NCBI GenBank assembly: GCA_021827205.1 | Contig: JAKAWV010000023.1 | Coordinates: forward strand, 1-51,064 | DNA: 51,064 nucleotides | DNA from: Pseudomonadota bacterium | GTDB taxonomy: Bacteria; Pseudomonadota; Gammaproteobacteria; Xanthomonadales; Rhodanobacteraceae | Direction: 5' to 3' | Shown here: positions 1 to 51,064 of the stretch, one piece after another | Numbering within the stretch: the first letter of the stretch is position 1 | Layout: the number at the start of each line of letters is the position of its first letter | Position numbers and translations under genes: made by a program | Notes under the pieces: model-generated | What the model was told of the DNA's origin: nothing | Seen by the model: only the letters and a program-made list of their open reading frames with translations | Database searches by the model: none

Positions 1-43
1 ACCGCTGCTGCCACAGCACCCGCTTCTGCGCCCGACTCGTCAT
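1..43 (-). CDS. Start of an IS66 accessory-protein-like gene (partial)
   Basis: Only the first 14 codons are inside the window, reading MTSRAQKRVLWQQR. A basic start leading into a W-x-x-R segment is typical of the small IS66 accessory protein (TnpA type), which begins the IS66 operon. A purine-rich GGAAG lies a little upstream as a possible ribosome site. The assignment depends mainly on the IS66-like terminal repeat at 125 and is tentative. Confidence 0.35.
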   Translation of the reverse strand, partial: MTSRAQKRVLWQQR

Positions 44-125
44 CACCACGTCCGCTTCCGAAATCCAGGCGCGAGCGTGCAACAGCCAAACCGTCAAACA
101 ACAGGTGCGGTCGCCGCACGCTTAC
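1..125 (-). mobile_element. Tip of an IS66-family-like insertion sequence (partial)
   Basis: Reading leftwards from 125, the minus strand begins GTAAGCGTGCGGCGACC. GTAAGCG is the usual start of IS66-family terminal inverted repeats. A start codon 82 bp further in opens a protein resembling the IS66 accessory protein. The element leaves the window on the left, so the family rests on the tip and 14 codons. The bases just outside the tip (126-133) would be one copy of the 8-bp target duplication. Confidence 0.5.
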
Positions 126-144
126 TGAACAACCGGGTCAGTGA

Positions 145-369
145 TCAGTCGACATCGGCAAAGAGCGCACCGAGGGTCACGCCCAGCCCCTTGGCCACCC
201 GCTGCAGCGTCGCCAGCGTGATGTTCTTTTCGCCCCGCTCGATGGCGGAGTAGTAGGCACGATGCATATGGATGCGGTCTGCGAAATCGTCCTGGCTGAG
301 CGGGATCGCGAGGCGCCGCGCGCGGATCGCCTGCCCGAGCTGCAAAACGAGGAGATTCTTCTTGGCCAT
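145..369 (-). CDS. XRE-family transcriptional regulator
   Basis: A 74-residue protein that is almost entirely one helix-turn-helix domain of the Cro/C1 (XRE) type. It shows the LSQDDFADRI helix followed by the typical YYSAIERGEKNITLATLQRVAKGL segment, here about residues 24-63. Such single-domain proteins normally bind DNA as dimers and repress their own promoter. An AT-rich stretch with repeated CTATAAG/TATAGG elements lies immediately upstream (387-451) and is the likely operator. The gene lies between an IS66-like tip and a decayed nuclease/helicase locus, so it may be the surviving regulator of that locus or of the transposon. Its target is unknown. Confidence 0.8.
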   Translation of the reverse strand: MAKKNLLVLQLGQAIRARRLAIPLSQDDFADRIHMHRAYYSAIERGEKNITLATLQRVAKGLGVTLGALFADVD

Positions 370-386
370 GCCGGCAGGCTAGGCCG

Positions 387-451
387 GTGCTACTTTCCCC
401 TCTACTATCCTATAAAGAGACTACCTATAAGTAGCATAGCATGCAAGTGCT
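387..451 (-). promoter_or_regulatory. AT-rich promoter/operator region of the XRE gene
   Basis: This short AT-rich patch in GC-rich DNA lies directly upstream of the XRE gene. It contains the near-palindrome CTACCTATAAGTAG (421-434) and a related CTATCCTATAAAG copy (404-416), flanked by two direct GTGCTAC repeats. Repeated operators of this kind are expected for an autoregulated XRE protein. The -35/-10 elements cannot be assigned with confidence. Confidence 0.4.
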
Positions 452-506
452 ACACCACATGCTCTCGATCCTGAGCAATATCATCTGCTTTGGTCGCACG
501 GTGCTA

Positions 507-1148
507 TCAGCGCTGAAGGTCTTCAAGAAATTCAGATCCAGGGTCGACGCAGGTCACCATCAAATGGTCCCGAGCTCGCGTGCAGGCGACGTACAGCAAA
601 TGCCGCTCGGTGCTGTACACCTCGTCAAGGTCGGCCTTGTCGGCGACCGACTCGATACGTGATTGCAGCGGAATGATTTCATCGTCGCAGGCCATCATCG
701 CTATGGCGCGAAACTCCAGCCCCTTGGCTAGGTGCATGGTGCACAGCGAGGCGATTCCAGCCGTGATTTCCACCGTGTCGTCGAGCACGTGATACGGGAG
801 TGCGGCAGCTTGTACGGCCGCCTGCGCGCGTGAGAGTTCGGCATCCGAGCGCACGAAAATGCCGATCTCGTGCGGCGGCATGCCTTCGGCGATGCGTGCC
901 AGCAACCACTGCGTCACGGCAGCCACCTCACCCGCTATGTCCGCGAACGTGCGGATGACCGGCACAGGTCCGTTGAACACCGAGATGGTGCCGCGCCGGT
1001 CTTCGCGGTTGCCGTCCACGTCCGACACCTCGGGTCCCAGTAGCCGATCGGCCTGCATGCGAATCTGGTGCGAGGTGCGGTAATTGATGTGCAGCGTGCG
1101 CGAGCGGCCGCGAATGTCCACGCCCAGCGACTTCCATGAAAACGGCGT
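507..1148 (-). pseudogene. UvrD/PcrA-type helicase, C-terminal remnant
   Basis: About 213 codons matching the C-terminal (2A/2B) half of a UvrD-family superfamily 1 helicase. Visible are the SWKSLGVDIRGRSRTLHINYR segment (helicase motif IV region), MHLAKGLEFRAI (motif V) and YVACTRARDHLMV (motif VI with its arginine). The N-terminal half with the Walker A motif is absent. The homologous reading starts at 1148, one codon after a TAG that ends the SbcD-like fragment in the same frame. The first possible start, GTG at 1121, would give only a fragment without ATP-binding motifs. It is almost certainly a deletion remnant of a defence or repair locus. Confidence 0.75.
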
Positions 1149-1307
1149 CTAGACCAACACCGCATCGACCTTGTGTTCGGTTGCAAGGCGCGCGATGAAC
1201 GCGACCGCTGTAACTCGTGCTTCAGCAAGCGGCGAGGCATCGTCTGCCGGAAACTGGCTGTACTGCCTTCCAATCTGCCAATCCGCAGTGTGAAGAAATC
1301 GAAGCAT
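1149..1307 (-). pseudogene. SbcD-like exonuclease, N-terminal remnant
   Basis: The 52 codons beginning MLRFLHTADWQIGRQ are the start of an SbcD/Mre11-type metallophosphoesterase. The D and H of HTADWQIG are metal-binding residues. The reading stops at TAG (1149-1151) after DAVLV, just before the GD motif of the family would be reached. It continues in the same frame into the C-terminal half of a UvrD-like helicase. Most of the nuclease, the front of the helicase and anything between them have been lost. A longer in-frame start at 1346 adds residues unrelated to the family. Confidence 0.65.
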
Positions 1308-1492
1308 GACGCGGAATCCTTCGTCGTCTACTGCCGCAATTATCACTCACTGTCCGTTGCCGCAAAGCACCATTTTGCAACGCGTTTTCGGTGATGGGCC
1401 GTGTCGATGTGCTTGTCACTGCTCACCGCATCGCGCTCGGGATCAAGGTCCAGCCGGCTGGCGAACCGGAATCTGCGCTGCAGCTGGCATGT

Positions 1493-2899
1493 TCACCGCA
1501 ACCAGGCCGTGTCCCTGGCGGCGTCTGGCAATACGGCCTGTGAAGCGTCGCGGGCGCGCTTCGCGCGACGCAAGATCAAAGCGGTTTCCGCGACGCGCCA
1601 TGCGTTGAATGTATCGAGTCCATTGGCCGCTGCGAGCTCCGGCACGATCCTGCAAAGCTGGCCGCGTTTGACCTGAACGAGACCGAGCGCGTCCAGTGCT
1701 TCCAGCGCGGAAGGAATCGCTTGCTCCAGCGCCACGGATTCGTGCTTGCGGCGATGTCTTGCACGCGCTTCACGGTACGCTGCAAGTACATCGCCCGCGA
1801 CCTGCGAAATCTCGGATGGCTCGCAGCCAGCATGTTGTGCGACCAGTGCCAGAGAGGGCACGTGGCAGACTGCCAAACGCCGCAGCAGATTGCGCAGGGC
1901 CATTTGAAGGCGTATCGACCCGCGAAGACGATTGCGCGGTGTCAGGGGGAGATAGTCGAAGCCTTGCCAAAATCCGAAGAACGGCTCGCGCTGTGCAGTC
2001 CTGACCGGATCGAGCAGGATGTCCAGCACAGAGCAGCCATGCATCCCAGCCAGATTCACGAGCTTCCCGAGCGAAATCTTCGCCGACGGTTGGTAGGACC
2101 ACAGCGATACGACCGCGCGCAGCGCAGGCGGCAAATCCGCTCGATCACCGTGCATGGCGCTGAAGGCTTCAAGAAATAGGTGGAAGCGATCCGCGGGCAA
2201 TTTCTCTTGCGCGGGATCCGAGCAGAGCTCGATCACCTGGTCGACTTGCGACTCGACCCAGCGATCCAAGGGAGTCAAGTGAGCGCTAACCGGCTCCGCG
2301 TGCCATCCGAGAGGTGTTCGGCAAAATCGACAGGCTCGCCGCGCCGGGTAACGCGTACGTGGCGGCTGCGCTTTGCCGCAGGACTGGCAGCGGTCCACGA
2401 GTTCACAGCCATGCAGCGAGCAGACCTTCTTGATCTCGATCGACCAAGCGAGTGGCTCCGCGGATCTATTCGGATCCCACTGCAAGTAACACACAGGGCA
2501 CCAGCGCCTGACGCGCGCCGCACTGGAGAAGGCGTGCACGCTCATGACCGCGGAGCAGGCCCATGGCGTGCCATGGCGAAGGAGATCGTTCTGGCCAGTC
2601 AGCCGCTCGGTGACCGCGACACGCGCTTCAAGCTCCGCCTCGTTGCCAAGGAACGGAGACGACGTGCCATGTGGTGAAAAGAGGATCTGCCCTGCTGCAA
2701 CGTTGCAGATCTCGAGCATCCTGTCATGCGTGATGCCCACGAGATTCGCGAGCCGAACCAGGTAGTGGTCGAGGCTCTCGACCTGTGCCGTCCCGATTCC
2801 GATCAGCGGCAGGGGCGGTAACGCCGTCCAGATACCGGTCTGACCAGTAGTTCGCAAAGACGTGGGCGGTGTTGTGGAATGTGGGTAGGCCACGGTCAT
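1493..2899 (-). CDS. tniQ: TniQ/TnsD-family transposon targeting protein (distal paralogue)
   Basis: A 468-residue TniQ-family protein. It has the N-terminal WTALPPLPL segment, an AQVESLDHYLVRLA helix, a CPVC pair near residue 135, and a second cysteine group CSLHGCELVDRCQSCG followed by CRFCRTPLGW, which together form the TniQ zinc fingers. In Tn7-like elements such proteins recognise the target DNA, or bind a Cascade complex, and recruit TnsC. The gene is a paralogue of the tniQ beside tnsC (8355-9614), sharing the same opening motif and cysteine spacing, but it is on the opposite strand and longer at its C-terminus. An element with two TniQ proteins can have two target-choice routes. Which one serves which route cannot be told here. 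Confidence 0.85.
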   Translation of the reverse strand: MTVAYPHSTTPPTSLRTTGQTGIWTALPPLPLIGIGTAQVESLDHYLVRLANLVGITHDRMLEICNVAAGQILFSPHGTSSPFLGNEAELEARVAVTERLTGQNDLLRHGTPWACSAVMSVHAFSSAARVRRWCPVCYLQWDPNRSAEPLAWSIEIKKVCSLHGCELVDRCQSCGKAQPPRTRYPARRACRFCRTPLGWHAEPVSAHLTPLDRWVESQVDQVIELCSDPAQEKLPADRFHLFLEAFSAMHGDRADLPPALRAVVSLWSYQPSAKISLGKLVNLAGMHGCSVLDILLDPVRTAQREPFFGFWQGFDYLPLTPRNRLRGSIRLQMALRNLLRRLAVCHVPSLALVAQHAGCEPSEISQVAGDVLAAYREARARHRRKHESVALEQAIPSALEALDALGLVQVKRGQLCRIVPELAAANGLDTFNAWRVAETALILRRAKRARDASQAVLPDAARDTAWLR

Positions 2900-3004
2900 G
2901 AGGCCCTACGCGTGCCTCACGTGGGGCATCGATGATGATGCGCGTTGAGACTGCTGCCGCGCCGCCCCTCGTGCCTCGCGGCGGCGTTGCTGTTCGCCGC
3001 GACT

Positions 3005-3820
3005 CTACCGCGGATAAGTCGCTGCAGGAAGGATCGGATCCTCAACGTCGATGAATCGGTGCGTTATTGGATCGCGAGGGCGGCATTCACGAAGAGGCTC
3101 GTGCTTGGGATCGGCTGCCTGGCGTTTGATGATGTTCAAATCGATGTCGAACAAGATATAGGTTGAAAGCACCCTGAACCTGATTATTTCGAGCAACGAA
3201 ACGAGCTTATCCGCGTGCGGAGCCAACCAAGGCTCCTTGAGCGCGGCGGGTGCTGCGCGATAGACATCCATGCTTGCTACAAGGTGGTAATCAGGTTCCC
3301 CTTCGGCTTCCGACATCCGCGTCGACCACAGCGAAGTGATGAAACCCCAAATGTCACCTCGACTAACCAGACTTGAGGTGTCTTTCTCATGCAAGGTCGG
3401 CACCCAATGTCGTCGGGCGCGCAGATCCTCGTCATCAGGAAACCTCCAAACGTTCAATGAGCCCCTCGGCTCACGGTATGGCGCAAGCAGCTTCCTGAGC
3501 TCCTTGGCAGTAAAAGGTCGATTCTCCAGCAATGTGAAGAGGGGGGATTGGAAAACAGGGAGGGTGCCTGGTAAGTGCCGTTCAAGTTGCTGTGCGGAGA
3601 GGAGTGTGGGTAGGCATTTTTCGGTGCGCCATTTATCGGCAAGACCGGAGCGCGCGCGATTCCTGTAAATGTAGCGGTCCGCAAATTCGTGCCAAGGCAG
3701 CCCTGACAAAAGCTGGGCGTGGTCAAGCCAGACCTTGCTGCGGAAGCAGCGCGCCGGCTTGGGAGCGTCCTTCTCGGTGCGGGTGAACCCGCGGATGGTG
3801 TCAATGAAAGCAGTATGCAT
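3005..3820 (-). CDS. Hypothetical protein, transposon cargo
   Basis: This 271-residue protein belongs to no family recognised here. It is hydrophilic and rich in W, R and P, with no signal peptide, transmembrane segment or nucleotide-binding motif. Notable are a basic N-terminal third (HEFADRYIYRNRARSGLADKW) and a C-terminal section rich in hydrophobic residues (LEIIRFRVLSTYILFDIDL). It starts with ATG at 3820 and is divergent from the HTH gene at 3925. An 8-bp inverted repeat sits in the shared promoter region. Its place between a TniQ gene and the transposition genes marks it as accessory cargo. No function is proposed. Confidence 0.6.
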   Translation of the reverse strand: MHTAFIDTIRGFTRTEKDAPKPARCFRSKVWLDHAQLLSGLPWHEFADRYIYRNRARSGLADKWRTEKCLPTLLSAQQLERHLPGTLPVFQSPLFTLLENRPFTAKELRKLLAPYREPRGSLNVWRFPDDEDLRARRHWVPTLHEKDTSSLVSRGDIWGFITSLWSTRMSEAEGEPDYHLVASMDVYRAAPAALKEPWLAPHADKLVSLLEIIRFRVLSTYILFDIDLNIIKRQAADPKHEPLRECRPRDPITHRFIDVEDPILPAATYPR

Positions 3821-3862
3821 TGCGTCAAATCTCCCCCGGCCAGCGCCATCGAAATTGACGCA
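3821..3862. promoter_or_regulatory. Inverted repeat in a divergent promoter region
   Basis: TGCGTCAA (3821-3828) and TTGACGCA (3855-3862) form an exact 8-bp inverted repeat, with 26 bp between the arms, in the gap between the divergent genes at 3820 and 3925. The left arm abuts the start codon of the minus-strand gene. The HTH protein encoded next door is a plausible ligand. The repeat could also be fortuitous. Confidence 0.35.
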
Positions 3863-3924
3863 GCAATCCGGGGCCGCGCGGATTGATACTACGCCGGTCC
3901 TTCACAGACTGGAGGTGCCCTTTG

Positions 3925-4296
3925 ATGGCCCCCGGCAGACTACAGCAGCAGGCACGTGATCACCGTATCCAAGCGCTGGAAGCCAATCTGGTGCTGCGCT
4001 ACGGGCCTCTGCTGACGACACAAGAAGTCGCAGAAGTCTTGCGATATCGGAGCCCACAGGCAGTGCTCAAAGCCCGCACGCGCGGCAACCTTCCAGTTCC
4101 GATGACGCGGCTTCCATCCCGACGCGGCTGGTTCATGAGCAGCCACGGCCTTGCCAAGTTCCTCGCCAGTGTTGAACTTTTGCCGGGCACGGCGCACAGC
4201 GGCAGCCAGGGTTTGAGCGTCATTGCCCAGGCGGGGCACGCGGGTCCTCCCGCTCCCGCGAAGGCATCTCAGATTCCACTGAGGACGCGGACATGA
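3925..4296 (+). CDS. Small HTH (excisionase/MerR-like) DNA-binding protein
   Basis: A 123-residue protein with a winged HTH-like segment at about residues 27-80. LLTTQEVAEVLRY is a first helix-turn, followed by a proline-containing turn, a basic RLPSRRGWFM hairpin and a C-terminal helix. The pattern resembles MerR/excisionase-type DNA-binding domains found in plasmid and transposon accessory proteins. ATG 3925 is preferred over the upstream TTG 3883 because GGAGG lies 9 bp before it. The stop overlaps the next start as ATGA, so the gene is translationally coupled to the small integrase-like gene that follows. Likely roles are regulation of the element or assistance at its ends. Neither is proven. 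Confidence 0.65.
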   Translation: MAPGRLQQQARDHRIQALEANLVLRYGPLLTTQEVAEVLRYRSPQAVLKARTRGNLPVPMTRLPSRRGWFMSSHGLAKFLASVELLPGTAHSGSQGLSVIAQAGHAGPPAPAKASQIPLRTRT

Positions 4297-4700
4297 ATCA
4301 CTGGGAACCCAATCAGCGCCCCCAGGCAAAGAACCAACTGCGGCGTCGGCGCGCGCCGCCAGTGGCGCCAACCTCGGGTATCTGGTCAATGGATTTCATG
4401 TGCCGCCGCGCGGCTGATGGAGGCATGAGCCAGTCGCTGATCCTGGTCATGACAGACGATCCGAAGGACATCATCAAGGTCAGCGAGGTAGAGGATGCCT
4501 TCAAGATGCTTGATGGTCTGGTAGCAAGCCATGGCTTGCCCAAGGCCATCTATACCGATCGCGGCCAATATTTCAGTTCCCGGCCATTCCTGGAGTGGGC
4601 CCGTGTCCACGGCGTGGAAATAAGAGCGGCCATGCTAGGCAAGCCCCGCGCGATTGAAAAGAGTGCAGAAAGTGCTCTCAGGGCGGTGAAAACGTCATAG
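4293..4700 (+). CDS. Miniature integrase-core (rve/DDE-like) protein
   Basis: A 135-residue protein that resembles only the retroviral-integrase-like catalytic core of IS3-family transposases. WSMDFM matches the first catalytic aspartate region, and ASHGLPKAIYTDRGQYF matches the second aspartate region. The GKP segment that normally precedes the catalytic glutamate is present but continues into a shortened, altered tail. The sequence between the two aspartates is also shorter than in IS3 transposases, and no DNA-binding domain is present. The start overlaps the preceding stop (ATGA), so the gene is coupled to the HTH gene. It may be a degenerate transposase fragment or a domesticated accessory protein. 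The clean frame and coupling favour expression. Confidence 0.6.
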   Translation: MNHWEPNQRPQAKNQLRRRRAPPVAPTSGIWSMDFMCRRAADGGMSQSLILVMTDDPKDIIKVSEVEDAFKMLDGLVASHGLPKAIYTDRGQYFSSRPFLEWARVHGVEIRAAMLGKPRAIEKSAESALRAVKTS

Positions 4701-4718
4701 CAGCAACCCGCAAAACAA

Positions 4719-4750
4719 AAGAACTCGTGGGTTGCCCCCCACGAGTTCTT
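4719..4750 (-). terminator. Strong hairpin, terminator-like on the minus strand
   Basis: AAGAACTCGTGGG and its exact complement form a 13-bp stem around a 6-nt loop. On the minus strand the stem is followed by a T-rich run (TTTTGTTTTG), as in an intrinsic terminator. On the plus strand the stem is followed only by TT. It lies between the small integrase-like gene and tnsAB, where it would block transcription entering from the tnsAB side and could also help to end the upstream operon. Confidence 0.6.
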
Positions 4751-4814
4751 CGAGGTGCAGACATTAGACGCGTCAGCACCTCCAGTGTACGCGGCACAAC
4801 CCGCGCGTCAAGTG

Positions 4815-4841
4815 CCCTGCGGGTCGGGCAGGGGCGCTTTT
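4815..4841 (+). terminator. Attenuator-like hairpin in the tnsAB leader
   Basis: CCCTGC (4815-4820) pairs with GCAGGG (4828-4833) and is followed by GCGCTTTT, then the GGAGG ribosome site of tnsAB 11 bp later. A weak terminator just before a transposase gene is a common way of limiting read-through expression from outside. The stem is only 6 bp, so the effect may be modest. Confidence 0.35.
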
Positions 4842-4862
4842 GTTCAACACCTGGAGGTTCGT

Positions 4863-7334
4863 ATGTACGATCAAGTTTTTACGCCGGCAGTCGCAATTGA
4901 AGCAGCACATGAGAGCAGTTGGCGAAGCGAGCGGGAGGCCGTTTACCAACGGCTTGTGCTGACTGCGGCTCAGCAGCGCGCGATCGAGGAGTTGGTTCGC
5001 CTGAGCCCTGCCCGCGCCGTGGGCAAGGGCGCCTTGCGCAACATCCGCGGAAGTTTGCCATCGAAAAAGTGCCAGACGCCGCGGATCTTTGAATCGCACA
5101 CGGTCGAGCGGATGTTCCTGTACGAGCTCGATCTCGATCCGAGGGTCGTCGGGTATGTCACACAAGTTCCGCTTGCCCGTGTCGAACGGCGTTTGCCGAA
5201 CGGGCACCGGCACATCACGGCGGCGACTTTGGATGCCTTGGTCTTCGCACGCGATGCCATCACGCTGGTGGAGTGCAAAGACCTGAGTTGGTTGCACGCG
5301 CATGAGGATCAGAAAGGCTGGTCCTGCAAAGAGGGAACGTGGAGCTGTGAACCGTACGCGCGCTGGGCGGCAGTGCATGGTTTGGGCTTCAAGGTGTGGC
5401 ATCCGCCATATCCCTTCGCAATTTATCTTCGCAATCTGGAGCTGCTGTACGCGCGTCTCGGCGAATCGCTCGACGGGGCAGCCGAAGCTGCAGCAGCCAG
5501 GATCCCAAAGCTGTTGAGGAACCACACCTTCACATGGTCCGAATTGCGTGCTCAGTTGCCTGGCATCGATGGCCAGGCTCTGACGGTCCTGTTGGCCCAG
5601 CGGCGGCTGTTTGGCACGATCCAGAGTGATCCGATCGGCGCAGATGCATTCCGCGTCTTCGGGGACGAAGCACAGGCGCTGGAAGTCGATCAGGCTCTGC
5701 TTGACGCGCGCGCGCGGATGTTGGGAACCCCAGGCGAGGAAATGCCGGTTACCGCGCCCTCGGCGGCCGCAGCGCACCGCGCCATGCGCCGACTGCAGCG
5801 CTTGCAGGCCATCGAGAAGGGCGAGGTTAGGCCAACGCGGCGCATGCGCGAACTCGCCAAGAAGGTTGCCGAAGCTGAGCAAAAGGGCATCACGCCCCAA
5901 GACGCTTGTTTACCCTCCTATGCAATGAGCGGTAACCGCCTGGCGCGCCTGGATGAGACCCAGCAAACACTGTTGCGCGGGGCAGTCAAGGATTTCCAGG
6001 GCCGAACGCCACCCATTGCGATCCCCAGTGCGTGGACTCTGCTGGAAAAAGAATGCAACGCGGTCGCAGTGGACACCCCGTCGATCACGACCTTCCGACG
6101 TGCCCTGCGGGCTGAGGATCCAGCACTTAGGGCTCTGAAAACGGGTGGTATGCGTGCCTACCAGGCCGCAGCGGCACGAAGTGACCCGCGACTGCGTTCC
6201 GGCGCTGCGACCGGATTTCTCCACACCGTCCACATTGACAGCTCGAAGCGCGACGTTCGCGCTTCGCCTGAGCTGAAACGACTGATTGACCAGCGTCACG
6301 CGCTCAAGGATGACGCCGGGCGCGGCTACGACAGCTTTTATGTCGCCGTGGATGAAGCCACCGACATCATCGTCGGCCATGCTTTTGTGGTCGGGCCTTC
6401 GCGCACCGAGGGCCTGGCTTTGCTCATGCGCGAGATCGTTCACCGTCACGGCGCGTTGCCGCGCGTCATAGTGAATGATCGCGGTCCAGACAATCAAAGC
6501 ACCTGGCTAAAAGAATTTGCACTCAGCCGGGGCATGACCTTGCTGGATACGATGACGGCGGGAAGTCGGTCCAACAGCCAGGCTGAGACTCGCATTGGGC
6601 AGATCAACGCACGCATCTCCCAACGCTTGCCGGGGAGCACACTGCCGGACAAAGCCGGACGCTCGGTCGACGGCAAATTCAAGAGCCTGATGACCGCCAG
6701 GCTCGAGTTCCTGCAGCTGTGCGAGCTGATCGAAGCATTCCTTTACGAGGATGTCCCCAATATCCCGAATGCTCAGGGCGAAACGCCGCAGCAGCGGAAG
6801 GATGCCGCTACAGCGAACCTCGGCATGCTCGGTATCCCTTGCCGCCTCGATGAGGCTCTGCTGTTTGCAACGTCGCCTCGCTGGACCGGTGGATTCACTG
6901 CAACGGAAAAACGGGGCATCCGGCTCGGCAATCACGATTACACCTCGCTCGAAGTGCGCAGCGCCCTCCGAATCGCGACGCCGCAGGAATTGCGGCCAGA
7001 CGCCGCCGATCCCAGTGTGCTGCATGTCATCATCAATGGGCAGCGACTCAGGGCCTTCCATGGCAAGGTGCAACAGCGCGCCGCACTGAGCGCATCCGAG
7101 CGCCTCTGGATGCGTCTGGTCGAGCCGGCCATCCAGGCCGCCAATCGCGACCAGAAGACTGAAGTCGAGCGCAAGCTGTCCCAGCGCATGGAGCGTGCGC
7201 GTTCGGCAGCGGGCGCGCACACCCATCTGCATCCGTCAGCGATTCTCGATGCCAGCGAAGTTTCGGCCATGGAAGATCCGTCCACGGCGCGTTGGACGGA
7301 ACTGTGGGATGACGCCGCCGCGGCGATTCGTTGA
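4863..7334 (+). CDS. tnsAB: TnsA-TnsB fusion transposase
   Basis: An 823-residue fusion of the two strand-cutting subunits of Tn7-like elements. The N-terminal TnsA-type endonuclease shows E82 (VERMFLYELD), D124 (ATLDAL) and E137-x-K139 (VECKDL), the restriction-enzyme-like catalytic set. The TnsB part has an integrase core with D459 (HIDSSKRD), D539 (VNDRGPDN) and E575 (NSQAETRIGQIN), with exactly 35 residues between the last two, so it appears catalytically intact. TnsA would cut the 5' ends and TnsB the 3' ends, giving cut-and-paste transposition. ATG 4863 is chosen because GGAGG lies 5 bp upstream; an in-frame GTG at 4755 has no such site. The stop overlaps the tnsC start (TGATG). Fused TnsAB is known from several Tn7-like lineages, including type I-B CRISPR-associated transposons. 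Confidence 0.93.
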   Translation: MYDQVFTPAVAIEAAHESSWRSEREAVYQRLVLTAAQQRAIEELVRLSPARAVGKGALRNIRGSLPSKKCQTPRIFESHTVERMFLYELDLDPRVVGYVTQVPLARVERRLPNGHRHITAATLDALVFARDAITLVECKDLSWLHAHEDQKGWSCKEGTWSCEPYARWAAVHGLGFKVWHPPYPFAIYLRNLELLYARLGESLDGAAEAAAARIPKLLRNHTFTWSELRAQLPGIDGQALTVLLAQRRLFGTIQSDPIGADAFRVFGDEAQALEVDQALLDARARMLGTPGEEMPVTAPSAAAAHRAMRRLQRLQAIEKGEVRPTRRMRELAKKVAEAEQKGITPQDACLPSYAMSGNRLARLDETQQTLLRGAVKDFQGRTPPIAIPSAWTLLEKECNAVAVDTPSITTFRRALRAEDPALRALKTGGMRAYQAAAARSDPRLRSGAATGFLHTVHIDSSKRDVRASPELKRLIDQRHALKDDAGRGYDSFYVAVDEATDIIVGHAFVVGPSRTEGLALLMREIVHRHGALPRVIVNDRGPDNQSTWLKEFALSRGMTLLDTMTAGSRSNSQAETRIGQINARISQRLPGSTLPDKAGRSVDGKFKSLMTARLEFLQLCELIEAFLYEDVPNIPNAQGETPQQRKDAATANLGMLGIPCRLDEALLFATSPRWTGGFTATEKRGIRLGNHDYTSLEVRSALRIATPQELRPDAADPSVLHVIINGQRLRAFHGKVQQRAALSASERLWMRLVEPAIQAANRDQKTEVERKLSQRMERARSAAGAHTHLHPSAILDASEVSAMEDPSTARWTELWDDAAAAIR

Positions 7335-8335
7335 TGGACCTGCTCGAGCATCCGCATTTTCTCGAGGCGCGCGGGCGGTTGCGCGCCGTGCTGGGCAATC
7401 CGACGGCGGGGCGCATGGTTTTCGTGGTGGGGCCAACCGGGGTCGGCAAGACGACCTTGAGACACGCCGTGTTCCGCGACCTGGTCGGTAGTCCACGGCA
7501 GTGGGGTCAGGGCCGTATTCCCCTGATCGAGGTGTACGCCGAGCTGCCGGCCAACGCCTACTTCACCTCCAAAGGGTTTGCCCAAACGCTGGTCGAGAGG
7601 GTCACGTTCCCACGGCTCGGCTGGATGAAAGGCTGCGCCTATCGTGAAGCGTGCGAAGCCTTCGAGCGCGAGGTGGATCAAGCACGCGCGCAGCTTGATG
7701 GGGTGGATTATTCGCGCGTCCCCGAAACACGGCTCTGGAGCATCTTTACCCAGCTGGCGCGCACGCGCGCCGTCAAAACGGTGTCCGTGGAACAGGCGGC
7801 GTCCCTGTGCGTGGTCCGCCGCAACAAGCAGCCTGCCGATCACATCCTGCACTTGATGGGGATTGCCGAACAGCTCGAGCTCAACTTCGTGCTGACGGGT
7901 GTGACTGCGATGTCCAAGCTGTGGATGACCCGCCCCGAGATTCGCCGTCGCGCCCACGTCGTCTTTATGCGTCCGTATTCGCCGCATCGGGAGGATGACC
8001 GCAAGCATTTCGTGGGTCTGATGCGTGCGATCGAGAACGCATATGCCGTCGAGCAGGGCGTGCTGCGCGGCATGATCGAGGATCTGTTCCTGGAAACCGC
8101 AGGGATTGTCGGCGAGCTGATCAGGCTCGCCGACGACAGCATGATGCGTGCCCGGCAGGCCGGGCGTGAAGCGATCAGCGAGGCGGACCTGCGCGCCTCC
8201 TTTCACAACGACGCCGCCGCGCAGCAGATGTGGGAGGACGTCCGTCTGTTCGAAGAACTGTGTGCACCCGGTGAGCCGGGTGTGCTGAAGAAGCAGGTGC
8301 TGCATGACTTGCCACCGAAGAAGCGACGGGCGTGA
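7334..8335 (+). CDS. tnsC: TnsC-family AAA+ transposition regulator
   Basis: A 333-residue AAA+ protein with a clear Walker A motif (VGPTGVGKTTLR, about residues 33-44). TnsC links the target-choosing protein (TniQ) to the TnsAB transposase and uses ATP to mark the target. The position of Walker B reads VEQAASLCVV where relatives have a DE pair (VDEAQHL-type), so the aspartate-glutamate is replaced by glutamate-glutamine. If the alignment by eye is right, ATP hydrolysis should be weakened. The start ATG overlaps the tnsAB stop (TGATG). The tniQ gene follows after 19 bp, so the three genes form one operon. Confidence 0.88.
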   Translation: MDLLEHPHFLEARGRLRAVLGNPTAGRMVFVVGPTGVGKTTLRHAVFRDLVGSPRQWGQGRIPLIEVYAELPANAYFTSKGFAQTLVERVTFPRLGWMKGCAYREACEAFEREVDQARAQLDGVDYSRVPETRLWSIFTQLARTRAVKTVSVEQAASLCVVRRNKQPADHILHLMGIAEQLELNFVLTGVTAMSKLWMTRPEIRRRAHVVFMRPYSPHREDDRKHFVGLMRAIENAYAVEQGVLRGMIEDLFLETAGIVGELIRLADDSMMRARQAGREAISEADLRASFHNDAAAQQMWEDVRLFEELCAPGEPGVLKKQVLHDLPPKKRRA

Positions 8336-8354
8336 CCGCTCTGGGACCGCGGGC

Positions 8355-9614
8355 ATGACGCAGGGACTCTGGACGGCCTTGCCAGCCCAGGCGCTGCGGC
8401 ATGTGGCGACGGCGCAGGTGGAGTCGTTCGAGCACTATGTGTTGCGGATGAGCGAGGTGACCGGGCTGCGGCGCGCGTCGCTGCTGAAGCCAACGCCGAT
8501 CGAAGCGGCCCACGCTGCGATTCCACAGCAAGGACTGTTGCAGCATGTGGAACGCGCCATCGGGGTCATGGAACACCTCACCGGTCAGACTGACCTGCGC
8601 TGCGGCACCCTGTGGGCCGTCTCCCGAGCCCTCAGCCTGCATGGGATGTGCGCGAGGAATCGGCCGCGCCGGTGGTGTCCGGTCTGCTACGCGGAGCAAG
8701 AGAGGGCCGAGGCCAGTGAATCGGTGGCCTGGTCGATCCGGCTGCTGCAGACCTGCCCCGCACACGGCTGCGCCTTGGTGGACCGCTGCCGGATCTGTGG
8801 GGCCACCCAGCTGGATTGCGATGCGTTGGTGCAGCGCCGCCAGTGTCGTCAGTGCGCGGCATCGCTGGGCTGGCGCGCCGGTTCGGCACACCTCGCGCAA
8901 AGCGCACTTGAACGCTGGATCGATGCGCAGATCCTGGCGATCGTCAGGTATGCCGCGGATCCGCAGAGTGCGCAGTTGCCACCCGATGCCTTCCACCAGA
9001 CGTGCCGGGCTCTGCGGTGCATTCCGGAGCGCTGGGCCCGCGTCCCGGCCTCGGTTCGATCACGTTTGCGAACGCACACGCGCCGCACGCTGCCGCCGCC
9101 GGTACTCGAGATGCTGCTGGAGGTTGCGGCGACCCAGCACTGCGGGGTGATGGCGCTGCTGACGGCGCCGGAGGCCATCGTCCAGACATCGTTGTGGCCC
9201 GATGCCACCGGCGGGCAGGACGCCGGGTTGCGCATGCCTGCAATCCCCCTGCTGCGCCTGCGGGCTTTGCTGGACCATCTTTTGGAAGAAGCACCGGCCG
9301 CCTATCTGCCGCCGCTGGCGTCCATCCTGTCGCGCCTCGGCATGGAACTGGCACAGGCTCGACACGCCGAACCGGAGCGTGTCGCGCGCTATCAGTGGCG
9401 CTGTGTCCGGCAGGGCGCGAGTGCGCGACTGCGTCGGCTGGACATTGCGGTGGCGCAGACCCTCCATTCATCCGCTCTGACCAGCCGCCTGGTGCCGACA
9501 CCGGCGCAGCTGGCGCAGTTGCGCCAGCGTCTTGCGCGGCATCTGGCGCTGGAGGACGCTGCAAAAGTGTGTACGACGGCAATGGAGCTCAGCCATCTGC
9601 CGGCACGCGGGTGA
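8355..9614 (+). CDS. tniQ: TniQ-family targeting protein (operon copy)
   Basis: A 419-residue TniQ protein. It shows GLWTALPAQAL, AQVESFEHYVLRM, the CPVCYAEQ pair, CPAHGCALVDRCRICG and CRQCAASLGW, which together make the family zinc fingers. It would bind TnsC and choose the target. ATG 8355 is preferred because the similarity to its paralogue at 1493-2899 begins directly after it; an in-frame ATG at 8304, inside tnsC, is possible. It is the last gene before the right end of the element, about 240 bp from the tip. The moderate length is closer to TniQ than to long TnsD proteins. Confidence 0.88.
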   Translation: MTQGLWTALPAQALRHVATAQVESFEHYVLRMSEVTGLRRASLLKPTPIEAAHAAIPQQGLLQHVERAIGVMEHLTGQTDLRCGTLWAVSRALSLHGMCARNRPRRWCPVCYAEQERAEASESVAWSIRLLQTCPAHGCALVDRCRICGATQLDCDALVQRRQCRQCAASLGWRAGSAHLAQSALERWIDAQILAIVRYAADPQSAQLPPDAFHQTCRALRCIPERWARVPASVRSRLRTHTRRTLPPPVLEMLLEVAATQHCGVMALLTAPEAIVQTSLWPDATGGQDAGLRMPAIPLLRLRALLDHLLEEAPAAYLPPLASILSRLGMELAQARHAEPERVARYQWRCVRQGASARLRRLDIAVAQTLHSSALTSRLVPTPAQLAQLRQRLARHLALEDAAKVCTTAMELSHLPARG

Positions 9615-9780
9615 TGCAGGGCACAATTCGGCATGATGCGTTGCAACATGAGCAAATTGCGGTAGCTGTAGTTTCCTGAACGCGTCGCGCCATTCTCATT
9701 TGAAAGCAGTTCTCATTGAAAATAAGAAAGTTAAATATAAACAATAGATTGGCGTGTTCAGCATGCTCCAACGCCAAGTG

Positions 9781-9846
9781 ACACCAAAGTTGGTACAGGG
9801 GGTTTCGACACCAAAGTTGGTGCATTCGGTACAAACTTTGGTGATT
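9781..9846. repeat. Three TnsB-binding-type repeats at the right end
   Basis: ACACCAAAGTTGGTAC (9781-9796), ACACCAAAGTTGGTGC (9808-9823) and GGTACAAACTTTGGTGAT (9829-9846) share a core that reads almost the same on both strands (ACCAAAGTTGGT). Arrays of such sites just inside the tip are where TnsB binds in Tn7-like elements. An AT-rich stretch (9715-9750) borders them. The rest of 9615-9780 holds no gene. Confidence 0.75.
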
Positions 9847-9862
9847 CGACCACATGTGGTCG
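9847..9862. repeat. Palindromic junction at the right tip
   Basis: CGACCACA|TGTGGTCG is a perfect 16-bp palindrome whose centre falls at the predicted element tip (9854/9855). The left half is the terminal 8 bp of the transposon and the right half is flanking DNA. The right half may be chance, target preference, or a remnant of another end. A 5-bp target duplication would be TGTGG (9855-9859). Confidence 0.5.
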
Positions 9863-9940
9863 TGCCAGCCGTGCTGGCGGAGTCGGTTCGAGTGCGTGTT
9901 ACACTGCTAAAACCCTAAGGGGAACGGGGAATTGCCAGCC

Positions 9941-11089
9941 ATGCTTAAGAAATCGCTTGCGCTTCTTTCCGGCGTGATGATCGCCTTCGCGGCCTATGCC
10001 GGTGGCAGCAACATGCTGCGTCACGGTCACCCCGACACCTACGTGGTGCGCAAGGGCGACACGCTGTGGAGCATCGCCGCCCACTTTCTCAACAAGCCTT
10101 GGCTGTGGCCGGAGTTGTGGCAGGCCAACCCGCAGATCCACAACCCGCACCACATTTATCCTGGTGACGTGCTCAGCTTGGACTACATGGGCAACGGCGA
10201 GCCCTCGCTGGTGCTCAGGCCGCGCGTGATCGCCACGCCGCTGAACGAGGCGGTGCAGCCGATCCCGCTGTCCGAGATGCAGACCTACCTGGTCGATCTG
10301 CGCGTGTTCAATCATCGCGACATGCTGACCAAGGCTCCGTACGTGGTCGGCTTCGAGCAAGACCAGTTGCGCGGCGTGCCCGGTCAGTTCATCTACGTGA
10401 TGGGCTTGCAGGATGCCAAGCCCGGCGAGCGTTTCGCCGTGGTACGCCCCACGCACGTGTTCACCACCTTCAATGCCGACGCCGGCAGCCGCGACCAGAT
10501 CGCGCAGGATCTCGATGACAACGTCACCCAGTACGACGGCCCCTGGCACCGCAACACCACCGGCTACGGGCTGTTCGGCAAGGGCCACACGCTGGGCTAC
10601 GAGGCGCAGGTGATTGGCACCATCGCGGTGTTGCGCGTCAACAAACCCGGCGAACCCGTCACCACGCTGCTGCAATCCTCGATCATGGAGATCCGCAAGG
10701 GTGATCGCATCCTGCCGCTGGATACCCATCCCTACGACAGCAACTACTACCCGCACGCGCCCAAGACGCTGCCACCGAACATGCGCGTGATCGCCTTCAA
10801 CGCCGCCATGAATGCGGTGGGCTCCAAGCAGGTGGTGGCGCTGTCGGCCGGCAGCGAGGAGGGCGTGAGGAACGGCCAGACCTACGCCATCTGGCAGCCA
10901 GGCGAGCGCATCATCAACGACGTCGAGTCATCCAGCTTCGATCACACTTTCAGCAAGCGCGTCACCCTGCCGTCCGAGCTCGTCGGCCACGTGATGATCT
11001 TCCGCACCTTCGATCACGTCAGCTACGGCCTGGTGATGGACGCGCAAGGTCCGGTCAAGCTGGGCGCCAAGCTCGAATTGCCGCAGTAA
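9941..11089 (+). CDS. LysM-domain cell-envelope protein
   Basis: A 382-residue secreted protein. It has a signal peptide at residues 1-22 (KKSLALLSGVMIAFAAYA) and a LysM domain at about residues 33-80 (TYVVRKGDTLWSIAAHFLNK ending in IYPGDVLSL), which binds peptidoglycan. A long region of unknown role follows. In Xanthomonadales this gene regularly precedes dprA, as here, after a short spacer with a terminator. ATG 9941 has GGGGA 10 bp upstream; TTG 9932 with AAGGGG at 9 bp is an alternative adding three residues. The transposon tip lies 86 bp upstream, so the native upstream region has been replaced. Confidence 0.85.
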   Translation: MLKKSLALLSGVMIAFAAYAGGSNMLRHGHPDTYVVRKGDTLWSIAAHFLNKPWLWPELWQANPQIHNPHHIYPGDVLSLDYMGNGEPSLVLRPRVIATPLNEAVQPIPLSEMQTYLVDLRVFNHRDMLTKAPYVVGFEQDQLRGVPGQFIYVMGLQDAKPGERFAVVRPTHVFTTFNADAGSRDQIAQDLDDNVTQYDGPWHRNTTGYGLFGKGHTLGYEAQVIGTIAVLRVNKPGEPVTTLLQSSIMEIRKGDRILPLDTHPYDSNYYPHAPKTLPPNMRVIAFNAAMNAVGSKQVVALSAGSEEGVRNGQTYAIWQPGERIINDVESSSFDHTFSKRVTLPSELVGHVMIFRTFDHVSYGLVMDAQGPVKLGAKLELPQ

Positions 11090-11112
11090 GGATTCGATCC
11101 CACGTATCCCGT

Positions 11113-11142
11113 GCGCCCTCCTCGCGAGGGCGCGCGCGTTTT
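11113..11142 (+). terminator. Intrinsic terminator after the LysM gene
   Basis: GCGCCCTC (11113-11120) pairs with GAGGGCGC (11126-11133) around a 5-nt loop, followed after a few bases by TTTT (11139-11142). It ends the LysM transcript before dprA. The U-run is short. Confidence 0.5.
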
Positions 11143-11225
11143 CGGCGCGCGCGCGCATGCTGTAGGCAGGCGCCGACAGCGCACGCCGGCACGCGCTGCG
11201 CTGCGCGATCCGCACACTGTCGCGC

Positions 11226-12356
11226 ATGAGTGTTGACGCCGAACACGAAGCCTGGCTGATCCTGCTGCGCACGCCCGCGCTGGGTGGCGCCGGTCTGCGC
11301 GCGTTGCTGGCGCGCGACGGCAGCGCCGCGGCGCTGCTGGCCCGTCTGCGCCGCGCGCCACCGGCGGCGTTGCCGGACGCCGCGCGCGCCTGGTTGCGCG
11401 CACCCGAGCGCGCGCGCATCGCGGCCGATCTGCACTGGCTGCAGCAGCCCGACCAGCATCTGCTCACTTGCCGCGACGCCGATTTCCCGCCGCAGCTCGA
11501 TGCCTGCCCCGGCGCACCCGCGGCACTGTTCGTGCGCGGCGACGGCGCGCGTCTGCTGCTGCCGCAGCTCGCCATCGTCGGCGCGCGCGCGGCCACACCC
11601 GAGGGTCTGGCGCACGCGCGCCGCTTCGCCGCGCAACTGGGCGCGGCCGGGCTGACCATCAGCAGCGGACTCGCCGCCGGCATCGACGGCGCCGCGCATG
11701 CCGGCGCGCTGGACAGCGCCGGCGGCACCGTGGCCGTGGTCGGCACCGGCAGCGATGTGGTGTATCCGGCGCGGCACCGCGAGCTGGCCGCGCGCATCGT
11801 CGCGCGCGGCGCATTGGTCAGCGCGTTTCCACCCGGCACGACGCCGCGCGCGGCGCACTTTCCCATGCGCAATCGCGTGCTGGCCGGGTTGGCGCTGGGC
11901 GTGCTGGTGGTCGAGGCCGGACAGCGCTCGGGCGCGCTGATCACCGCGCACGCCGGCACCACGCTGGGGCGCGAGGTGTTCGCCCTGCCCGGTTCCATCG
12001 CCAATCCGCTGGCGCGCGGCTGTCATCGCCTGATCCGCGAAGGCGCGCAGTTGGTGGAAAGCGCCGAGGAAATCCTCGATGCGCTGCGCCCGGCGATCAG
12101 CGCGCAAGGCCTGCGCCTGTCCGAGCGCCTGGCGCAAGACGCCGACGTCAGCGCCACATCCGCCGCGATCGCCACGCTGGATCGCGATGCCACGCGCTGG
12201 CTGGCCGTGCTGGGTCACGCGCCGGTGGCGCTGGAAACCCTGGCCTTGCGCATGGATCAACCCGTCGCCGCCGCCGCCGCGGCGCTGGGCCTGCTGGAAC
12301 TGGAAGGCCGCGTCGCGCGCGCCGCCGGCGGGTTGTGGCAGCGCCTGCCCGATTGA
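11226..12356 (+). CDS. dprA: DNA-processing protein DprA (Smf)
   Basis: A 376-residue DprA. During natural transformation DprA loads RecA onto incoming single-stranded DNA and protects it. Seen are an N-terminal helical part, the Rossmann-like core with IVGARAATPEG (about residues 118-128), SSGLAAGIDGAAHAGAL, the GTGSDVVYP loop and the EAGQRSGALITA segment, then a C-terminal winged-helix region from about residue 310. All hallmark parts are present, so the gene is probably functional. It follows the LysM gene after 136 bp. In related genomes smg and topA come soon after dprA, but here purD and other genes intervene. Confidence 0.93.
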   Translation: MSVDAEHEAWLILLRTPALGGAGLRALLARDGSAAALLARLRRAPPAALPDAARAWLRAPERARIAADLHWLQQPDQHLLTCRDADFPPQLDACPGAPAALFVRGDGARLLLPQLAIVGARAATPEGLAHARRFAAQLGAAGLTISSGLAAGIDGAAHAGALDSAGGTVAVVGTGSDVVYPARHRELAARIVARGALVSAFPPGTTPRAAHFPMRNRVLAGLALGVLVVEAGQRSGALITAHAGTTLGREVFALPGSIANPLARGCHRLIREGAQLVESAEEILDALRPAISAQGLRLSERLAQDADVSATSAAIATLDRDATRWLAVLGHAPVALETLALRMDQPVAAAAAALGLLELEGRVARAAGGLWQRLPD

Positions 12357-12671
12357 GCCGGATTTCGGCAATGCGCGACCGCAAGGCCAAACGCGCGACC
12401 GCTCACGGCACGGCCAGCCTCAAGACCTGCGCGGGTCATGTCCAGGAAAACAACGGCTGGCGCAACTTCCTGTTCTTGATGCGTTCGCGTCAGTTGCGCG
12501 GTTTGTTTTCCGGCGCGCGCGATAACGCTGTGGCCCGATCGGGCGATTTGCATGGCGGTTTTCCAGACCTGGACGGACACGTCATGCGATGTCATCGCAG
12601 ACCGCGCACAGTTCGCGCTGCGCGCAGTGTCCTTGGCGCATGCAGGTCTGCCGCGCTTTTCCCGGTTGCGC
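12357..12671. other. Intergenic region between dprA and purD
   Basis: These 315 bp lie between convergent genes. An open frame from ATG 12371 runs through them into the antisense of purD, but it has no recognisable domain and the arginine-rich composition expected of a high-GC shadow frame. No clear terminator hairpin, RNA gene or repeat was found. Confidence 0.5.
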
Positions 12672-13955
12672 TCAAGCGCGATGCAGCGCGCGAAAACCGA
12701 TGTCGTGGCGATAAAAGCCACCGTCGAGATGCACGTGCGCGAGCGCGGCGTAGGCGGCGCTGCGCGCGGCGGCCAGTGACTCGCCCAGCGCGCAGGCGCT
12801 GAGCACGCGGCCGCTGCTGACCAGCACCCGACCCTGCGCGTCGATTTGCGTGCCGGCATGGAAGATTTTCACCTCTGGCGCGAACTGCGTGTCGTGGCCC
12901 GTGAGCACATCGCCGCTGCGCGCCGCGCCAGGGTAGCCGTGCGCCGCCAGTACCACGCCCAGCGCCGGGCGCGGATCCCACTCGGTTGTGACGCGATCGA
13001 GGCGGCCATCCAGCGCGGCCTCGATCAGATCCACCAGATCCGAGCGCAGGCGCAGCAGCAGCGGCTGGGTTTCCGGATCGCCCAGGCGCACGTTGAACTC
13101 CAGTACGCGCGCCTCGCCGGCGGTGTCGATCATCAGCCCGGCGTACAGAAAACCGATGAACGGCGCGCCCTCGGCGGCCATGCCGGCCAAGGTCGGGCGG
13201 ATGATGGTCTGCAGCACGCGCTGCTCGATGGCCGGGGTCAGCACCGGTGCCGGCGAATACGCGCCCATGCCGCCGGTGTTGGGACCGAAGTCGCCGTCGT
13301 CGCGGCGCTTGTGGTCCTGGCTGCTGGCCAGCGGCAGCGCGTGCGTGCCGTCGCACAACACGATGTAGCTGGCTTCCTCGCCCTCGAGGAATTGCTCGAT
13401 CACCACGCGCGCGCCGGCCGCGCCCAGCGCGTTGCCGCCAAGCATGTCGTGCAGCGCCTGCTCGGCATCGCCCAGGGTCAGCGCCACCACCACGCCCTTG
13501 CCGGCGGCGAGGCCATCGGCCTTGATCACGATGGGCGCACCGTGGCGGCGCACGTGCTGCAGCGCCAGCTTGAGGTCGGTGAATACCGCATAGCGCGCAC
13601 TGGGGATAGCGTGACGCGCGAGGAAGTCCTTGGCGTAGGCCTTGGAGCTTTCCAGTTGCGCGGCGATGCGGCGCGGGCCGAAACAGCGCAGCCCGGCGGC
13701 GCGAAAACGGTCGACCACGCCCAGCGCCAGCGGCGCCTCGGGACCGACCACGGTCAGCGCCACCGCTTCGGTTTGCGCGAGCCTGACCAGGCCGTCGATA
13801 TCGGTGGCCGCGACCGGCGCGTTGCGCACGCGGCGCTCCTGCGCGGTGCCGGCATTACCCGGCGCGACGATCACCTCGCGCACGCGCGGCGACCGCGCAA
13901 GCTTCCAGGCCAAGGCGTGTTCGCGGCCGCCGTTGCCGATCACCAACACCTTCAT
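12672..13955 (-). CDS. purD: Phosphoribosylamine-glycine ligase
   Basis: A 427-residue PurD, the enzyme that joins glycine to phosphoribosylamine using ATP in de novo purine synthesis. It shows the N-terminal VLVIGNGGREHALAWKL, the ATP-grasp signature with IKADGLAAGKGV, and QDHKRRDDGDFGPNTGGMGA, with LEFNVRLGDPETQ near the metal site. The start is set at 13955 (MKVLVIGNGG), where the family begins; a start at 13976 would add seven unrelated residues. purH, its frequent neighbour, is not in the window. Confidence 0.95.
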   Translation of the reverse strand: MKVLVIGNGGREHALAWKLARSPRVREVIVAPGNAGTAQERRVRNAPVAATDIDGLVRLAQTEAVALTVVGPEAPLALGVVDRFRAAGLRCFGPRRIAAQLESSKAYAKDFLARHAIPSARYAVFTDLKLALQHVRRHGAPIVIKADGLAAGKGVVVALTLGDAEQALHDMLGGNALGAAGARVVIEQFLEGEEASYIVLCDGTHALPLASSQDHKRRDDGDFGPNTGGMGAYSPAPVLTPAIEQRVLQTIIRPTLAGMAAEGAPFIGFLYAGLMIDTAGEARVLEFNVRLGDPETQPLLLRLRSDLVDLIEAALDGRLDRVTTEWDPRPALGVVLAAHGYPGAARSGDVLTGHDTQFAPEVKIFHAGTQIDAQGRVLVSSGRVLSACALGESLAAARSAAYAALAHVHLDGGFYRHDIGFRALHRA

Positions 13956-14090
13956 CACGTTGCCCCACGTGCGCAAAACGCGATTGTAGCGGTGCGCTCA
14001 GCGCGCGCCGCGCGGCCACGCGCGCGCTGGCAGCGGACTGCAGCGCATCTTCGAGATGGCCGCCGAAGTCGGGCGCGCGCTCGCTGCCGG

Positions 14091-14762
14091 TCAAAATGGT
14101 TCGTCGGCGCCGCGCAGGTCCAGCTCATGCGTCCATGCGCCCGGCGTCTGCCGCGTCAGGTGCCAATACGCATCGGCCACGGCGGCGGGATCGAGCCGCG
14201 CCGCGTATCGCCCGGCGCGCGCGCCGTCGGCCAGCACGCCATCCAGAATCGTGTGCGCCACGTGCACACCCTGCGGCTGGTAGGCGCGCGCCAGCGCCTG
14301 CGCCAGCCCGCGCAGCGCGAACTTGGCGCTGGCGAAAGCGGCGAACTCGGCGCCGCCGCGCAGGCTGGCGGTGGCGCCGGAAAAAATCAGCGTGCCGCCT
14401 CCGGCTTGCGTCATCGCCGGCAGTATCGCTTGCGCCACGCGAAACGCGCCCAGCGCCATGCCTTCCCAGCAGGCGCGGAAATCGTCCTCGCGCAACGCCG
14501 CGAACGCTGCGCGCCGAAACACACCGACGTCGTACACCAGCACGCGCGGCGCGCCGTGTTCGGCGATCAGTTGCGCAAGCCGCGCCGCGGCGTCAGCGGC
14601 CAGCAGATCGAGCGCAACGTGCGCGCCACTCGCCAGCGCTGGTTCGGGCGCGCTGCGCGACAGGGCCAGCACGCGCCAGTGCTCGCGCGCGAAGCGCGCC
14701 GCCAGCGCCGCGCCCAGGCCGGGGCCGTAGCCGGCGATCCAGAGCTGCGCGGGCGCGGCCAT
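14091..14762 (-). CDS. SDR-family oxidoreductase lacking the catalytic tyrosine
   Basis: A 223-residue short-chain dehydrogenase/reductase. The N-terminus carries the nucleotide-binding glycine pattern (GYGPGLGAAL, about residues 11-20) and the middle has FSGATASLRGG with the conserved serine. The usual YxxxK is FASAK, so phenylalanine replaces the catalytic tyrosine while lysine is kept. A subgroup of SDR proteins with GATASLRGG is known to have this change, so it is unlikely to be a sequencing error. The gene starts 2 bp after the methyltransferase stop, indicating an operon. The substrate is unknown. Confidence 0.8.
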   Translation of the reverse strand: MAAPAQLWIAGYGPGLGAALAARFAREHWRVLALSRSAPEPALASGAHVALDLLAADAAARLAQLIAEHGAPRVLVYDVGVFRRAAFAALREDDFRACWEGMALGAFRVAQAILPAMTQAGGGTLIFSGATASLRGGAEFAAFASAKFALRGLAQALARAYQPQGVHVAHTILDGVLADGARAGRYAARLDPAAVADAYWHLTRQTPGAWTHELDLRGADEPF

Positions 14763-14764
14763 GC

Positions 14765-15409
14765 TCAGCGCCGCGCGGTGATCAGGAAAATCGGGTAAAG
14801 CGCGGTCTTGCCCGCGCGGGTTTTCTCGGCGGTATGCGCGGTGCGCGCGCTGATGTCGCGAAACCCCGCAGCCTGCAGCCAGCGCGTGAGTTCGGCGCGC
14901 TCGAAACCATGATGCGCCACGCCGGGCACGTCGGGGTTGTGGAAGCCGCCGTCCTCGGCGTCGAGATCGGCCAGCGCCACCCAGCCGCCCTCGGCGAGCA
15001 TGCCGTGGAGGATTCGCAGCAGCGCGGGCACATCGGGAATGTGGTGCAGAGTCATGCTGCTGAAGATCAGATCGAAGCGCTGCGCAGGTGGTGCCTCGCG
15101 GGTCAGATCGAGCACGCGCGTGTGCAGATTGTCGAGGCCGGCGGCGCGGGCTTTTTCATCGAGTACCGCCAGCATGCCGGGCGACAGATCGCAGGCCAGC
15201 AGATGCCGCAGCCGCGGCGCCAGTTGCGCGCCGACCAGGCCAGTGCCGCAGCCGTATTCCAGCGCCTGCCACTGCGCTTGCAGCGGCACCGCGGCGGCGA
15301 TGGCCGCGGCCACGCCGCCGGCCATGGCGCGGCGCATGGGCGAGTCGTCCCAATCCGCGGCGATGCTGTCGAAGCGTTGGCGATTCGTTTCCTGCAAGAG
15401 GCTGGACAT
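14765..15409 (-). CDS. Class I SAM-dependent methyltransferase
   Basis: A 214-residue methyltransferase of the UbiE/Methyltransf_11 type. The SAM-binding loop is LEYGCGTGLVG (about residues 50-60), followed by ACDLSPGML with the acidic ribose-binding residue and FSSMTLHHIPD for the post-strand-4 motif. The acceptor cannot be deduced. It is the first gene of a two-gene operon with the SDR protein and has GGAG about 10 bp before ATG 15409. Confidence 0.85.
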   Translation of the reverse strand: MSSLLQETNRQRFDSIAADWDDSPMRRAMAGGVAAAIAAAVPLQAQWQALEYGCGTGLVGAQLAPRLRHLLACDLSPGMLAVLDEKARAAGLDNLHTRVLDLTREAPPAQRFDLIFSSMTLHHIPDVPALLRILHGMLAEGGWVALADLDAEDGGFHNPDVPGVAHHGFERAELTRWLQAAGFRDISARTAHTAEKTRAGKTALYPIFLITARR

Positions 15410-15661
15410 GGGGGGTGACTCCGGGATGGGTTGGGGTGTACGGCGGGGATCAGTACGATGATTTCACGCAGGACGCGCGAATAAAGGTCTGCGCGATGTC
15501 AAGTTTTCCTCAAGCTGGCCCTTGCCTTGGCGGAAATCAAGATGCAGGCTTGATCATCATGGCTGGTCGGCAAGCATTGCACTCGCTGCATCCTCCTACC
15601 CGTGGGTCCGCGCATGGCGGGGGTGGTGATAATGAGTCACCCGTGGATTCAAGGCGGAGTC

Positions 15662-18600
15662 ATGGCGATGGATGAGGTCGTCGAACTGCATCGCGCCGAG
15701 GCGTTGCGCGCGCGCTTTTATCGCAGCGTCGCGGAAACGCTGACGCAGTTGCGGCCGTCGCCTGGCCGGGATCGCAAAGCCGCGATGCTCGAAATCGCCG
15801 CCACGCTCATGCGCGTGATGGACCTGCCGCTGGTGTGGGTCGGCCTGCTGCCCGCGGGTGGCAGTGAAATCCAGATACTGGGCGCCGCCGGGCCGGCGAA
15901 GAGTTACGCGCAAAACCTTTTGCTGAATATCGACCCCGCCATGCCCAGCGCGCACGGACCCGTGGGCCGGGCTTTGCGCGATGGTCGCCCACGCCTCACG
16001 CGCACCGACGCGCCGGAGTTCGCGCCGTGGCGAGAGGCCGCAACGCGCCATGGCTTGGGCGCCAGTCTGGTCGCGGTGGCGCCGGTCGCGGACGGCGCGA
16101 AGCTGGCGTTGTGCGTCTATGGCGACTCGCGCACGCTGCTGGGTGATGACCTGCTGGATTGGGCGCAGCGCCTGATCGAGGAGATCGCGCGCTTCTGGGA
16201 TCACCAGGCATTGCTGGATCGCGAGCAGCGCCTGCGCCGCTATCGCACCGCGCAACGCACGATTCAGCAAGCCTTGCTGGCGCAGCCCGATCCCGCAGCC
16301 ATCTACCGGACGCTGGCCGCGGTGCTGGTCGATATCGCCGGCGCCCAGGCCGTGGATGTATTCGCCGACGATGGCGGCGCGTTGCTGCGGCGCATGGCAC
16401 TGGCCGGCCCCATGGCCGAGGCGATTCGCGGCGTACCCATTCCGCCGCGCGCGCCGCAAGGCATGGTGGTGCCCGGCCCGACACGCGTCTTCAGCCAGGG
16501 GCAACCGTTCGTGCGCGTGCAATCCGCGCAAGATGCGTCGATTCCGGAGAGCTGGCGTCAACCGCCGCTGGCGCAGATGGGCGCGGTCGGATGCTGGCCG
16601 ATTTTCGGCGCGCCGCTGACGTCCGAAGCCACCATGGCGCTCGTGCCCAGTGGCGTGTTCGCGGTAATCGCGCGCGAGGCCGATACGTTCGATGCCGAGC
16701 TGTGTTCACTACTTGACGAGATTGCCGACGCCGCAGGCTTGGCGCTGCGCCAATATGCACAGCGCGAAGCACTGGCGCGCGAACGCGAGCGGCAAGCGCA
16801 TCTGGCCATGCATGACGCGCTGACCGGCTTGCCCAATCGCCGCGCGCTCGAACATCAAATGGAAGGCGCGCTTGCGCGCTCTCGCCGCCATCACCTGCTG
16901 GTGGCTGTGGGCATGCTGGATCTCGATGATTTCAAGCCGGTCAACGAGCGCATGGGCCATGCCATTGGTGATCGTCTGTTGTTGGCCATGGCCGAGCAGC
17001 TGCGCGGTGCGCTGCGCGACGAGGATTACGTGGCCCGGCTTGGTGGCGACGAGTTCGTGCTGGTGTTCGAGGATCTGGCGCGCATCGAGGATCTCGAACC
17101 ACTGCTGGAACGGGTGCGTCTGGCACTGGAGCGGCCTTGCCAGATTGATGATCGGCAGATCGTGTTGCACGCCAGCCTCGGCATGGCGTTGTTTCCGCTG
17201 CACGCGGACGATACCGGTGAGCAGTTGCTGCGCCGCGCCGATCAGGCCATGTATCAGGTCAAGACGCACAAGCACGAGGCGCATCGCTGGTGGGCGTTGC
17301 CGCCGCCCGGGGCGGACGCGGAAAGCACGCCCAGCGAGCACGAGGCGACCGATTTGCAGCCCTATGGCGAATCCGCGGCGCGTTTGCTGCGGACGCTTTC
17401 CGCCGCGGCGCAGGACACCCTGGAGGCCGTGGTCGAGCCGTTCTACCTCGAGCTGGAGCAGATGCCGGAGCCGGCGCGTCTGCTGCAGATCCTGCCCGCG
17501 CACGAACTGGCCGCGTTGCACGACAAGCAGCGCGAGCACTTGCGTCTGTTGCTGCGCCCGGATCTGGATGCCTCGACGCATCGCGCGGTGGCCGAGCACG
17601 CCGGGCGCGCGCATGCCGGTTGCGGCATCGAGACGGTATGGTTGTCGGACAGCGCCGAGCGCCTGCGTGAAGCGCTCGACGCCGCGCTGGGGCGCTACGT
17701 GCATCGCGATCGGCGCGCGTTGCTGGTGCTGCACCGGCGTCTGGCGCAGGATCGCCAATGGCAGCTCGAGGGCATGCGCGCCATGCAGCGCGAGCGCGAC
17801 GCGTTGATCGCGCAGATCAGCGCGCTGGCTTGGTCGGCCGACAGCTACGCGGCACTGATGCAGAGCGTGGTGGATGCGCTGGCGCGGCACGATGAAATCA
17901 TCTCCTGCAGCGTCGGGCGTCCCGATGCCAATGGCGCTTTCGCCTACGAGGCAGTCGGCGGCACCGTCTTCGCCGACTATCTGCGCGCGCTCGCGCGCGG
18001 TGCGGTGACGGCCATTTCCGCCGATGCCGGCAGCGCGATGGGACGCGGGCCCAGCGGTCGCGCCTGGCGCAGCGGCGGCATCGAGCGCTGCCTGCATTTC
18101 GCCACCGACCCGGCGATGGTGCCGTGGCGCGAATTCGCTCTGCAACTCGGCGTGCGCTCCAGCGCGGCACTGCCACTGGGGCCGAAGCCGGGCGCGCCGC
18201 TGGCGTTGCTGGTGCTGTACAGCCGCTATCCGGGCGGGTTTTCCAGCGATGCGCAGCAGGCTTTTGTCGCGCAGCTCAAGACCCTGCTCGATCTGGCCAT
18301 GGCGCGGCTGGCGCCGGATCGGCCCGGCACCGAGGTGCTGCCATTCACCCTGCGTGAGCGCTGGCGCGAACGCCTGGCCGGCGATGGCGTCGAAATGCAC
18401 TACCAACCGATCTTCGCGCTGGCGCAGGGCCGCGTGGTCGAACTGGAAGCACTGGCGCGCCTGCGTGATGTCGATGGCAGCCTGCAGTCGCCCGGGCGCT
18501 TTCTGCCGGCGCTGAACGCGGACGATCTGCTGCGCCTGTTCCGCGAAGGCCTGCGCCAAGCGCTGGCGCAGCGTGCGATTCTGGCCGCGACCGATTACAC

Positions 18601-19435
18601 GCTTGATATCACCGTCAACCTGCCGCCCGCGGCGTTGTATGACCCGCGTTACGTCGCCGCCACCGCCGCCGCGCTCAGTGCCGGCAATTGTCCGCCGCGC
18701 GCGCTGCTGCTGGAGATTCTCGAGAACGCCAGCGAGGCCGAGCACGCGTTGAGCAGTGCCGTGGCGGGCGTGCTGGCGCTCAAGGCGCTGGGCGTGCGCG
18801 TGGCCGAGGATGATCTCGGTGCCGGCCACAGCTCGCTGGCGCGATTGCGGCAATGGCCGTTCGATCGCGTCAAGATCGACCAGACCCTGGTGCGCGACGT
18901 GGCCGCCGACCCGCTGCGCACGCTGCGCTTCATCCGCCAGCTCACCCTGCTGGGGCAGACATTGGGCATCGAGGTGGTGGTCGAGGGCCTGGAGACTCCG
19001 GGTCTGGTCGAGGCGGCATTGCTGATGGGCGCGGATTTCGGCCAGGGTTACGCGCTGGCGCGACCGTGTGCGGCGGCGGCACTGCCGGAACTGCTGGCGC
19101 AGTTCCACTGGTCCTTCGATGCGTACACGCCGCGCACCGCGCTGGGCGCGCTGGCCGCGACACTGCTATCGGAGGAGCGCCTGCGAGGTGCTGCGGATGA
19201 TCCGGAAAGCTGGCGGCGCCTCGCCGCGGCGCCGTGCCGGGTCGGCGCGTATCTCGCACATCTCGCGCAGCACGGCGCGGCGAATATCACGCTGATCAGC
19301 GCGCACGATGCCATGCACGGCGCCATGCGTCAGGGGCCGCACAGCGCAGACTATCGCGCGTCGCGCGCGCACTTCATCGAAGTGCTGATCGCGCAGGTAC
19401 GCGCCGAGGAAGTCGCGCTTGCTCGCGCCACTTGA
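15662..19435 (+). CDS. Multi-sensor GGDEF-EAL cyclic-di-GMP protein
   Basis: A very long (1257-residue) signalling protein without membrane segments. By eye the order is GAF-like (about 15-195), GAF-like (210-375), GGDEF (375-545), a helical globin-like sensor region (560-710, with GRAHAGCGIETVW), GAF-like (720-880) and EAL (900-1140), then a C-terminal tail. The cyclase signature LGGDEF is intact near residue 460. The EAL domain has ELEALARLR, a VNLPP asparagine, DDLGAGHSSL, VKIDQ and VVEGLET, so both synthesis and breakdown of c-di-GMP look possible. ATG 15662 has AAGG 7 bp upstream; ATG 15668 with GGAG at 8 bp is equally plausible. The globin-like assignment is tentative. Confidence 0.85.
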   Translation: MAMDEVVELHRAEALRARFYRSVAETLTQLRPSPGRDRKAAMLEIAATLMRVMDLPLVWVGLLPAGGSEIQILGAAGPAKSYAQNLLLNIDPAMPSAHGPVGRALRDGRPRLTRTDAPEFAPWREAATRHGLGASLVAVAPVADGAKLALCVYGDSRTLLGDDLLDWAQRLIEEIARFWDHQALLDREQRLRRYRTAQRTIQQALLAQPDPAAIYRTLAAVLVDIAGAQAVDVFADDGGALLRRMALAGPMAEAIRGVPIPPRAPQGMVVPGPTRVFSQGQPFVRVQSAQDASIPESWRQPPLAQMGAVGCWPIFGAPLTSEATMALVPSGVFAVIAREADTFDAELCSLLDEIADAAGLALRQYAQREALARERERQAHLAMHDALTGLPNRRALEHQMEGALARSRRHHLLVAVGMLDLDDFKPVNERMGHAIGDRLLLAMAEQLRGALRDEDYVARLGGDEFVLVFEDLARIEDLEPLLERVRLALERPCQIDDRQIVLHASLGMALFPLHADDTGEQLLRRADQAMYQVKTHKHEAHRWWALPPPGADAESTPSEHEATDLQPYGESAARLLRTLSAAAQDTLEAVVEPFYLELEQMPEPARLLQILPAHELAALHDKQREHLRLLLRPDLDASTHRAVAEHAGRAHAGCGIETVWLSDSAERLREALDAALGRYVHRDRRALLVLHRRLAQDRQWQLEGMRAMQRERDALIAQISALAWSADSYAALMQSVVDALARHDEIISCSVGRPDANGAFAYEAVGGTVFADYLRALARGAVTAISADAGSAMGRGPSGRAWRSGGIERCLHFATDPAMVPWREFALQLGVRSSAALPLGPKPGAPLALLVLYSRYPGGFSSDAQQAFVAQLKTLLDLAMARLAPDRPGTEVLPFTLRERWRERLAGDGVEMHYQPIFALAQGRVVELEALARLRDVDGSLQSPGRFLPALNADDLLRLFREGLRQALAQRAILAATDYTLDITVNLPPAALYDPRYVAATAAALSAGNCPPRALLLEILENASEAEHALSSAVAGVLALKALGVRVAEDDLGAGHSSLARLRQWPFDRVKIDQTLVRDVAADPLRTLRFIRQLTLLGQTLGIEVVVEGLETPGLVEAALLMGADFGQGYALARPCAAAALPELLAQFHWSFDAYTPRTALGALAATLLSEERLRGAADDPESWRRLAAAPCRVGAYLAHLAQHGAANITLISAHDAMHGAMRQGPHSADYRASRAHFIEVLIAQVRAEEVALARAT

Positions 19436-19464
19436 GCTTCCGCCGCGCGGCGCTGGCTCGCGCC

Positions 19465-20823
19465 TCAGCCGCGCAGCAGCTCCAGCAGCGCCGCGCGCGG
19501 CAGCTTGCCCAGCGCATTGCGCGGCAGGGCGGCGACGCGCTTGAGCGGGCGCGGCAGGAACGCGGGGTCGAAGCCGGTGCGCAGCGCGGCCATGATCGCA
19601 GTGTCGCTGGCGCCGGGCGCGACCACCAACGCGGCGAGGCGGCGCACGCCGCCGGCGTCGGCGTCCTCGTGCTGGATGATCACGGCATCCTCGACGCCGG
19701 GCACCGCCAGCAAGCGGCGGGTGAGATCGGTCAGCGAGGCGCGCTTGCCGGCGATCTCGATCAGATCGCCGACGCGCCCGGCGAGCAGGAAGCGCCCATC
19801 CGCGGCGCGCTCGACCAGATCGCCCAGCAGCACCGGCGCGGACAATTGCGGTGCCTCGATGCGCACGCCGTCGGGTTCGGGCTGCACGCTGACGCCGGGG
19901 TAGGGCGTCCACAGTTTTTCGTGCGCCGTGCGCCGCGTGGCCACCACGCAGGTTTCGGTGGCGCCGTACACCTCGATCAGCGGCGCGCCGGTACGTACTT
20001 CGGCGGCGCGCGCCAGCGCGGCATCCAGCGGCGCGGTAGCCGAAACAATAGCCTCGCAGGACAGCTCCAGGCCGGCATCGAGCAGCGCGCGCAGGTGCAG
20101 CGGCGTGGTCACCAGCAGGCGCGGCGCGGGCAGCTTGTGCAGTTCGGCGGCGACATCGGCGGGCAGCAATGGTTGCGCGTCGGCCACCGCGCCGCCGCCG
20201 AGCAGCGCCAGCAGCACGCTCATCTCGATGCCGTACATGTGCTGCGGCGGCACCGTGGCGACGATATTGAATCGCGCGCCCAGCTCCGCGGCGAGGCGCG
20301 CCTGGTTGGCGGCGTTGCTGGCCCACAGCGCGCGCAAGCTCTTGCGCTGCGGCTGCGGCGCGTCACTGGAACCCGAGGTGTGGCCGACCAGCACCACGCG
20401 CGCGGCATCCAGCAGCGGCAGGTTGCGCGGCGCGGCAGCGGACGCGGGCGTCGTGCCCAGCGCGTCCAGCCGCAGGCCGCCAAACTCATGCGCGGTACCC
20501 GGCTCGTGCAACGCCAGCGCGCCCGGCCAGGCCTGCCGGACCTCGGCCAGCGCCGCGTGCGTGCGCGTTGGCGGCAGCAGCGTGGGCAGGCCGGCGCGCA
20601 GCGCGGCGGCGAAGGCCAGCAGAAACGCGTAGCGCCCGGCGCACAGATTGATGATCGCGCTGGTCGACTCGGGCAGCGCCGCGGCCACGGTTTCGGCCTG
20701 CGCGGCGAACGCGCCCATGTTGATGGTTGCGCCACCGCGCCAGATCAGCGCGCGCGTCGCCGCGCCGGCCAGCCAGGGCAGGTACGCGGCGTCGGATGCG
20801 TTGGCGGGCGATGCGGTCGACAT
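19465..20823 (-). CDS. AMP-dependent acyl/aryl ligase-like protein
   Basis: A 452-residue member of the ANL adenylate-forming family, somewhat shorter than typical acyl-CoA synthetases. It shows the phosphate-binding loop (VGHTSGSSDAPQPQRKS), EVYGATET, the GDLVE...DGRFLLAGRVGDLIEIAGKR hinge region and the C-terminal lysine region PRNALGKLPR. It would activate a carboxylic acid as the adenylate. It resembles the stand-alone AMP ligases of aryl-polyene/xanthomonadin-type clusters, but no other such gene is nearby. It lies 56 bp after topA on the same strand and may be co-transcribed. Confidence 0.75.
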   Translation of the reverse strand: MSTASPANASDAAYLPWLAGAATRALIWRGGATINMGAFAAQAETVAAALPESTSAIINLCAGRYAFLLAFAAALRAGLPTLLPPTRTHAALAEVRQAWPGALALHEPGTAHEFGGLRLDALGTTPASAAAPRNLPLLDAARVVLVGHTSGSSDAPQPQRKSLRALWASNAANQARLAAELGARFNIVATVPPQHMYGIEMSVLLALLGGGAVADAQPLLPADVAAELHKLPAPRLLVTTPLHLRALLDAGLELSCEAIVSATAPLDAALARAAEVRTGAPLIEVYGATETCVVATRRTAHEKLWTPYPGVSVQPEPDGVRIEAPQLSAPVLLGDLVERAADGRFLLAGRVGDLIEIAGKRASLTDLTRRLLAVPGVEDAVIIQHEDADAGGVRRLAALVVAPGASDTAIMAALRTGFDPAFLPRPLKRVAALPRNALGKLPRAALLELLRG

Positions 20824-20879
20824 GGCGGTTCAACCGCGTCCACTGACAGACCGATCGGCATGGCTGCGCGCGTGCATGT

Positions 20880-23402
20880 TCAATCGCTTGGGCTTGGTGA
20901 CGCGCGTTTGGCCGGTGCGCGCCTGGTCGTGGCGGTCTTGGCTGCGGTCGCCTTGCGTGGCGTCGATTGCGGCGTGACCGTCTTGCGCGCCGCGGTTTTC
21001 TTGACGCTGGCTGCGCGATTGCGCATCGGCGCGGCCTGCGCTGCCGCCGGAGCAGCCTTCTTCGCGGTGGCCTTCTTCGCGGGCGCGGCCTTGGCGTTCT
21101 TGCGCGCGGCACCACGCTTGGGCCGGAACGGTGCCGTCGCCAGCAGCTTCGCGCATTCCTCGGCGCCGAGGCTGGCCGGCTCGCGCTCCTTGGGGATGCG
21201 CGCGTTCTTCTCGCCGTCGGTGATGTAGGGCCCGTAGCGACCGTTGAGCACCTGCACGCCGTTGCCGAAATCCTTGATGATGCGGTTGGCGGCGGCCTCG
21301 CGCTTGGCCTGCACCAGGGCCAGCGCCTGCGTCAGGTCGATCGTGTACGGATCGTCGTCCTTGCCCAGCGAGGCATAGGTGTCGCCCTGTTTGACGAACG
21401 GGCCGAAGCGGCCGATGCCCACGCTCACCGCCTCGCCCTCGGGCGAGGTGCCGAGCGCGCGCGGCAGCTTGAACAGTTCCATGGCCTCGGCGAGGGTGAT
21501 CGTGTGCATGCTCTGGCCGGGGCGCAGCGAGGCGTAGCGCGGCGTGTCGCCGGCTTCCTTCAGGCCGATCTGCGCGAACGCGCCATAACGGCCCAGGCGC
21601 ACGCTCACCGCTTTGCCGCTGACCGGATCCGCGCCGATCGCGCGCGCGCCGGTGGCTTCGCTGCGCTCGACGCTCTCGGTCTTCTGTTCGACCTGCTGCT
21701 TGAACGGCGTCCAGAACTTCTGCAACAGCGGCACCCAGTCCTCCTCGCCGCGGCTGACCGCGTCGAGTTCGTCCTCCAGTCGCGCGGTGAAGTCATAGTC
21801 GACGTACTGCGCGAAGTGCTGGCTGAGGAACTTGCCCACGGCGCGGCCGACATCGGTGGGCCGGAAGCGGCGCTGGTCCAGCAGCACGTACTCGCGCGCC
21901 AGCAGCACCTGGATGATGCTGGCGTAGGTCGACGGTCGGCCGATGCCGTATTCCTCCAGCGTCTTCACCAGCGAGGCCTCGGAGTAGCGCGGCGGCGGCT
22001 CGGTGAAGTGCTGCTCGGCGAGGATGTCGGCCAGCGGCACGCGCGCGCCGGCGGCCAGCGCGGGCAGTTTGCCTTGCTCGTCGTCGTCCGACTTCTGGTC
22101 GCGGCCTTCCTCGTACACCGCCAGAAAACCGGGGTCGACCACGGTGGTGCCGCTGGCGCGGAACGCGTTGTCGGCGCCGCAGGCCAGATCGACGCTGACC
22201 GTATTGAGCGTGGCCGGGATCATCTGGCTGGCCACCGCGCGCTTCCAGATCAGCTCGTACAGCTTGCGCTGGTCGTCATTGAGAAAGGCCGTTACCGACT
22301 TGGGCGTGCGCAGCGCCGAGGTCGGGCGGATGGCTTCGTGCGCCTCCTGCGCGTTCTTGGATTTGTTCTGGTAGAAATTGGGTTTTTCCGGCAGCGCGTG
22401 CGCGCCGAACTCGCGTGCGATCACCTCGCGCAGCTCGCCCAGCGCCTCGGCGGAGAGGCTCACCGAATCGGTGCGCATGTAGCTGATCAGGCCGACGTTG
22501 CCCTCGATGCCCAGCGCCACGCCCTCGTACAGGCCCTGCGCCACGCGCATGGTGCGGCTGGTGGCGAAACCGAGCTTGCGCGCGGCCTCCTGCTGCAGGG
22601 TCGAGGTGGTGAACGGCGGCGCGGCGCGGCGCTTGCGCTCTTTCGACACCACTTCGCTGACCACGAGGTGACCGTTGGCGGCGGCCAGCAGCGCGGCGCG
22701 CGCGGCATGCGCGGTGGCGGCATCGGTGACATCGAACTGCTCGAACTTCTTGCCCTTGAGCTTGCTCAGCCGCGCCGTGAACGCGACGCCCGCGTGCGCG
22801 AGTTGTGCGTCCAGTGACCAGTATTCGCGTGCCTTGAAGGCTTCGATTTCCTCCTCGCGCTCGACGATCATGCGCAGCGCCGGCGACTGCACGCGGCCCG
22901 CCGACAACCCGCGTTGCACCTTGCGCCACAGCACCGGCGACAGGTTGAAGCCGACCAGGTAATCCAGCGCGCGCCGCGCCTGCTGGGCATCGACCAGATC
23001 GTGCGAGATTTCGCGCGGATTGGCCACGGCCTCGTGGATGGCGCGCGGGGTGATCTCGCTGAACACCACGCGTTGCACGCGGCGGCCATCCAGCAGGCCG
23101 CGCTCGCGCAGGATCTCGCTGATGTGCCAGGAAATCGCCTCGCCCTCGCGATCCAGATCGGTGGCGAGGTAGATCGCCTCGGCCTTGCCGGCGGCGCGGG
23201 CGATGGCTGCGACGTGTTTCTCGTTCTTCTCGATCAGCGCGTAGCGCATGGCGAAGCCGTGCTCGGGATCGACCGCGCCTTCCTTCGGCACCAGGTCGCG
23301 CACGTGGCCGTAGGAGGCCAGCACCTCGAAATCCTTGCCGAGGTATTTGTTGATCGTCTTGGCCTTGGCGGGCGATTCGACGATGAGCAGGTTCTTGGCC
23401 AT
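20880..23402 (-). CDS. topA: DNA topoisomerase I
   Basis: An 840-residue type IA topoisomerase that relaxes negative supercoils. It has the N-terminal Toprim start (KNLLIVESPAKAKTI), ATDLDREGEAI with the metal-binding acidic residues, and SYMRTDS with the active-site tyrosine. Topoisomerase C-terminal repeat modules (RLGRYGAFAQIG, IGRFGPFVKQG, NGRYGPYITDG) follow instead of cysteine zinc ribbons, and a long lysine/alanine-rich tail ends the protein. The start is MAKNLLIVES at 23402; a start at 23450 would add unrelated residues. The basic tail probably adds non-specific DNA binding. Confidence 0.95.
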   Translation of the reverse strand: MAKNLLIVESPAKAKTINKYLGKDFEVLASYGHVRDLVPKEGAVDPEHGFAMRYALIEKNEKHVAAIARAAGKAEAIYLATDLDREGEAISWHISEILRERGLLDGRRVQRVVFSEITPRAIHEAVANPREISHDLVDAQQARRALDYLVGFNLSPVLWRKVQRGLSAGRVQSPALRMIVEREEEIEAFKAREYWSLDAQLAHAGVAFTARLSKLKGKKFEQFDVTDAATAHAARAALLAAANGHLVVSEVVSKERKRRAAPPFTTSTLQQEAARKLGFATSRTMRVAQGLYEGVALGIEGNVGLISYMRTDSVSLSAEALGELREVIAREFGAHALPEKPNFYQNKSKNAQEAHEAIRPTSALRTPKSVTAFLNDDQRKLYELIWKRAVASQMIPATLNTVSVDLACGADNAFRASGTTVVDPGFLAVYEEGRDQKSDDDEQGKLPALAAGARVPLADILAEQHFTEPPPRYSEASLVKTLEEYGIGRPSTYASIIQVLLAREYVLLDQRRFRPTDVGRAVGKFLSQHFAQYVDYDFTARLEDELDAVSRGEEDWVPLLQKFWTPFKQQVEQKTESVERSEATGARAIGADPVSGKAVSVRLGRYGAFAQIGLKEAGDTPRYASLRPGQSMHTITLAEAMELFKLPRALGTSPEGEAVSVGIGRFGPFVKQGDTYASLGKDDDPYTIDLTQALALVQAKREAAANRIIKDFGNGVQVLNGRYGPYITDGEKNARIPKEREPASLGAEECAKLLATAPFRPKRGAARKNAKAAPAKKATAKKAAPAAAQAAPMRNRAASVKKTAARKTVTPQSTPRKATAAKTATTRRAPAKRASPSPSD

Positions 23403-23495
23403 GGATGCACTCGGATGAAGGATTGCGGAGGCGCTACAAGCAGCGCCCAAACCGCGCGCTCCTTATTTAGTCTGGGGGTCAGCGCCGGCGCGCTG

Positions 23496-24545
23496 TCAAG
23501 TCGGCGTGCGCAGTGGCAGTGCCTGCCAAGCCGCGACGGCCTCCTCCACCGAGGTTTCGAGCAGGCGCTGACGACCGGCATCGGCGCCGCCGCGCCACAG
23601 CACCGGGCTGCCTTGCGCCGAGCGTGGCAGCCACGCTGTGGCGCTGGCCGCGCCGTACAGCACCAGCAGCGGGCAGCCCAGCGCGGCGGCGCTGTGCGCC
23701 GGGCCGGTGTCCACGCTGATCATGCCCGTGGCGCGCGCTTGCAGGGCCAGCAGGCGCGGCAGGGGCAGATCGTCACCGATGGCCTGCGCGTCAGCGAGGC
23801 CGCTGGCGCGCGCCAGACGTCGCAGCCAGGGCTGTTCGGGCGGGGTGCCGGTCAGCAGGATGACGGCTTCGGGAACGCGCGCGTGCATGGCCTGCAGCAG
23901 AGCCAGCCAGTGCGCATCGGGCCAGGCCTTGCTGTCGCCCAGCCGTCCACGCGCGCCGCCGCGCTTGAGCGTGCGCTTGTTGCCCACGTGCAGCAGCGAC
24001 AGCGGCCGCGCGCCGAAGCCGCGCGCCGTCAACCATGCCGCGCAGTCGGCCGCCGCGGCCGCGCTGACGAGCAACCGTGGCGCGGCGGCCACCGCGGCTT
24101 GGGCAGCGCCGGGCCAGCGCGGCGCATCCAGCGCGCCGAAGGCCAGCCAGCGATCGACCCAGTGCGGGCGTGCGCACTCGCGGTGCGCGCCGACCCACAG
24201 CAGGTCGTCGGCGGCAAAGCCGGCACGCGCCAGCAGTCGCGCCAGCGGCGCCGTGGCCAGTTCGTCGCAGACGTAGACGGGGCGCGGACCCGTGGCGCGC
24301 AGTTGCGTCACCGCGCGCCATTGGCGCGGATCGCTCCAGTACGGGCGTTTGCGGCTGCCTAGCAGCAGCATCTGGTGCACGTCGGGGTGGTCGGCGTACA
24401 GCGGCGGTGTCCATGCGCCCGCGCTGAGCACGTCCGGCGCCACGCCGTAGCGTTGCCGCAGCAGCGCCAGCAACGGGGTCAGCAGCACCATGTCGCCGAG
24501 CGCGCCGAAGCGCACCACGAGCGGGCGGGGCGGAGCAGTGGGCAT
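23496..24545 (-). CDS. Glycosyltransferase family 9 (heptosyltransferase-like)
   Basis: A 349-residue GT9 protein. It has the N-terminal LVVRFGALGDMVLLTPLL motif of ADP-heptose:LPS heptosyltransferases and the C-terminal ISVDTGPAHSAAALGCPLLVLYG signature that binds the nucleotide-sugar. It probably adds a sugar to the lipopolysaccharide core at the inner membrane. The start is placed at 24545 (MPTAPPRPLVV), just before the family similarity; the long upstream extension is cysteine- and serine-rich and reads like a shadow frame. The sugar and acceptor are not known, and no other LPS gene is adjacent. Confidence 0.85.
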   Translation of the reverse strand: MPTAPPRPLVVRFGALGDMVLLTPLLALLRQRYGVAPDVLSAGAWTPPLYADHPDVHQMLLLGSRKRPYWSDPRQWRAVTQLRATGPRPVYVCDELATAPLARLLARAGFAADDLLWVGAHRECARPHWVDRWLAFGALDAPRWPGAAQAAVAAAPRLLVSAAAAADCAAWLTARGFGARPLSLLHVGNKRTLKRGGARGRLGDSKAWPDAHWLALLQAMHARVPEAVILLTGTPPEQPWLRRLARASGLADAQAIGDDLPLPRLLALQARATGMISVDTGPAHSAAALGCPLLVLYGAASATAWLPRSAQGSPVLWRGGADAGRQRLLETSVEEAVAAWQALPLRTPT

Positions 24546-24654
24546 GGAAACGCGGTTCAGCAGCAGCGGCGCGCGCAGCCTAGCAGCAGCGCGCGGCGCG
24601 GCGCGGCGGCGGGTCGTGAGCGGCGCGCGCAGCACAGGCCGCGTGCCGCCAGCG

Positions 24655-26376
24655 CTACTCCTCGTTGCGCAGTTTCTGCAACGCGCTGACCGAGAGCTCG
24701 GCGACCTGGTCGCGGCCGTTGCGCTTGGCGCGGTACAAGGCCAGATCGGCGGCGCGCAGCAACACGTCCAGACGCGCATCAGGGTCGGCCAGCATCACGC
24801 TGAATCCCAGGCTCAGGGTGACGTGGCCAGGCGCGCTGCCGCTGTGGGCAATGGCCAGTGCGGCCACTGCGGCGCGCGCGGCCAGGGCCAGCTCCTGGGC
24901 GTGGCGACGCGGCGCGGGCAGAAACAGCGCCATGAACTCCTCACCGCCGCTGCGCGCCAGCACGCGCGCGGCGCTGCCCAGGGTTTCGCGCAGCGCGGCG
25001 GCGACGCGGCGCAGGCATTCATCGCCGGCGGGGTGGCCGTAGGTGTCGTTGTAGGCCTTGAAGTGGTCGATGTCGCAGGCGATCGCGGCGATCTCGCCGT
25101 GGCCCTCCTGCGCCTCGCGCCACAGGCTCTCGGCCAGCTCGCGCCAACCGCGGTAATTGGTCAGTCCGGTCAGCGCATCGGTGCGTGCGCTCTCGCCCAG
25201 CGCGGCCACGGCGCGGCGCAGTTCGCGCGTGCGCTGCTCGATCTCGTGTTCGCGCTCGGCCAGGGTTTCCTCGCGTTGCGTCAGCAGCTCCTGGATCAAC
25301 GCAACATGCGCTTCCAGCGCGTCGACGATAGGCTGCAGTTCGTACGGCGCATCGCGCACGCCGGGGGGCAGCTCGGTGGCGCTGCCGGGATCGAAGCGCG
25401 CCAATTCCTTGGCCAGGGCATGCACCGGCGTCAGCAGACGTCGCGTGGTGCTGCGTATGAGCAGACGCAAGGTCAGCGCCATGGCCAGCAGCAGCAGTGC
25501 CAGCAGTCCCAGTGCCAGCAGCAATGCGTGGGCGAAGAACTGCCGCGGCCCCAGCGCCAGTACCTGCCAGCCCTGCGGCAGGGTTTCGCGCAGGCCACGT
25601 TGTTCCCACCACGGGCTGGGATCGACATCGGCCACGTGACCCACGGGCAAGGCCAGGGCGTGGCGCAGCGTGCGATTGTCGCGGGCCGCGGCGCCGCGCC
25701 GCACATTCAGCGCCGCGCTGGCGGCAACGATGCGGCCCTGCGGGTCGAGCAGCGCCAGCGCATCGCGCGGGCCAGCGAGGTGGTCGAGATCGGCCTGCAG
25801 TTTGTCCGCATCAAGCACCGCGCCGACCACGCCGAGCAGTTTTCCCCGGGCATCGAACACCGGTGCGGCGATGCCGATCAGCATGCCCTGCCCATGGCCG
25901 TGGCTGTGCGAGATGCCTGAAACGGACGCCGCGCGGTTGCGCAGTGCGGCGCGGAAATAATCGCGATCGGCCAGGTTGACGCCGCGCCAGTAGTTGGCGC
26001 GCCCGGCGGCGTCGCGCGCCGGTTCGGCGATCAGCATCCGGCCGCCGGGCGCGGCGCCGAACGTGGTCAGCATGCCGGGATGCATCTGGCGCAGCAGGCG
26101 CAGGCGCGGTTGCAGGGTGCTGGCGTCGAACTGCGCGCGCAGCGTGGGAATGGCGGCGATGGTGGCCACGGCGTCGCGGTGGCGCGCCAGATAGCCGCGC
26201 AGCGCCAGTTCGGAGCCATCGGCCATGCTTCGCAACATCGCCGCGGCATGACGCGCGTCGGTGCGGCCGTACCAGGCGCTCAGCGCCAATCCCAGCAGCA
26301 GCGCCGGCAACAGCGCGAACAGCAGCAGCACTGCGGCGCTGCGACGAGCGAGTGAACCGGTTCGGCGATGCGGCAT
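24655..26376 (-). CDS. Membrane diguanylate cyclase with periplasmic CACHE-type sensor
   Basis: A 573-residue c-di-GMP synthase. It has a transmembrane segment (residues 13-33) and a periplasmic region of about 240 residues, with YWRGVNLADRDYFRAAL and GKLLGVVGAVLD typical of double-CACHE sensors. A second transmembrane segment (about 280-305), a HAMP-like linker and coiled coil (EEALAEREHEIEQR-type helix) and a GGDEF domain with SGGEEF follow. The active-site variant GGEEF is normally functional. No RxxD product-inhibition site precedes it. A small extracellular ligand is the expected input. Confidence 0.88.
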   Translation of the reverse strand: MPHRRTGSLARRSAAVLLLFALLPALLLGLALSAWYGRTDARHAAAMLRSMADGSELALRGYLARHRDAVATIAAIPTLRAQFDASTLQPRLRLLRQMHPGMLTTFGAAPGGRMLIAEPARDAAGRANYWRGVNLADRDYFRAALRNRAASVSGISHSHGHGQGMLIGIAAPVFDARGKLLGVVGAVLDADKLQADLDHLAGPRDALALLDPQGRIVAASAALNVRRGAAARDNRTLRHALALPVGHVADVDPSPWWEQRGLRETLPQGWQVLALGPRQFFAHALLLALGLLALLLLAMALTLRLLIRSTTRRLLTPVHALAKELARFDPGSATELPPGVRDAPYELQPIVDALEAHVALIQELLTQREETLAEREHEIEQRTRELRRAVAALGESARTDALTGLTNYRGWRELAESLWREAQEGHGEIAAIACDIDHFKAYNDTYGHPAGDECLRRVAAALRETLGSAARVLARSGGEEFMALFLPAPRRHAQELALAARAAVAALAIAHSGSAPGHVTLSLGFSVMLADPDARLDVLLRAADLALYRAKRNGRDQVAELSVSALQKLRNEE

Positions 26377-26493
26377 GCGGCTAGCCTAGCAAGCGCGTGT
26401 CGCGGGTAGCAGTCGTGCCTGCGCGATCTGCTGCGCCGTGGCTGTGGCGCCGGGTCGCGGCCGCGCCGCATGCGCCTGCTAGGCTGGAGCGTC

Positions 26494-28371
26494 ATGAGTC
26501 CATTTCGACTGCTGCGTCAGCGCCGCTTTCTGCCTTATTTCCTGACCCAGGCCGGCGGCGCGTTCAACGACAATGCATCGCGCCAGGCCATGCTGGTCCT
26601 GGTCGGCTTGCAGATGGGGCTGGGTAGCGCCGCGGTGGCGTTTTATTCCTATTTCGCGCAGGCCTTGTTCATCCTGCCGTTTTTCCTGTTTTCGGTCATC
26701 GCGGGGCAGCTCGCCGAGCGCATGGACCCGGCGCGCCTGATGCGCCGGATCAAGCTGTTCGAGATCGCGGCGATGCTGCTGGCCGCGCTGGGCTTGTGGC
26801 TGCACAGCATCCCGTTGCTGTGCGTGGTGCTGTTTTTGATGGGCGTGCATGCGGCGCTGTTCGGGCCGGTCAAATATTCGATCCTGCCGCGCGTGCTCGA
26901 CGCGCACGAGGAGCTGGTCGGCGGCAACGGACTGGTGGCGGCCACGACCTCGCTGGCGATCCTGCTGGGTATGCTCGCCGGCGGTGCGGCCATGGCCAGC
27001 GGCGCGCATGGCGTGTGGCTGGTGTCCGCATTGCTGGTCGCGGTGGCGCTGTTCGGCTATGCCGCGGCGCGGCGCATCCCGGCGCTGCCGGCGGCGCGTC
27101 CGCAGGCGCGGCTGCACTGGAATATCGCGCGCGCGAGCTGGCGTGCGCTGGCGCTGTTGCGCGAGGACCGCAGCATTCTGAACGCGGTTCTGGGCATCGC
27201 GTGGTTCTGGTTTTACGCTGGCATCTTCACCGCGCAGTTGCCCGACTACAGCACCGGGGATTTGGGTGGCACGGCATCGGTGGCGATCCTCGCGCTGGCG
27301 CTGTTTTCGATCGGCGTTGGCATCGGCGCGCTGGGCTGCGAGCGTCTGTCTGGGCACAAGGTCGAGGTCGGGCTGGTGCCGCTGGGAGCGATCGGGTTCA
27401 CCCTGGCCGGGCTGGATCTGTACTTCACGCGTCCCGGCGCACCGCTGCGCGGCGGGCTGGACTGGCGGGCGTGGCTGGGCACGCCGGGCAACCTGCACGT
27501 GGCGCTGGATTTGCTGCTGGTGGGCCTGTTTGCCGGGCTGTATATCGTGCCGCTGTACGCGCAGATCCAGGTGCACGCCAAGCTGGGCCAGCTCTCGCGC
27601 ATCATCGCCGCCAACAACGTGCTCAACGCACTGTTCATCGTCGCGGCGGCGGGCTTCGCCTTTCTCGCGCTGCGCCTGGGACTGGGCATTCCCGAACTGT
27701 TTCTGGCCGTGGCGCTGATGAACGTGGCGGTGTCGGCCTACATCTTTCTGCTGGCCCCCGAATACCTGATGCGCGCCATCGCCTGGGTGCTGGTGCACAC
27801 GCTGTACCGGCTGCGTACGCGGGGCCTGCAGCGCGTGCCGGCGGAAGGGCCGCTGCTGCTGGTGTGCAATCACGTCAGCTACATGGACCCGTTGATCATC
27901 CTCGGCAGCGTGCGGCGGCCACTGCGCTTCGTCATGGACAACCGCATTTTCGTCACGCCTGTGCTGCGCTATGTGTTTCGCGTCGGCCGCGCCATTCCCA
28001 TTGCGCCAGCCAGAGAGGACGCGGCGGTGCTGGGGCACGCCTACGATGAGATCGACGCCGCGCTGGCCGCGGGCGAGGCGGTGTGCATTTTTCCCGAGGG
28101 TGCACTGAGCCACGATGGCAAAATCGCCGCGTTCAAGCCGGGCGTCGAGCACATTCTCGCGCGGCGTCCGGTGCCGGTCTTGCCGCTGGCACTGCGCGGG
28201 CTGTGGGGCAGCGTGTTCAGCCGCCGCGACAATTTCATGAAGCGCATGCGCCTGCCGCGCCGTTTCCGGTCGCACATCGCCCTGGTTGCGGGCACGCCGC
28301 TGGATGGCGCGACGACCAGCGCGCAGGCGCTGGAGGCCGCGGTGCGCGCGCTGCGCGGGACGTGGGCGTAG
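26494..28371 (+). CDS. MFS transporter fused to a PlsC-type acyltransferase
   Basis: A 625-residue two-part protein. Residues 1 to about 415 form an MFS transporter of the LplT (lysophospholipid flippase) type with about 12 hydrophobic segments, beginning LTQAGGAFNDN. The last 200 residues are a 1-acylglycerol-3-phosphate acyltransferase with NHVSYMD (HX4D motif) and FPEGALSHDG. It resembles LplT-Aas fusions but lacks the acyl-ACP synthetase domain of Aas. It may flip lysophospholipid inwards and re-acylate it. The start ATG 26494 has GGAG a few bases upstream. Confidence 0.85.
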   Translation: MSPFRLLRQRRFLPYFLTQAGGAFNDNASRQAMLVLVGLQMGLGSAAVAFYSYFAQALFILPFFLFSVIAGQLAERMDPARLMRRIKLFEIAAMLLAALGLWLHSIPLLCVVLFLMGVHAALFGPVKYSILPRVLDAHEELVGGNGLVAATTSLAILLGMLAGGAAMASGAHGVWLVSALLVAVALFGYAAARRIPALPAARPQARLHWNIARASWRALALLREDRSILNAVLGIAWFWFYAGIFTAQLPDYSTGDLGGTASVAILALALFSIGVGIGALGCERLSGHKVEVGLVPLGAIGFTLAGLDLYFTRPGAPLRGGLDWRAWLGTPGNLHVALDLLLVGLFAGLYIVPLYAQIQVHAKLGQLSRIIAANNVLNALFIVAAAGFAFLALRLGLGIPELFLAVALMNVAVSAYIFLLAPEYLMRAIAWVLVHTLYRLRTRGLQRVPAEGPLLLVCNHVSYMDPLIILGSVRRPLRFVMDNRIFVTPVLRYVFRVGRAIPIAPAREDAAVLGHAYDEIDAALAAGEAVCIFPEGALSHDGKIAAFKPGVEHILARRPVPVLPLALRGLWGSVFSRRDNFMKRMRLPRRFRSHIALVAGTPLDGATTSAQALEAAVRALRGTWA

Positions 28372-28432
28372 ACCGGGCGGGGTGGCCAGGCAACCGGCAA
28401 GCGGGGAAGTCGCTCAAGCACGGCCCCCGACG

Positions 28433-28527
28433 TTTCATGCCGGGCGCAGCGAAGCATCCCTGCGCGTGGTGCCGCGGTGCGCGTGTCCATGCGCGATTCC
28501 ACCACTGCATTCAGGATGACAAAATCA
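28433..28527. repeat. Possible degenerate dispersed inverted repeat
   Basis: The left arm CATGCCGGGCGCAGCGAAGC and the right arm ATTCAGGATGACA are imperfectly complementary and recall the intergenic repeats with TCATTCC...GGAATGA arms common in proteobacterial genomes. It fills most of the 185-bp gap between the transporter-acyltransferase and ampE, two convergent genes. Only one copy was noticed in the window. Confidence 0.35.
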
Positions 28528-28556
28528 AGCGTGCGCGATGATTTCCGGCTTGCGGC

Positions 28557-29423
28557 TCACGCCATCCAGCTACCCAGCACCAGCAGCGCGGCCAACACCA
28601 GCCATATGATCAACACGCGGTTGAGCAAATGGGCGAGGTCTTCCAGCTCGCCGGCCACGTCGGTGGCGTCCACGGCGTAGCCGTCGCCGGCCTCGACGTC
28701 GGCGTTGACCCCGGCCACGGCGATGGCGGGCAGGAAATCCGGGTCGAGTCCCAGCCAACTGCGGCCTGGTTCGTTGTGCCAGGCGCGCAGGCTGCCGAGT
28801 ACGGCATCGAAATTGGACACCAGTGCCATCGCCAGCACCATCAGCAGAGCCGGTGGCCATTCCAGCGCCGCAACCATGCGTCGCGCGAAGTCCTGTTGCG
28901 CGGCGGGCAGCTCGATGGCGTGGCCACCCGTGCCGGCGGCCAGTCGCGCCAGTCGGTACAGCAGCGCGCCGCCCGGACCGAGCATGAAGAACCAGAACAG
29001 CACCGCGTAACGGCGCCGCAGCGCGGCGTTGATACCGGCGCCGACCACGCTGGACGCGCTCCACGACAGCGGGACATCGCTGCCATCGCCGAAGTTCTGC
29101 AGCGCGGCCGCGCGCGGCTCGCCTTCGGCGGCGTTGAGCAGTTCTTCGAGGTCGGCTTCCATCTCGCGCGGACCCAGCGTCCACAACAGGGTCACCAGCG
29201 CGAACGCCAGCCACAACACGCCCAGCCAGCGTCCCAGCAGTGCGTAGCCGATCACTCCGACCAGCAGCGCCGGCAGCAGCACCGCGAGCACCACGCCCGT
29301 ACGCGTGCTGCTCATGGCGCGCAACCAGGGCTTCAGCCAGCCGAAGTTGCGCAGGTGCAACAGGGTCGGCGCGCTGCGCGCCAGGAGCAGGGCCAGCAGC
29401 ACGGCGAGCAGCTTCAGCGCCAT
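28557..29423 (-). CDS. ampE: AmpE-like inner-membrane protein
   Basis: A 288-residue membrane protein, close to the 284 residues of E. coli AmpE. It has hydrophobic segments at the N-terminus (LKLLAVLLALLLARSAPTL), at about 55-95, 145-170 and 205-225, and at the C-terminus, and the RRYAVLFWFFMLGPGGALLYRLA stretch typical of the AmpE/CobD-like fold. AmpE is a signalling modulator linked to beta-lactamase induction in enterics; its biochemical role is unsettled. The start is MALKLLAV at 29423. ampD is not adjacent. Confidence 0.8.
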   Translation of the reverse strand: MALKLLAVLLALLLARSAPTLLHLRNFGWLKPWLRAMSSTRTGVVLAVLLPALLVGVIGYALLGRWLGVLWLAFALVTLLWTLGPREMEADLEELLNAAEGEPRAAALQNFGDGSDVPLSWSASSVVGAGINAALRRRYAVLFWFFMLGPGGALLYRLARLAAGTGGHAIELPAAQQDFARRMVAALEWPPALLMVLAMALVSNFDAVLGSLRAWHNEPGRSWLGLDPDFLPAIAVAGVNADVEAGDGYAVDATDVAGELEDLAHLLNRVLIIWLVLAALLVLGSWMA

Positions 29424-29549
29424 GGACACTCCTTGGTATAAGGCGTGATTGTAATCACGTGGCCTGTCATCGTGCTCAGTGGGCGTGCGCATGCACGCGA
29501 CCCGGGCAATATCCCCGGCGTGTGGCGCGCGGCGAGCCCTACCGCGCGC

Positions 29550-30449
29550 TCAGTGCGTTTGCTCCAGCCAGTCCGCGATCAGGTGATACGCCACCGAAAA
29601 ACCGGGCGGCAGGCTCAAACTGCCATCGGCCAGTCCGGCGCGCAGTTCGGCGCGCGTGAACCAGCGCACTTCGGCCAGTTCGCCATCGCCGGCGGCCAGC
29701 GCGCGCGAGGTGGCCTGCGCGGTGAAGCCCAGCATCAGCGAAGCCGGAAACGGCCACGGTTGCGAGGAATGGTAGTCGCAGGCGCGGATCACGGCGCCGG
29801 ATTCCTCGGCGATTTCGCGGCGCACGGCGTCTTCCAGCGTCTCGCCCGGTTCGACGAAGCCGGCAAGCGTGGAAAAGCGTTCGCGCGGCCAGCCCGGCTT
29901 GCGCCCCAGCAGCGCCGCGTCGGCGTGCTCGACCAGCACGATCACCGCCGGATCGGTACGCGGAAACTGGCTCAGGCCGCACCGCGGGCAGCGCGCGCGA
30001 TGGCCGCCATCGTCGTGCTCGGTGGCGGCACCGCAGGCCGGGCAGTAGCGGCTGGTGCGTTGCCAGTGCGCCAGCGCCGCCGCATAGGCGGCGAGGCCGG
30101 CGTGGAAGGCATCGGCACCCGCGGCCAGCGCGCGCAAGCCTTGCGCCTGCCCCGGCCCCGCGGGTGCCTTCGCGCCGACAACTTGGAAATACGCCACGCC
30201 GGCCGCATCGAGACCGAGCAGGCTGGCGCGCGCGCGTTGTCCGGCATCCAGCGCGGCGGCATCGAGCCATTGCAGGGCGTCGCCGGTGGCGTTGGCCCAC
30301 AGTTTGGTATCCGGCAGGGTCAACACGAAGCGCGTGCACGCGTCTTCACGCGCGGTGTCCAGCCAGACGGCGTCGCTGCGGCGCGCGTGCGCGCGATCAA
30401 GACCCAGCCCGGCGTAGGCATTGCGCGCCGAACGTTGGCTTGCGTTCAC
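29550..30449 (-). CDS. nudC: NAD+ diphosphatase NudC
   Basis: A 299-residue Nudix hydrolase that splits NAD(H) and removes NAD caps from RNA 5' ends. It has an N-terminal domain, a zinc ribbon (CPACG and CPRCG, about residues 136-155), the Nudix box [20 protein letters not shown] and the NudC-specific [11 protein letters not shown] motif after it. It starts with GTG at 30449, overlapping the erpA stop (GTGA), so it is coupled to erpA. Confidence 0.93.
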
Positions 30450-30814
30450 ACCGAGAACGAGGAACCGCAGCCGCAGGTGGTGCGCGCGTTGGGATTGCGG
30501 ATCACGAACTGCGCGCCGCTGAGATTCTCGCGGTAATCGATCTCGGCCCCGGCGAGGTATTGCAGCGAGAGCGGATCGACCAGCAGGGCGACACCGTCGC
30601 GCTCCAGCACGTAGTCATCGTCGGATTGCTGTTCGTCGAAGCTGAAGCCGTATTGGAAGCCCGAGCAGCCGCCGCCGGAGATGTACACGCGCAACTTGAG
30701 CGCGAGGTTGCCTTCCTCGGTGATCAGCTCTCGCACCTTCTGCGCGGCCGCCGCAGTAAAGCCCAGCGGGTGCTCGGCACCGCGGTAATCGGGAGGGGCG
30801 ATCGCAATATCCAT
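30446..30814 (-). CDS. erpA: Iron-sulfur cluster insertion protein ErpA
   Basis: A 122-residue A-type carrier that delivers Fe-S clusters to apoproteins. The three cluster cysteines are visible in [11 protein letters not shown] and TTCGCGSSF at the C-terminus. It starts at ATG 30814 (MDIAIAPPD); ATG 30823 would add three residues, and neither has a strong ribosome site. It follows the bactofilin gene by 32 bp and overlaps nudC. ErpA-type carriers could serve the many Fe-S proteins nearby (Rieske, UbiU, UbiV). Confidence 0.92.
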
Positions 30815-30846
30815 AAATAACATGCTTGGGGCGAGGGGCGCCGGGT

Positions 30847-31245
30847 TCAAGCCTCGGCCGCCGCGGGCGCGGCCAGGCGCTTGGGAGCCTCGGCATCGTG
30901 CAGCATACGCCCATTGACCTGCGCGCCGGCAGCCATTTCCAGACTGCGGTAGTGCACATCGCCCTCGACCCGCGCCGCGGCCGCCAGTTGCAGACACTCG
31001 CTGGCGTGGATGTCGCCGCGCACGCTGCCATTGATCACCGCGTGCGGCGCCAGCACGTTGCCCTCGATCACGCCCTCGGCGCTGAGCGTGAACAGCGCTT
31101 CACCCTCGCCGCGCACGTTGCCGATCACGCGTCCGCACACGTGCAGCGCGCCGCTGAAGACGATATCGCCGCGCAGCGTGGTATCGGTCGCGATCAGGCT
31201 GGTCGAGCCGCTGCCGGCGACAGGCTTACGGGCTTTGCGGAACAT
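30847..31245 (-). CDS. Bactofilin (polymer-forming cytoskeletal protein)
   Basis: A 132-residue bactofilin. The central part (about residues 20-115) is a right-handed beta-helix built from repeating hydrophobic-glycine units ([21 protein letters not shown], then [14 protein letters not shown] and [13 protein letters not shown]). It is flanked by a short basic N-terminus and an alanine-rich tail. Bactofilins polymerise without nucleotide and scaffold envelope enzymes. The start at 31245 lies inside the end of the upstream DUF6776 gene (20-bp overlap), which supports co-transcription with it and with erpA. Confidence 0.9.
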
Positions 31246-31966
31246 GGGTCGTATCCTTGCCGGCCAGCGCGCCGGCCCAGGCCAGATCACGCGTGAGCGC
31301 GCCGCCGCCAGCGGGCTTGAGGGTGACGTGGATGCGCGCCGGCACGAACCCCGGCGGCAGCACCAGCATGCCATGCAATTGCTGGAAATACTTGAAGGCA
31401 AACGGCAATCCGTCACGTTGCCGCGCATCCGCCAGTTGCGCCCAGTCATAGCGCGCCGCGTGGTCGCCTTGCACGCCTTCCAGCGCCAGCGCCAGTCGGC
31501 CCTGGATGGGGTTGCCGCCGCGCGCGGTTTGCAGCAGGGTCAGGTTGAAGGTGTAGCCGCGCGTGCCGGCCACGGAACTCAGCGTCAGCGCGGCCACGCT
31601 CAGGCCCGGCGCCTGCTCGTCACCGCCGATCAGGCGCGTGTAGAAGGCCAGATCGGCGCGCAGGCTTTCGATCTCGGCGCCGCGATCGGACAGCGTGCGG
31701 CGCAGCGCGGCGGTGGCCACGCGCGTCACCTGGCGGTCGCGCTGCAGGATCGCCAGGCGCTGTTTCAGCGTCCGCGCCTCATGCTGCATGGCCGCGGCAT
31801 TGGCCCCGGTGCTGTCGGCGTGCTGGCTGCGAACGGCGCTCCAATGACCCAGCGCAAAGCTGGCCGCCAGCAGCAGCAAAACCGGCAGCAGCACCAGCAA
31901 GCGCTGCGCACGGCTGCCCGGCAGGCGCGGGCGTACGATGTAATCGGGAGGTGGCGTGACCGGCAT
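31226..31966 (-). CDS. DUF6776-family membrane-anchored protein
   Basis: A 246-residue protein with one N-terminal transmembrane segment (about residues 23-42), then a coiled coil (MQHEARTLKQRLAILQRDRQ onwards to about residue 115) and a beta-rich C-terminal domain (YTFNLTLLQ, RIHVTLKP). This matches the DUF6776 family found next to bactofilin and erpA in Xanthomonadales. The topology suggests a bitopic inner-membrane protein with its main domain in the periplasm. The function is unknown, and the neighbours suggest envelope organisation. Confidence 0.78.
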   Translation of the reverse strand: MPVTPPPDYIVRPRLPGSRAQRLLVLLPVLLLLAASFALGHWSAVRSQHADSTGANAAAMQHEARTLKQRLAILQRDRQVTRVATAALRRTLSDRGAEIESLRADLAFYTRLIGGDEQAPGLSVAALTLSSVAGTRGYTFNLTLLQTARGGNPIQGRLALALEGVQGDHAARYDWAQLADARQRDGLPFAFKYFQQLHGMLVLPPGFVPARIHVTLKPAGGGALTRDLAWAGALAGKDTTHVPQSP

Positions 31967-32099
31967 CGCGGCAAGCAGGGGCCGTATCTTGGATGGGGCC
32001 GCGATGGTGCCATGACCAAAGTTTGCAATTTGTAAGCCGCGTCACGGCGCGGCTCGCGGCGCTTGCTGTAGCTATACTCGGGCTTCGCGGGGTGCATTC

Positions 32100-32516
32100 A
32101 TGCTTTGGCTGAAAGCGTTTCATATCATTTTTGTGGTGACCTGGTTCGCGGGCCTGTTTTATCTGCCGCGGCTGTTCGTGTACCACGCCGAGGCATCCGA
32201 GCCGGTGGTGCGCGAGCGCCTCAAGGTGATGGAACGCAAGCTGATGATCATGACCCACATCGGCGGCGCGCTGGCGGTGGCGTTCGGCATTGCCATGCTG
32301 GTGCTGGCGCCCGGGTTTTTGCGCATGCCATGGATGCACGTCAAGCTGACCCTGGTGGCGCTGCTGATCGTCTATCACTTCTGGCTGCTGCACCTGAAAA
32401 ACCGTTTCGCGCGCGACGCATGCGGCTGGAGCAGCAAGCGCCTGCGCTGGTTCAACGAGATTCCGTCGATACTGTTGGTCGCAATCGTCATCCTGGTGGT
32501 GGTCAAGCCGTTCTGA
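32100..32516 (+). CDS. hemJ: Protoporphyrinogen oxidase HemJ
   Basis: A 138-residue inner-membrane protein with four transmembrane segments. LWLKAFHIIFVVTWFAGLFYL carries the conserved histidine near residue 8, and MTHIGGALAV and YHFWLLHL follow. HemJ oxidises protoporphyrinogen IX to protoporphyrin IX, coupled to the respiratory chain, in haem synthesis. Length and motifs fit the family. It is divergent from the DUF6776 gene. Confidence 0.9.
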   Translation: MLWLKAFHIIFVVTWFAGLFYLPRLFVYHAEASEPVVRERLKVMERKLMIMTHIGGALAVAFGIAMLVLAPGFLRMPWMHVKLTLVALLIVYHFWLLHLKNRFARDACGWSSKRLRWFNEIPSILLVAIVILVVVKPF

Positions 32517-32553
32517 GGACCGCACCGGGCACGGACGCAGGGGGGACACAGGC

Positions 32554-35166
32554 ATGAGGGTTACCGAGCAGCAGATTCGCAGCGAGGAGCTGAAAGGCGC
32601 CTTTCTGCGTCATCTGCCGCAGCGCATGAAGATCCTGTTGCGCCGCGCGGAGCGTCAACGCCGCGAGGGCTGGGACGTCAACGCGCTGTATCTGCTCGAA
32701 ACCGAGTTCGCGCGCCTCGCCGAGGCCGCCGGACGTTACGGCTTGCCCGAGCAGGCGGCGCCGCTGCAAGCATTGGCCGAATCGCTGCAGCCCTTCGTGC
32801 CTGGCACCATGCTGCCGGATGCAGCCGCCAACGACGCCATCGCGCAGGCGCTGGAAGCCCTGCAGGCACCCATGGGACAGGCCGCCATGCTGGAGTTCGC
32901 CGCGCGCGCCGAGGCCGGGCTGGCCGCGCCGCTGCGCACCGGCGAGGCCGATGGCGGCAGCAGTGTCGGTTACGCGCAAATGGAAACCCCGCCGCCAGGC
33001 TATTGGCGTGAGCTGGGCATTGCCGACCTCGAACCGCACCGGCCCGCCGCTGCCGCCGTGATCACCGATTCCGCAGGCATGCCCGTGCCGGCCGCCGCCG
33101 CCGCGGACGCCGCCATCATCGCGGCGCCTGGGTCCGCGCCCGCTGCGCCGCCTGCCGCCGCGCCCCAGGTGCTGCTGCTGGGCGCCGACGCGGTGCTGCA
33201 CGATCTGGCGCTGCACTTCGAGCAGGATGGGCGCGCGGTGGCCCAGGTCGAAAACGTCGAGCGCATGCTCGTCGCGCTGGGCGGCGATGCGCCGCCGCGG
33301 CTGCTGGTGGTCGGCGCGCGCGCACTGGTGGCGCTGCCGCTGCTGGCCCCGGCGCTGCGGCACGCACGCGTCGAGGCCGGACATCGCATCGCGCTGCTGG
33401 CCATTCTCGAACACGACGATCTGAGCGCGCGCCTCGATGCGTTGCGCGCCGGTGCCGATCATGCCTTGCCGCGCACATTGGGCTTGCACGCGTTGCTGGC
33501 GCAGGCCGAGCCGCTGCTCAAGGACGAAATCGGCGATGCACCCTACCGCGTGCTGGTGGTCGACGATGACGCCGCCCAGGCCGCCTTCGCCGAAACCGTG
33601 CTGCGCCGGGCCGGCATGCTTACGCGCACCGTGGTCGAGCCGTTGGCCACGCTGGACGAGCTGGAACGCTTCCTGCCCGACTTGATCCTGATGGACATCA
33701 ACATGCCCGGCGCCGATGGCCTCGAGCTGACCGCGCTGATCCGTGAACGCGAGGCTTTCGTGTCCACGCCCATCGTGTTTCTTTCCGGCGATCCGGACGC
33801 CGATCGCCAGTACGCCGCGCTGGATGCCGGCGGCGATGATTTCATCGCCAAGCCGGTGCGACCCAAGCACCTGATCGCCGCGGTCAGCAATCGCGTGCGC
33901 CGCGCGCGCGCTGCCATGCAGCGTGGCCCGCGCGTGATCAACGGCAGCGAGGCGCTGGTCGATCGCAACGTACTGTTCGACCGCATCGCGCGCCAACTGG
34001 CCGCGCGCACGGGTGTCGCGCCCGGCGGCGGTCTGCTGCTGGTCGAGCTGAGCGACGCGCCGCGTCTGCGCGAACGCCTTGGTCTCGGCGGTTTCGATCG
34101 CCTGCTGCAGCAATTCGCCATGTGGGTAGCCGAGCAGACCCTGCCGCGCGAGGTACTGGCGCCATTCGGCCCCAGTGCCATTCTGCTGTTCGCGCCACAA
34201 CGTGACGAGGCAGCGCTGGCCGCCTTCGCCGAGGATCTGGCCGCGCGCATCGGCCAGGAGCGCTTCGAGATGGCACGCGCGGCGCCGTTGGCGCTCAGCG
34301 CTGGTGTTTGCGGCATGGGCGCTGGCGCTGATCCGATGGCCTTGCTCGGCGCCTGCGAGCGCGCGCTGGAAACCGCGCGACGGCAGGGCGTGAATGTCGC
34401 GCGCCACGGCGCGCAGGCACCGGGCCAGCATGCCCTTGCCGCGCAATTGCGCAGCGCGTTGGCCGAGGACACGTTGAGTCTGGCGTTCCAGCCGCTGGTG
34501 CCGATCGCCGGCATGGCCGCCGCGCCGCGCTATCAGGCGTTGCTGCGCCTGCGCGATGTGCGCGGCAGCGAGCACGCGGCCGCCGCGTTGCTGCCGGAGG
34601 CCGCCGCCGCCGGCTTGCTGCCGGCGCTGGATGTCTGGGTGCTCAAGCGCGCGTTGGCGGTGCTTGCCGCGCGGCGCAAGCTGGGCACGCCGCTGATATT
34701 GTTCGTCAGCCAGAGTTTCGAGGTATTCGAAGAGGTCTGGCGTGATGGCAGCCTGGCGCAGGCGCTGGCTGCCGCCGAGTTGCCGGCGTCCAGCCTGGTG
34801 CTGGAGTACCGTTGCGAGGCATTGCTCGGCAATTATCCCGACGCCGCGCGCCGTTTCGCGGACTTGCATCAACGTGGCTTGGCGGTGGCGCTGGCTGGGG
34901 TCAGCGCGCTGACCCTGGCGCAGCCAGGCTTCAACGATCTGCCGCTGGATTTCATCAAACTGACGCCCGAGCTGGCGCGCGACGGTCAGGCACGCGCCGT
35001 GGTCGCCGCCGGACATGCGCGCGGCGCGCTGGTGATCGCCCCGCGCGTGCATGATGCAAGTACCGCCGCGGCGTTCTACGCTGCCGGCGCCGACCTCCTG
35101 CAGGGCAACTTCGTGCAGGAAGCCGGGGTGCAACTCGATTACGATTTTGTCGGCAACCCTGCCTGA
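32554..35166 (+). CDS. Response regulator with degenerate GGDEF and EAL domains
   Basis: An 870-residue protein with an N-terminal helical (Hpt-like) region (1-110), an alanine-rich linker, a receiver-like domain without a clear phospho-acceptor (about 205-320), a true receiver (about 330-450, VLVVDDD and [10 protein letters not shown] with the phospho-aspartate), and then GGDEF-like and EAL-like domains. The GGDEF signature is lost ([11 protein letters not shown] at its place). The EAL motif reads YQALLRLR, with Q replacing the catalytic glutamate, and the DDFGTG loop is absent. It is thus probably a c-di-GMP receptor or scaffold rather than an enzyme, in the manner of FimX. Its stop lies 1 bp before the histidine kinase start, so the two form a pair. 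Confidence 0.85.
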
Positions 35167-35167
35167 G

Positions 35168-37564
<2,397 letters not shown>

Positions 37565-37583
37565 GCCGCGTCACGGCGCGAGT

Positions 37584-38129
37584 TCAGTCGGTCGCGGGCG
37601 CGACGTTGGCGGGCGCCGACCACGGCGGCGGCAACTCGCGCGCGCACAGGCGTTCGGCGTGCACCACGAACTGGCGCAGCGCGCGCTGATACACCTCGCG
37701 CTTGAACGCCACCACGGCTTCGCCCGGATACCAGAAATCCACCCAGCGCCAGGCATCGAACTCGGGATGATCGACCGCGTCCAGGCGTACCTGCGCGTCC
37801 TCGCCAATGAAGCGCAGCAGATACCAGACCTGCTTCTGGCCCACGCACAACGGACGCTGGTGATGGCGCAGATAGCGATGCGGCAGGCGGTAGCGCAGCC
37901 AACCCGGTGTCGACGCCAGCACCTCGACATGCGTTGCGCTGAGCCCGGTTTCCTCGGTCAGCTCGCGATGCATCGCCTCCAGCGGCGTCTCGTCGCTGCC
38001 GATGCCCCCTTGCGGAAATTGCCAACCGTCGCGCGTGATGCGGCGTGCCCAGAACACCCGGCCATCCGGGTTGAGCAACACGATGCCCACATTGGGGCGG
38101 AATCCATCGGCGTCGATAACGTCGGACAT
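37584..38129 (-). CDS. rppH: RNA pyrophosphohydrolase RppH
   Basis: A 181-residue Nudix enzyme that removes pyrophosphate from mRNA 5' ends and triggers decay. It shows [13 protein letters not shown] at the start, the WQFPQGGI segment, and the Nudix box running from [17 protein letters not shown] into TEETGL. The start is set at 38129 ([10 protein letters not shown]), the family start; four extra residues are possible from 38141. It converges with the histidine kinase gene. Confidence 0.92.
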
Positions 38130-38203
38130 GGCGCGGCGCACAAGAGTTGCGCCGATTCAAACACGCGCACCGCGAAGCGGCAAGCGCCGCGCCAGGCTCA
38201 GCC

Positions 38204-38232
38204 TTGCGTCAGTCGCGGCGCGCCCATAAAAT
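38204..38232 (+). promoter_or_regulatory. Sigma-70 promoter of tRNA-Met
   Basis: TTGCGT (38204-38209) and TAAAAT (38227-38232) are spaced by exactly 17 bp, and the predicted transcript would start about 7 bp before the mature tRNA. The match to the consensus and the position make this the likely tRNA promoter. Confidence 0.6.
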
Positions 38233-38245
38233 CACCGGTTCGCGC

Positions 38246-38322
38246 GGCTATGTAGCTCAGCCGGTTAGAGCACAGCACTCATAATGCTGGGGTCGGTGGT
38301 TCGAGTCCACCCATAGCCACCA
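38246..38322 (+). tRNA. tRNA-Met (anticodon CAT), elongator
   Basis: A 77-nt tRNA with a 7-bp acceptor stem (GGCTATG with CATAGCC), D-loop AGCCGGTTAGA, anticodon CAT at 38280-38282 inside CTCATAA, TTCGAGT in the T-loop and an encoded CCA end. The overall pattern fits elongator methionine tRNA, not initiator (no CCC/GGG anticodon stem) and not tRNA-Ile2. Confidence 0.95.
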
Positions 38323-38464
38323 TCGCATCCGCGCGCCGCGCGATCCCTCTGCAACCCGCATCCCGCCTTGCTTTCATGGCGGCGAACGTGTTTGAGCATG
38401 CCAAGGCCAAGCGGATCAATCTCGCGCCGCGCGCCACCCCACGCGCGCCCGCTCAGCTCGACCA

Positions 38465-39598
38465 TCAGGCAAAACGCTCGGATAGTCTGTAGATCAGATA
38501 CCCGCTCTCGCGGCGGGCACGTTCCGCGAAGTCCGCGAAGAACGTGCTGATGTTGCGGAATTCCACGATGAAGGCCTCGCGGTCGTTGTCCTCGATGATG
38601 CGTGCCAGCGTGCGGTGGTGGTCGAGGAACTTGAGCAGCAAGCTGCGCCGTTCGGCGTTGGCCAGCACGATGTCGGCATATAACTGCGGATCCTGCGCGA
38701 ACATGCGCGCCGTCATCATCAGTTCCATCCGGTAGACCGGGCTGGAGTAGTCGAGGATGTCATCCGGGTGCAGGTTGCATTGGCGCAGGAATGATCCATG
38801 CAGGAAGGTTGTGAAGTGGCGCAGACCCTGGATCAGATGCATCGCACGATCATGCTGATCGGCATCGACGATCTTGATGCGCATGCCCCAGAGTCGGCAC
38901 TGCTCGAGCAGCCATTGACTGCGCTGCGGATCGCGTCCCAGGCAGGCCAGCATCAGTTGCTTGGCCAGATTGGGGGCATCCGCTCCGTGCAACGGATGCA
39001 GACTGAGGACGGGACCTGGGTGGACCTGCTGCATCAGCTCAAGCAGACCGTTCTTGTTGGAGGTGAAATCGGCGAGTGCCGCAGTCGCGGGCAAATGCGG
39101 CGCCAGGCGGCCGATCACCTCGGCAGTGACATCGATCGGTACCGCGACGATGGCAAGATCGATGCCGGCAGCGAGTTGCGCGACGCGCGGCCAGTCGTCG
39201 CGATCGAGCACGCGTACGCGGTGTCCGCTGCGCTCGAGGAAGCGGCGGTACAACGAACCCATGCCGCCCGCGCCGCCGACCAGAAGCACATCGCGCGGCT
39301 GCGTCCCCGCGCGTGGAAATTCCCCATGCGACTGGCGATCGCGCGAACTACCCATGATCATGCGCAGGAAATCCTCGGCCCACTCCGCGTCCAGGCCACG
39401 TTCGATGGCCTGCTCGCGAAAGCGCGCGATTTTGTCGGCTTCGCGCGCAGCGTCGAAGATGGGCAGATGCTGCTCGATCTTGGTCGCGATGACGTCGCCG
39501 ACCACGCGATTGCGTCGCTCCAGCAAGTCGAGGATCTGGCTGTCGATGTCGTCGATGATCTCGCGCGGGGCTGCGAGCGGCTGTCGGTTGGACGGCAT
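38465..39598 (-). CDS. tyrA: Chorismate mutase / prephenate dehydrogenase (T-protein)
   Basis: A 377-residue fusion with the architecture and length of E. coli TyrA (373). The N-terminal AroQ chorismate mutase (about residues 10-95) has REIIDDIDSQILDLLERR, the lysine in ATKIEQ and AARE. The prephenate dehydrogenase part begins with the NAD site VLLVGGAGGMGSLY and includes FTSNKNGLLE and LHPLHG. The product is 4-hydroxyphenylpyruvate, one step from tyrosine. The start is MPSNRQPLAAP at 39598. It is divergent from the tyrosine-decarboxylase-like gene across a 277-bp region with an FNR-type site, so both may respond to oxygen. Confidence 0.92.
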   Translation of the reverse strand: MPSNRQPLAAPREIIDDIDSQILDLLERRNRVVGDVIATKIEQHLPIFDAAREADKIARFREQAIERGLDAEWAEDFLRMIMGSSRDRQSHGEFPRAGTQPRDVLLVGGAGGMGSLYRRFLERSGHRVRVLDRDDWPRVAQLAAGIDLAIVAVPIDVTAEVIGRLAPHLPATAALADFTSNKNGLLELMQQVHPGPVLSLHPLHGADAPNLAKQLMLACLGRDPQRSQWLLEQCRLWGMRIKIVDADQHDRAMHLIQGLRHFTTFLHGSFLRQCNLHPDDILDYSSPVYRMELMMTARMFAQDPQLYADIVLANAERRSLLLKFLDHHRTLARIIEDNDREAFIVEFRNISTFFADFAERARRESGYLIYRLSERFA

Positions 39599-39694
39599 GG
39601 CGGGTGCCTGCAGGTTGTGGTGATGGCCACGCCATGACGGCGCGCCGGGATCGATAGTAGGGCTTGCCGCATGCTTTCGCGTGTTGCGCCAAAA

Positions 39695-39708
39695 CTGATC
39701 GAGATCAA
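39695..39708. promoter_or_regulatory. FNR/Anr-type binding site between tyrA and the decarboxylase-ubiD-ubiUV genes
   Basis: CTGATCGAGATCAA matches the FNR consensus TTGAT-N4-ATCAA at nine of ten fixed positions. It is centred 104 bp before tyrA and 174 bp before the decarboxylase start. In E. coli and Pseudomonas the ubiUV genes are known to be under FNR/Anr, which supports a functional site. Centre-to-start distances allow class I or II activation of either side. A -10-like TACTAT for tyrA lies at 39659-39654. The rest of 39599-39875 shows no gene. Confidence 0.65.
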
Positions 39709-39875
39709 GGCGAATCTCTGGATTCGGCGCGATCCTCCTCGGGCGTCGCTGCGGCAAAGCGAATCTGATCCGGGTTTGGCGCCGGGTTTGCCGCGCGGGT
39801 TGCGTCGTCGGGCACCATCACCCAGGCACCTGTTCAAGCCATGCAGCAACCAATGAATCGATCACCCGAGTGCCC

Positions 39876-41822
39876 ATGACCGAGCCCAGCCTGTATCCGT
39901 GTTTTCTGGGGCCCTACGGGGAGAACGACGCGCTGCTGGAGCGACTGGTGGTGGAGTTCCTGCGCGACCATGTCTACTGGCGGCGCAATCTTTATCCGGA
40001 GGATCCTCCGGCCATCCCCACGCGCGCCGCGCAGCAGCCCGCCTTCCAGGAATTCGAGGCGCGTCTGCGCCGTGAATTGCACACGTTGTCCGCGTCGCTG
40101 AAACGTTCCGTGCCCTTTCACAGCCCGCGCTATCTCGGGCACATGGTCTCGGACCTTCTGCTTCCCGGTCTGGCCGCGCAGATTCTTGCCCTGCCGTACA
40201 ACCCCAACAACGTCAGCGACGAGGCCGCGCCCGTCACGATCGATCTGGAGATCAAGGTCGGGTTGCAACTGGCCAGGTTGCTCGGCTACGTCAGCGATCC
40301 GGAACAGGACGGCTGCGCATTCGGCCACCTGACTTCCGGCGGCACCCTGGCCAACTTCCAGGCCTTGCGCCTCGCGCTGGCCTTGAAGTGCTTTCCCGTG
40401 GCGCTGAGGGCCGCGGCACCGCCGGGGATGTCCATCCCGGAGGACGATATGCAAGCGTTCCGGCTGACACCTGCCCAAGCCATCGACCTGTTGGTCGGAT
40501 GGCAAGGCTGGCTGTCCGCGCTGGAACCCCAGGACCGTGTCTGCTGGCGCAAGAAACTCGAGGCCGAACGTATCGAACAACTGGGCGGCGTGCGTTTTTT
40601 TGCCACGCATCCAGAGCTCGCGCCGCCCGTCGTGCTGGCTCCAGTGACCGCCCATTATTCCTGGAGCAAGGGCATGAAGATGCTCGGCCTGGGGCGTGAG
40701 CAACTGGTGTTGATCCCGGAGCGCGGCATGCGCCTGGACATCACCGCGTTCGAACAGACGCTGCGCGACCTTGATGCCGCGGGCGCTTCTCCGCTGCTGG
40801 CGGTCGCGGTTTTCGGCACGACCGAGTTCGGCACCATCGATCCAGTGCATGAACTGGTGGCCTTGCGCGAGCGCCGCGCCGCGCAGGGCAAGGGTTTCGC
40901 CATCCATGTCGATGCCGCCTGGGGCGGCTATCTCGCCACACTGTTCCGGCAGGAAGACGGCACGCTGCGCAGTCTGCAAAGCATGCGCGCGGAATTCACG
41001 TCCTTCCCCAGCGCGAACACCCACGCCGCGATGGCTGCCCTCGGCCAGGCCGACTCCATCACGGTGGACCCGCACAAGCTCGGCTATCTGGCCTATGGCG
41101 CCGGCGCATTCGTGTGCCGAGACCACCGCGCCATGGAACTGCTCACTGAAACCGCCGATTACGTGTTCACGGGCGCGGCGCCATCCGGGTATTTCAACCG
41201 CTATCGCAAGCTGGGCCAGTACATCCCGGAGGGTTCCAAATCCGGCGCGGCCGCCGCGGCTGTCTACGTGACGCACCGGGTACTGCCGCTGGATCACACC
41301 CACTTCGGGCAACTGGTCCGGCAAACCATTCGCGCGACCGAGGCTTTCGTCGCGCGCGCGGAACAATTTGCCCGCGAGATGAGATCACGGCTCCGGGTGT
41401 GCGTTCCTTATCCGCCCGACAGCAATCTGGTGTGCATCGCCGCCAATCCGGCAGGCAATCTGGACGTCACCGTCGCCAATGCCTTCATGCGTCAAATTCA
41501 CGGCGCGATGAGCATGGACTCCCCGGTCCCCTTGGTCCCGCTGCAGAATCGCGAATTCTTCGGCTCGACCACCACCCTGCGCGAGGAAATACTCGGCACG
41601 CAGGACATGCATCGAATCCTGGATGAACTGGGTCTGGACACGTGCTCCATGCGTGCGGATGACCCGCGCTCGGATCGCTTGCTGATCCTGCGTCATACGT
41701 TGATGAATCCCTTCATCATCGATGACGAAAACGGCATCAGTTACATCGATCGCTACTTTGAATATCTGTCTCGTCGCGTGGCCTTGCTGCTGCCGGCGAA
41801 GCCATCATCGAGCACAACCTGA
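39876..41822 (+). CDS. Tyrosine-decarboxylase-like PLP-dependent decarboxylase
   Basis: A 648-residue group II PLP decarboxylase whose size and pattern match bacterial tyrosine decarboxylases (about 620). Visible are [48 protein letters not shown] and the PLP lysine in [14 protein letters not shown] (near residue 400), followed by GSKSGA. It would release CO2 from an aromatic amino acid, most likely tyrosine, giving tyramine and consuming a proton. ATG 39876 is taken as the start, with no clear ribosome site; GTG 39870 is possible. ubiD follows after 16 bp, so it heads an apparent operon with ubiD-ubiU-ubiV. Why it lies there is unclear. Confidence 0.8.
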
Positions 41823-41838
41823 GCGAGCAATCGGAATC

Positions 41839-43329
41839 ATGGCTTTTCACGATCTGCGCGCTTTTCTCGCCTACCTGGAGGCGCGCCATTCCCTGCTCAG
41901 GGTCGCGGAACCGGTTGATCCGGAGCTGGAGAGCACCGCGTTCTGTCTGCGTACGCTGCAGGCCGGTGGACCTGCGCTGTTGTTCGAACGTCCGCCAGGT
42001 TCAAAGCATCCCATGCTCGGCAATCTTTTCGGGCATCGCGCGCGGATCGAGGCTGCGCTGGCCGGGAGACCGCTGGCATCGCTGCGCGAACTGGGTCAAC
42101 TGCTGGCCTCCATCAAGGAGCCGCGCTGGCCCGGATCCGTGCGCGAAGCGCTGCAGATGTGGCCTGAATTCGGCCAACTTGCGAATGTCACGCCGAGGGT
42201 CGTGCACGAGGCTCCGTTTCTCGATCAGATCATCGAGGGGTCCGACGTCGACCTGGCCCGACTGCCCATCCAGCGTTGCTGGCCAGAAGACGTCGGCCCG
42301 CTGATTACCTTCGGGCTGGTGGTCACCCGCGGCACACGGCAGAAACGCCAGAACGTGGCGATTTACCGGCAACAGGTGATTGCTCCGAATCGGGTGATCA
42401 TGCGCTGGCTGCCGCATCGTGGTGGCGCGCTGGATTTCGCCGACTGGCAAACGGCTTGTCCGGACCAGCCGTTCCCGGTCCTGGTCGCCATCGGCGCCGA
42501 TCCCGCCACGCTGCTGGCGGCCGTGGCGCCGGTCCCCGACACCTTGTCCGAGTACGAGTTCGCCGGCCTGCTGCGTGGCGAACGCACCCGTGTCTGGCAC
42601 AGTTCACGTACCGACCTGGATGCACCCGCAGGCGCGGAGATCGTGCTCGAGGGCTTGATCAACCCCGGTGACACCGCCATGGAAGGGCCGTTTGGTGATC
42701 ACACGGGCTACTACAACAGCCAGGCCCGGTTCCCCGTGCTCACCGTGCAGCGCATGCTGCTGCGAACCGGCGCGATCTATCACGGCAGTTACATGGGGCG
42801 CGCACCGCATGACGAACCCTCGGTTCTGGCGCTGGCGCTGAACGACGTGTTCGTGCCGATCCTGCAGAAGGTATTTCCCGAGATCGTCGATTTTTACCTG
42901 CCCCCGGAAGCCTGCTCCTACCGGATCGCCATCGTCAGCATCCGCAAACAGTATCCGGGCCATGCACGCCGCGTGATGATGGGCATCTGGTCATACCTGC
43001 GCCAGTTCACCTACACGAAGTTCGTTATCGTTGTCGACGCGGATATCGATGTACGGCAGTGGAGCGAGGTGATCTGGGCTGTTTCGACACGGGTCGATCC
43101 CGCGCGCGACAGCCTGCTCATCGAGCGCACCCCCATCGATTATCTGGACTTCGCCAGTCCAGTGGCGGGTCTCGGTTCCAAACTGGGGCTGGATGCCACC
43201 AGCAAGTGGGCCGGCGAGACCGAGCGGACCTGGGGACGCCCGATCACCGCCGATCCCGACATCGAGCGCCGTGTCGATGCCTTGTGGTCACGCGTATTCG
43301 CCAACGTCCAGGAGGCAGGCCGCCCATGA
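41839..43329 (+). CDS. ubiD: UbiD-family decarboxylase (4-hydroxy-3-polyprenylbenzoate decarboxylase)
   Basis: A 496-residue UbiD, the same length as the E. coli enzyme (497). It decarboxylates the prenylated 4-hydroxybenzoate ring in ubiquinone synthesis using prenylated FMN made by UbiX. Family marks are [34 protein letters not shown], the metal/cofactor region [12 protein letters not shown] and [13 protein letters not shown]. It starts at ATG 41839, 16 bp after the decarboxylase. A UbiX gene is not in the window. Unlike the usual placement, it is grouped with the O2-independent hydroxylation genes. Confidence 0.93.
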
Positions 43330-43444
43330 CGCGCACGCGCTCACCGCGCTCTGTCCACCCCGCCAGTCCACGAGCTGACTGTGCGATGTCGCGTCGGGCT
43401 GCGCGGAACTCGGCAATCCCCCCACTCCACCGCTTGGAAATGCC

Positions 43445-44440
43445 ATGGATCTGATCTGCCCGGCGGGCAATCTGCCCGCGCTCAAGACCGCTGTTGATCA
43501 CGGTGCCAGCGCGGTTTATGTCGGCTTTCGCGACCAGACCAATGCGCGCGCGTTCGCGGGTCTCAATTTCAGCGAAGACGATCTGCGCCAAGGCATCGGC
43601 TATGCCCACGCGCGCCAGCGCAAGGTCTACATCGCACTGAATACCTATCCCAGCCCGGCACATATCGGCGCCTGGCAAAAAGCAGTGGATCGGGCGGCCG
43701 ACCTCGATGTCGATGCCATCATCTGCGCCGACCTCGGCGTACTCGACTACGCGACCCGGCAGTACCCCAACCTGCCGCGCCATCTTTCGGTGCAGGCTTC
43801 CGCGACCACCCACGCCGCCCTGCGCTACTACCGCGAACGCTTCGGCATCGCGCGTGCAGTCATGCCCAGGGTGCTGTCGCTGCAACAGATCGAGCGACTC
43901 TGCGAGCGCCAGGTCGTACCCATTGAAGTATTCGCCTTCGGCAGCCTGTGCATCATGGTGGAAGGACGCTGCCAACTGTCCAGCTACGTGACCGGCGTTT
44001 CACCCAATCGCCATGGCGTCTGTTCACCGGCCAAATTCGTGCGTTGGGATGAAGAGCCCGGCGGCGTGCGCAGCGTTCACCTGAACGATGTCCTGATCGA
44101 CCGCTATCAGGCACACGAACCCGCCGGTTACCCGACGGTATGCAAGGGCCGATACGAGGTCGGCGGCGAGATTTTTCATGCCCTGGAAGAACCCACCAGC
44201 CTGAACACGCTGCAACTTTTGCCGATGCTGAAGGCCGCAGGAGTCGCGGCACTCAAGATCGAGGGACGGCAGCGCGGACTGGCCTATGTGGGCACGGTGA
44301 CACGGGTCTGGCGACAGGCGATCGACCAGCTCGAATCGCACCCCGGAGCGGCCACCAATCCGGCATGGCAGCGCGAACTCGACGCTCACGCCGAAGGTCA
44401 CCAGACCACGCTGGGCCCCTATCACCGCTCCTGGCATTGA
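43445..44440 (+). CDS. ubiU: O2-independent ubiquinone hydroxylation protein UbiU (U32 family)
   Basis: A 331-residue U32-family protein. It starts MDLICPAGNLPALKTAVDHG and has the family stretch around GSLCIMVEGRC. Cysteines 169, 176, 193 and 233 line up almost residue for residue with the four [4Fe-4S] ligands of E. coli UbiU (169, 176, 193, 232). With UbiV it forms a complex that hydroxylates the ubiquinone ring without oxygen, using prephenate as hydroxyl donor according to published work. A gap of 115 bp separates it from ubiD, and ubiV follows after 11 bp. Confidence 0.95.
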   Translation: MDLICPAGNLPALKTAVDHGASAVYVGFRDQTNARAFAGLNFSEDDLRQGIGYAHARQRKVYIALNTYPSPAHIGAWQKAVDRAADLDVDAIICADLGVLDYATRQYPNLPRHLSVQASATTHAALRYYRERFGIARAVMPRVLSLQQIERLCERQVVPIEVFAFGSLCIMVEGRCQLSSYVTGVSPNRHGVCSPAKFVRWDEEPGGVRSVHLNDVLIDRYQAHEPAGYPTVCKGRYEVGGEIFHALEEPTSLNTLQLLPMLKAAGVAALKIEGRQRGLAYVGTVTRVWRQAIDQLESHPGAATNPAWQRELDAHAEGHQTTLGPYHRSWH

Positions 44441-44451
44441 GGCACGCACGC

Positions 44452-45357
44452 ATGCAACTCACGCTCGGACCCCTGCAATATTTCTGGCGCCGCGATGACG
44501 TGTTCAAGTTCTATCGCGCGGCTGCGCAATGGCCACTGGACACGATTTATCTCGGTGAAACCGTCTGCAGCAAGCGCCGCGAGCTCGGCACGCGCGACTG
44601 GATCGCGTTGGCGAACGAACTCGCCGAAAGCGGGCGCGAGATCGTTCTGTCCTCGCTGGCGCTGCTGGAAGCCGAGTCGGACTTGTCTGCGCTCACGCGT
44701 CTGGTTGAAAACGGGCACCTCCGCGTCGAAGCCAACGACATGTCCGCGGTACAGCTCCTGCGCGACCGCAAACTGCCGTTCATTGGTGGTCCAAGCCTGA
44801 ACGTCTACAACCATGTCGCTTTGCGCCTGTTGTGCGCAGACGGCATGCAGCGATTGGTTCTGGGAATCGAGCTGGGGCGGGAATTGCTGCAGGAGTTCAA
44901 GGACAGCGGCGAACCGCTCCCGGAATTCGAGACGATCGCTTGGGGGCGCCTGCCACTGGCCTACTCGGCGCGCTGCTATACGGCGCGGGCTCTGGATCTG
45001 GCCAAGGACGACTGCGGCTTTCGCTGCATCGACTATCCAGATGGCCTGCCATTGAAAACGCGGGAGAGCCGCCCTTTTCTGACCATCAATGGCATTCAGA
45101 TCCAGAGCAACGAACACTGCGATCTGGCGCCGGACATCGCGGAACTGCATGCGGCAGGCGTCCAGTTGCTGCGTCTGTATCCGCAGACGAATGACATGGA
45201 GTCTGTGGTCGCGCGCTTTCGCGAGGCCATCGATTCGGGTCGCCCGCCGCAGCGCATCGGCAAGGAGAGCGGCTATTGGCACGGACAGGCCGGCATGGAG
45301 CGGCTACCCGGCAGTGGCGCAGCAGATCCCGTTCAGGCGGTCATTTCGCCACAATGA
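44452..45357 (+). CDS. ubiV: O2-independent ubiquinone hydroxylation protein UbiV (U32 family)
   Basis: A 301-residue partner of UbiU. It begins MQLTLGPLQYFWRRDDV and contains DTIYLGETVCSKRREL. The cluster cysteines are C39, C175, C188 and C192, with the same spacing as E. coli UbiV (39, 180, 193, 197). The start ATG 44452 lies 11 bp after the ubiU stop. Its 3' end overlaps the 3' end of the converging chorismate mutase-UbiT gene by 25 bp. Confidence 0.95.
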   Translation: MQLTLGPLQYFWRRDDVFKFYRAAAQWPLDTIYLGETVCSKRRELGTRDWIALANELAESGREIVLSSLALLEAESDLSALTRLVENGHLRVEANDMSAVQLLRDRKLPFIGGPSLNVYNHVALRLLCADGMQRLVLGIELGRELLQEFKDSGEPLPEFETIAWGRLPLAYSARCYTARALDLAKDDCGFRCIDYPDGLPLKTRESRPFLTINGIQIQSNEHCDLAPDIAELHAAGVQLLRLYPQTNDMESVVARFREAIDSGRPPQRIGKESGYWHGQAGMERLPGSGAADPVQAVISPQ

Positions 45358-46277
45358 GCCGTTCGCGCCAGTCGAGCGAACCTGGCGCCTCGATTCAGTA
45401 ACACCCGAATATCCAGTGGAATCGTCTCCCATGGAAGTTGATCGAGCAGATTGCGCACCTGCAGTCCCAGCTCCGTGTCGCCCACCAACTGCAGGCGCCG
45501 CTGGAAAAACAGCGTATCGGCATCTTCCAGACGGCTGGCCAGAAGCAGGAGATCAGTCGCGCTGCCACGCACGGTCGATTCCGGGTTTTCACCAGGAACC
45601 TGCACATGAAGATCGCGCGTGCCGATCTCGACCACCCATCTCAGCTTGAGATCGGTAACCTCGACACCGAGCCGGCGGCCCCGCAAATCATCGAACGCGC
45701 CATTGGCAAGTGGACCGGCCATGACGCGCAGGCTCATGCTGCGCAGAAGGGCGCAGAGCAGCGGCGGCGGCAACATCCAGCGCAATGGGCTGCTCAACCG
45801 CGACGGGGGCGGCAACAGCCGCAGAAGTTTTTGCGCGTAAGGGAATCTCGACATCACGGAACCCCCCGAATCATGCTGCGATGATGAATCACCCGTGGTT
45901 TCTTCCGCGGTCGACGACAGGCCTTGCAATGCGCAGGCATCACCGATGAGCAGCTCCGTCAATTGTCGCGTCACGCTTGCGGAGAGAGCAAGCCTCGCGC
46001 CAAAAGCCTGCGCCCGATCATGTACTTGGTGCTCGCGTTCACGATCCCGTCCAGGCAACCCAGCCCGGTGCTTGACCGACATGGCACGGCGCACCAACCG
46101 GCGCCGACCCGCCAACAAGACAAGAAACATCTCATCGACCCGGTCGATCAGGGATCGTACCGCGCGCAGTTCAACCGAGCCACCTTCCACCGGGCGCAGC
46201 GAGTGTGCATTGCCAGCGAAGCCAGGAACCGGCGCATGCTGCTCGAATCGGGCTTGCGAAAGCTCAACGTTGAGCAT
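45333..46277 (-). CDS. ubiT: Chorismate mutase-UbiT (SCP2) fusion
   Basis: A 314-residue fusion. Residues 35-120 are an AroQ chorismate mutase that aligns without gaps to the E. coli domain. R41, R58, K69, D78, R81, E82 and Q118 correspond to its active-site R11, R28, K39, D48, R51, E52 and Q88 (S84 is alanine). After a serine/threonine-rich linker, residues 142-314 are UbiT, an SCP2 lipid-binding protein of the O2-independent ubiquinone pathway, with LEVTDLKLRW-like strands and DTLFFQRRLQLVGDTELGLQVRNLLD. ATG 46277 has AGGG 6-7 bp upstream. An internal in-frame ATG at 45854 follows a GGGGGG and could also produce UbiT alone. E. coli UbiT (174 residues) has no such N-terminal domain. The mutase product, prephenate, is the reported hydroxyl donor of UbiUV. 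Confidence 0.85.
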   Translation of the reverse strand: MLNVELSQARFEQHAPVPGFAGNAHSLRPVEGGSVELRAVRSLIDRVDEMFLVLLAGRRRLVRRAMSVKHRAGLPGRDREREHQVHDRAQAFGARLALSASVTRQLTELLIGDACALQGLSSTAEETTGDSSSQHDSGGSVMSRFPYAQKLLRLLPPPSRLSSPLRWMLPPPLLCALLRSMSLRVMAGPLANGAFDDLRGRRLGVEVTDLKLRWVVEIGTRDLHVQVPGENPESTVRGSATDLLLLASRLEDADTLFFQRRLQLVGDTELGLQVRNLLDQLPWETIPLDIRVLLNRGARFARLARTAHCGEMTA

Positions 46278-46388
46278 CGAGCGCCCTGCGTGAGGCGGCG
46301 CGGGTGACGTTCGACGCAGCGAATAGGGGCGAAACCATCACCACGGCGGGCGCGGCCCATCCATCAACGCGGTAGAAAGCTTGAAACT

Positions 46389-46745
46389 TCATATGACTCT
46401 CCGCAGTGCGAAATAAATCAGGCCCCTCAACAACCGGTACACAAACCACAGATAGACAGGTACAAACACCAGCACCGCGAACCCGAACGGTACGCAAAAG
46501 CCCGCGAGGATGGACCACATCATGAACAGAAACGCGGTGCGCAAACGCCATTGACGATGGCTTTGCAAGAAAGGGTCCGTGCAGGTCTCCGCTTCCTTGC
46601 GCGTGTCGGCGTACACCTGATACCAGATGGTGAAGATGAAAAAAACCAGGCCCAAAGCAAGCGCCACATAAGCGTTGCGCGAGCCGCGCAGTTGCCTGTC
46701 ACTTGATTCCACGGCGACGCTCGATGCAGCGACAGAGGCGATCAT
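46389..46745 (-). CDS. Small membrane protein at the end of the bc1 operon
   Basis: A 118-residue protein with three hydrophobic segments, at about residues 24-42 (AYVALALGLVFFIFTIWYQ), 67-92 and 93-112. The last two resemble DUF4870-like short membrane proteins (FLFMMWSILAGFCVPFGF followed by VYLWFVYRLLRGL). Its ATG overlaps the petC stop (ATGA), so it is translationally coupled to cytochrome c1 and probably assists the bc1 complex or is a small extra subunit. No family is claimed with confidence. ATG 46763 would add six residues. Confidence 0.65.
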   Translation of the reverse strand: MIASVAASSVAVESSDRQLRGSRNAYVALALGLVFFIFTIWYQVYADTRKEAETCTDPFLQSHRQWRLRTAFLFMMWSILAGFCVPFGFAVLVFVPVYLWFVYRLLRGLIYFALRRVI

Positions 46746-47554
46746 CGCCCGATCCTCCACCATCGCTCATCGCTGGTGATCACCCGCCGCCAATAAAGTT
46801 TGTAGATGAAATAGGTCAATATCGAGAGCAACAGGAACAGGCCGATAATCCACGGTCCAAGCCGGGCCCTTTCCGCCTGATGCGGATGCGCGACTGCGTA
46901 CAGAAACGTGACAATGTCTCTCGCGGTCCGGTCAAACTGCGCCTTCGACATCGTGCCTTGCGTCAGGGGCAACACACCGACCGCGATTTTGGCCGGGCTG
47001 CCGAAGCGCAGGCCCTCTACCATGACCGGCTTCTGCAATCCCTGCATGCCGGCGAAAACATCAGGCATGGCGACATTGTAAAACGCGACATTGTTGACGC
47101 CCGCCGGACGTGCCGGATCGACATAAAATGAAGTCAGGTACGTATATAGCCAGGCGGGCGAGCGGCGCAAAGCGATGTCGGTCAGATCCGGCGGCGGCAT
47201 GCTCACGAATTTCGTCATCAGTTCAGGCGACATGTTCGTGGTGATGGTGTCGTGGTAGTGGCGCCCGTCGGTACCGATGTATTTCAGGAACTGCGATTTG
47301 CTCAATCCAAGGACCGGTGGCAGCTCACTGTAACGCGCCCCCTGAATTCCGTGGCATGCGGTACACATATGCAGTGCATACAGGGCGCCATTTTGCAGCG
47401 CCGCCTTGTCATGCAGATTGATCTTGATGTGCCGCAGCGGTGGTTGCGTGGTCGTTACCGATGCCATCGCCGCGTTGCCGAACCATGCCAGAAGCAAAGC
47501 GGATAGAAGCACCACAAGCAATCCGGATTTCCGTGATGGCGCGCGTATTGTCAT
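46742..47554 (-). CDS. petC: Cytochrome c1 of the bc1 complex
   Basis: A 270-residue cytochrome c1. It has a signal peptide (about residues 10-30, LLVVLLSALLLAWFGNAAMA), the haem site CTACH (near residue 65), the axial methionine in NVAMPDVF (near 160) and a C-terminal membrane anchor (WIIGLFLLLSILTYFIYKLYW). It takes electrons from the Rieske centre and passes them to soluble cytochromes. It follows petB by 89 bp. Confidence 0.92.
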   Translation of the reverse strand: MTIRAPSRKSGLLVVLLSALLLAWFGNAAMASVTTTQPPLRHIKINLHDKAALQNGALYALHMCTACHGIQGARYSELPPVLGLSKSQFLKYIGTDGRHYHDTITTNMSPELMTKFVSMPPPDLTDIALRRSPAWLYTYLTSFYVDPARPAGVNNVAFYNVAMPDVFAGMQGLQKPVMVEGLRFGSPAKIAVGVLPLTQGTMSKAQFDRTARDIVTFLYAVAHPHQAERARLGPWIIGLFLLLSILTYFIYKLYWRRVITSDERWWRIGR

Positions 47555-47643
47555 TGCTCGGTCCTGCCCAAAAAGAGTTCAGTTGTCTTCTGCAAACCGA
47601 TCGGGCGATACCCGCCCGATATCACGTGGACGCAGACTTGTCG

Positions 47644-49077
47644 TTAATGGAAAATGCCACCCGCAGTAAGACGCTCGGGCAGATGCTGAGTGTCCTGGGT
47701 GAGCGCCGGGAAAAGAATCGCCAATCCGAACAACAGCAACAGATAGGTTGCCGGAATCCAGTCCGTCAGCAGCATCAAATTCCAGCCATGCGCATGGATA
47801 GAGTACATCCAAACGTCGATCAGTAAAACTACGGCTTCAGTGACGATTAACCACGCCACGCTGGCACCCAGCGAACGCCGCTTGTTGAAGAACGGCAGAA
47901 CCAGGAACGTGGCGTAGAAAACCTCGGTGACATGAAGTCCGAAAACCATATTGTGTTCCGTGGCAAAGCCATGCGCGATATAACCCAGCCACAAAAATGA
48001 TGCGGGCATCATTAAAATATTCAGTTTGTACAGTACCGAGCGATAACGAATCGAGCGAATCGGATTGCGGTCGAGCAACGGCAGACAAGCCAATAGCGCA
48101 AACGAGCCGGCAAATGCCATGATTCCGTACAGCTTGTCCGGCACGCCGCGCAGCATTGCGTAAAATGGCAGAAAAAACCACAGCGGATGAATATCACTCG
48201 GCGTGTGCAAAATATTTGCGGGGGTATAGTTCAACTTGTCCAGCAGAAAGCCCCAGCCATCGGGTTTGTAGAATACAAACCAGAAAAATATCACGAAAAA
48301 CACGCTCACTCCGAACAGATCCTTCACCGTGTAATATGGATGAAAAGGAATCCCGTCGCGCGGCCATGATGATTTGCTGGTATTGGCATGAATCTCCACT
48401 CCATCCGGATTGTTCGAACCGACCTGGTGCAGCGCGATAAGATGGACCAGCACCAGCGCCAGCAACAGGACCGGCATCAGGAACACATGGAATACAAAGA
48501 ACCGGTTCAAGGTCGGCAGTCCGATCACAAACGACCCACGCAGCCACTGTGCTATCGGCTTGCCAATGCCCGGGATCGCAGTCACGAAATTGGTGACAAC
48601 CGCCGAGCCCCAGTAGGACATTTGCCCCCACGGCAACAGGTAGCCGAGGAATGCCTCGGCGGCCAATGCCAGGTAAATGAATATGCCAATCAGCCACAGC
48701 AATTCTCGCGGCTTTTTGTAGGAGCCATACATGATGCCGCGGTACATGTGCAGGTACACGAGCACGAAGAATGCCGAAGCCCCGACGATGTGCATGTCGC
48801 GGATCAGCCAGCCCCAATGCGAGTCTCTCTGGATCGTGCGTACTACCGACCAATAAGCGAGATGCGGATTTGGCTGATAATGAATGGCTAGAAACAAGCC
48901 AGTCGCAAGCTGCATAACCAGAACCAGCATGGCCAGCGAACCGAAGAAATACCACAGATTGAAATTCTTCGGCGCCGGATACTCAGTCAGTTGTGTACGC
49001 CAAAGCGATGAAATGGGCAGCCTTTGGTCGAACCAGCCAAACACGCGCCTTGCTCTTGATTGGTCTATGTTATTCAT
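47644..49077 (-). CDS. petB: Cytochrome b of the bc1 complex with an altered Qo motif
   Basis: A 477-residue cytochrome b with eight to nine transmembrane helices. The four haem-binding histidines are in RDMHIVGAS, VYLHMYRG, FVFHVFLMP and LVHLIALH. The quinol-oxidation (Qo) motif, nearly always PEWY in ubiquinol-oxidising complexes, is PLWF here (residues 298-301, 48175-48186), in SDIHPLWFFLPFYAML. The glutamate that accepts a proton is thus a leucine. The reading is clean and surrounded by intact family sequence, so error is unlikely. The enzyme may use another proton route or another quinone. Confidence 0.93.
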   Translation of the reverse strand: MNNIDQSRARRVFGWFDQRLPISSLWRTQLTEYPAPKNFNLWYFFGSLAMLVLVMQLATGLFLAIHYQPNPHLAYWSVVRTIQRDSHWGWLIRDMHIVGASAFFVLVYLHMYRGIMYGSYKKPRELLWLIGIFIYLALAAEAFLGYLLPWGQMSYWGSAVVTNFVTAIPGIGKPIAQWLRGSFVIGLPTLNRFFVFHVFLMPVLLLALVLVHLIALHQVGSNNPDGVEIHANTSKSSWPRDGIPFHPYYTVKDLFGVSVFFVIFFWFVFYKPDGWGFLLDKLNYTPANILHTPSDIHPLWFFLPFYAMLRGVPDKLYGIMAFAGSFALLACLPLLDRNPIRSIRYRSVLYKLNILMMPASFLWLGYIAHGFATEHNMVFGLHVTEVFYATFLVLPFFNKRRSLGASVAWLIVTEAVVLLIDVWMYSIHAHGWNLMLLTDWIPATYLLLLFGLAILFPALTQDTQHLPERLTAGGIFH

Positions 49078-49131
49078 GGAGTACGAAATCCTTCACGGCG
49101 TGAACGCCACGTGGGTTGTGCATTGTTACGT

Positions 49132-49980
49132 TCAGCGTTTTGGTTTGGATTTGCTGGTCTCTGTTTTCGGCTGGGCGGCGCTTTGCGGCGCAGCGACGGC
49201 AGACGATTTTTTTGCTTGCTGGCGCAGGTCAACTGCCCGAACATATTCGTGATAGTTCTTCGGACCGATGCCGAGGGTTGAATCTGGATTCAGTTGCTGT
49301 AGATATACGGCGACTGCCGTCATCTGCTGCTTTGTCATGGTTCTGGCAATACTGGTCATAACCTGGCCGGGGCTATTGCTGCGCGCGCCACTAGCAAATT
49401 GGTCAAGCTGCGTCAATAGGTAAACCGCGTGTTGCAACGCCAATGCCGGGATCGCCATGGGGCCGTTGCCGTCTGCGCCAAGCCCGTGGCAAGCCGCGCA
49501 GGCAGGAATATTGTCGCTCGCCAGTCCCTGCGTATAGATTTTCTGTCCTTCTTTCAACTGGGCAGCGTTCGCGCGCGCGCCTGGCACCGCCGCCACTCCT
49601 GCTGTCAGCAATGGCTGTCGCGAGAAGTATGCGGCGATTTCTTTCAGGTTTTGATTATCAGCAGAGGCTGGGATGGTCATCGCCATGCCGCTCATGATGG
49701 TCGATTTGCGCGCGCCGTCGCGGAAATCCTCCAGTTGCTTCAATAGATAGTTGTAGCGCTGTGCGGCCAGGTTGGGGTATTCAGTTGCGGCACTGGTTCC
49801 GGTAATTCCATGGCACGCGGCACACACGGCAATCAGTGCGCCGCCTTGTTTGGCTGCCGCCGCCCCCAATGGTATCCCGTGATAATCAACTTTCGCGTGT
49901 GCATTGGTAGCGCCACAAGCGACAATGAAAATCATCGCGAGCGCGGCGGCTGGCTGGGGTACATGTTTGAAAATTTTCAT
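49132..49980 (-). CDS. Dihaem cytochrome c4-like protein
   Basis: A 282-residue exported protein with a signal peptide (residues 1-29, ending THAHA-like NAHA) and two haem sites, CAACHGITG (near residue 52) and CAACHGLGADG (near 165), each with the downstream methionine regions of the c4 family. The C-terminal tail is lysine/alanine-rich. c4 cytochromes shuttle electrons from bc1 to oxidases or other acceptors. Its gene lies between petA and petB, which is unusual. The start at ATG 49980 (MKIFKHVP) follows the Rieske stop by 27 bp, so it is in the same operon. Confidence 0.85.
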   Translation of the reverse strand: MKIFKHVPQPAAALAMIFIVACGATNAHAKVDYHGIPLGAAAAKQGGALIAVCAACHGITGTSAATEYPNLAAQRYNYLLKQLEDFRDGARKSTIMSGMAMTIPASADNQNLKEIAAYFSRQPLLTAGVAAVPGARANAAQLKEGQKIYTQGLASDNIPACAACHGLGADGNGPMAIPALALQHAVYLLTQLDQFASGARSNSPGQVMTSIARTMTKQQMTAVAVYLQQLNPDSTLGIGPKNYHEYVRAVDLRQQAKKSSAVAAPQSAAQPKTETSKSKPKR

Positions 49981-50007
49981 CTTGACATCCATTCGCAAAA
50001 TGCTGGC

Positions 50008-50694
50008 TTACCAAATATCGGGAGTCCAATTCTTGTCGGTACCAGACTTGTTCACCTCGCCTATGGTGACGACCGTGGCGGTTTTCCAGTAATACGGTGG
50101 AATCGGAATGTTCAATGGCGCTGGCGAGCCTTCGAGTACACGCGCGGAAAAATCGTACATTGATCCATGGCATGCACAATGAAATCCGCCTGGCCACCAT
50201 GGTGTTACCGTATGTGGTGCCGGCCGATAGTCGGGAATGCATTGCATATGCGTGCATAGCGCCACGGCTACGAACATGTCTGGGCGCAGGGCACGATAGT
50301 TGCCATTCACATATGCTTGCGCGGGCTGCTGGTTCTGTTTGCTGTGCGGATCCTTGAGTCGCCGCAACAACGACGGTTCGGACAAGGTCTTCAGCATCCA
50401 GTCTTCGCGTTTCAATATCCACACCGGCTTCTTCTTCCATTCCACGAGAAGCAATTGTCCGGGCTCCATCCGACTGACGTCGACATCAATCGGTGCGCCG
50501 AGAGCCTCAACAGCTTTCCCGGGATTCATGTTGTCGATCAGCACGTCCGCAAACAGACCCACAGCCCCTGCGCCCAGCACTCCGGCAGCGGCAATGAGAA
50601 ATTGTCTTCGATCCGGGCGTATTTCGCTCTCTGGACGGATCGAATCCATGATCATCTCGCCAGCAGTTGTTTTCTGAGTTGGGCCATTCGCCAT
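50008..50694 (-). CDS. petA: Rieske iron-sulfur subunit of the bc1 complex
   Basis: A 228-residue Rieske protein. It has a twin-arginine signal (PDRRQFLIAAAGVLGAG) leading into a membrane anchor, and the [2Fe-2S] motifs CTHMQC and CACHGSMYD. Export in the folded state by the Tat system fits with tatC immediately upstream. The start is MANGPTQ at 50694; ATGs further upstream run into the promoter with its FNR site. It is the first gene of the petA-c4-petB-petC operon. The CTHMQC box differs from the common CTHLGC form. Confidence 0.93.
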   Translation of the reverse strand: MANGPTQKTTAGEMIMDSIRPESEIRPDRRQFLIAAAGVLGAGAVGLFADVLIDNMNPGKAVEALGAPIDVDVSRMEPGQLLLVEWKKKPVWILKREDWMLKTLSEPSLLRRLKDPHSKQNQQPAQAYVNGNYRALRPDMFVAVALCTHMQCIPDYRPAPHTVTPWWPGGFHCACHGSMYDFSARVLEGSPAPLNIPIPPYYWKTATVVTIGEVNKSGTDKNWTPDIW

Positions 50695-50735
50695 AATCGT
50701 AACCTTGCCGTATAGTTGCCGAGCCTGATCCGTTA

Positions 50736-50744
50736 AAAATAATA
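50736..50744 (-). promoter_or_regulatory. Predicted -10 element of the petA promoter
   Basis: The minus strand reads TATTATTTT; TATTAT matches five of six positions of TATAAT and TATTTT four of six. The spacing from the FNR box centre (50770.5) fits an activator-dependent promoter, and no good -35 element is needed in that arrangement. The predicted transcript would start near 50729-50732. Confidence 0.45.
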
Positions 50745-50763
50745 CCCTACAATTCATGTTGAC

Positions 50764-50777
50764 TTGATTCAGATCAA
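50764..50777. promoter_or_regulatory. Perfect FNR/Anr site upstream of petA
   Basis: TTGATTCAGATCAA is an exact match to TTGAT-N4-ATCAA. On the minus strand a TATTTT/TATTAT element lies 20-26 bp downstream (50744-50736). If it is the -10 box, the FNR site sits close to -41.5, the classical class II activation position. The start of petA is 70 bp from the site. This predicts that the bc1 operon is switched on without oxygen. Confidence 0.75.
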
Positions 50778-50940
50778 ATTCCGCGTGGATTGCGTCATCT
50801 TGACACACACTGTCGACCTAGAAGTGCTGGATGGCGGCTTGGCTGAATATGCAGTCCGCGCGCGCCGGGTTCTTCGCTGGGCCCCAGAGCGGCCGTGGAA
50901 CGCACGGCGGTAGTTCTGCCAGGCGACAGTACGCTCGCCC

Positions 50941-51064
50941 TCAGCGCGAATCTTCGTCCTGGTGCTGCGCGGCGCGCGCGGCCTTTTGCCGCACCAGCAT
51001 GGCGGCGACCAGCACGCCGGTCTCGTAGAGCAGGACCATGGGCACCGCCAGCAGGGTCATCGAG
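50941..51064 (-). CDS. tatC: TatC, C-terminal end (partial)
   Basis: The last 40 codons match the C-terminus of TatC, the core of the twin-arginine protein export channel. MTLLAVPMVLLYETGV is the final transmembrane helix, followed by a short charged tail ending at TGA 50941-50943. The gene enters from the right edge. Its product would export the Rieske protein encoded next. The 246 bp to petA contain the FNR-regulated promoter and no gene. Confidence 0.8.
   Translation of the reverse strand, partial: SMTLLAVPMVLLYETGVLVAAMLVRQKAARAAQHQDEDSR

Follow-up and report, generated by a model that had tools for sequence, protein, structure and literature searches.

Why would the lipid carrier of O2-independent ubiquinone synthesis carry a chorismate mutase (CM)? 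The question is raised by a single reading frame in a stretch of 51,064 nucleotides from a Rhodanobacteraceae bacterium (contig JAKAWV010000023.1), referred to here as the window. Prephenate has been described as the oxygen donor of O2-independent ubiquinone hydroxylation (PMC11574389, citing 10.1073/pnas.2321242121). The related U32 protein TrhP is likewise described as needing prephenate, as shown by deletion of pheA and tyrA, a defect that was made good either by prephenate supplied from outside or by nothing more than CM activity (PMC6599085). UbiT has been proposed to bind lipid intermediates and to pass them to UbiUV (PMC10470549, PMC6747719).

The frame runs uninterrupted for 314 codons from position 46277 to 45333 on the minus strand. 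Residues 40–118 match the Pfam family CM_2 (43.6 bits against a cut-off of 27, E 3.5e-11), which makes this part a member of PF01817. Residues 192–279 match SCP2 (57.7 bits against 21.3), and residues 169–284 match the NCBIfam model of UbiT, NF047962 (116.8 bits against 46.9), as expected for a UbiT protein. The SCP2 fold is supported by the Pfam match and by the top fold match (6h6p) of a structural model, and ubiU and ubiV adjoin the gene, which is the gene neighborhood of UbiT. The locus thus encodes one two-domain protein composed of an AroQ-type CM and UbiT, and the fusion in one frame proposed by a sequence-only reading is confirmed by CM_2, NF047962, and the open frame. That reading would have fallen had profile searches found no mutase similarity or had a sequencing error split the gene. 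The CM_2 score speaks against the first, while the second is ruled out by the lack of a frame break and by an identical in-frame architecture in 57 other genomes sampled from the order. No prephenate dehydratase (PDT) or prephenate dehydrogenase domain was found by Pfam within the 314 amino acids, and the protein is therefore not a bifunctional CM of the PheA or TyrA type. All NCBIfam CM models score below their cut-offs for the fusion (the best, TIGR01791, 36.3 against 66.95 bits), placing the fused CM outside any named CM subfamily.

Table. Features of the fusion gene and of its neighbors in the window.
Feature	Coordinates	Strand	Remarks
CM-UbiT fusion gene	45333..46277	-	314 aa; ATG start 46277; alternative in-frame GTG 46190
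AroQ-type CM domain, residues 35-118	45924..46175	-	Pfam CM_2, 1ecm alignment, model, fold match, conservation
Catalytic positions of CM domain: R41 R58 K69 D78 R81 E82 Q118		-	by 1ecm alignment
Linker, residues 119-150	45828..45923	-	largely disordered in model; omega 0.79; Met enrichment
UbiT part (SCP2 lipid carrier), residues 151-314	45336..45827	-	NF047962; UbiJ-SCP2 fold match
ubiV	44452..45357	+	NF047965 348 bits; start chosen; convergent with fusion gene (25-base overlap of the 3' ends)
ubiU	43445..44440	+	NF047963 524 bits
ubiD-type decarboxylase	41722..43329	+	TIGR00148 474 bits, over cut-off; NF008175 712, under 788
Second CM of the window: CM + prephenate dehydrogenase (TyrA type)	38465..39757	-	Pfam CM_2, PDH_N, PDH_C

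Is the N-terminal domain a working enzyme? We take the active site of the E. coli CM (EcCM) to consist of R11, R28, K39, D48, R51, E52, and Q88, with S84 presumably a secondary site that does not define the family. Residues 37–118 of the fusion align without gaps with residues 7–88 of EcCM (1ecm), and the seven main positions fall on R41, R58, K69, D78, R81, E82, and Q118, as the sequence-only reading had claimed. The catalytic residues R11, R28, K39, R51, E52, and Q88 of EcCM are all matched, and S84 is replaced by A114. In an AlphaFold monomer model of the whole protein (mean pLDDT 80, pTM 0.58, 69 sequences), the CM domain forms three helices (35–72, 79–95, and 100–117, block-mean pLDDT 77–97), and these are followed by a linker with pLDDT <50 at residues 124–142 and then by the SCP2 fold. 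The top Foldseek match of the model is UbiJ-SCP2 (6h6p, E 5e-6, 111 columns, probability 1.00), and the E. coli mutase occurs at rank 30 (1ecm_B, E 4.9e-3, rmsd 0.9 Å, 83 columns, probability 1.00). Model and match agree on the three-helix AroQ fold.

The active site is conserved among relatives in two overlapping sets, one of named loci and one drawn from the order. All 76 named fusions keep R41, R58, K69, R81, and E82; position 78 is Asp in 71 of them and Asn in 5, and position 118 is Gln in 75 and His in 1; the A114 site is Ala in 70, Gly in 5, and Ser in 1. In the order set, R41, R58, K69, D78, R81, and E82 are found in all 57 well-aligned rows and Q118 in 56, a count that leaves out the misaligned row of one genome (G366), whose CM looks intact when read separately. 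Position 78 is Asn in G011, the nearest relative among the sampled genomes. D48 of EcCM is described as salt-bridged to R11', and PchB, which has Ala at this site, as retaining weak mutase activity (PMC12329711); Asn78 need not, therefore, abolish activity. The site taken by Val55 in the lyase PchB is mostly Glu in AroQ mutases, although the mutase MtCM also has a Val, Val73 (PMC12329711). By the +3 offset given in the same paper, Val55 corresponds to position 52 of EcCM, and the fusions have Glu rather than Val here (E82 in the window, Glu in 76 of 76 named fusions). Finally, we compared 22 non-overlapping close pairs of sequences. Median omega was 0.26 for the CM and 0.23 for UbiT (22 pairs each); the linker, for which 20 pairs gave a value, had a median of 0.79. 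The pooled values were 0.35 for the CM, 0.30 for UbiT, and 0.86 for the linker. Purifying selection acts on the fused CM domain. Judged by its residues and fold, this domain is very probably a functional chorismate mutase.

We asked how widely the fusion occurs by searching 398 genomes of the order, 97 of which had UbiT over the cut-off. A CM upstream of UbiT was detected (E <1e-3) with a profile made from the relatives' PheA/TyrA-type domains, the fusions being left out. A CM lies in frame in 58 of the 97 UbiT genes. These are concentrated in four families (31 of 35 genes in f1, 22 of 22 in f2, 1 of 1 in f3, and 4 of 4 in f4; 58 of 62 together), and four other families have none (0 of 14 in f8, 0 of 11 in f9, 0 of 8 in f10, and 0 of 2 in f12; 0 of 35 together). 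In the unfused members of the order, no CM was found elsewhere in the fetched loci of about 3 to 8 kb. The named set consists of the best 80 of 374 relatives as ranked by likeness to the window protein, a choice biased toward kin of that protein, and 76 of these 80 are fusions; it overlaps the order set, contains near-copies, and counts one genome at two loci (L181 and L182). A chance gene fusion, one of the alternatives first raised for this gene, is rejected by these two overlapping counts (58 of 97 and 76 of 80).

Named carriers include Rhodanobacter, Dyella, Frateuria, Dokdonella, Mizugakiibacter, and Lysobacter, and further Thermomonas, Arenimonas, Stenotrophomonas, Pseudoxanthomonas, and a Xanthomonas. 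Exact sequence matches identify four genomes of the order sample as Mizugakiibacter sp. SZUA-23 (G010, the same genus as the window), M. sediminis (G013), Thermomonas hydrothermalis (G254), and Lysobacter sp. GX 14042 (G338). The gene arrangement is also nearly constant: ubiUV lie downstream of and opposite to the fusion gene in all 24 loci of the order set in which ubiU was seen, and in 32 of 33 such named fused loci, the exception (L215) having ubiUV upstream on the same strand. Four f1 genomes lack a CM on UbiT (G331, G019, G306, and G207), with ubiUV nearby in G306 and G019, as do four named loci from metagenome-assembled genomes (MAGs; L217, L226, L227, and L250). In G207, UbiT looks decayed by eye, and a stub of the mutase end is present. 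Another genome (G026, L130 4651-4875) has, also by eye, a remnant of a fusion-type mutase with Arg at the catalytic Lys; no UbiT, UbiU, or UbiV match was found within the 9 kb around it.

The history of the fusion was approached through trees of its two halves. A UbiT tree, made by a quick method and with 47 of its 110 inner branches open, needs seven changes of state, of which the starred branches force only one. The UbiT of the four unfused MAG loci is closer to the window UbiT than that of most fused genes, and beyond its own genus the window UbiT is nearest in the tree to three of them (L226, L217, and L250), which counts against a simple history. In a CM tree (99 columns, 74 rows), all fused CMs and an orphan remnant lie on one side (support 87, not starred). 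We prefer a single origin of the fusion with later losses; several independent gains are possible.

Outside the order, we examined 115 ubiT loci from 114 genomes (101 of the class and 14 of other classes; 888,056 bases, some loci ending at contig ends). These loci are a subset of the UbiT genes detected: two UbiT searches had given 94 and 192 genomes, and of the genomes unique to the second, 24 were fetched. No CM was found within the UbiT frame at any of the 115 loci, and the fusion is thus not required by the pathway in general. The initial claim that UbiT homologues lack a CM domain accordingly holds for these 115 loci and fails in f1–f4, in which 58 of 62 are fused.

At six of the 115 loci, the ubiTUV cluster does include an unfused CM gene, in every case over the Pfam cut-off. 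Four of these genes are divergent from ubiT and adjoin it (L278, L332, L290, and L316), one lies directly downstream of ubiT on the same strand (L148), and the sixth adjoins ubiV instead (L153). If CM genes are roughly assumed to occur at a density of three per 3 Mb, chance would place about 0.9 of them in the 888,056 bases and about 0.1 no farther than 500 bases from ubiT; five adjoining ones were observed. The five share the R, R, K, R, E residues with the fused domain, but all lack Gln at the Q118 site, and Asp at the D78 site is seen in L316 alone. They cluster together in a small tree (support 85) and hence seem not to derive from fusions that split. A mutase may tentatively be said to have become associated with UbiT at least twice, as a fusion of the Xanthomonadales type and as a neighboring gene in other gammaproteobacterial families. 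The pathway may benefit in general from a dedicated supply of prephenate. The CM-like ORF that adjoins ubiV (L153 1082-1582, G446) encodes 166 amino acids, is convergent with ubiV, scores 45.5 bits against CM_2, and possibly contains the start of a second CM close to its end. The gene order is ubiT-CM-fabA-fabB at L148 (1582-3324, G557) and CM-ubiT-fabA-fabB in Dyella solisilvae (L177 5967-7690), where fabA and fabB stand for genes that look fabA- and fabB-like from their sequence.

A further link appears in genomes with few mutases. CM_2 domains were counted in 60 fused and 7 unfused genomes of the order, 67 in all. The fused CM is the sole CM_2 match in five of the fused genomes (G013, G141, G229, G254, and G338), all of which are listed as 99–100% complete and keep the active site. 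None of the five gave a PDT match; these genomes are drafts, and absence of CM or PDT rests on one profile search per family. Among comparison genomes, two of three had a PDT match at >210 bits. The third (G183) had its match spread over three frames and was left uncounted, since an identical MAG locus comes from a tig-type assembly, in which frame errors are possible. Prephenate dehydrogenase was marginal in four of the five (22.5–26.7 bits, cut-off 26.5) and without a match in G254. Two of these matches (L343 and L345), along with a second weak one in the window genome (L346), resemble 3-hydroxyisobutyrate-type dehydrogenases, judging from their motifs. The five draft genomes seem to have lost the Phe branch and yet to retain the fused mutase. 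CM and UbiTUV are therefore linked genomically in two ways, by the genomes with a sole CM and by the CM genes in ubiTUV clusters elsewhere.

What, then, would the mutase do on UbiT? We propose that the N-terminal AroQ domain would convert chorismate to prephenate, while the C-terminal UbiT would hold polyprenyl intermediates for the O2-independent hydroxylase UbiU-UbiV. The fused mutase would then supply prephenate to UbiUV where the lipid substrate sits, rather than serve Phe and Tyr synthesis. As prephenate is the reported oxygen donor, supply of UbiUV is its most likely use, and making prephenate for UbiUV is probably the best explanation of CM-UbiT. This role had first been offered as a possibility, and it gains support from the catalytic residues kept in 76 of 76 named fusions, from the five sole-CM draft genomes without detected PDT, and from the separate CM genes beside ubiT in other families. 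Dedication of the fused mutase to UbiUV also appears probable from these sequence comparisons, although the presence of two other CM genes in the window genome counts against it. Those two CMs sit with prephenate consumers, so that a mutase without such a partner would spare prephenate for UbiUV. AroQ-alpha enzymes are described as intertwined dimers (PMC12329711, PMC10520331), and the mutase half may therefore also make UbiT a dimer. We suggest more tentatively that CM-UbiT could be a platform that joins the lipid, in the SCP2 pocket, with prephenate made on the spot and handed to UbiUV.

Two other roles for the domain are weaker rivals to prephenate supply. In the first, the AroQ domain would be a sensor that binds chorismate or prephenate and tunes UbiT. 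The CM-like domain of some DAHP synthases regulates its partner in this way, and ligand binding, like catalysis, would be expected to conserve the pocket. The DAHP synthase of B. subtilis is described as bearing an AroQ-class domain at its N-terminus (PMC5526877), as CM-UbiT does, although partner and pathway differ. The complete retention of the R, R, K, R, E core among the named fusions argues against a pure sensor, as does its retention in the five separate CMs that adjoin ubiT, for which a free-standing sensor is less natural. We consider this role unlikely; sensing alongside catalysis is possible.

The second weaker rival is that a spare housekeeping mutase became fused, with a role in amino acid synthesis or merely in dimerization of UbiT. 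AroQ domains do dimerize, and the window genome could spare a mutase, its two further CM genes having a PDT match in frame in one case and prephenate dehydrogenase in the other. A plain dimerization module would not retain an active site, however, and a surplus enzyme is hard to reconcile with the five fused draft genomes that keep the fused CM with no PDT and no other CM detected, or with the separate CM genes that adjoin ubiT in other families. A spare mutase is thus quite improbable, and prephenate supply remains the preferred reading.

The linker bears on whether the two halves are made as one protein at all. An in-frame ATG noted in the sequence-only reading at 45854 is indeed present (45852-45854), within the linker and near the expected start of an unfused UbiT. 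Such codons are strongly over-represented immediately ahead of the UbiT core (96, compared with 10 and 0 in the two other frames; 54 of 58 genes), as would be expected if UbiT were made only from this ATG and the CM part were an unrelated product or none. A Shine-Dalgarno-like stretch precedes the internal ATG in only 8 of 70 genes (6 of the 76 were dropped for want of a core match), compared with about 5% at random codons, and in 10 of 58 genes when a wider window is used. In comparison, such a stretch occurs at 29 of 57 ubiU starts and 19 of 52 ubiV starts. Moreover, all 58 CMs in the fetched ubiT loci of the order share the UbiT frame across a fast-changing linker. Translation of UbiT from the internal ATG alone, which would have undone the original claim, is therefore very unlikely; an additional short UbiT product alongside the fusion is possible. 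The order-wide fused set has a recurring short motif resembling M-(I/M)-x-P-x-M in the otherwise fast-changing linker, for which a relic of a start codon, a second start, or a peptide motif are candidates.

The least credible reading is that the domain makes another product, such as 4-hydroxybenzoate in place of a missing UbiC. A profile search of the window genome gave no UbiC match (PF04345), and its chorismatase match is a partial one that covers 88 of the 311 positions in the model and scores 49.7 bits, the cut-off being 325; no full-length match was found. UbiC is, however, unmatched in 57 of 61 genomes (that of the window and 60 relatives) whether fused or not, so that its absence does not follow the fusion and is rejected as the reason for it, and the residues of the fused domain are those of mutases, with Glu and not the PchB-type Val.

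The surroundings of the gene in the window include several other elements. Between the TyrA-type gene and ubiD, 39870-41822 (+) encodes a PLP protein resembling tyrosine decarboxylase (299 bits against a cut-off of 905). Head to tail with the fusion gene, 46389-50808 (-) encodes a Rieske protein, cytochrome c, cytochrome b, cytochrome c1, and a small membrane protein, and the Rieske-cytochrome genes and the fusion gene possibly form one operon. The full Rieske-cytochrome set upstream of the fusion recurs only in G011 (L137) among 82 loci. The sole perfect FNR-type box of the window, TTGATTCAGATCAA (50764-50777), falls within the opening codons of the listed Rieske frame; with up to two mismatches allowed, the window has 17 matches to such a box against 7.2 expected. 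Two TniQ-like proteins (1493-2899, minus strand, and 8304-9614, plus strand) suggest that the left part of the window contains genes related to transposons.

CM-UbiT differs from known systems in the partner of each half. UbiT of E. coli (YhbT) is described as a protein of 174 amino acids that is mostly SCP2 domain (PMC6747719). The window protein shares with it an SCP2 lipid carrier that is encoded with ubiU and ubiV and scores over the NF047962 cut-off, but only in the window protein does an AroQ mutase precede UbiT. With the AroQ-alpha CMs of PheA and TyrA, the window CM has in common the three-helix fold and the catalytic residues; it differs in its Ala at the S84 site and in being joined to a lipid carrier rather than to a prephenate-consuming dehydratase or dehydrogenase. 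A UbiT-UbiU fusion is described for two genomes of Zymomonas mobilis (PMC6747719). There, too, UbiT is fused to a protein of the same pathway, although the partner is a subunit of the hydroxylase in Z. mobilis and the maker of a presumed co-substrate in the window. Exported fusions of CM with cyclohexadienyl dehydratase, described as AroQ-gamma-like and bifunctional in nine species (PMC10520331), are similarly bifunctional CM fusions. They are joined to the next enzyme of the Phe pathway, whereas the mutase of CM-UbiT, a fusion common in two families, aligns with AroQ-alpha and has a ubiquinone protein as its partner. A literature search over titles and the beginnings of abstracts, mainly of open-licence papers, found, among the papers listed, no publication describing a CM-UbiT fusion, and none in the open-licence literature treating both UbiT and chorismate mutase; in two quinone surveys (ISME J 2024 and mSystems 2026), neither "fusion" nor "fused" was found as a term.

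The use of prephenate as an oxygen donor is unexpected chemistry, and nature provides independent evidence for it in a CM-UbiT fusion that several families have retained. The fusion gives a handle on how UbiUV obtains prephenate against competition from PheA and TyrA, and it bears both on roles of UbiT beyond the holding of lipids and on partner mutases for other U32 hydroxylases. Organisms in which the fused mutase is seemingly the only CM would permit a clean test.
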